A stretch of DNA of 38,092 nucleotides from Oscillospiraceae bacterium. GTDB lineage: Bacteria > Bacillota > Clostridia > Oscillospirales > Oscillospiraceae. The first letter of the stretch is position 1. Each line of letters begins with the position of its first letter. The DNA is taken from positions 1 to 38,092 of the forward strand of contig JAAWKB010000012.1 in the NCBI GenBank assembly GCA_022797115.1, written 5' to 3'. Both the position numbers and the translations under genes were made by a program. Below, piece after piece: positions 1 through 38,092 of this stretch. Under the pieces are notes generated by a model, which was given only the letters and a program-made list of their open reading frames with translations, was not told where the DNA came from and searched no databases.

Positions 1-20
1 CCCGTCATAAAACAAGGGGT

Positions 21-37
21 CTGGACCATGGGTCCAG
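21..37. repeat. Perfect inverted repeat CTGGACC-atg-GGTCCAG
   Basis: 7-bp perfect stem, 3-nt loop, read directly from sequence. Confidence 0.6.
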
Positions 38-47
38 CGACTTTTTG

Positions 48-73
48 CTACTTTTTCCTCGCGGAAAAAGTAG
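48..73. repeat. Perfect inverted repeat CTACTTTTTCC-tcgc-GGAAAAAGTAG downstream of uvrB
   Basis: 11-bp perfect stem with 4-nt loop, 3' of the minus-strand uvrB stop; resembles dispersed intergenic/terminator-like elements of gut Clostridia. Confidence 0.6.
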
Positions 74-109
74 GCCCGCCCCGGCAGAGGCAAAAGAAAA
101 CAGAAGAAA

Positions 110-2074
110 TTAAAGCTCCTTCCGCAGCTCGATCAACCGGTCCCGCAGTACGGCGGCGTACTCGAACTCCATCATCTTTGCCGCCTCCTTCATCTGTTTC
201 TCCGTGCGGAGGATCTCCTCCTCCAGCTCCTTCTTGGTCATCTTCTTCCCGGACTTCTTCTGGGCATCCTTCTCCGTCTGGGCAATCTCCAGGATCTCCC
301 GCACAGATTTGATGACCGTCTTGGGCACAATCCCATGCTCCTTATTATAGGCATCCTGAATGGCGCGGCGGCGCTCGGTCTCATCCATGGCCGAGCGCAT
401 ACTTTTTGTCACCGTGTCCGCATAGAGGATGACCACACCCTCGGCGTTGCGGGCCGCACGCCCGATGGTCTGGATCAGGCTGGTTTCGCTGCGCAGGAAC
501 CCCTCCTTGTCCGCGTCCAGGATAGCCACAAGGCTGACCTCCGGCATGTCCAGGCCCTCACGCAGCAGGTTAATGCCCACCAGCACGTCGAATTCCCCCA
601 GCCGCAGGTCCCGGATCAGCTCCATCCGCTCGATGGTCTCCACATCGTGGTGCATATAGCGGACCTTGATGCCAGCCTTGGTCAGGTATTGGGTCAGATC
701 CTCCGCCATTTTCTTCGTCAAGGTCGTTACGAGAACCCGCTCATTCCGGGCGCTGCGGGCGTTGATCTCACCAATCAAATCGTCAATCTGCCCCGTGACG
801 GGCCGCACCTCCACCCGCGGGTCCAGCAGGCCCGTGGGCCGGATGACCTGCTCCACAACCTGGTCCGCCTGGCTCCGCTCATACTCCGCCGGGGTGGCGG
901 AGACAAAGACCGCCTGGTGGAACCGGGTCTGGAATTCGTCGAATTTCAGCGGCCGGTTGTCATAGGCGCAGGGCAGGCGGAACCCATACTCAATCAGGCT
1001 CTCCTTCCGGGCCCGGTCGCCGTTGAACATGGCCCGGACCTGGGGCAGGGTCACATGGCTCTCATCCACAAAAAGGACAAAGTCGTCCGGGAAATAGTCG
1101 ATCAGCGTCAGGGGCGGGGAGCCAATCGGACGGCCCGAGATGACCCGGCTGTAGTTCTCGATGCCGTTGCAGTAGCCCAGCTCCCGCATCATCTCCAGGT
1201 CGTAGGCGGTGCGCTGGCGGATCCGCTGGGCCTCTACCAGCTTGTTGTTCTCCACAAACCAACGCTCCCGCTCGTCCAGCTCCTTTTCAATCTCCCCAAT
1301 GGCCCGCTCCATCTTTTCCTTGCTCACCACGTAGTGGCTGGCGGGCCAGACGGGGATATTGGACAGGCGGCGCGTGATGGTGCCGGTGACAGGGTTGATT
1401 TCGCTCACCCGGTCGATCTCATCGCCAAAAAACTCCACCCGGATGGCGGAATCCCGCCAGTAGGCGGGCCATAGCTCCACCGTGTCCCCCCGGACGCGGA
1501 ACATGTTCCGCTCAAAGGCGATGTCGTTGCGCTCATAGCGGATATCCACCAGCCGCCGCAGCAGCTCGTCCCGCTCCATGGTCGCGCCCACCCGCAGGGA
1601 GATCATCATCTTTTCAAAGTCGTCCGGCTCGCCCAGGCCGTAGATGCAGCTGACGGAGGACACCACAATCACATCCCGCCGCTCCAGCAGGGAGGCGGTT
1701 GCGCTCAGCCGCAGGCGGTCGATCTCCTCATTGATGGAGGCGTCTTTTTCTATAAAGGTATCTGTGTGGGCAATATAGGCCTCCGGCTGGTAATAGTCAT
1801 AATAGGAGACAAAGTATTCCACCGCGTTATTGGGGAAAAACTCCTTGAATTCCTCGCACAGCTGGGCGGCCAGGATCTTATTATGGGCCAGCACCAGCGT
1901 GGGCCGCTGCACAGCCTCGATCACCTTTGCCATGGTATAGGTCTTGCCGGAGCCGGTGACGCCCAGCAGGACCTGCTCCCGCAGGCCGTCCTCGATCCCC
2001 TGGGCCAGCTTGGCGATGGCCTGGGGCTGGTCCCCGGAGGGGGTGTATTCGGAAACTACCTGAAATGCCGGCAT
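110..2074 (-). CDS. uvrB: Excinuclease ABC subunit UvrB
   Basis: Walker [15 protein letters not shown], beta-hairpin [31 protein letters not shown]-terminal UVR motif; start taken at MPAFQVV rather than the upstream ORF Met. Confidence 0.97.
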
Positions 2075-2107
2075 AGCTGCCTCCTTTCTGCCGCAGGGCG
2101 GCACGGT

Positions 2108-2782
2108 TTATCGGATCATGCGGGATTCCCGCATGGAGATATAATCGTTGTCTGCCACGATGATATGGTCCGCCAGGCGCACGCCGATTTCCTCCAGCGT
2201 GTCCACAATCCGGCAGGTGGCAGCCTCGTCGTCCGGGGAGGGGAACGCCACGCCGCTGGGATGGTTGTGGGCCATGACCACCATGGTTGCCTTGGAATGC
2301 AGGGCGTTTTTCACAATCTTCCGCAGGTCCAGCGGCACGTTCCCCACGGCGCCCTCGCTGATTTTATAGAGGTTGAGCTTGCGCCCCTTGGCGTCCAGGC
2401 AGAGCTGGTAGAGCACCTCCTTGGACTCCGACGCCAGCAGCTTCACAAAGAAGTCCCCGACCCGTGCCCGGGTATCAAGCACCACCTCGCCGCTGGCGGC
2501 GGAGGTGAGGGCCTTGCGGTAGAGCGCGGAGACCAGGGCAATGAGCGTCGAGGCGCTGGGGCCGACCTCCGGCACGCTCTCCAGCTCCTCCGGCGACGCG
2601 GCCAGAACAGCCTGGAGGCTGCCGAACTGGTCAATCAGCGCGTGGGCGATGGGGTTGGTATCCTTGCGGGGGATCGCGTAGAAAAGAAGGACCTCCAGCA
2701 ATTCATGGTCAGCGAATGCGTCCTCGCCGCAGCGGCGGAACAGCGCCCGCCGTCTCTCCCGATGCCCGTCATGTACACCCAT
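2108..2782 (-). CDS. radC: RadC/JAB (MPN+) domain DNA repair-type protein
   Basis: HNHPSG...PSPDDEAAT JAB metal motif, DHIIVADNDYISMRE C-terminus; start at MGVHDGHRERRRALF. Confidence 0.93.
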   Translation of the reverse strand: MGVHDGHRERRRALFRRCGEDAFADHELLEVLLFYAIPRKDTNPIAHALIDQFGSLQAVLAASPEELESVPEVGPSASTLIALVSALYRKALTSAASGEVVLDTRARVGDFFVKLLASESKEVLYQLCLDAKGRKLNLYKISEGAVGNVPLDLRKIVKNALHSKATMVVMAHNHPSGVAFPSPDDEAATCRIVDTLEEIGVRLADHIIVADNDYISMRESRMIR

Positions 2783-2982
2783 GGTTTCCTCCCGCACCTT
2801 ATATATTCCGCCCCTGCCGGGCGTCCGCTTATTCCGGTATTGTACCACACAAACATCTGTTTCACAAGTGGTTTTTTACAAAACACGGGAAGAAACTTTC
2901 TGTTTCGCCGGCGGGGGAAACCGGGGGCGTTGGGAAATTTGTAAAAAAGTTTCAGCGCGTTCATTATTTTTTTGGTTTGGAG

Positions 2983-2990
2983 ACCGATAA
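2983..2990 (+). promoter_or_regulatory. Candidate sigma-28-like -10 (ACCGATAA) upstream of flgM
   Basis: CCGATAA core in the AT-rich divergent radC/flgM region; no convincing TAAA -35 at N14-16. A SigA alternative TTGTAA-N17-CATTAT lies just upstream. Confidence 0.3.
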
Positions 2991-3078
2991 AACTAATACA
3001 TAGTGCAATGACGTCGCTGCGAATGCCGTAATGACCGCCGGTCCGCCGCGGCCGGAGCGATCAATGGAGGTCCATGAC

Positions 3079-3384
3079 ATGCTTATTAAAGGAACAGAGG
3101 GCTATGTGCCCATTCAAAAGAAGGCCGCGCGCCCTGTCGGACGCGCCCAGTCCGGGCGCGTCCAGGCACAGGAGGGCTGCTACGACCACTGCACCTTCTC
3201 CGCGCGGGCGGAGCAGGCGGACCGCAGTTTCCGCGACGTAGTTTCCAGCCTCTCCTACCAGGTGCGCACCCACAACACTACTGGGAAAATCCAGGAGCTG
3301 CGCCGCGCCGTCAGCTCCGGTGAATACGACGCCTCCGCCCGGGAGACCGCCGCGAGGATGCTGCTGATGGAGGAGGGCGAATGA
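3079..3384 (+). CDS. flgM: Negative regulator of flagellin synthesis FlgM (anti-sigma-28)
   Basis: C-terminal pattern KIQELRRAVSSGEYDASARETAARML; first gene before flgN/flgK. Confidence 0.8.
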   Translation: MLIKGTEGYVPIQKKAARPVGRAQSGRVQAQEGCYDHCTFSARAEQADRSFRDVVSSLSYQVRTHNTTGKIQELRRAVSSGEYDASARETAARMLLMEEGE

Positions 3385-3842
3385 TCGACAACAAGCTTTG
3401 GATGGATTATCTCAAGCTCCTTGAGGGCCTGTCGAAAACCATTGGGCAGCTCACCGAGGTCGAACAGAAGAAGACCCTAGCGGTCAGCCAGGGGCGGCTT
3501 GACGAGGTGGAGGACTGCATGAAGCGGGAGCAGGCGCTGAGCCTGTCTCTGCGCGGCTGCGACCAGAAGCGGGAGACCATGCTCGCCCGCATGGGCCTGA
3601 AAAACATCCCCCTGCGCCAGCTCGAGCAGCACGCCCCCGAGGGCCTGGAGATGGAGACCAAGCGCGTGGCCAACGAGCTGCGCGGGAAATACTCCGTGTT
3701 CCAGTCCGCCTCCCAGGTGGCCCGCAACACCCTGGAATGCAACCTGCGGGCGATTGAACGCATCCAGGAGCGCCAGCAGCAGGGCGGGGCCCCCACGCCG
3801 CCGCCCCAGGAGGGCGCCAGCCAATATGACCTGCGGGCGTAA
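3381..3842 (+). CDS. flgN: Flagellar chaperone FlgN family
   Basis: ATGA overlap with flgM, coiled-coil protein of FlgN size, immediately before flgK. Confidence 0.8.
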   Translation: MIDNKLWMDYLKLLEGLSKTIGQLTEVEQKKTLAVSQGRLDEVEDCMKREQALSLSLRGCDQKRETMLARMGLKNIPLRQLEQHAPEGLEMETKRVANELRGKYSVFQSASQVARNTLECNLRAIERIQERQQQGGAPTPPPQEGASQYDLRA

Positions 3843-3891
3843 AGACGCGCGCGATGGAAGAACCTGTTTTGTATAGAAGGAGAATATTACC

Positions 3892-6552
3892 ATGGCCGTA
3901 ATGGGTACATTCAGCTCGTTTACCACAGCCCGCCTGGCGATCTATGCCTCCCAGGCGTCCCTGAACGTGACCGGGCATAACATCGCAAACATCAACACCA
4001 CAGGCTACACCCGCCAGCGCATGGATCTGGTGAGCCTTGGCGCGACCGGCTGGTCCGAGTATTCCAACAGCTATCAGGCGAAAATCGGCTACGGCGTGCT
4101 CAGCGAGCGGGTCACACAGCTGCGCGACCCCTTCCTGGACATCCGCTACCGGGATGAGCAGGCCAACCTGGGCGCGGCCGAGGCCACGCTGGACGGCTTG
4201 AACCAATTGAGAAATATCCTTGACGAGGTGGGCAAGGGCGAAGACGGCTTCGGCGTCATTGAGGCGCAGCTGAATGAGTTCTTTGACCGCCTTGAGGGCT
4301 TGAAGCAGCGCGTAGGTACCGACGAGTACGACAACCTGGTGCGCTCCGCAGGCAAGACCCTGGCCGCCTATTTAAACGATTCGGCCAAGCAGATCGAAAC
4401 CATCCGCAACAACCAGATTGCCAAGCTGAACGAATCGGTTGAAAAGGTCAACGGCCTGCTCAACGAGATCCGCGACCTCAACGAGCAGATCCGGGCCCAG
4501 AGCATCTGCGGCGACAGCGCGCTGGAGCTGCGGGACGCCCGCAACGTCGCGATTGATAAGCTCTCATCCTACCTGCCCATCGACGTCACCTACTCCATGG
4601 AGAAGATTGACCAGAATACGGAGGTTGAGAAGCTGTCCATCTCCCTGAAGGACACCGGCAAGCCCCCGATCTCCCTGGTGGACGGCATCTATGCCACCCA
4701 GCTGATTACAAACGAGAAGGTCGCCCGCCCCAACCCGGCCTATGACCCCACCTTGTCCAGCAGCTGCCAGTATATCGGCAGAGACGGCAAGCCCACGGAT
4801 ATCCCGCGGGAGGCCATGGTGGTCAAAAATGACAACGTGGTAGAGAACAACGGAGCGGGAGCGAATAAAACCTATAACGCGGATAACCCGACGCTGGGCG
4901 GGCCATATATCATGCAGCCGCAGCCCGATTCTGTGGATATCATAACAAGGGATGCCAATGGTGAGATTACCGGGACCCAAACCCTTGATCTGACAGATCC
5001 CGCCAATGCCAATGTGGTTGTATACACAGATAACCCGGCGAAAGCGAAGGTTCCGCAGACGTTTGACCCGGCCAACCCGACAGCAGGCGGGCCGTATATT
5101 TTGCAGCCGCAGCCCACCGGCAACTATACGCTGCCGGATGGTACCACAATAACGCTGCCGGCTAACGATGCGAACGGCAATCCGATTGTTGTCTATACGG
5201 ACGATCAAAATCAGGCGCTCAAGCTCAATCCTGAGTATGAACCCAATAACCCCGCCAGCCACAAGTATATGCTGTCGGAAATTGATCCGGTATCAGGCAA
5301 AAACAAAACCACGGATGATATCACGCTGCTTGACCCGGATAAGGACTATATTGACAACTTCAACAGCGACAACCCCGAGGACAACCGCTACCTGTTCCAG
5401 CTGGATTCGCTCAAGGACCGGAAGGGCCGGTTTATGCGGGATAAGTACGGCCAGGAGATCAAGGAGACCACCGACCTGACCGACACCACCCTTGTGGGCG
5501 GCTCCCTCCAGGCGATGCGGGAATTCCTGACCGAGGAGGGCGAGTTCTCCAGCGCCTATGATATTGGCATGGACCCTGACGCCACCACCAAGCGCGGCCT
5601 GCCCTACTACCAGCATGTGCTGGACAGCTGGGCGGTGGAGTTCGCCAGGGCGTTCAACGAGGCCAACCAGCTCGCCCCCGATGTAGTGTATCAGACGGAC
5701 GACACAGTTACAACGAAGGTACAGGTTGGGGAGGAGCCAGACCCGGCAAATCCAGGCAACATGGTGCCCAAATACGAGCAGATTGCCTATCACCCGGTAA
5801 AGGGGAAGGAAGGCGGTCTCGTTCAATATAAGGCGATAACGATTGACAATAACGGGGTGGAGATCACCGTTATGAAAGAGGTCAACACCCACAAGGATGT
5901 GCTGGACGCGGACGGGAATCCGACGGGAAAGACCGTCTCTAAAGAGCTTTCCGACTACTCCGTAGCGGAGCTGGACGCCCTGCGGCAGAACGGCCTGCTC
6001 AAGCCGGAATATGAATTCTACGACGGCGGCGTGCTCTTCAGCAACCGCAGCGACGGGAACGATCCCACGGGGATTACGGCAAAGAACATCACCATCTCCA
6101 GCGGCTGGGAGACCGGCGCAATCCGCGTGCTCAACACCCGGAAGCCCGACGGCCTGAACGAGGATGGTACGGCCGACACCCACAACACCCGTCAGGACAA
6201 CATCCTGCACATGATTGCCATGATGGACCAGAAGCGGCCGTTCAACCCGGAGCTCTCCGTGGACGACGCGCAGTCCCAGGGAAGCGCGTTCTTCAAGGGC
6301 AGTTTCCAGGAGTACTATACCGCTGTCTCCGCTACCCTGGCGATGGATACCAACATCACCAACGCCCGGAATGTCAATTACAGCGTGACATCCCTGGATC
6401 TGGATAACCAGCGTTCCAGCGTGTCCGGCGTGGACTTGAACGAGGAAGCCACCAGCATGATGCAGTTCCAGAAGTCCTATTCCGCCGCCTGCCGCCTGCT
6501 GACCACGATGGATTCCATGCTGGATAAGCTGATCAACGGCACCGCAATCTGA
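3892..6552 (+). CDS. flgK: Flagellar hook-associated protein 1 (FlgK), enlarged by a central repeat region
   Basis: N-term GTFSSFTTARLAIYASQASLNVTGHNIANINTTGYTRQRMDL; C-term VSGVDLNEEATSMMQFQKSYSAACRLLTTMDSMLDKLING. Confidence 0.96.
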   Translation: MAVMGTFSSFTTARLAIYASQASLNVTGHNIANINTTGYTRQRMDLVSLGATGWSEYSNSYQAKIGYGVLSERVTQLRDPFLDIRYRDEQANLGAAEATLDGLNQLRNILDEVGKGEDGFGVIEAQLNEFFDRLEGLKQRVGTDEYDNLVRSAGKTLAAYLNDSAKQIETIRNNQIAKLNESVEKVNGLLNEIRDLNEQIRAQSICGDSALELRDARNVAIDKLSSYLPIDVTYSMEKIDQNTEVEKLSISLKDTGKPPISLVDGIYATQLITNEKVARPNPAYDPTLSSSCQYIGRDGKPTDIPREAMVVKNDNVVENNGAGANKTYNADNPTLGGPYIMQPQPDSVDIITRDANGEITGTQTLDLTDPANANVVVYTDNPAKAKVPQTFDPANPTAGGPYILQPQPTGNYTLPDGTTITLPANDANGNPIVVYTDDQNQALKLNPEYEPNNPASHKYMLSEIDPVSGKNKTTDDITLLDPDKDYIDNFNSDNPEDNRYLFQLDSLKDRKGRFMRDKYGQEIKETTDLTDTTLVGGSLQAMREFLTEEGEFSSAYDIGMDPDATTKRGLPYYQHVLDSWAVEFARAFNEANQLAPDVVYQTDDTVTTKVQVGEEPDPANPGNMVPKYEQIAYHPVKGKEGGLVQYKAITIDNNGVEITVMKEVNTHKDVLDADGNPTGKTVSKELSDYSVAELDALRQNGLLKPEYEFYDGGVLFSNRSDGNDPTGITAKNITISSGWETGAIRVLNTRKPDGLNEDGTADTHNTRQDNILHMIAMMDQKRPFNPELSVDDAQSQGSAFFKGSFQEYYTAVSATLAMDTNITNARNVNYSVTSLDLDNQRSSVSGVDLNEEATSMMQFQKSYSAACRLLTTMDSMLDKLINGTAI

Positions 6553-6581
6553 GTATACTGTCAAGAAGGAGGCATTTTAAT

Positions 6582-7772
6582 ATGGGTATGCGCATCACGA
6601 CCAATATGATGATGAACAGCTACCGTTTCGACCTGATGAACGCCACCAATACCCTCGCTGGGTCCCGGGATAAGGTGATTACCCAGCGCAAGTTCAACAG
6701 CTACAGCGAGGACCCCACCACCGCCACCCACGCATGGCGCATCCGCCGGGCCTATGCCAAGAACGAGAGCTATAAGATCAACAACAGCGACACCGGCGCA
6801 CGCTTCAACATCGCCTGGGAGACGCTGGGCAGCATCAAGACGAACCTCTATGACGCCAACGCAAAGGCTTCTGCCGTGCGCGGCCTCACCGACTCGACCG
6901 CGTCCGCCCGCCAGCCCCTGGGAAAGGTGCTCAGCAACACCGCTGATTCCGTGATCCAGGCGATGAACAGCGCCAAGTACGGCGACCACTATGTCTTCTC
7001 CGGCGAAAACGCCTTGAATGTCCCCTTTACCTGGGAGAAAAAGGACGGTAAGGATGTCCTTCTCTACCGCGGCGTGGACGTGAACGCGAAGAAGGTGGAT
7101 ATGCCCGATATGGTCCAGAACCCCAGGCCGGATTGGGCCCCCCAGTCTGCGGATGATTACAGCCTCCCGGAGCCGGGGAAGATGCCCGCTACGTCAAACG
7201 ACCCGAAGGAGCAGGAGTGGATTGACTACTATAGCAGCGACTGGGCGAAGCTCCAGGCGCTGGCCCACGAGGAGACGAACGTGGACCTGGGCATGGGCCT
7301 GGAGGAGGACGGGACTACGGGCGAACTCATCGACGGCACGGCATTTAATATGGCCCTGCCGGGGATCGCAATGCTGGGCTACGGCGTGGATGAGGACGGC
7401 CTGCCCTACAACGGCGTGATGGCAATGAAGGCCCTGGGCGAGATTTTTGACCGCTGCGACCCGAAGACCGGGGAATATGCCAGCAAGGAAGACGAGGCCA
7501 ACGCCAATAAGCTGCTGGACCGGATCAGCGACGTGACCGATTATGTCAGCAACTCCTACAGCCAGGTGGACACCAAGAAGACCTTCCTGAATTCCAATGA
7601 GACCCGCCTGAAGAGCCAGGGCGACTATCTGATGGAGGAAATCCTGAACCTGGAGCAGATCGACATGGCGGACGCCATCACCTCCTTCTCCTGGGATTAC
7701 TACTGCTACAACGCCGCTTTGAAGATCGGCAACCAATTGCTCAGCCAGTCCTTGATCGACTACATGAATTAA
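6582..7772 (+). CDS. flgL: Flagellar hook-associated protein 3 (FlgL)
   Basis: MRITTNMMMNSYRFDLMNATN... flagellin-like N-term, C-term LNLEQIDMADAITSFSWDYYCYNAALKIGNQLLSQSLIDYMN, after flgK. Confidence 0.93.
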   Translation: MGMRITTNMMMNSYRFDLMNATNTLAGSRDKVITQRKFNSYSEDPTTATHAWRIRRAYAKNESYKINNSDTGARFNIAWETLGSIKTNLYDANAKASAVRGLTDSTASARQPLGKVLSNTADSVIQAMNSAKYGDHYVFSGENALNVPFTWEKKDGKDVLLYRGVDVNAKKVDMPDMVQNPRPDWAPQSADDYSLPEPGKMPATSNDPKEQEWIDYYSSDWAKLQALAHEETNVDLGMGLEEDGTTGELIDGTAFNMALPGIAMLGYGVDEDGLPYNGVMAMKALGEIFDRCDPKTGEYASKEDEANANKLLDRISDVTDYVSNSYSQVDTKKTFLNSNETRLKSQGDYLMEEILNLEQIDMADAITSFSWDYYCYNAALKIGNQLLSQSLIDYMN

Positions 7773-7832
7773 ACGATGTAGTAACGGCATGGAAGCCGCT
7801 GAAGAAATAATAAAGAAGGGAGCGCGCACCAC

Positions 7833-8441
7833 ATGCAACCGTTAATTGAGATCACGACGGTCCCCATCCAAATTGAGATGAAGACCACCAGCGCAAAGCT
7901 GGAATACGCCCGCGGCACTGCGGAGATGGAAATCTCCCGGAATCAGGGCGGTTTAAGTATCAAGAGCAGGCCCATCCGCGTCAATATTGACACCTACGAG
8001 GCCAGTAACTCCGTTACGCCCACCTTGGCACGGAACCTGGAGCAGGGCGCCCAGAAGGGCCAGCAGGCGGCCTATCAGGCCACCGCTACCTATGCCCAGC
8101 AAGGTAAGCTGATGATGGAGACCAAGGTCGGCGAGGAGATGATCACCAAGTTCGCCGCAGATGCCATGATGAAGAATGTGAAGACAGGCGTTGGCCTGGA
8201 CTTCATACCCAAGGCCCCGCCTGAGATCACATGGGACGTGGGGGAGATGAACATCCGCTATGAGATGGATAAGCTGAATTTCGACTGGAAATTCAACCAG
8301 GGCGGTTTCGAGTTTACCCCCGGCGATATCGAGTTTACCGTCACCCAGCGGCCGGAAGTGGTCATCAAGTATCTGGGCGGCCCCATCTACGTACCCCCAT
8401 CCTCGGACCCCAACTATGAGCCGGTGGATGTGAAGGGCTGA
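7833..8441 (+). CDS. DUF6470 family protein (YviE-like)
   Basis: MQPLIEITTVPIQIEMKTTSAKLEYARGTAEMEIS pattern; same slot as yviE between flgL and fliW in Bacillus. Confidence 0.8.
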   Translation: MQPLIEITTVPIQIEMKTTSAKLEYARGTAEMEISRNQGGLSIKSRPIRVNIDTYEASNSVTPTLARNLEQGAQKGQQAAYQATATYAQQGKLMMETKVGEEMITKFAADAMMKNVKTGVGLDFIPKAPPEITWDVGEMNIRYEMDKLNFDWKFNQGGFEFTPGDIEFTVTQRPEVVIKYLGGPIYVPPSSDPNYEPVDVKG

Positions 8442-8456
8442 TAAGGAGGAACGGCG

Positions 8457-8912
8457 TTGCTGCTGCAAACGAAGTATTTCGGACAACTCGACTGCCCGGC
8501 CGAGCAGGCGCTCCATTTCCCCAAGGGGCTGTTCGGCTTTGAGGAGGAAAAGGAATTCTATCTGCTCCCCTTTGAGGGGAGCGGCGGCAGCCTGCTCTGC
8601 TTCCAGAGCGCGGCGACGCCGCAGCTGGCCTTTGTGGCGATGAACCCGTTTCACCTCAAACCGGACTATACGCCGGTACTGGCGGGGGATGAGCTGCATA
8701 TGCTGGGTGTGGAGCGCAGCGAGGATTTGTGCTTTTACACCCTGTGCGTGGTGCGCAATCCGGTGGCGGACAGTACGGTGAACCTGCGCTGCCCGGTGGC
8801 GGTGAACGACCACACCCACCAGGCCCTCCAGGTGATCCTGGAGACGGAGGAGTATCAGATGCACCACCCGCTCTCGGAATTTGGCAACAGAGGGGGGGAG
8901 GCCCCATGCTGA
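8457..8912 (+). CDS. fliW: Flagellar assembly factor FliW (TTG start)
   Basis: [21 protein letters not shown] signature; AAGGAGG SD before TTG; overlaps csrA. Confidence 0.93.
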
Positions 8913-9181
8913 TCCTCCAGCGCAAGGCGGGGGAATCCCTGCTCATTGGCGATGAGGTCGAGATCTCTGTCCTGTCGGTGGAGGCCGGGCGGGTGCGCTT
9001 GGCGATTGAGGCGCCGAAGAACATTTCCATACTCCGCAGCGAGCTGAAGAATGCGGCGGCAACCAACCGGGAAGCCGCAGACGAGGAGGCCCCGCCGCTG
9101 ACTTTGCTGAAGCTGCTGCGGGACGCTGCCGGTGGGCTGGTGCCAGATCGGGAGGCCGATGGGCCGGGACAGAAAAAATGA
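8906..9181 (+). CDS. csrA: Carbon storage regulator CsrA with extended C-terminus
   Basis: [47 protein letters not shown]; 7-nt overlap with fliW stop. Confidence 0.95.
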
Positions 9182-9188
9182 GGAATAG

Positions 9189-9226
9189 AACGCCCACGGG
9201 TTTCATATAAAAAACCTGTGGGCGTT
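9189..9226. terminator. Stem-loop after csrA: AACGCCCACGGGTTT...AAACCTGTGGGCGTT
   Basis: 15-bp stem with a single G-U wobble immediately 3' of csrA; no strong downstream U-tract. Confidence 0.6.
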
Positions 9227-9424
9227 ACGTTCATCCCGGCTGCGGCCGGGCCTGCAAAGGGGCTGAATGGGAAAGTTTGGGAGGGGTGGAACAATATGGG
9301 ACTGGCTGGTTCCAATAATTTATAGATTTTGACAAGATAAGGAAAGATACATGGGAAAATAACAAAATATTGCCTGCCAATTTGTGTATATATGGCCAAA
9401 TCCGACAAAATTTTGATTTACTAC

Positions 9425-9453
9425 TTGCGTTCCGGTGCAAAAAGCATTATACT
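9425..9453 (+). promoter_or_regulatory. SigA-type promoter for the flgB operon: TTGCGT-N17-TATACT
   Basis: -35 TTGCGT 9425-9430, 17-nt spacer, -10 TATACT 9448-9453 in an AT-rich gap ~130 nt upstream of flgB. Confidence 0.65.
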
Positions 9454-9582
9454 AAATCCATCCGTATCGGGTAAGGCAAATAGCTTGGTTAAGCAGCCTG
9501 TTTCTTCTAATAAAAAGCCTCTTGAGAGCTATATGGGAGGGCGTCCGGAACGGGCCTATTTTAACAATTGGAGGACGAATCC

Positions 9583-9975
9583 ATGTCGGACTTCTTAACA
9601 TCTAATTCCATGATGATGCTAGAGCGGGCTATGAATTTCCAGTGGACCAAGCAGCGGGCCATAGCCGATAACGTCGTCAATGCGGAAACACCCGATTATA
9701 AGACAAAATATGTCACTTTTGAGGAGACGCTGCGCAAGAATATCCGCACCGCTGCTCAGAAGCTGGCCGGCGGGCCCACGATGCGCAGCGTAATTTCCAC
9801 CGCCTCGCCGGTGGTGCATATTGCCGACGACGAGACCGCCCGCATGGATGGCAACGGTGTCAACGTGGCGGAGCAGCAGATTGAGCTGGTACGCAGCGCC
9901 TATCAGGTCCAGCACCTTTACCGGGCATTCAACAGCGATATGTCCCGCCTGCTCACATCGATCCGTGGGCAGTAA
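9583..9975 (+). CDS. flgB: Flagellar basal body rod protein FlgB
   Basis: ERAMNFQWTKQRAIADNVVNAETPDYKTKYVTFEETLR; start at ATG 9583 after GGAGGA. Confidence 0.93.
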   Translation: MSDFLTSNSMMMLERAMNFQWTKQRAIADNVVNAETPDYKTKYVTFEETLRKNIRTAAQKLAGGPTMRSVISTASPVVHIADDETARMDGNGVNVAEQQIELVRSAYQVQHLYRAFNSDMSRLLTSIRGQ

Positions 9976-10069
9976 AGAGGATGAGCTGCGGCTGGATGCC
10001 ATAAATGCGTAATTTATAGCATATAGAATATAGAAAATTGGCGCGGGGAGATAGAAAGGAAGGTTTTCC

Positions 10070-10531
10070 ATGGCGTTTATGAGCACCATCGATATCATCG
10101 GTTCGGGGATTACCGCCCAGCACCTGCGGCTGGACGTAATCAGTGAAAATGTCACGAACATCAACACGACCCGCACGGAGCAGGGCGGGGCATACCGGCG
10201 GAAGGTGACAGTCTTCCAAGCTGTAGATGGGCGGGACCGTTTCCGCAACGTGCTGGCGCGGACCAGGGACGGGCTTGTCAGCAACGCCCGCTATCAGAGC
10301 ACCGGCGGCGTGAGCGTGGTGGAGATCGGGGAGGACCCGTCGGATTTCAAGCTGAAATACGACCCAACGGACCCGGACGCGAACGATGAGGGGTACGTGG
10401 AGCTGCCTAATGTTGATCTGGTGAAGGAAATTGCTGACGCTATGGCGGCCAGCCAGGCATACTCCGCCAACGTGACAGCGTTTAATGTGATTAAAAATGT
10501 GATTTCCTCGGGCCTGGAGATCGGCAGATAA
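10070..10531 (+). CDS. flgC: Flagellar basal body rod protein FlgC
   Basis: IIGSGITAQHLRLDVISENVTNINTTRTEQGGAYRRKVTVF; C-term NPDV-like YVELPNVDLVKEIADAMAASQAYSANV. Confidence 0.95.
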   Translation: MAFMSTIDIIGSGITAQHLRLDVISENVTNINTTRTEQGGAYRRKVTVFQAVDGRDRFRNVLARTRDGLVSNARYQSTGGVSVVEIGEDPSDFKLKYDPTDPDANDEGYVELPNVDLVKEIADAMAASQAYSANVTAFNVIKNVISSGLEIGR

Positions 10532-10534
10532 AGA

Positions 10535-10602
10535 GAGAACGCGTGGGACAGACAGGTAGAACACAGGGCTTTTCTGGCTAACTGGTCTGTCCCTGTCGTG
10601 CG
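10535..10602. repeat. Intercistronic stem-loop between flgC and fliE
   Basis: GGGACAGAC (10545-10553) pairs perfectly with GTCTGTCCC (10585-10593); flanking arms extend the helix with wobble and bulge. Confidence 0.55.
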
Positions 10603-10670
10603 TGTTATGGGGTGGCGGCAGAATGCCGCACGGCCAATTTCTACGAAATGGACATTTGGAGGAATGGGAT

Positions 10671-10979
10671 ATGAACCAGACAATACAGCCGGTCTCCCCT
10701 CTGTGGGAGTCCTTTCCCGCCCGTCAGGCCCAGCCGGCCGGCAGCGTGAAGGAGGGCGGGTCGATCTTTGCGGATATCTTCCGTACGGCAATTGATAATG
10801 TTCGCGAGAGCGAGGACGACGTGGCGAAGAAGGAATATTTGCTCTCCACCGGCCAGCTGGACAACCCCGCTGAGGTGAATATGGCGACCTACAAGGCGGA
10901 GGCAGCCATTGCCTTGCTGGTGCAGCTGCGCGAGCGGGCGATGAACGCCTACAGCGAGCTGAGCCGCATCAGCCTGTAA
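10671..10979 (+). CDS. fliE: Flagellar hook-basal body complex protein FliE
   Basis: SIFADIFRTAIDNVRESEDDVAKKEYLLSTGQLDNPAEVNMATYKAEAAIALLVQLRERAMNAYSELSRISL; start ATG 10671 after GGAGGA. Confidence 0.93.
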   Translation: MNQTIQPVSPLWESFPARQAQPAGSVKEGGSIFADIFRTAIDNVRESEDDVAKKEYLLSTGQLDNPAEVNMATYKAEAAIALLVQLRERAMNAYSELSRISL

Positions 10980-11025
10980 AAGGCGGCGTTATGTCATTTG
11001 ATACATTAGGCCGGAGGGAAGCAGA

Positions 11026-12672
11026 GTGGATACAAAGCTGAAGGGCGTTTGGGAAAAGGTCAAGGCTTTTTTCAAAAACATGAGCACGAAGGTGCGCATC
11101 ATACTAGGCGCATCCCTGGCCGTGGTCCTGATCGCCATCATCGCCTTGGTTCTTGTGTTGAACAACAGGCCCTATGCGACGCTGTTTACCAACCTGACCA
11201 CGGCGGAGGCCAGCGAGATCATCTCCTACCTCCAGGAAAACGGTGTCACGGACTACCGGTTGGTGGGGGACACCATTGAGGTCCGCGCGGACCAGCAGGA
11301 CGTGCTGTTGGCCCAGCTGGCGCTGGCCGGCTACCCGAAGGACGGGACCCTGTACGACACCTATTTCAGCAACGTGGGCACCATGTCCACCACCTCCGAG
11401 CGGGCCACGGCGTTCAAAATCGCTGTAGAGGAGAAGCTGGCGGCCGTTATCCGCAAATTCCCCGGTGTGCGGGATGCGGACGTGCAGCTGGCCTTTGGTG
11501 AGGAACGGACATACGTGTTCGAGGAAGTGAATACGGAGACGAAGGCCACCGTCTATTTGGATCTCGTTGATGGCATGACCCTGTCCAACCAGCAGGTGGA
11601 GGGCATCCGGGGACTGGTGTCCCACGCCATCGAGGGGCTCAACATTGAGAACGTATTTATCACCGACGGCCTGGGCAACACCTATTCCGCCGGAGACACT
11701 GCCGATCTGGGGGATGCCAGCCAGCTCAAGCGGCAGCAGGAGGAGTATTATAATAACCTCATCCGCACCCAGATTGTCCAGATCCTCAGCGGGATCTACG
11801 GCGAGGACAATGTCCGTGTGTCGGTGCATACCACCATGGATGTCAACCGCCGGTACATAGAATCCACCGAGTACAGCCAGCCGGAGGGCTCCTATGAAAA
11901 CGGGGGCCTGATCGGTAAGGAGACCACATTCTTCTATATCACCCGGGACGGCCTGGAGCCTGTGGGCGGCGTGGTAGGCACCACGGCCAACTCCGATATC
12001 CAGACCTACGTGGAGGACCTGCAGCAGGCAATCGGAGACGGCGACACCGCCGGGGCGTCCAAGGATCTGGATAACAAGATCAACGAGACCCATGAGCAGG
12101 TGGAGGTAGTGGCAGGCACCATTACCAATATCAGCGTCGCCGTCACCATCAATGAAAGTGCCAACGCCGCCGCCAATGTGGATCTGGAGAGCCTGCGCAG
12201 CCATGTGGCTGTAGCCTCCGGCATCGGCGGTGAGAACCCGGAGCAGTATGTATCCGTGCTGCTGGCGCCCTTCCTGGTGGATGAGCCCGTACCGGTAGAT
12301 ACGATCTTCTCTGAGGATATGATCCCGTACCTGATCATCGCCGCTGCCGCACTGCTGCTGCTGGTGATCCTCCTGATTGTGATCCTGAGCATCAGGCGCA
12401 AAAGACGGAAGAAGAAGCAGGAGGAAGAGGAGCGCGAGGCCGCCGCAATGGAGGAGCAGCTCGCCGCCGAGGGGCTCGGCATTACGCCGGAGGCCGCCGC
12501 TGCAATCGCCGCTGCCGCTCCGACTGGCGGTGCAGATATCATGGAGATGAACACGGAGAAGAGCATGGAGCTGCGCAAGACGGTCCGGCAGTTCGTACAG
12601 AACAACCCGGAGGTTGCCGCGCAGATGATCAAGACCTGGCTGAAGGGCGGAGAGGAGGAAGGCAATGGCTGA
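11026..12672 (+). CDS. fliF: Flagellar M-ring protein FliF (GTG start)
   Basis: YATLFTNLTTAEASEIISYLQENGVTDYRLVGDTIEV; C-terminal TM and FliG-binding tail. Confidence 0.96.
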   Translation: MDTKLKGVWEKVKAFFKNMSTKVRIILGASLAVVLIAIIALVLVLNNRPYATLFTNLTTAEASEIISYLQENGVTDYRLVGDTIEVRADQQDVLLAQLALAGYPKDGTLYDTYFSNVGTMSTTSERATAFKIAVEEKLAAVIRKFPGVRDADVQLAFGEERTYVFEEVNTETKATVYLDLVDGMTLSNQQVEGIRGLVSHAIEGLNIENVFITDGLGNTYSAGDTADLGDASQLKRQQEEYYNNLIRTQIVQILSGIYGEDNVRVSVHTTMDVNRRYIESTEYSQPEGSYENGGLIGKETTFFYITRDGLEPVGGVVGTTANSDIQTYVEDLQQAIGDGDTAGASKDLDNKINETHEQVEVVAGTITNISVAVTINESANAAANVDLESLRSHVAVASGIGGENPEQYVSVLLAPFLVDEPVPVDTIFSEDMIPYLIIAAAALLLLVILLIVILSIRRKRRKKKQEEEEREAAAMEEQLAAEGLGITPEAAAAIAAAAPTGGADIMEMNTEKSMELRKTVRQFVQNNPEVAAQMIKTWLKGGEEEGNG

Positions 12673-13681
12673 AATCGCAAAAGCTGAGCTCACTACATCC
12701 CAGAAGGCTGCAGCAGTCATTGTCTCCCTGGGCGCAGAGAAGGCGTCGCTGCTCTATCAGTACATGGAGCCTGCGGATCTTGAGCTGCTGACCCTGGAGG
12801 TTGCCCGTCTGGGCATGATGGACGCGGCCCAGACGGAGGAGGTCCTCACTGAGTTTTACCAGAGCTGCCTGACCAACAAGGCGGTAACAGAGGGCGGGCT
12901 GGAATATGCCCGGGCCGTGCTGGAAAAGGCTTTCGGCAGCCAGACGGCCAGCGCCCTGCTGGAGAAGGTGACCAAGTCCCTGAAGAACCGGGAATTCGCT
13001 TTCCTCAACAAGGCGGATGTCAAGAGCCTCTATTCCGCCCTGCAAAACGAGCGTCCCCAGACCATGGCCCTTGTCCTGGCCTATGTGGACCCGGACAAGG
13101 CGGCCGGCGTCATCGAGCAGCTGCCCCCCGAGCGGCAGGTCAAGGTGGTGGAGGCAATCGCCACCATGGAGAGCGCCTCCCCCGCCGCCATCAAGATCAT
13201 CGAGGCGGAGATGGAGCGCAAGTTCTCCAACATGATTACCAACTCCAATGTCAAGGTGGGCGGCATCGACTACGTAGCCAACATCATGAACAACCTGGAT
13301 CGCTCCAGCGAGAAGAGCATCTTCGACCGCTTGAGTGTGAACAACGAGGAGCTGGCCGACGAGATCCGCAAGCGCATGTTCGTCTTCGAGGATATCGTCA
13401 CCATGGACGACCGCTCTGTCCAGCGCGTCCTGCGCGACTGCGACCCGCGGGATCTGGTGCTCTCCCTCAAGACGGCCAATACGGAGGTTGCCAACAAGCT
13501 CTTTACCAACATGTCCGCCCGTATGGCGGAGAGCATCCGGGACGACCTGGAGATTACCACCAATGTCCGCATGAAGGACGTGGAGGACGCCCAGCAGCGT
13601 ATCGTGGGCATCATCCGCGACCTGGAGGAGAGGAACGAAATTGTCATCCTGAAGGGCGGAAAGGACGATATCATTGCATAA
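12665..13681 (+). CDS. fliG: Flagellar motor switch protein FliG
   Basis: AAAVIVSLGAEKASLLYQYMEPADLELLTLEVARLG; FVFEDIVTMDDRSVQRVLRDCDPRDLVLSLKTA. Confidence 0.97.
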   Translation: MAEIAKAELTTSQKAAAVIVSLGAEKASLLYQYMEPADLELLTLEVARLGMMDAAQTEEVLTEFYQSCLTNKAVTEGGLEYARAVLEKAFGSQTASALLEKVTKSLKNREFAFLNKADVKSLYSALQNERPQTMALVLAYVDPDKAAGVIEQLPPERQVKVVEAIATMESASPAAIKIIEAEMERKFSNMITNSNVKVGGIDYVANIMNNLDRSSEKSIFDRLSVNNEELADEIRKRMFVFEDIVTMDDRSVQRVLRDCDPRDLVLSLKTANTEVANKLFTNMSARMAESIRDDLEITTNVRMKDVEDAQQRIVGIIRDLEERNEIVILKGGKDDIIA

Positions 13682-14540
13682 CATTTTCAAGGGATTCCTA
13701 AATCCCCCGGCAGAGGAATATGTTTTTCCCGATGCCAGTTCCATCGAGATGGAGGGTGAGCTCCCGCCCGCCGGGAGCGGCGGGGAGGAATTGGAGGCGG
13801 AGGAGACCGGCGTTGATGAGCTGGAGCTTGAGTCCGCTGCGGAACCCGAGGAAGAGGAGGAAGAAGAGGCGGAGGAGGCCCAGCCGGACCGGCAGAACCC
13901 GGTCCAGTACGCCCAGCTCCAGGCGGAGCTGATCCTTCGCCAGGCCCAGGAGGACGCGGAGCAGCTGCTGGTGAATGCCCGCGCCGCTGCCAAGGAGGAA
14001 CAGGAGCAGATCCGCGCCGGTGCGCGGGACGAGGGCTACCGCGTCGGCTACGCCGAGGGCACTGCCAAGGCGATGGAGGACGCTGTCCGTGACCGGGAGG
14101 CGACTGCCGCCCGTCTGGAGAAGGAGGTGCAGGGTTTCCTGGAGAAGGCCAATATGGCCCGGGAGGAAATGCTGCTCCAGACCCGGGAGGAGCTCCTGGA
14201 CCTGTGCATCACCATCGCAGAAAAGGTGGTTCGGGTGAGCCTGCGCAGCAGCAGCGAGGTCATTGTGCGCATGATCCAGACCGCCACGGAACGGCTCAAG
14301 CGCCAGGAGTGGGTACACATCTATATCTCTGGATGCAGCGCAAAGGGTGCGGCCCAGATTTCCCCCGCCCTCACCACCGCCCTGGGAGCCCTGTCCCAGC
14401 ATGTGAAAATCGTCCCCATGGGGGACGATGAGAGCGGTACCTGCATTGTCGAGACGCCGGAGGAAATCATCGATGCCAGCGTCTCCACCCAGATGTCCAA
14501 TATCCGGGATATCCTGCGCGACCAGATGAGCGCGCTGTGA
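13674..14540 (+). CDS. fliH: Flagellar assembly protein FliH (TTG start, acidic N-terminus)
   Basis: Position between fliG and fliI; E-rich coiled coil and C-terminal FliH/VatE-like domain. Confidence 0.85.
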   Translation: MHNIFKGFLNPPAEEYVFPDASSIEMEGELPPAGSGGEELEAEETGVDELELESAAEPEEEEEEEAEEAQPDRQNPVQYAQLQAELILRQAQEDAEQLLVNARAAAKEEQEQIRAGARDEGYRVGYAEGTAKAMEDAVRDREATAARLEKEVQGFLEKANMAREEMLLQTREELLDLCITIAEKVVRVSLRSSSEVIVRMIQTATERLKRQEWVHIYISGCSAKGAAQISPALTTALGALSQHVKIVPMGDDESGTCIVETPEEIIDASVSTQMSNIRDILRDQMSAL

Positions 14541-14565
14541 TCCCGGCAGAGGAGAAAGGACGGAT

Positions 14566-15867
14566 ATGTTCCGCGAAATGATCCCCCTTGTCCGGTCTGC
14601 TGAGACCATGAGCCGGACCGGAAAAATCGAAAATATCGTGGGCATGTCCATTGAGGCCTCCGGCGGCCGGGCCGCCATCGGCGACATCTGCCGCATCTAC
14701 AGCAACGAGTCCGGAGGCCAGGTCCCCGCTGAGGTGGTAGGGTTCAAGAATGACCATATCCTGCTGATGCCCTACGCCAATATGAGCGGGATTTCTGCGG
14801 GCAACTTTGTCCGCAACACCGGCAAGCGGCTCACCCTTCCGGTAGGGCCCTTCCTGCGGGGACGGGTCATCAACGCCCTGGGCCAGCCCATTGACGGGCT
14901 GGAGCCCTTCGGGCGGGGGGACACCTTCTCCGTCGATTCCACTTACATCAACCCCATGACCCGGCCCCCGATCCGGGAGCGGATGGAGTTTGGCATAAAA
15001 GCCATCGACAGCCTGCTGACCATCGGGAAAGGGCAGAGAATTGGTATCTTTGCCGGCTCCGGCGTAGGTAAGTCCACCCTCATGGGCATGATCGCAAAAA
15101 ACGTGAAGGCGGACATCAATGTCATCGCCCTGGTGGGCGAGCGTGGCCGCGAGGTGCTGGAGTTCATGCAGAAGGACCTGGGGGAGGAGGGGATGCGCCG
15201 CTCCATCCTGGTAGTGGCTACATCCGACCAGCCCGCTATGCTGCGCATGAAGTGCCCCAGCGTCGCCACCAGCATTGCCGAGTATTTCCGGGACCAGGGG
15301 TATGATGTGCTCTTGATGATGGACTCCCTTACCCGGTTTGCCATGGCCCAGCGGGAGATCGGCCTGGCCGTAGGCGAGCCCCCGGTGGCCAGGGGTTACA
15401 CCCCGTCCATCTATGCGGAGCTGCCCAAGCTTCTTGAGCGGAGCGGTAACTTCGAGAAGGGCTCCATCACCGGCGTCTACACTGTGCTGGTGGAGGGCGA
15501 CGACACCAATGAACCCATTGCAGACACGGTGCGCGGCATCCTGGACGGGCACATTGTCCTCTCCCGCCAGCTGGCGAACGCCAACCACTTCCCGGCCATC
15601 GACGTGGGGGCAAGCATCTCCCGTCTGATGACGGAGATCGTTTCCCCGGAGCACCGGAAACTCGCCAGCCAGCTGCGGGATATTATGGGAGTGTATGCGA
15701 AGAATGCAGACCTGGTATCGATTGGCGCGTATAAGACCGGCACCAACCCGAAGCTGGACCATGCCTTGGGCAAGATGGACGCTATCAACCAGTTTTTGAT
15801 GCAGGGCGTGGACGAGGCGTTTTCCTATGAACAGAGTTTAGAACAGCTGCGGCGCATTATGCGGTAA
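14566..15867 (+). CDS. fliI: Flagellum-specific ATPase FliI
   Basis: Walker A GIFAGSGVGKSTLMGMIAKN; VLLMMDSLTRFAMAQREIGLAVGEPP. Confidence 0.97.
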   Translation: MFREMIPLVRSAETMSRTGKIENIVGMSIEASGGRAAIGDICRIYSNESGGQVPAEVVGFKNDHILLMPYANMSGISAGNFVRNTGKRLTLPVGPFLRGRVINALGQPIDGLEPFGRGDTFSVDSTYINPMTRPPIRERMEFGIKAIDSLLTIGKGQRIGIFAGSGVGKSTLMGMIAKNVKADINVIALVGERGREVLEFMQKDLGEEGMRRSILVVATSDQPAMLRMKCPSVATSIAEYFRDQGYDVLLMMDSLTRFAMAQREIGLAVGEPPVARGYTPSIYAELPKLLERSGNFEKGSITGVYTVLVEGDDTNEPIADTVRGILDGHIVLSRQLANANHFPAIDVGASISRLMTEIVSPEHRKLASQLRDIMGVYAKNADLVSIGAYKTGTNPKLDHALGKMDAINQFLMQGVDEAFSYEQSLEQLRRIMR

Positions 15868-15896
15868 GATACGAGAAGAAAGGAACAGTTTTACCC

Positions 15897-16349
15897 ATGA
15901 AAAAGTTTCACTTTTCCCTGGAAACCGTTCTGGACTATAAACAGCAGATTCTTGCCTCCCTCCAGGCGGAGCACGGGGCCATCCTGGCCCAGGTGCGGGA
16001 GCAGGAGCGGCTGATTGAAGAGCTGGAGGCGGAATATCAGCAGATGGACGGCGAATTTGCCCAGCGGAAGCTGGAGGGAATCGCCATCCTGGACGCGATG
16101 AAGTATGAGCAGTATCTGCGGGCGATGGAGCGGCAGATCCAGCTGGCGTTGGAGGATCTGGCCCAGCTGCAGAAGAAGGAGGAGGCCAAGCGGGCGGAAG
16201 TGGTTACGGCCAAGCAGGACACCTCATCCATTGAGAAGCTGCGGGAAAAGAAACTGGACCACTATAAGAAGGCCATGCAGAAGAACGAGGAGGCCATGAT
16301 CGACGAGCTGGTCTCCACCAAGCGTGTCATGGAGGCGCAGAGCGCATAA
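15897..16349 (+). CDS. fliJ: Flagellar export protein FliJ
   Basis: MKKFHFSLETVLDYKQQI...; coiled coil; after fliI. Confidence 0.92.
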   Translation: MKKFHFSLETVLDYKQQILASLQAEHGAILAQVREQERLIEELEAEYQQMDGEFAQRKLEGIAILDAMKYEQYLRAMERQIQLALEDLAQLQKKEEAKRAEVVTAKQDTSSIEKLREKKLDHYKKAMQKNEEAMIDELVSTKRVMEAQSA

Positions 16350-16533
16350 GATGGGAGCAGCGCCTGTGGGCGTTCTCTGATAGATCTGAGGATGATAGGA
16401 AAGGTGGTGAGGCCGGTCTCAAGCATCCCATTCCAGAGGGAAGGGGGGTGGGCGGACAAGGCGGTGCAAAGCCGCTTCAAACAAGCTGCCTCACGCGGAT
16501 GCGCGGAGAAACGACAAAGGAGAAGCTAGACCT

Positions 16534-17562
16534 ATGATCGATACAGACATCAGGACACTGGCGAACAGCATCTATTCCATTGGCCCGGCCTATGCCGGCG
16601 GCGCTATGAAGGAGCAGCTGGAAACCCTCTCCCGGGAGGAGTTCGTCGAACAGCTGGTGCAGGCCAACCAGCAGCGCTGGGACAGCGGCGAGGCCCAGCA
16701 GGACCGGCTTTATGCGGGAAGTGAACAGCGCAAAACCCCTTCCCGCGCAGAGCTCGCGGCACTGGCCAACAAGTACGACCCCCACAACATGGACGACAGC
16801 GACTACGACGATTTCCTGGATGACTTGGCGGAGATCGGAGCCATCTCCCAGTGGGAGAAGCGGCAGCTGGGCTACAACAATATGATAGTCATGGGGTATT
16901 ATGGTGCGGACGGGAAATATGTCTCCTGTGAGCCCCTTGCCTATGTGTCGGAGGCCCTTCCCGATGGAGGCCAGCGGTTGTTCCACCGGACAGAGGCGAA
17001 CGGCGATATCCTGCGCTGGGTCACTGACAGGCTCCAGTGGACCTCCGGTGGAAGCCAGGAGGAGCGTGTAGCCCATCAAAAGATGCAGGAGATGTTCCAA
17101 GCCCTCTCGGAAACCCTTGAACGGATGGAGGGTGCGCGCCCGGACAGGGCTGGCGCAGAGGTGAGCAAGTCCGAGCTGCGCCGCCAGCTGGCAGATCCGG
17201 ACAGCGACTTCTATTCCGCAATGCGGCTGAAGCTCCAACAGAGCATGGAGGAGCGGGAAGAGCAGGAGCGGGAACAGGCTATCATTGACGCGCTGGGGAA
17301 AATCCTGGACGTCATGAGCGGCGGGGAGGACGCAAAGCGGTCCGATGTGCCGCGCTCTACAGCGGAGATTGCCCAGCGGATCAGCGAGTATGAGCCGGAC
17401 AGCCCGGAGCGGGTTCAGCTCGAGCAGCTTCTGCGGCGTTTGGCCAGCTTGGGACTTTATGTCGATCTGGCTGGTTTGGACAATGTGGAGGACAGCGAGA
17501 GCACCTTCGAGACTCTGACAAAGCTTTTAATGAAACAGGAAACGAACAGCACACCCCAATAA
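16534..17562 (+). CDS. Uncharacterised 342 aa protein in the fliJ-fliK slot
   Basis: ORF with SD AAAGGAG, co-oriented, tightly followed by fliK; no family recognised by eye; contains KYDPHNMDDSDYDDFLDDLAEIGAISQWEKRQLGY. Confidence 0.85.
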   Translation: MIDTDIRTLANSIYSIGPAYAGGAMKEQLETLSREEFVEQLVQANQQRWDSGEAQQDRLYAGSEQRKTPSRAELAALANKYDPHNMDDSDYDDFLDDLAEIGAISQWEKRQLGYNNMIVMGYYGADGKYVSCEPLAYVSEALPDGGQRLFHRTEANGDILRWVTDRLQWTSGGSQEERVAHQKMQEMFQALSETLERMEGARPDRAGAEVSKSELRRQLADPDSDFYSAMRLKLQQSMEEREEQEREQAIIDALGKILDVMSGGEDAKRSDVPRSTAEIAQRISEYEPDSPERVQLEQLLRRLASLGLYVDLAGLDNVEDSESTFETLTKLLMKQETNSTPQ

Positions 17563-17580
17563 AGTGAGGTGAATGGAACC

Positions 17581-18768
17581 ATGAATATTACGGAGAACAT
17601 GCTGCTCCAGCAGATGAAGCAGATGGCGGCCAATATGACCCTGCCCCAATCCGGCGGGAAGAAGGATAAGGCCGGCAGTAGCAGCTTTCAGGATCTGATG
17701 GGGCAGACGCAGAACACGCAGGGCAGCAAGAATACCAAGGAAACTGCCGATAAGCCCAAGCAGGAGCAGAAGGACCAGTCCGTTCAGGATGAGGCCCCTG
17801 TCCAGAAGGGCGAGAAGGAGGAGCTCCGTCCCGAGGACGTGGTGGCGAACCCCAACGCGGCAATTCTCCTGTTCCGTCCCGAGGTGGAGGAGCTGCCGGC
17901 AGAGGAAGTAGTAGCGGTTGCGGCCCCCATTGAGGCCATCCCCGAGGAGGCCGTGGAGGAGACTGCTATGGCCACGGACGGCCAGCTGCCCACGCTGGAT
18001 ACTACGGTGGAGACCGCTGTCCAGACGGATACGGCCCCCAAAGGCGAGGAACAGCCCCAGGAGGAGATCACGTTCCAGCAGGCCGTGGATAAGGCGCCCG
18101 TACAGACGGCGGAGGCCAAGCCCGTAGAGGCAGAGGTCAAGCCGGAAGAAGCCCCGGAGCGCGTGGAGGCGGAGGCCGTCGAGGTCCGCCACAGCGAGGC
18201 GCCCCAGGATGTGGAGGGTGAGGTCCAGGAGAAAGCCCCCGAGGAAATCCCCGACGAGGCGGTTGCCCAGGAGCCTGTGTTCCAAGAGGTGGAGACAGCC
18301 CCTGTCAAGGTGGGCGAGACCTATGAGCCGGTAGACACCCAGGAGCCCGATATGGAGGCAAAGCTGGCGGATACCATCCGCACGGCAGTCCAGTCCGGTG
18401 CGGAGAAGGTGGAAATCCGCCTGATGCCGGAGAACTTGGGCAGGCTGACCATCGAGATGACCCGGGACAGCAGCGGCGCATTGCAGGTTGTCCTGCACGC
18501 ATCCAACAGCCGGGCGGCAGGGGTGCTCAACGAGCATCTGGACGGCCTGCGCACAGCATTGCAGAACTACGGCCAGCAGGAGGTCCGCGTGGAGGTCCAG
18601 CGCGGCGAGGAAAGCCAGCGCCAGCAGGCATTCCAGAACGCTGACCCCGATGGGCGCGGCCAGCGCCATCAACAGCAGCAGCGTCAGGAGGAGCAGCACC
18701 AGGAGCACAGCGAGGACTTCCTTCAGAAGCTGCGCTTAGGTCTGTTCGGCACAGAAGAAGGCATCTAA
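17581..18768 (+). CDS. fliK: Flagellar hook-length control protein FliK
   Basis: C-terminal Flg_hook domain VEIRLMPENLGRLTIEMTRDSSGALQVVLHASNSRAAGVLNEHLDGLRTAL; E/P-rich N-terminal region. Confidence 0.92.
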   Translation: MNITENMLLQQMKQMAANMTLPQSGGKKDKAGSSSFQDLMGQTQNTQGSKNTKETADKPKQEQKDQSVQDEAPVQKGEKEELRPEDVVANPNAAILLFRPEVEELPAEEVVAVAAPIEAIPEEAVEETAMATDGQLPTLDTTVETAVQTDTAPKGEEQPQEEITFQQAVDKAPVQTAEAKPVEAEVKPEEAPERVEAEAVEVRHSEAPQDVEGEVQEKAPEEIPDEAVAQEPVFQEVETAPVKVGETYEPVDTQEPDMEAKLADTIRTAVQSGAEKVEIRLMPENLGRLTIEMTRDSSGALQVVLHASNSRAAGVLNEHLDGLRTALQNYGQQEVRVEVQRGEESQRQQAFQNADPDGRGQRHQQQQRQEEQHQEHSEDFLQKLRLGLFGTEEGI

Positions 18769-18790
18769 TGCAGGAAAGGAGTGAGCGGCA

Positions 18791-19492
18791 TTGAGCGAGT
18801 GGAGTTCCGCTTTTGACATCGCAAACCGCACAAACTACTACAACAGCAGCAAGGCGGTCGACGAGACCTACCAAACCTACCCCAATTACAAGCCTGAGAC
18901 GGAGAAGGTGAAGGACAACTCGACCCTGACCTTTGAGGATATGCTGCTGCTGATGGTCACCCAGCTGCAAAACCAGACCATCGACAACCAGACTGACACC
19001 AGCGAGATGATGAACCAGCTGATGCAGATGACCGTCATGCAGGCCCTGACCGATGTGAGCACCCAGGTCGAGGAGCTGACGCTGGCAAACGTGATGGCCT
19101 ATTCCGCCTCCCTGGTGGGGAAGGAAGTGACTGTCGGCGTACTGGACGAGAATGGCGATATTCAGGAGATCGTCGGCACCGTCACCGCTACCGGCACTTA
19201 CGACGGACAGCAGGTCATCTTCATGGGCGACAAGAGCTATACCCTCAACAGCATCATGGCCGTGGGCCGCCTGCCTGAAAAGGTGGAAGGCGGGGATGAC
19301 GAGAAGGACCCTGACAACAACGTGGAGGGCGGCGAGGACGTGCCCGAGGCCGGCGGCAAGCCCGAGGGGGAGACGCCTCCTGTGGAAGGTTCCGGAGATG
19401 CGGAGCAGACGCCGGAGCCCCCGGAAAACAACAACGGTGAAGGCGGAACGGACTCTGCCGGAAGCGAAAACGGCAGTGTAGCGGGGATCTGA
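18791..19492 (+). CDS. flgD: Flagellar hook assembly (cap) protein FlgD with long acidic C-terminal tail (TTG start)
   Basis: FEDMLLLMVTQLQNQTIDNQTDTSEMMNQLMQMTVMQAL; SLVGKEVTVGVLDENGDIQEIVGTVTAT. Confidence 0.92.
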   Translation: MSEWSSAFDIANRTNYYNSSKAVDETYQTYPNYKPETEKVKDNSTLTFEDMLLLMVTQLQNQTIDNQTDTSEMMNQLMQMTVMQALTDVSTQVEELTLANVMAYSASLVGKEVTVGVLDENGDIQEIVGTVTATGTYDGQQVIFMGDKSYTLNSIMAVGRLPEKVEGGDDEKDPDNNVEGGEDVPEAGGKPEGETPPVEGSGDAEQTPEPPENNNGEGGTDSAGSENGSVAGI

Positions 19493-19520
19493 CCCAACTC
19501 CCTGCATCCAGCCGGGAAGG

Positions 19521-19940
19521 ATGGACGACATCATGATCGAAAGAATCTCTCCCATACAGCCTGTACAAAAGGCAAACCAGGTGGAGCAGATCCAGCCGGT
19601 CAGCCGCAGGGAGGCGGGAAGCCGGTTTACAGCAATGCTCCAGCGGGAGCTTGGCAAGGCAGCGGCCCCAGCAGAAGAGAGCTTTTCCATCGCGTTCTCA
19701 AAACACGCCATGACGCGGGCAGAGGAGCGGGGCATTGAGGTGACGCCGGCGCTGATCGGCCAGCTGACCGACTCTGTGGAGCGGGCCCAGGCCAAGGGCG
19801 CAACCAATATCCTGGCCTTTGACGCTACCCGTGCGTTTATCATCAACGTCCCCCATGGGAGGGTGATCACCACCATGTCCCAGGAGGAGATGCAGGAGAA
19901 TATTTTCACCAACATTGACGGCGCCGTGCTTCTGAAATAG
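19521..19940 (+). CDS. Flagellar operon protein, TIGR02530-like
   Basis: SKHAMTRAEERGIEVTPALIGQLTDSVERAQAKGATNILAFDATRAFIINVPHGRVITTM; between flgD and flgE. Confidence 0.85.
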   Translation: MDDIMIERISPIQPVQKANQVEQIQPVSRREAGSRFTAMLQRELGKAAAPAEESFSIAFSKHAMTRAEERGIEVTPALIGQLTDSVERAQAKGATNILAFDATRAFIINVPHGRVITTMSQEEMQENIFTNIDGAVLLK

Positions 19941-20030
19941 AAAGGGCAGGACCTCTACAGGATGCTTTGCCCCTCCGCCCGATTGGCGGGGGGACGGCGG
20001 CGCCAGAGGAAAAAAAGGAGTAATGATTAC

Positions 20031-21371
20031 ATGACCGGAGCAATGTATGCCGCCATTGGCGGCCTCAAGACCCACATGGCAAACCTGAACGTAATCGGCA
20101 ACAACATTGCAAACGTGAACACCGCCGGCTACAAGGCCCAGCGGATGACTTTCCAGGAGTCGATCTATGCCTCCAGCAAGTCCGGCAGCGACGGCGGCGT
20201 CACCACCGGCGGCAACAACCCCTCCCAGATCGGCTACGGTTCCTCCATCGGGTCCATTGACCTGAACATGACCCCCGGAACCTACAACCCCACCGGCTTC
20301 GGCCTGGACTGCATGATTGGCGGCGAGGGCTTCTTCCTGGTGGGCGACAAGAACCTGAACATCAACAGCGCGGAGGATCTGAGCAAGCCCCTGCTCACCC
20401 GCGTGGGCAACTTCTGGAAGGACCCTGAAGGATATATCTGCGACCGCAACGGCAACGTGCTCTATGGTTACGCTACGGTATACAACCCGGATTATGACCC
20501 CACCTTGACCGACGAGCAGATCGAAGAGGCGAAGCAGCAGGGCAAGAACGTCGGCCCGACCATGATCAGCACCCAGCTGGTGCCCCTGCGCCTGCCCCTG
20601 GCGGCGGATGTCCCCACCGATGCGAACGGCGGCAAAGATGGCGATACCTACAACTGGACTGTGGGAGACCCGGTCTACGGGATGCTCAGCACGGCTACCG
20701 GTGCAAATGACGCCAGAGTGAATGTCTCCCTGGCGGAGAATCTTAAAGATTATGTTGATGACACGGGTAAATTCGATCCGACAAAGTTCAATGCGGATGG
20801 CGGTATCGGCCGGCCGATTGAAACGTCAGAGCCGGGAGCGGACGGCACGAATACGGTAACATACGGAAATATACCGGATGCAGTGATCAAGAAGATCCCC
20901 ATCCCCAACACCAACGACAAGGTCATCAGCGTCAAGAACCTGTCCATCAACAAGCAGGGCGCCATCACCTGTACCTGCGACAACGGCCAGAGCGTGGTAG
21001 TCGGCTACGCAGCCATTGCCAACGTGGCCTCCCCCGACGGCGTGACCCACGTCGACGGGCCCTATTACAAGGCCATGGAGGGCGCGGGCGATATCAGCGT
21101 CAGCGGCGTAGGCGGCGTTCTGGAGAACAAGTTCCTGAACAACCAGACGGTTGTTGGGGAGGGCGAGGATACCCGCTCCCCCGCCACTGCCGATGCCATC
21201 GGCCTGGGCAGCGGCATTGAGATCAAGAATGGCGGCCTGGAGATGTCCGGCGCGGACGTGGCAACAGAGTTCTCCAACATGATCCTGACCCAGCGCGGCT
21301 ATCAGGCCAACACCCGCATCGTCACAGTCACCGACTCCATGCTCGAAGAGCTGGTTAATATGAAGCGGTAA
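20031..21371 (+). CDS. flgE: Flagellar hook protein FlgE
   Basis: MYAAIGGLKTHMANLNVIGNNIANVNTAGYKAQRMTFQESIY; C-term FSNMILTQRGYQANTRIVTVTDSMLEELVNMKR. Confidence 0.95.
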   Translation: MTGAMYAAIGGLKTHMANLNVIGNNIANVNTAGYKAQRMTFQESIYASSKSGSDGGVTTGGNNPSQIGYGSSIGSIDLNMTPGTYNPTGFGLDCMIGGEGFFLVGDKNLNINSAEDLSKPLLTRVGNFWKDPEGYICDRNGNVLYGYATVYNPDYDPTLTDEQIEEAKQQGKNVGPTMISTQLVPLRLPLAADVPTDANGGKDGDTYNWTVGDPVYGMLSTATGANDARVNVSLAENLKDYVDDTGKFDPTKFNADGGIGRPIETSEPGADGTNTVTYGNIPDAVIKKIPIPNTNDKVISVKNLSINKQGAITCTCDNGQSVVVGYAAIANVASPDGVTHVDGPYYKAMEGAGDISVSGVGGVLENKFLNNQTVVGEGEDTRSPATADAIGLGSGIEIKNGGLEMSGADVATEFSNMILTQRGYQANTRIVTVTDSMLEELVNMKR

Positions 21372-21416
21372 GGCTAAGCCTGCCGGCAGTCCCTACTAAC
21401 TATTGATGCCCCAAAG

Positions 21417-21444
21417 CCCCCGGCCGCAAGGCAGCGGCCGGGGG
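21417..21444. repeat. Perfect stem-loop CCCCCGGCCGC-aaggca-GCGGCCGGGGG between flgE and swrD
   Basis: 11-bp perfect stem, 6-nt loop, no U-tract. Confidence 0.7.
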
Positions 21445-21464
21445 AGAGATGAAAGGAGAGTGCC

Positions 21465-21680
21465 ATGATTGTCCTGACCAAGAGAAACAACGAGCGGTTC
21501 CTGCTCAATCATAACCAGATTGAGAGCATTGAGATGATCCCCGAATCGAAGATTGTGATGATGAACCGGGACTACTTCATCGTGAAAGAGGAGCCAGATG
21601 TCATCATCAAAAAAATTCAGGAGTACAACGCAAAGGTACAGGACGTCCACCGTGCGATTACGGTCTGGGACAAGCGCTGA
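21465..21680 (+). CDS. swrD: FlbD/SwrD family flagellar protein
   Basis: MIVLTKRNNERFLLNHNQIESIEMIPESKIVMMNRDYFIVKEEPDVIIKKI; after flgE. Confidence 0.93.
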   Translation: MIVLTKRNNERFLLNHNQIESIEMIPESKIVMMNRDYFIVKEEPDVIIKKIQEYNAKVQDVHRAITVWDKR

Positions 21681-21694
21681 CGCTCTGTGAAGAG

Positions 21695-21780
21695 GGGGAC
21701 GCATTTGAGGGATGCTGAGGCGGCGGGGAGCGGGTCCCGCGCGGCCCATCCCCGACCTCAACATCGGTCGAATGCGCCCC
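21695..21780. repeat. Long intergenic stem-loop upstream of motA
   Basis: Nested complementary blocks: GGGG/CCCC, CGCATT/AATGCG, GATG/CATC, TGAGG/CCTCA, CGGGGA/TCCCCG, GCGG/CCGC. Confidence 0.7.
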
Positions 21781-21825
21781 GTATAAATTGGAAAACAACT
21801 CCCGCTGCGGGAGCAAAACGGGTGT
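21777..21825 (+). repeat. Intergenic element copy 1 (CCCCG-TATAAATTGGAAAACAAC + hairpin) upstream of motA
   Basis: Matches copy 2 at 29537-29583: CCCCG(CA)TATAAAyTGGAAAACArC plus GC hairpin with CTGC loop. Confidence 0.55.
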
Positions 21826-21830
21826 GAAGT

Positions 21831-22646
21831 ATGAATATTCTGTATATCATCGGTGTAGCAGTCGCTTTCTTGGTCATGGTCGTTGGTATGATGCAGGGCA
21901 GCGCCAGCGGCGCGTTCCTGGACCCGACACAGCTGAAAAACTTCATAGACGGCGCGAGTATTTTTATCACCATCGGCTGTACCTTTGCGGTCATGGTGGC
22001 ATCCTTCCCTGGCGGCGCTTTGAAGGATATCCCCAAGCATTTCAAGGTACTTATGAACACCAAGGGCAACGACCCCCTTGCAATTATTGACGAGCTGGTC
22101 GAGCTGGCTCAGGTGGCGAGAAAGAACGGCCTGCTGGCCCTGGAGGAAAAGGGCAACGCCCAGACAAACCCGTTCTTTAAGCAGTGTATCATGCTGATCG
22201 TGGACAATAACGACGCCGACCAGGTCCGCGAAATTATGATGAACGATATCGAGCAGTCCTCCGCCCGCCATGAGGCCGGCGCGGGGATGTACGACAAGGG
22301 CAGCTCCGTGGCCCCGGCCTTCGGCATGGTCGGTACGCTAGTGGGCCTGATTAACATGCTCAAGGGCATGGATATGGATTCCGGCGGCGCGGGAAACATC
22401 GGTGCGGCCATGGGTACCGCCCTGATTACCACCCTGTACGGCTGCGTACTGGCCCATATGATCTTCGGGCCCATTGCTTCGCAGCTGCGCGAGCGCGACG
22501 AGGAGGAGGTCCTCTGTAAGCTTATCATTGTGGAGGGCATTATGTCCATCCAGGCGGGCGCAAACCCCAAGTTCCTGCGGGAGAAGCTGCTGACCTTCGT
22601 CTCCCAGCGCCAGCGCGACGACGGCGGCAAGGCCAAGAAGGAGTAA
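21831..22646 (+). CDS. motA: Flagellar motor stator protein MotA
   Basis: MotA/ExbB-type: MGTLVGLINMLKGMD...GAAMGTALITTLYGCVLAHMIFGPIASQLRERDEEE; before motB. Confidence 0.95.
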   Translation: MNILYIIGVAVAFLVMVVGMMQGSASGAFLDPTQLKNFIDGASIFITIGCTFAVMVASFPGGALKDIPKHFKVLMNTKGNDPLAIIDELVELAQVARKNGLLALEEKGNAQTNPFFKQCIMLIVDNNDADQVREIMMNDIEQSSARHEAGAGMYDKGSSVAPAFGMVGTLVGLINMLKGMDMDSGGAGNIGAAMGTALITTLYGCVLAHMIFGPIASQLRERDEEEVLCKLIIVEGIMSIQAGANPKFLREKLLTFVSQRQRDDGGKAKKE

Positions 22647-22688
22647 GGATTACCGTGCGTGTTCTGAGAAATCGAGAGGAGGCCCATT

Positions 22689-23525
22689 ATGGCGTCTCTT
22701 AAAAAGAAAAAGAGCGGCGGGGGCGGCGCAAACTGGATGGACACCTATGGCGACATGGTTACGCTGCTGCTGTGCTTTTTCGTCCTGCTCTACTCGATCT
22801 CCAGCATCGACGAGCAGAAGTGGATGTGGGTGGTCAAGAGCTTCAACGAAAATGCGGCCTTGAATGACGACGCCCCGGAGGGACCGGAAGGCGAACAGAA
22901 TTTGGGGGGCGGCAACGACATGCCCATGACACAAAACGAGATCAATGAGGTGTTCGATACCCTCTACGAGTATATCGCTGAGTACGCCGCGCAGCAGGAC
23001 AGCGCGTCCATCACTGTCAGCGAGGGCGACGGGATGGTGTTCATCTCCTTCAGCGACTCCCTCTTTTTTGACGGCGACCGATACGCCCTGCGCAAGGAAG
23101 GGCAGGCAGCTTTGGACGCCATCCTGCCTGCCTTGGAGCAGGCGGCCCCTTATATCAATGAGATCCGGGTCCTCGGCCATACGGCCACGGCCCTCTCAAA
23201 TACCTATAACGCCCGGAAGGACCGCACCCTAGCCAGCAACCGCGCAAACGAAGTGCTGGTGTACCTGCTGGAGCACAGCGATGTGCTGGACCCGGCCCGG
23301 CTGATCAGCTTGGGCTACGGCCAGTGGCGGCCGGTGGCGCCTAACGATGTGGAGAGCGAGCGGGCCAAGAACCGGCGCGTAGAGCTGATTATCACAGGCG
23401 AGGATTTGGAAGACGCGCTCTCTGACAGCGTAGCGCAGTATTATACTGAGACCGGCCAGAGCCAGCCGGGCGCGGAAGGGGAGCTTCCCGCCGATGCCCC
23501 CCTCCCGGCTGTAACCCAGCCGTAA
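22689..23525 (+). CDS. motB: Flagellar motor protein MotB (OmpA-like C-terminus)
   Basis: WMDTYGDMVTLLLCFFVLLYSISSID; OmpA IRVLGHTAT...RTLASNRANEVLVYL. Confidence 0.95.
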   Translation: MASLKKKKSGGGGANWMDTYGDMVTLLLCFFVLLYSISSIDEQKWMWVVKSFNENAALNDDAPEGPEGEQNLGGGNDMPMTQNEINEVFDTLYEYIAEYAAQQDSASITVSEGDGMVFISFSDSLFFDGDRYALRKEGQAALDAILPALEQAAPYINEIRVLGHTATALSNTYNARKDRTLASNRANEVLVYLLEHSDVLDPARLISLGYGQWRPVAPNDVESERAKNRRVELIITGEDLEDALSDSVAQYYTETGQSQPGAEGELPADAPLPAVTQP

Positions 23526-23587
23526 GCGCGGCGGCGCGGCGATACGATGACCGTGTATGAATCCATTACCCGGAATGAGGAGACAAT

Positions 23588-24580
23588 ATGGCAGAAGTCT
23601 TATCACAAAGTCAAATTGACGCGCTGCTGGCGGCGGCCCAAAGCGGGGCAATGGATCTCGACGCTCCGGCAGAGGAATCTTCGGAAAAGAAATACCGGAA
23701 GTACGACTTCTATAGCCCGCGCAAGTTCACGAAGGACCGGCTCAAGATGCTCAACAGCATTTTTGAGAACTATTCCCGCGTCATCAATTCCCGTATCAAC
23801 GCAATGCTCCACTCCACCTGTGAGATCGCGGTGGAGAGCGTGGAGGAGCAGCGCTACAACGAATTCTCCAACGCGCTGCGGGACAGCGATGTGCTGGCCC
23901 TGGTGAAGATCGATCAGGAGGCGCTCCAGGAGGAAACGCCGATTCTGGTGCATATGGACACCACCGTCCTGCTGACTATGATGGACCGCCTGATGGGCGG
24001 CGAAGGGGAGCCGGACGACAGCTTGGAGTCGGAGTACAACCTGACGGATGTAGAGCTGAAGATGTATGCAGACTTGATGTCGGATTTGATGGAGGTTCTC
24101 GGCCAAAGCTGGGAAAACTATATGAGTATCGACTTCGAGTACGTGCGCACAGAGGTCAACCCCACCATGGTCCAGCTCATCGGCTTTGATGAGACCGTGG
24201 TGATCGTGGGAATCCAGATCAATTTCCCCAACAACAGCAGCGGCCGCATGAGCATCTGCCTGCCCGGCGTGATGCTGGCCAATATTTTTGCAGAGATCGG
24301 CAAGAACAACACCCGACGCACCAGCGGGGAGGATAAGTCGGAGGAAATTTTCGACTCCCTGCGCGACACAGATTTGGAAATCATAGCGGAGCTGGGACGG
24401 ACGCATCTGCTGCTCAGCGACATCTACCATCTGAACGTGGGAGACGTGGTGAATATCAAGCAGCCCAAGGATACGCCCATTTTCCTGAATATCGGAGGCC
24501 GCCGCTGGTTTGACGGCCGTATGGGGGTCTACAACAAGCAGAAGGCCGTGAAAATCGGTGAGACATACATTAAGGCTTAA
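23588..24580 (+). CDS. fliM: Flagellar motor switch protein FliM
   Basis: N-term MAEVLSQSQIDALLAAAQSG; KYDFYSPRKFTKDRLKMLNSIFENYSR; C-term SpoA-like domain. Confidence 0.96.
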   Translation: MAEVLSQSQIDALLAAAQSGAMDLDAPAEESSEKKYRKYDFYSPRKFTKDRLKMLNSIFENYSRVINSRINAMLHSTCEIAVESVEEQRYNEFSNALRDSDVLALVKIDQEALQEETPILVHMDTTVLLTMMDRLMGGEGEPDDSLESEYNLTDVELKMYADLMSDLMEVLGQSWENYMSIDFEYVRTEVNPTMVQLIGFDETVVIVGIQINFPNNSSGRMSICLPGVMLANIFAEIGKNNTRRTSGEDKSEEIFDSLRDTDLEIIAELGRTHLLLSDIYHLNVGDVVNIKQPKDTPIFLNIGGRRWFDGRMGVYNKQKAVKIGETYIKA

Positions 24581-24594
24581 AGGAGCGGAACCGG

Positions 24595-25902
24595 ATGGGA
24601 GATACTATTTTTAGCCCGATGGTCATTGACGCCATCGGAGAGATCATGAACATCAGCCTCGGCTCCTCCGCCACAGCGGTGTCCAACATGCTGGATCACC
24701 GTGTAGACATCACGACGCCTACGGTCAGAGTTGTCAATGCGGAGGATTTCACCCTGGGGGAAATCGAGCCGGCCGTGGGCGTAGAGATCAAGTACGTCTG
24801 CGGTGTTGAAGGCAGCAATATCATGATGCTCAAGCGCAGCGATGTGAAAGCCATCGTGGATATCCTCCTTGGCTCGGAAACGGAGGATGAGGAGTTCCAA
24901 CTGGACGAGCTGAGTGTCAGCGTAGTCTGCGAGGTCATGAACCAGATGATGGGCGCGGCCTCTACGGCCCTGTCGGACCTGCTGGGCCGTATGGTGAACA
25001 TTTCCACCCCTGAGTCCTTCGAGATGGACGACTTGGATAAGGTGCGGCGTGAACACTTCCCTGTGCAGACGGGCCCCGTGGTTGTAGTCAGCTTTAAGCT
25101 GAGCATTGAGGGGATCGTTGAGAGCGAGTTCATGAACGTGATGAGCGTGGAGCTGGTTCAGGAGCTGGTGAGCGGCTTTGGGATTGACCTGGATAACGAG
25201 GGGGCCACCGACAGTGCCCCCCCGCCGCCCCCTGCCCCCGCCCCCACTCCGGCGCCTGCGCCGGAGCCCTCCGGGAGCGGCGGTACGCTCAGCCAGGAGG
25301 AGATCGAGCGCCTGCTTGCCGGCGGCGCAGACAGCGAACCTGCCCCGGCCCCCGCGCCAACGCCGGCTCCTGCACCGGCGGCAGCGCAGACGCCCCCGCC
25401 CCAGCAGATGCCGGCAGGGCAGCCGGCGGCGGGCCAGCCCCCCTACTATCAGGCGCCTCCCGGCGGCGCGCCCTATCCCCAGGTTCCCGGGCAGGGCGGA
25501 TACCCCTATCCGCCCATGTATCCGCCCTACTATATGTACCCGCCCCAGCCGCAGCAGCCGCCGGAGCCGAAGATGATCAACGCCAAAACGGCGAGTATGC
25601 CGGATCTGAACCCGGAGAACGCACTCCCGCAGGAGCAGCGGCAGAATCTGGATCTCATCATGTCCGTCTCCCTGGAGGTGGCTGTAGAGATCGGCCGTAC
25701 GCGCCGGAAGATCCAGGACATCGTCGCTTTCTCCAAGGGTTCGCTGGTGGTGCTGGACAAATTGGCGGGAGACCAAGTGGACCTGCTTGTCAACGGCCAA
25801 TGCATCGCCAGGGGCGACGTGGTGGTCATCGACGACAACTTCGGCATCCGTATTACAGAGATCCTCCAGAAACCCGACATCAATGAACTGGCAAAATTTT
25901 AA
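24595..25902 (+). CDS. fliY: Flagellar motor switch phosphatase FliY (CheC-like domain + Pro/Tyr-rich linker + FliN/SpoA domain)
   Basis: CheC-like motifs DAIGEIMN and SVVCEVMN; linker with LSQEEIERLLAGG; C-term LDLIMSVSLEVAVEIGRTRRKIQDIVAFSKGSLVVLDKLAGDQVDLLVNGQCIARGDVVVIDDNFGIRITEI. Confidence 0.95.
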   Translation: MGDTIFSPMVIDAIGEIMNISLGSSATAVSNMLDHRVDITTPTVRVVNAEDFTLGEIEPAVGVEIKYVCGVEGSNIMMLKRSDVKAIVDILLGSETEDEEFQLDELSVSVVCEVMNQMMGAASTALSDLLGRMVNISTPESFEMDDLDKVRREHFPVQTGPVVVVSFKLSIEGIVESEFMNVMSVELVQELVSGFGIDLDNEGATDSAPPPPPAPAPTPAPAPEPSGSGGTLSQEEIERLLAGGADSEPAPAPAPTPAPAPAAAQTPPPQQMPAGQPAAGQPPYYQAPPGGAPYPQVPGQGGYPYPPMYPPYYMYPPQPQQPPEPKMINAKTASMPDLNPENALPQEQRQNLDLIMSVSLEVAVEIGRTRRKIQDIVAFSKGSLVVLDKLAGDQVDLLVNGQCIARGDVVVIDDNFGIRITEILQKPDINELAKF

Positions 25903-25951
25903 GGGCCAGTATGAAATAACTATATTTTAAGAAGGAAAAGGGTGTATTGTA

Positions 25952-26317
25952 ATGGCTAAGATTTTAGTGGTAGACGACGCCGCTTTCATGCGGAAGGTAA
26001 TCAAGGACACGCTCAGCAAGGCCGGGTATACGGATCTTCATGAGGCGGTAGACGGGGCGGATGCCGTGGAGAAATACAACTCCCTGAAGCCCAACCTGGT
26101 GCTCATGGATATCACCATGCCCAACATGGACGGCCTGGAGGCCCTCAAGGCCATCCGCGCTGCCGATGGCGGCGCAAACGTGGTCATGTGCTCCGCCATG
26201 GGCCAGGAGACCATGGTCATCGACGCCATCCGTTCCGGCGCAAAGGACTTCATTGTCAAGCCCTTCAAGGGTGAGCGCGTGCTCAAGACCGTTACTTCCA
26301 TCGTAGGCGAGCCCTGA
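25952..26317 (+). CDS. cheY: Chemotaxis response regulator CheY
   Basis: ILVVDDAAFMRKVIKDTL; LMDITMPNMDGLEALK; KPFKGERVL. Confidence 0.95.
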   Translation: MAKILVVDDAAFMRKVIKDTLSKAGYTDLHEAVDGADAVEKYNSLKPNLVLMDITMPNMDGLEALKAIRAADGGANVVMCSAMGQETMVIDAIRSGAKDFIVKPFKGERVLKTVTSIVGEP

Positions 26318-26676
26318 TGCCCCGGGACCTGCTTTCCCTGCTGGGTATTCTGCTGGTCCTGCTGCTGGTTTTAGGCGCGTGCTACCTGGTTACCCGCTGG
26401 GCCGGTACAGGCCTGTCCCTCCGGTTCGGCGCTGCGCCGGCCAGCCGGCAGATGCGCGTATTGGAGCGGCTGCCGGTGGGCCGGGACCAGGCCCTTTTGG
26501 TGGTCCAGGCCGCTGGCCGGTATTTTGTCATTGGCAGTTCTCCCTCCGGACTCTCCCTGTTGGCCGAACTGACGGAGGAGGAGGGGGCGCTGTGGTCTCC
26601 CCCCTCAGATGTCCTGGATGGGAATCAATACCCGGGTTTTGGCGACATACTGCGGAAATTCCGGGAAAAAAAGTAA
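26317..26676 (+). CDS. fliO: Flagellar biosynthetic protein FliO
   Basis: Single N-terminal TM followed by MRVLERLPVGRDQALLVVQAAGRYFVIGSSPSGLSLLAEL; before fliP. Confidence 0.88.
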   Translation: MPRDLLSLLGILLVLLLVLGACYLVTRWAGTGLSLRFGAAPASRQMRVLERLPVGRDQALLVVQAAGRYFVIGSSPSGLSLLAELTEEEGALWSPPSDVLDGNQYPGFGDILRKFREKK

Positions 26677-26697
26677 TCTGAGAGGAGGATCAGACCT

Positions 26698-27363
26698 GTG
26701 ACAGACGCGATCATCAATGTCAATGGCGGCAGCGTCCAGATGCTGGACATTTTACTGTTGACGACAGTCCTTACGCTGCTGCCGTCACTGGTGGTCATGA
26801 TGACCTCCTTCACCCGGTATGTGGTGGTTTTCTCCTTCCTGCGCACCGCCATGGGCACCCAGCAGACCCCGCCCAATATGGTTCTGGTGGGGATGGCGCT
26901 GATGCTGACGCTGTTCACAATGACGCCAACTCTGGACAGCATCCGCACAGATGCCTACGACCCCTATGTGGCCGGGGAGATCAGTCAGGAGGAATTTTTT
27001 GACCGGGCTCAGGACCCGCTCAAAAGCTTTATGCTGGACAACACAACGATTTCCAGCCTGGAGCTCTACTGCGAGATCTCCAACACAGAGCCTCCGGCCA
27101 GCCTGGACGACGCAGGGGAGCTATCCATGCTGGTGATTGTGCCCGCCTTTGTCACGACAGAGCTGAAGGCGGCCTTTGAGATCGGGTTCCTGCTGTATAT
27201 CCCCTTTATGCTCATTGATATCATCGTTTCCTCGACCCTGATGAGCATGGGCATGATCATGCTGCCGCCGTCCATGATATCCACCCCCTTTAAAATCCTC
27301 CTGTTCATCCTGCTGGATGGATGGCAGCTGCTGTTTTCCACGCTGGTGCGGGGAATCAACTGA
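26698..27363 (+). CDS. fliP: Flagellar type III export protein FliP (GTG start)
   Basis: [51 protein letters not shown]-type FliP signature. Confidence 0.96.
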   Translation: [221 protein letters not shown]

Positions 27364-27379
27364 GAGGGGGCGGTGAGCG

Positions 27380-27640
27380 ATGGATACTGTCATGATGACG
27401 GAGCTGATGCGGGAGGGCGTCTGGGTAGTGATCAAGCTGTGCGCCCCCATGCTGCTGCTGAGTATGCTGGTAGGCGTGCTGCTGGCGATCTTCCAAGCAG
27501 TCACCCAGATCCATGAGCAGACCCTCTCCTTCATCTTCAAGCTGACCGTAGTAGTCATCGTACTGCTGGTGGGCGGCGGATGGATGATGGAGACCCTCCT
27601 GGACTACGCAAGGAGCCTCTTTGCGCTGATGGTGAGTTAG
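27380..27640 (+). CDS. fliQ: Flagellar type III export protein FliQ
   Basis: MLLSMLVGVLLAIFQAVTQIHEQTLSFIFKL. Confidence 0.95.
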   Translation: MDTVMMTELMREGVWVVIKLCAPMLLLSMLVGVLLAIFQAVTQIHEQTLSFIFKLTVVVIVLLVGGGWMMETLLDYARSLFALMVS

Positions 27641-27651
27641 GAGGCGGGGCT

Positions 27652-28416
27652 TTGGATTGGGCGGAGCTGACCCTGTTTATGATGATCCTGGCCCGGATGA
27701 GCGGATTTGTCCTCTTCAACCCCATGTTCGGTCGGCAGAGTATCCCTGGCCTCATCAAAAGCGGCCTGATCCTGCTGCTGTCCGCCGCGACCTTCTCTAT
27801 GACGGCCTACCGCCCGGAGGTACCGGGGACAGTCCTGGAGATGGCGGTCCATTTCCTGCTGGAGATGGGCCTGGGGTATATCCTGGGACTGGTGATGAAC
27901 GTATTCTTCTATATCCCTCTGCTGAGCGGCGAGACCATCGACACACAGATGGGCATGAGCATGGGCAAGACCTACGACCCAGGCAGCCAGTCATCCATTT
28001 CGGTTACTGCCACGCTGCTCAATATCCTGATGACCCTGCTGTTTTTCGCGGCCAACGGCCACCACACCCTGCTGCGGATTATCCTGTGCTCCGGCCAGGT
28101 CATCCCCTTCGGTGCAGTCGCCTTTGGGGAGTCCGTCTATGCGGCAGTACTGGAGATCTTTATTGACTGCACAGTCATGGCCATCAAGCTCTGTATGCCG
28201 ATTCTGGCGGCGGAGCTGCTGGGCCAGGTGGGTATGGGTATCCTCATGAAGGTGATCCCGCAGATCAATGTCTTTGCCATCAACATCGAGCTGAAGGTCA
28301 TCATTGGCCTGAGCCTGCTGCTGATCCTGCTCACGCCCTTCAGCGAATACCTGCTGGAGCTGGAGACAAGGATGCTGCGTGCGCTCCAGAGTATGCTGCC
28401 GTTGATGGCAGGATAG
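27652..28416 (+). CDS. fliR: Flagellar type III export protein FliR (TTG start)
   Basis: MMILARMSGFVLFNPMFGRQSIPGLIKSGLILLLS; AGGAGG SD before TTG 27652. Confidence 0.92.
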   Translation: MDWAELTLFMMILARMSGFVLFNPMFGRQSIPGLIKSGLILLLSAATFSMTAYRPEVPGTVLEMAVHFLLEMGLGYILGLVMNVFFYIPLLSGETIDTQMGMSMGKTYDPGSQSSISVTATLLNILMTLLFFAANGHHTLLRIILCSGQVIPFGAVAFGESVYAAVLEIFIDCTVMAIKLCMPILAAELLGQVGMGILMKVIPQINVFAINIELKVIIGLSLLLILLTPFSEYLLELETRMLRALQSMLPLMAG

Positions 28417-28420
28417 CGGA

Positions 28421-28440
28421 CCCGGCCCGCCAGGGCCGGG
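28421..28440. repeat. Perfect stem-loop CCCGGCCC-gcca-GGGCCGGG between fliR and flhB
   Basis: 8-bp perfect stem, 4-nt loop, immediately after the fliR stop. Confidence 0.65.
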
Positions 28441-28468
28441 ACGGCACGGCAAAGGGGGGAACCCATCG

Positions 28469-29533
28469 GTGGCCGGCGATTCCAAAACCGAAAAAGCAAC
28501 ACCAAAAAAGCGAAGGGACGAACGGAAAAAGGGCAACGTCATGATGAGTAAGGACGTTGTGTCCGTTGCCACCCTCCTGGGCAGTCTGGCGATGCTCAAG
28601 GTCATGAGCGGCATCGTAGTCGAGCAGGCGGAGAGCCTGTTCGGGACCTGCTTCACCTATATCGGCGAGAGCTACGCCGGGATGCTCCCCACGATCCTGC
28701 GGGAGCTGCTGGTCAAATGCATTGTGACGCTCCTCATAGTAGCGGGCCCCTTCCTGGGTGTCACGGCCCTTCTGGCCGTCACGGCAACCTTTGCGCAGAC
28801 CAGACTGCTGGTATCCACTGAATCCCTGAAGCCGAAGTTTAACCGGATCAGCCCCTTACAGGGCTTTAAACGGCTTTTCTCCATGCGCAGCGTGGTCGAG
28901 GCGCTCAAGGGCATCCTCAAGATCACGATCCTGCTTTATCTGATTTTCAACTATTTCCAAGGCGTGGTAATCGGCTTCGCCCGGTTCCTGGATATGGAGC
29001 TGAGCCAGTCCTGCGCCATCCTCTTCGACGACATCGTCTCCCTGATCCTTCAGGTGGTGATCGCCTTTACGGCCTTGGCTGGCGCCGACTACTTCTACCA
29101 GTGGTGGGACTATGAGCGGCAGCTGCGCATGTCCAAGCAGGAGATCAAGGAGGAGTATAAGCAGACCGAGGGCGACCCCCAGGTCAAGGGCAAAATCAAG
29201 GAGATCCAGCGCCGCCGGGCCCAGCAGCGTATGATGCAGCAGGTCCCGGACGCGGATGTGGTCATCCGTAACCCCACCCATGTGGCTGTGGCCCTGCGCT
29301 ACAAGCCGGACCGCGACGATGCGCCGGTGGTGGTCGCCAAGGGCCTGGATGAATTGGCCCTTCGGATTGTCAAGGTGGCTGAGGAGAACCAGGTCGCTGT
29401 TGTAGAAAACGTGCCCCTGGCCCGCTCCCTGTTCGCGGACACGGACCTGGACCGGGAGATCCCACCGGAATTCTACGGGCCGGTAGCTGAAATCCTGGTC
29501 TATGTGCTCAAGCTGGATCAGGCAGCCCCCTAA
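28469..29533 (+). CDS. flhB: Flagellar type III export switch protein FlhB (GTG start)
   Basis: DSKTEKATPKKRRDERKKGNV; autocleavage motif NPTH in DVVIRNPTHVAVALRYKP. Confidence 0.96.
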   Translation: MAGDSKTEKATPKKRRDERKKGNVMMSKDVVSVATLLGSLAMLKVMSGIVVEQAESLFGTCFTYIGESYAGMLPTILRELLVKCIVTLLIVAGPFLGVTALLAVTATFAQTRLLVSTESLKPKFNRISPLQGFKRLFSMRSVVEALKGILKITILLYLIFNYFQGVVIGFARFLDMELSQSCAILFDDIVSLILQVVIAFTALAGADYFYQWWDYERQLRMSKQEIKEEYKQTEGDPQVKGKIKEIQRRRAQQRMMQQVPDADVVIRNPTHVAVALRYKPDRDDAPVVVAKGLDELALRIVKVAEENQVAVVENVPLARSLFADTDLDREIPPEFYGPVAEILVYVLKLDQAAP

Positions 29534-29536
29534 TAT

Positions 29537-29583
29537 CCCCGCATATAAACTGGAAAACAGCCGCCCCTGCTGGGGCGTTCCCA
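29537..29583 (+). repeat. Intergenic element copy 2 (CCCCGCATATAAACTGGAAAACAGC + hairpin) upstream of flhA
   Basis: Matches copy 1 upstream of motA; hairpin CGCCCC-tgct-GGGGCG. Confidence 0.55.
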
Positions 29584-29586
29584 TAC

Positions 29587-29609
29587 AGCCCCTAGACAAA
29601 AGGGCTTTT
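29587..29609 (+). terminator. Terminator/attenuator-like hairpin AGCCC-N10-GGGCTTTT in the flhA leader
   Basis: 5-bp stem followed by TTTT, ~24 nt upstream of the flhA start; GCCCC can alternatively pair with the preceding GGGGC. Confidence 0.35.
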
Positions 29610-29632
29610 CTCAATCGGAAAGGACGGTGCCC

Positions 29633-31729
29633 ATGAGGCGAATTTTCCAAAACGGCATAGCACTGGCAGTGGTCATTGTTGTCTTGTTCATCGTCGTGCC
29701 CCTGCCTACGATCCTGCTGGATGTGCTGCTGGTGGTCAACATCTCCCTGTCCATGTTGATTCTGGTGATCACCATGACCGTGGCGGACGCTCTGGACTTT
29801 TCTATCTTCCCATCCCTGCTGCTGATTACCACGCTGTTCCGGCTGGGACTGAACGTGTCCACCACCCGGGCCATCCTGGGCAACAACGGCGATGCCGGCG
29901 GCGTGATTAAATCCTTCGGTTTGATGATCGCCCAGGGGAACATCGTACTGGGTATTATCATCTTCCTGATTATCGTGTTGGTGCAGATGATCGTCGTCAC
30001 CAAGGGCGCGGAGCGTGTGTCCGAAGTGGCCGCCCGCTTCACCTTGGACGCCATGCCCGGTAAGCAGATGGCCATTGACGCCGACCTCTCATCCGGCCTG
30101 ATCGACGAGCAGGGCGCCAAGGCCCGCCGCGCCAAGATTCAGAAGGAAGCCGATTTCTACGGCGCTATGGACGGCGCCACCAAGTTTGTCAAGGGTGACG
30201 CCACCCTGTCACTGATTATTACCGCCATCAACCTGGTGGGCGGACTGATTATGGGCAGCCTTGCCGGCGTGCAGGACGTGTGGAACGTCTACGCCATTGC
30301 CACCATCGGTGACGGCCTGGTCTCCCAGATCCCCTCCCTCATGATCTCCACGGCCACCGCCATGGTGGTCACCCGTACCGTCTCCGACGGCAGCCTCAAT
30401 GACGACGTGGTCCACCAGTTCGGCAGCCAGCCCCGGGCCATCCTCACGGCTGGTATCGTTATTGCCCTGCTGGGCCTGATCCCCGGTACGCCCCACATCC
30501 CCCTGTTGATCGTAGGCGTTGGCCTGGCGGTTGGCGGCTGGTATATCAGCGGCCAGATGACCCGCAAGGAGGCGGAGGCTGTGGCAGCGGCGGCAGTCCC
30601 TGTGGAGGAGACGCCTCAACCCAGCGCAACCGATTTCTATAAGGATATCAACAATGTCTACAGCCTCCTGACGGTGGACCCCATCGAAATGGAGTTTGGA
30701 TACAGCCTCATCCCCATGGTGGATGAGAACAGCGGCGGCAAGCTGATTGGCCGCAACGCCCTTTTCCGCCGCCAATACGCCCAGGATATGGGCTTCGTCA
30801 TCCCCTCCATCCGTTTCCACGATTCCTCGGCCCTGGGGACAAACCAGTATATCGTCAAGATCAAGGGCGAGGAGGTGGCCAGGGGCGAGATCCTGGTGGA
30901 CTACTTCCTGGCCCTGGAGCCCAGCAACCCCACTGGTGAGATCGATGGCATCGAGACCGTTGAGCCAGCCTACGGCATCCCCTCCCGGTGGATTTTGCCG
31001 GAGAACAAGGAGATGGCTGAGATTTACGGCTACACCGTCATTGACCCGCTCTCCGTCATGCAGACCCACCTCAGCGAGGTCATCCGCAGCCATGCCCACG
31101 AGCTGCTGGGCCGGTCGGAGGTGATCCAGCTGGTGGAGAACCTCAAGCGCACCGCCCCTGAGGTGGTGGAGGAGACGGTGCCCAATGTCCTCACCTACGC
31201 CAACCTGGAGCGCATTTTGCGCAACCTCCTCCGGGAGGGGGTTCCCATCCGGGATTTGGGCACAATTCTTGCGACCGCTGCGGACGCCTTGGCGACTACC
31301 AAGGATCTGGATATGGTGGCGGAGAACATCCGTGCCGCCCTCAGCCGCACCATCACCCGCCGTTTCTGCGAACACGGCCAGCTGCGGGTGGTTACGCTGG
31401 ACGCCGAGGTGGAAAAGCGCGTTATCTCGTCCCTGAGCAAGAACGAGCAGGGCATCTATCTGGCAATGGGGCCGGATTTGATGCAGCAAATTATTACCCA
31501 GCTGGCGGAGTACATCAAAAAGTTCAACGACCTCAGCCAAACCCCCATCGTGCTGACCAGCCAAGTGATCCGCATCTATCTCAGCCGGATGCTCTCCCAG
31601 TTCTATCCCAACCTGTATGTTCTGGCCTTCAATGAGATCACCAGTGACGTGCAGATCCAGTCCCTGGGCAACATTACCCTGTCGCGTGAGGCCGCAGGCC
31701 GGCCAGAGAGAAAGGCGGCCTCGGTATGA
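29633..31729 (+). CDS. flhA: Flagellar type III export protein FlhA
   Basis: [68 protein letters not shown]. Confidence 0.97.
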
Positions 31730-32547
31730 GCGGCGGGGGGAACCAGGCCCTTCGGGACACAGCAATCCCCTACACCCAGGAGGAGCTGGACGCCATGAGC
31801 AAGGAGGATTTGCTCCTGCTCTATAAGAGTACCGGCAGCCAGGAACTGAAATGGCCCCTGGCCCTGCGTTACGTGGGCCTGGTGAAAAGCATCGCGCTCC
31901 AGGTGCGGGGGGTCTACTCCAGCTTCGCCCAGGTGGACGACATCATCAACGAGGGCGTGCTGGCCCTGGTGGGTTCAATTGACAAGTTTGATCCTGACAA
32001 GGGGATCAAATTTGAGACCTTTGTCTCCAAACGCATCCGGGGAGCGGTGATCGATCTGGCCCGCCGTCAGGATTGGGTCCCCCGCAGTGTGCGCCGGAAA
32101 GCCAGGGAGATCGATCAGGCCAGCGTGGAGCTGTTCGCGGAGCTGGGCCGGTACCCCACAGACGAGGAGATCGCCCAACGCCTGGGCGTGAGCTCGAAGC
32201 AGTACCAGGAGGACCTTGCCAACTCCGCACTGTGCAACGTGCTGTCCCTGGATTCCCTGTTTGACGACCAGGACCAGGGAAGCCTGGATGTGCCCGACAG
32301 CGCAGCGGGCAGCCGTCCGGAGGATTCCCTGCTGCGCCAGGAGCTTTTGGACACCCTGACCGACGGCATTACCTCCCTGCGGGAGAATGAGCAGCTGGTC
32401 GTGTCCCTGTATTACAAGAAGAACCTCAGCATGAAGGAAATCGCCCAGGTGATGGAGGTCACAGAGCCCCGCATCTCCCAGATCCACTCCCGGGCCATCC
32501 AGAAGCTGAAGCTGTATATGAAACGCTACATGAACGGAGAGAAGTAA
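31726..32547 (+). CDS. fliA: RNA polymerase sigma-28 factor (FliA/SigD/WhiG family)
   Basis: region 2 [47 protein letters not shown]; region 4 [31 protein letters not shown] overlap with flhA. Confidence 0.95.
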
Positions 32548-32579
32548 AACGCCGTAAAGAATGAGAGGAGTTCTCTGCT

Positions 32580-33335
32580 ATGTTCAAAGGGTTCTACAAT
32601 TTGACCTCTGGTATGCTCTCCCAGGGCAGGCGGCTGGATGTGGTGGCCAACAACATGACCAACATCTCCACCGCAGGCTACAAGGCGGACCGGTATACCG
32701 ACAGCACTTTCCAGGAGGTGATGATCAGCCGGGTGGGCAACAAGGATAAGACCCAGACCAGCGAGCTGGGCCAGCAGAGCTATATCCTGGCCCCCAGTGA
32801 GCTTTACACCGATTTCGACCAGGGCTCCCTGGAGGATACGGGCCTGCCGCTGGACTTCGCCATTGAGGGGGACGGCTACTTCGCCATCTCACGGGACGGC
32901 GAGATCGGCTACACCCGGGCCGGCTGCTTCACCCTGGACGACAACGGTTTCCTGTGTCTGGCCGGACAGGGGCAGGTGCTTGATAACCAGGGCCAGCCCA
33001 TCCAGCTGCCCACCGACAACCTCTACGCGGATAAGACCGGCGCCCTGTACAGCGATGATAACCGTACCTATCTCGCCACCCTGGGCGTGTACGCTTTCCC
33101 GGACAACGAGGCGCTTGAGCACAACGCGCGGGGCCTCTTTGTTGGCAACGGCGCAGCTCTCAGCAACAACTACGTGATCCACCACAAGATGGTGGAGCGG
33201 TCCAACGTCAACATGGTCCAGGAGATGGTTGCCATGATAACGACCCAGCGCGCCCTCCAGAGCGCGGCGCAGGTGACGCAGATCTATGACCAGGTCATCA
33301 CCCGGGCCACCACGGAGCTGGGCCGTCTGGGCTGA
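32580..33335 (+). CDS. flgF: Flagellar basal-body rod protein, FlgF/FlhO type
   Basis: GFYNLTSGMLSQGRRLDVVANNMTNISTAGYKADRYTDSTFQE; C-term NMVQEMVAMITTQRALQSAAQV. Confidence 0.85.
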   Translation: MFKGFYNLTSGMLSQGRRLDVVANNMTNISTAGYKADRYTDSTFQEVMISRVGNKDKTQTSELGQQSYILAPSELYTDFDQGSLEDTGLPLDFAIEGDGYFAISRDGEIGYTRAGCFTLDDNGFLCLAGQGQVLDNQGQPIQLPTDNLYADKTGALYSDDNRTYLATLGVYAFPDNEALEHNARGLFVGNGAALSNNYVIHHKMVERSNVNMVQEMVAMITTQRALQSAAQVTQIYDQVITRATTELGRLG

Positions 33336-33402
33336 TCCGGTACCTTTGGCGGGAAAAGATAAGCTCCCTCTGCTTATAATGGAAAGAAAGGCTTGATGCG
33401 CT

Positions 33403-34167
33403 ATGAATATGTCCTTTTACAGCGCTGCGGTAGGCGCATATCAGCAGAACCTGCGCATGGGCGTTCAGGCGAACAACATCGCCAACGTCAATACCCAGGG
33501 GTTCCGGGCGGAAAAGGCGGCTTTCGGTGAGCTGATGAACCGGAATGTCACCGGCATCGACAACGAGCAGCTGCCCAAGGGCACGGGCACCCGGATGATT
33601 CAGGCTACGGTGGATTTCGGTACCAACGGCTACATGGACACCGGCCGCAGGTTTGATTATGCCATCAACGGCGACGGCTTCTTCGCCCTGTACGACATCG
33701 CTAAGCAGGAGATCTCCTACACCCGGGACGGCTCCTTCATGATGGCCCAGTTTTGGATCGCCCCGGAAGAGGGGGCGGAGCCGGGGGAGGACGGGGAGGA
33801 ACCCCAGCTCACCTCCGAGTGGCGGCTGAGCGACAACGAGGGCCGGTGTGTGCTGGACCCGGAGGGGAACTTTATCGTCATTGACCCGGAGAACAAGGAC
33901 GCGCCGCTGGACATTGGCGTGTTTGACTTTGCGATCCACGAGGGGATGCTGCACGCTGACAGCTCCCGTTTCCTGGCCACGGAGCGCAATGGGGAGCTGT
34001 ATCTGGGCACCGGCGAGGTCAAGCACGGCCTGCTGGAGATGAGCAATGTTGATCTGACCCAGGAGTTCATCAAGGTCATTGAGTCTCAGCGCGCTTTCGG
34101 CTATGCGCTGAAAATGATGCAGACATCAGATGAGATTGAGACAACAATTAATGGTCTAAGAGGCTGA
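33403..34167 (+). CDS. flgG: Flagellar basal-body rod protein, FlgG/FlhP type
   Basis: SFYSAAVGAYQQNLRMGVQANNIANVNTQGFRAEKAAFGELM; C-term NVDLTQEFIKVIESQRAFGYALKMMQTSDEI. Confidence 0.82.
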   Translation: MNMSFYSAAVGAYQQNLRMGVQANNIANVNTQGFRAEKAAFGELMNRNVTGIDNEQLPKGTGTRMIQATVDFGTNGYMDTGRRFDYAINGDGFFALYDIAKQEISYTRDGSFMMAQFWIAPEEGAEPGEDGEEPQLTSEWRLSDNEGRCVLDPEGNFIVIDPENKDAPLDIGVFDFAIHEGMLHADSSRFLATERNGELYLGTGEVKHGLLEMSNVDLTQEFIKVIESQRAFGYALKMMQTSDEIETTINGLRG

Positions 34168-34182
34168 TCGGAGGGGTAAACT

Positions 34183-34806
34183 ATGGCAATTAAGAGCTTT
34201 GACCAGCTGAGCTCCCTGGAGATTGACACACTCCGGGAGATCGGCAGCATTGGCACTGGCAATGCCGCTACGGCCCTCAGCCAGATGCTGGGCCGGGAGG
34301 TGCGCATCACCCTGCCGGAGGTGCGCATTATGGGGTATAACGAGGCCATCGAGTGGATTGGCGGCCCGGAGCAGGTGACTGCTGGCGTCCTGGTGGGCAT
34401 GGGCGGCCAGATGAACGGCATCATGCTCTCTGTGCAGCAGATAGGCTTTGTCAACATGGTGCTCGAGCATATGATGAATATGTCGATTACCAGCTATGAC
34501 CAGCTTGACGAGCTGGGCCGGTCCACCCTGGTGGAGGTGGGGAATATCATGATCTCCACCTTTATCAACGCGTTCTCCGGCCTTTCGGATATCTCAGTGA
34601 ACCTGACCGTACCGGCATTCGCCGTGGACATGCAGGGGGCGATCCTGTCTGTCCCGATGGCGGAGTATGGTGGAATGAGCGACTATCTGATGACTATTGG
34701 CGGGAATTTTGTGTGCGAGAACCAGGAGGTCCCCTGCCGCCTGCTGCTCTCGCCGGACATCCGCTCCCTGAATTTCCTGCTGAAGAAACTAGGCGTTACA
34801 GAATGA
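34183..34806 (+). CDS. cheC: CheY-P phosphatase CheC
   Basis: REIGSIGTGNAATALSQMLGREVRITLPEV; STLVEVGNIMISTFINAFSGLSDISVNLTVP. Confidence 0.92.
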   Translation: MAIKSFDQLSSLEIDTLREIGSIGTGNAATALSQMLGREVRITLPEVRIMGYNEAIEWIGGPEQVTAGVLVGMGGQMNGIMLSVQQIGFVNMVLEHMMNMSITSYDQLDELGRSTLVEVGNIMISTFINAFSGLSDISVNLTVPAFAVDMQGAILSVPMAEYGGMSDYLMTIGGNFVCENQEVPCRLLLSPDIRSLNFLLKKLGVTE

Positions 34807-35282
34807 GCGAGAAGATCACAGTCGGGATTGCGGACATGAAAATCGCCAAAGGGTCTGGCATCCTGATTACCTACGCCCTTGGGTCCTGCATCGGTCTGTG
34901 TTTCCATGATCCTATGACGCATATCGGGGCGCTGCTCCACGTTATGCTGCCCCTGAACCTGGAGACGGGCCGGAAAAACCCAATGAAGTACGCAGATACC
35001 GGGATTCGGGAAACTCTGCGCCAGATGGAGGCGATGGGGGCCTCCAGAAAGAGGATTACGGTAAAAATCGCCGGCGGGGCCAAGATGTTCGAGGTCACAG
35101 GCGGCAATCTGGGCAACATCGGCCAGCGGAATATTGAGAGCGTTCACACGGTTCTGCGCAAAGAGGGAATCCGCCTCATGGCAGAGGACGTGGGCGGCAC
35201 GGTGGCCCGCACCCTGCTATTTGACGTGGTCAGCGGCCAGGGCTGCATCCGGTCCTACGGCAGGCAGGACGTCCTGTTCTGA
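34803..35282 (+). CDS. cheD: Chemoreceptor glutamine deamidase CheD
   Basis: ILITYALGSCIGLCFHDPMTHIGALLHVMLPLN; 4-nt overlap with cheC. Confidence 0.94.
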   Translation: MSEKITVGIADMKIAKGSGILITYALGSCIGLCFHDPMTHIGALLHVMLPLNLETGRKNPMKYADTGIRETLRQMEAMGASRKRITVKIAGGAKMFEVTGGNLGNIGQRNIESVHTVLRKEGIRLMAEDVGGTVARTLLFDVVSGQGCIRSYGRQDVLF

Positions 35283-35328
35283 CCTGGCGGCAAAGAGGGA
35301 AATTTTATTGTAGATAGGAGTGTTAATC

Positions 35329-36270
35329 ATGGCTGAGATGCACAAGGAGAAGATCCTGTTGGAGTCTGGGACCAACGAGATTGAAATCATGGAGTTCACC
35401 ATCGGCGGGAACCTGTACGGCATCAATGTGGCAAAGGTCAGGGAGATCATGATCTCTGCGCCGGTCAAGCCCATGCCCCATGCCCATCCGGCGGTGGAAG
35501 GGATCTTCAAGCCCCGGGACACCGTGCTGACGGTGGTGGACCTGCCGAAATACCTCAACGGTGTGGAGAGCGAGAAGGGGCCCAAGGATATTTTTATCAT
35601 CACCAATTTCAACAAGATGTTCATCGCTTTCCGTGTCCACAGCGTGGTGCGCATCAGCCGGATCTCCTGGACGGATATCCAGAAGCCCGACAAGACGGTC
35701 TCCGGCGGCGCGGACGGCGTGGCCACCGGTATCGCCCAGTGCGGCGAGGACCTGGTCAGTATTCTGGATTTTGAGCGTATTGTGGCGGAGATCGCCCCGG
35801 AGACCTCCATCCAGATCGAAGAGATTGACAGCCTTGGCCCCCGCAGCCGCAATGACCGGCCGATCTGGGTGGCAGAGGACTCCGTGCTGCTCTCGAAGAT
35901 GATCGAGAGCTCCCTGAAGAAGGCGGGGTATGTCAATTTGCAGATGTATTCCAATGGCCGGGAGCTGTGGGAAGCACTCTCCGCCCTGCCGGCTGTAGAG
36001 GATCTGTCCAGCCGGGTAGCGCTGATTATCACAGATATTGAGATGCCCCAGATGGACGGCCACCGGCTGACCAAGCTGGTCAAGGACAGCGCACGTTTTC
36101 AGAAAATTCCGCTGATTATTTTTTCCTCCCTTATCAGTGATGAGATGCGGATCAAGGGCCGGGAGCTGGGAGCTGACGAGCAGCTGACCAAGCCGGAGAT
36201 CGGGCATCTGGTGGATGTGATGGATCATCTGCTGGTAAAGGCGGATCAGGCGGCGCAGGCCGCCAAGTAG
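35329..36270 (+). CDS. cheV: Chemotaxis coupling protein CheV (CheW + REC)
   Basis: CheW-like EIEIMEFTIGGNLYGINVAKVREIM; REC IWVAEDSVLLSKMI...LIITDIEMPQMDGHRL...TKPEIG. Confidence 0.93.
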   Translation: MAEMHKEKILLESGTNEIEIMEFTIGGNLYGINVAKVREIMISAPVKPMPHAHPAVEGIFKPRDTVLTVVDLPKYLNGVESEKGPKDIFIITNFNKMFIAFRVHSVVRISRISWTDIQKPDKTVSGGADGVATGIAQCGEDLVSILDFERIVAEIAPETSIQIEEIDSLGPRSRNDRPIWVAEDSVLLSKMIESSLKKAGYVNLQMYSNGRELWEALSALPAVEDLSSRVALIITDIEMPQMDGHRLTKLVKDSARFQKIPLIIFSSLISDEMRIKGRELGADEQLTKPEIGHLVDVMDHLLVKADQAAQAAK

Positions 36271-36283
36271 GAGAAGGAGGGGT

Positions 36284-37579
36284 ATGATGGCGAATCAAAA
36301 CGCAGGCAGGTACGTTGTCCGGCAGCCAATCAAGGATCTGCATGGCAAGGTGCTGGGCTATGAAATCCGCTACGATGGGGAAGACAGCGCCTATGACAAC
36401 GGGGAAAAGGGCAATCAGGACCATGCGGTGGCGGGCGCTGTCTATAACTTCCTTACCCAGAATACAGACAGGGCGTTCAGAGGAGCGACCCATTTCATGA
36501 ATTTTACGGTCAACCTCCTGATGAAGCAGACGCCAAAGCTCTTCAACCCCAGTGACCTGGTCATCCAAGTGGATGACAATGTAATTATCCATCCCCTGGC
36601 CATGCGCTTTGTGGAGCGGTACTCCAAAGAGGGGTACAAGGTGGCGGTCAATGAGTTCCAGTTTTCCCCGCGGTATATCTCTATCCTTGACCGCTTTGAT
36701 TATATTATGATCAACTTCCGCTCCACCAAGGACTCCAGCATCCGCGCGATTGTGGAGCTGGCCCACAGCATGGGCAAACGCTGTGTCGCCACAGGGATCG
36801 ACGACGAAACCCTCTACCAGAAGGCGTTCATCATGGAGGTGGACGCGATGGAGGGCCGCTATGTGGCGGAGCAGATGTTCACCGCCGTCCACTCCAGCAG
36901 CTACCTCCAGAGCAACTTCTTCCGCCTGATGGTGGCGATCACCCAGGATGAGCCGTCGGTGGACGAAATCGAGCAGATTATCTCCATGGATGCGACGCTC
37001 ACCTACAGCTTGCTGAAGATTGTCAACTCCGCTTATTTTGCCCTGCGCAACCGGGCTACTGAGGTTCATCAGGCCATTGTGATCCTAGGACTGGGGCAGC
37101 TGCGCCAGTGGATCTATCTGATGGGCACGGATAACTCCGAGGAGGAGATGGATGAGAGCCAGCAGGAGCTGCTCAAGCTCTCCTTCATCCGCGCAACCTT
37201 CGCCAGTGAGCTGATGAAGTTTGCCAAGAAGATGCCCATTGGCCGCAACGATGCCTATCTGCTGGGCATGTTCTCAACGTTGAACCATTTGATTGCCGCC
37301 CCGATGGAGGAGATCCTGGCGGAGATCCCTATTGCTGAACCAGTCAAAAAGGCCCTGCTCCATCACGAGGGCCGCTGCGGCCTGCTGTATGACTTGGTTC
37401 TCGGCTATGAGCGGGCGGACTGGTCCGTGATCGGCAGCCTGGCAGAGGAGCTGAATATCCCTGTTGATCAGCTGACAGACACCTATTTCCGGTGCCTGGA
37501 GGAAGTGAACACCATCTGGCAGCAGCTGATGGAGGTAAACAATGCCCCGGCTCCCGCCCCAGCGGAAAGCAAGGGATAA
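36284..37579 (+). CDS. EAL-like (degenerate) + HDOD domain protein (YuxH-like architecture)
   Basis: N-term RQPIKDLHGKVLGYEIRYDG with degenerate EAL core; HDOD core ATLTYSLLKIVNSAYFALRNRATEVHQAIVILGLGQLRQWIYLM. Confidence 0.88.
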   Translation: MMANQNAGRYVVRQPIKDLHGKVLGYEIRYDGEDSAYDNGEKGNQDHAVAGAVYNFLTQNTDRAFRGATHFMNFTVNLLMKQTPKLFNPSDLVIQVDDNVIIHPLAMRFVERYSKEGYKVAVNEFQFSPRYISILDRFDYIMINFRSTKDSSIRAIVELAHSMGKRCVATGIDDETLYQKAFIMEVDAMEGRYVAEQMFTAVHSSSYLQSNFFRLMVAITQDEPSVDEIEQIISMDATLTYSLLKIVNSAYFALRNRATEVHQAIVILGLGQLRQWIYLMGTDNSEEEMDESQQELLKLSFIRATFASELMKFAKKMPIGRNDAYLLGMFSTLNHLIAAPMEEILAEIPIAEPVKKALLHHEGRCGLLYDLVLGYERADWSVIGSLAEELNIPVDQLTDTYFRCLEEVNTIWQQLMEVNNAPAPAPAESKG

Positions 37580-37606
37580 AAGCAGGGTTTACATGCATTG
37601 AATTAG

Positions 37607-37650
37607 AACCCCGGCCAGCCTTATTTGTAAAAGGCTGGCCGGGGTTTCTG
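37607..37650. terminator. Strong (bidirectional-type) terminator AACCCCGGCCAGCCTT-atttgtaa-AAGGCTGGCCGGGGTTTCT
   Basis: 16-bp perfect stem followed by TTTCT, between convergent genes. Confidence 0.88.
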
Positions 37651-37686
37651 CTTGATGGGTTATAGGATACATGATACGGGAAACAA

Positions 37687-38092
37687 TTACAGCATAAATT
37701 TTTGATTGTGCCGCGGATTGTCCATGACGACCTTGCAGGAGCGGGTGAGCTGGGCAAACACCGTGCTGTTAAAGCGGCTCTCATATACGGTGAGCATACC
37801 ATGGGCCTCGGAGCGGGGCACCACAACATATGATGGCTGGAGGTTGGTCAACGTCAGCGCCTTGACATCGGCTATGCAGCGAGGGCAGGTACATAGGCCA
37901 AACATGCTGATATATCGGGGGGCTTTCAGCTCCACCAGGTACTCCATTACGTTGATAATTTGGAGCTCCTCCGGGTCAGGCTGGGGTTCCGGCGCGGCGG
38001 GCTGCGGAGCAGGAGCAGGCTCCGGCTTGGGGGAGGGAGCAGGTTCACTTTCCGGGATACCACCCGCCAGCATCCGCTCGATGTCCTCCTGG
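37687..38092 (-). CDS. ComFB-domain protein with FliM/FliY-like N-terminal peptide; 5' end outside window
   Basis: ComFB-like NVMEYLVELKAPRYISMFGLCTCPRCIADVKALTLTNLQPSYVV; upstream in-frame codons to the window edge read QEDIERMLAGG, so the tracked Met is probably not the start. Confidence 0.82.
   Translation of the reverse strand, partial: QEDIERMLAGGIPESEPAPSPKPEPAPAPQPAAPEPQPDPEELQIINVMEYLVELKAPRYISMFGLCTCPRCIADVKALTLTNLQPSYVVVPRSEAHGMLTVYESRFNSTVFAQLTRSCKVVMDNPRHNQKFML

Follow-up and report, generated by a model that had tools for sequence, protein, structure and literature searches.

A ComFB domain that follows a short peptide of the type found in the flagellar switch proteins FliM and FliY, in a gene next to a flagellar cluster, raises the question of whether the peptide is a genuine part of the protein and what such a protein could do. 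The locus lies at the end of our window, which comprises the entire contig C15 (38092 b) of genome G000, an assembly of 139 contigs that is about 75% complete. Since the window is a whole contig, the comFB reading frame is cut by the contig end.

A comFB gene broken inside a motif repeat

The minus-strand frame 38091-37687 translates to QEDIERMLAGGIPESEPAPSPKPEPAPAPQPAAPEPQPDPEEL and then the ComFB domain, with QEDIERMLAGGIPESEPAPSPKPEPAPAPQP encoded ahead of the domain (Table 1). A Pfam profile search matched residues 46-126 of the ORF to PF10719 with 48.4 bits (E=1e-12; gathering cut-off 25 bits), and AlphaFold2 modelled the domain at a pLDDT of about 95. The model has the four-helix ComFB fold; its top PDB match is 4wai (TMt 0.70-0.74, probability 1.00) and 8hja was also matched. 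ComFB is a Zn-binding obligate dimer, and we took the residues to check from the literature on it (PMC4381287). Both the Zn-ligand positions C67, C69, C72 and H128, the last just past the domain, and the dimer residues N47 and Y88 are invariant in 22 sequences; at the position equivalent to B. subtilis N40, the ComFBs of this clade often have T. The original prediction of a ComFB domain next to a QEDIERMLAGG peptide is thus confirmed. It had also named ComFB proteins as cyclic-dinucleotide receptors, which agrees with published work: ComFB is able to bind c-di-AMP and c-di-GMP (PMC12313861; PDB 8hja). The late-competence ComFB equivalog NF052654 scored 30.8 bits, below its NCBIfam cut-off of 120, and the sequence similarity of the domain to CdgR is weak (E=0.0018).

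A DNA search with the terminal 91 bases of the window located the 5' half of the gene at the end of contig C61 of the same genome. Over these 91 nt, C61 and the window are 98% identical; two positions differ and the sequences diverge beyond, which marks them as distinct copies of a repeat. Read outward, C61 encodes MATAKKGAKSNKTAHVLNLLTAPGAAKEAP...RPLAPPVLEVARSNDAQISLQIKDALENELL...PAAIGGKLSQEDIERMLAGGIPESEPAPSPKPEPAPAPQPAATGGKLSQEDI and then stops. It thereby provides the N-terminus MATAKKGAKSNKTAHVLNLL, one complete motif copy, GGKLSQEDIERMLAGG, and a second copy that is broken off at GGKLSQEDI. The repeat has a period of 117 nt (39 aa) with at least two copies in the G000 gene, and it is inside this repeat that the assembly broke. 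That C61 and C15 are neighbouring contigs is supported by the single ComFB domain in the genome, the repeat shared by the two ends and the conserved synteny.

Table 1. Features of the comFB locus and its flagellar neighbours (window coordinates unless a contig is given).
Feature	Position	Strand	Remarks
3' part of long comFB gene	37687..38091	minus	134 aa, runs off the contig; 5' part at G000:C61:2-523, minus
EIDAL-type peptide QEDIERMLAGG	38059..38091	minus	Last copy of 39-aa tandem repeat; complete form GGKLSQEDIERMLAGG on C61
Pro/Ala/Glu-rich linker	37957..38058	minus	Low confidence and no helix in AlphaFold2
ComFB domain	37714..37956	minus	PF10719, E=1e-12; invariant columns; fold matches 4wai and 8hja
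parA, ParA/Soj-like ATPase	L058:553-1335 (G000:C61)		Just upstream of comFB, divergent from fliD
LSQSQIDALL, N-terminal CheY-P-binding type peptide of FliM	23600..23629	plus	Read from the sequence
fliY (CheC-like domain, linker, FliN domain)	24595..25902	plus	Pfam; NCBIfam NF005995 above cut-off
LSQEEIERLL in FliY linker	25288..25317	plus	Probable origin or template of the ComFB peptide
cheY, presumed source of the CheY-P ligand	25952..26317	plus	Sequence; fliY-adjacent homologues in relatives 95% identical
EAL-HDOD protein	36284..37579	plus	Last gene of fla/che operon, convergent with comFB; Pfam; order conserved in relatives

An N-terminus extended by an LSQ part had been predicted. The LSQ part is indeed present on C61 and completes the peptide; the placement did not hold, as the motif is internal, in the Pro/Ala linker, and tandemly repeated. 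GGKLSQEDIERMLAGG matches the LSQxxI[DE]xLL-type pattern of the EIDAL segment, which is the CheY-P site of FliM and FliY (PMC9126983). When all frames of 60 aa or more in the window and the first 12 kb of C61 were scanned, a strict LSQ-type pattern matched only FliM, FliY and comFB, and the peptide-bearing segments of the first two (MAEVLSQSQIDALLAAA and GGTLSQEEIERLLAGGADSEPAPAP) are as originally described. With the FliM/FliY peptide, the ComFB peptide shares the LSQxxIExLL core and flanks like those of same-genus FliY linkers. It differs in sitting in a protein without the SPOA (FliMN_C) and CheC-like domains: the window part contains ComFB only, and the C61 part no family. Judged by its sequence, LSQEDIERMLAGG from the ComFB repeats is a candidate CheY-P-binding peptide.

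The motif might also have been a divergent version of a conserved SxQIKxALExEL helix of related ComFBs; this was ruled out, as C61 encodes that helix in addition to the LSQ repeats. As the peptide is encoded in low-complexity DNA right where the contig ends, a misassembly could have fused fliY sequence to comFB. We rejected this explanation as extremely improbable: on C61, the peptide is found independently within this gene, together with an orthologous N-terminus, the peptide DNA is unlike that of the genome's own fliY (37/48 nt identical), and the same arrangement occurs inside contigs of G029, a different genus, and of Butyricicoccus.

Long ComFBs and their upstream parA

In a class-wide search, most ComFBs were short frames of about 90-130 aa without an N-terminal extension. 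The long ComFBs are laid out as a Lys-rich N-terminal helix (KxxKTAHVLNLL), a second conserved helix, a disordered linker and a C-terminal ComFB domain; in the relatives, the N-terminus has a KTAxVxNLL-type segment, the second helix centres around SxQI(R/K)xALExEL and the linker consists of Pro, Glu and Ala. In one ComFB linker (L117, G132) this second helix is doubled, as LSAQIHDALAAEL and LSDQIRSALEAEL. An AlphaFold2 model of a Butyricicoccus homologue shows a short low-confidence N-terminal helix and a confident helix at 123-152, with the motif copies as short, mostly low-confidence helices separated by disorder.

Loci were picked by the ComFB domain alone and not by parA. This yielded 95 distinct ComFBs in which 60 or more residues precede the domain; one of them is a false match inside a ParA, and 77 have the N-terminal signature. 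A parA gene lies upstream on the same strand in all 77, the first 20 residues carry a net charge of +1 to +5 in every case, and flagellar genes flank 75 of the 77, which supports the linkage to flagellar loci suspected from the window. The parA-coupled long ComFBs are found in Oscillospirales and Lachnospirales, many of them gut bacteria. Long ComFBs of other types, without the signature, mostly have a more distant ParA upstream; in several none was detected. Five of these loci (L038, L112, L134, L135 and L138) encode a ComFB with an N-terminus like MAKSKKxLDKDLMFxKIMPAL beside a more distant ParA (36-44% identity) and represent a second kind of ParA-ComFB pair. Clostridium sp. MD294 and relatives (L253, L255, L256) have an N-terminally extended ComFB at the same flagellar site, with no upstream ParA detected with the query used.

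Both the ParA-partner-like N-terminus and the upstream parA had escaped the original prediction because they are on another contig. The parA product matches AAA_31 (E=8e-50), its nearest PDB sequence is 8ray (ParA), and by NCBIfam and PDB sequence comparison it is Soj-like and not FlhG-like. As G000 has a further, stronger AAA_31/ParA-type match on a different contig, the copy beside comFB looks dedicated. In relatives, the parA-comFB operon is convergent with the fla/che operon, which ends in cheV and the EAL-HDOD gene, and divergent from fliD-fliS. Named genomes of Oscillibacter, [Clostridium] viride, Lawsonibacter and Lacrimispora share the order fla/che - comFB - parA - fliD - fliS; some genera retain parA-comFB and fliD, but the flagellar genes that adjoin comFB are different ones. 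Downstream of fliS, an FtsE-like ABC ATPase and an MCP are encoded near a gene for an FtsA/PilM-like protein of 657 aa with a weak ThiS-like stretch (L058:7931-9904). FlhF was above the TIGR03499 cut-off in 0 of 15 flagellated genomes; G000 itself is only 75% complete. At 29627-32547 of the window, fliA directly follows flhA with neither flhF nor flhG in between.

Partner proteins of ParA/MinD ATPases work via a charged, disordered N-terminus (PMC10241942). Because the N-terminus of the long ComFBs looks to be of this kind, parA is the next gene upstream and known ParA partners act via such N-termini, our primary and best reading is that the long ComFB is the partner, or cargo adaptor, of its dedicated ParA, that the cargo is flagellar or chemosensory, and that the linker peptides hold CheY-P or compete for it; for this reading as a whole we see about even chances. 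ParA-ParB, McdA-McdB, PomZ-PomX, ParC-ParP and PpfA-TlpT likewise combine an adjacent ATPase with a partner that has a positive flexible N-terminus, whereas here the putative partner is a ComFB, the neighbourhood is flagellar and activation of the ATPase is a prediction. FlhF-FlhG similarly places a SIMIBI ATPase beside flagellar genes, with FlhG contacting FliM/FliY; in contrast, no FlhF was found here, and it is a Soj-like ATPase that is paired, with ComFB. Neither B. subtilis ComFB (4wai) nor Synechocystis CdgR (8hja), which are alike to the long ComFB in C-terminal domain fold, Zn-ligand cysteines and dimer-interface N and Y, is known to carry a ParA-type N-terminus or EIDAL-type repeats.

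The original prediction had instead envisaged, with no part for ParA, an adaptor for a second messenger, able to bind CheY-P or to compete at the switch. A single protein does unite a ComFB domain and an EIDAL-type peptide beside flagellar genes; however, the strict coupling to parA, the conserved ParA-partner-like N-terminus and the many orthologues without the peptide make a ParA-independent adaptor highly unlikely.

Sporadic distribution of the putative docking motif

Contrary to the expectation that the motif would be kept in orthologues, it is absent from all 15 other same-genus orthologues (12 with full linkers and three truncated). EIDAL-type motifs were found in three lineages of long ComFBs and are missing in most orthologues, so that the core function of the protein cannot hinge on the motif. 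When we shuffled each linker in a set of 61 ComFB N-terminal regions of relatives, which does not include the G000 gene, 0.035 regions were expected to carry the motif by chance, compared to three observed (10 copies). The ComFB of G029 has the motif as GNGKLSQDEIERMLRAM. In Butyricicoccus, the ComFBs of G072, G451, G510 and G519, and that of locus L231, contain repeated (L/M)SDDAIAALFAQN-type units; the gene of G519 is also broken by a contig end. Within these repeats LSDDAIAALFAQN is constant and the spacers are variable, and the units may be functional equivalents of EIDAL, as their sequence suggests.

FliY linkers with 1-3 LSQEEIExLx copies were present in 25 of 30 tabulated genomes and absent from the four Butyricicoccus species, which have 3-5 motif copies in ComFB, and from G573. 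Related species differ in how many EIDAL-type copies their FliY linkers have, with numbers between 0 and 3. A Fisher test on the exchange of the motif between FliY and ComFB gives p=0.003, which is not valid as an independent test because the species are related. The exchange is a real pattern in one clade; it is not obligatory, because FliY and ComFB of G573 are both without the motif.

Such a patchy distribution, with the motif lacking in same-genus orthologues, is also what a near-neutral insertion would leave, that is, a FliY-like linker put into comFB by recombination or slippage without functional effect. Repetitive DNA that codes for Pro/Ala is present in both fliY and comFB, at a distance of about 12 kb, the repeats are 117-nt tandem units, and the sequence around the motif is similar to that of FliY linkers in the genus (GGTLSQEEIEKLMAGGIPSEP in G018). 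The motif occurs, however, in at least three lineages, and Butyricicoccus keeps LSDDAIAALFAQN while the spacers vary and FliY is without the motif. Nor is DNA transfer clear from codon choice: the Ser codon of the ComFB motif is TCC, whereas FliY linkers nearly always use AGC, and the best codon match covers 8/12 shared residues. We therefore regard a near-neutral insertion as unlikely.

A motif that moves between FliY and ComFB also fits a partner common to both, which could be the ParA ATPase itself. The peptide would then dock ParA and not CheY-P, as FlhG binds the C-ring via FliM/FliY, and the copies in FliY and ComFB would both recruit ParA. The FliM N-terminus is the site through which FlhG contacts FliM/N, and the B. 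subtilis FlhG also contacts FliY (PMC12826062); parA is the neighbour gene here and FlhF is missing. Most orthologues, however, keep parA beside a ComFB without the peptide, and this ParA is not of the FlhG type, which makes docking of ParA quite unlikely.

A putative ParA-ComFB positioning module

Under the reading of ComFB as a ParA partner, the Lys-rich N-terminal helix would engage ParA-ATP on the nucleoid, the disordered linker would serve as tether, and the ComFB domain, a Zn-binding dimer, would form the regulated or cargo end. By analogy to characterised ComFB/CdgR proteins, this domain possibly senses a cyclic dinucleotide. The conserved neighbourhood and the missing FlhF suggest that the cargo is flagellar or chemosensory. 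In G000, ComFB has also gained at least two EIDAL-type peptides of the FliY kind, with which ParA-ComFB most likely would retain CheY-P or compete for it with FliY and FliM. From the sequences, CheY-P docking would be a lineage-specific addition to a ParA adaptor.

The conserved ParA-ComFB pair in flagellar loci outweighs the peptide as a finding. We found no published ParA-ComFB flagellar module in the open-access literature. Tentatively, and with considerable doubt, ParA-ComFB could be a flagellar or chemosensory positioning system, as yet undescribed, that replaces FlhF-FlhG in Oscillospirales and Lachnospirales. It would be gated by cyclic dinucleotides and, in some species, linked to chemotaxis through CheY-P docking peptides that moved from FliY to ComFB.

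A ParA strictly coupled to ComFB in the flagellar loci of many genera is a direct candidate for controlling flagellar placement or number in gut Clostridia without FlhF. The pairing offers ComFB, only recently recognised as a cyclic-dinucleotide receptor, a concrete candidate partner and pathway outside cyanobacteria. The wandering CheY-P-type peptide provides a natural experiment, in which, depending on the species, FliY, ComFB alone or the two together carry the putative docking site. The motif-bearing ComFBs thereby hint that motors may be wired or placed in a manner not yet described.
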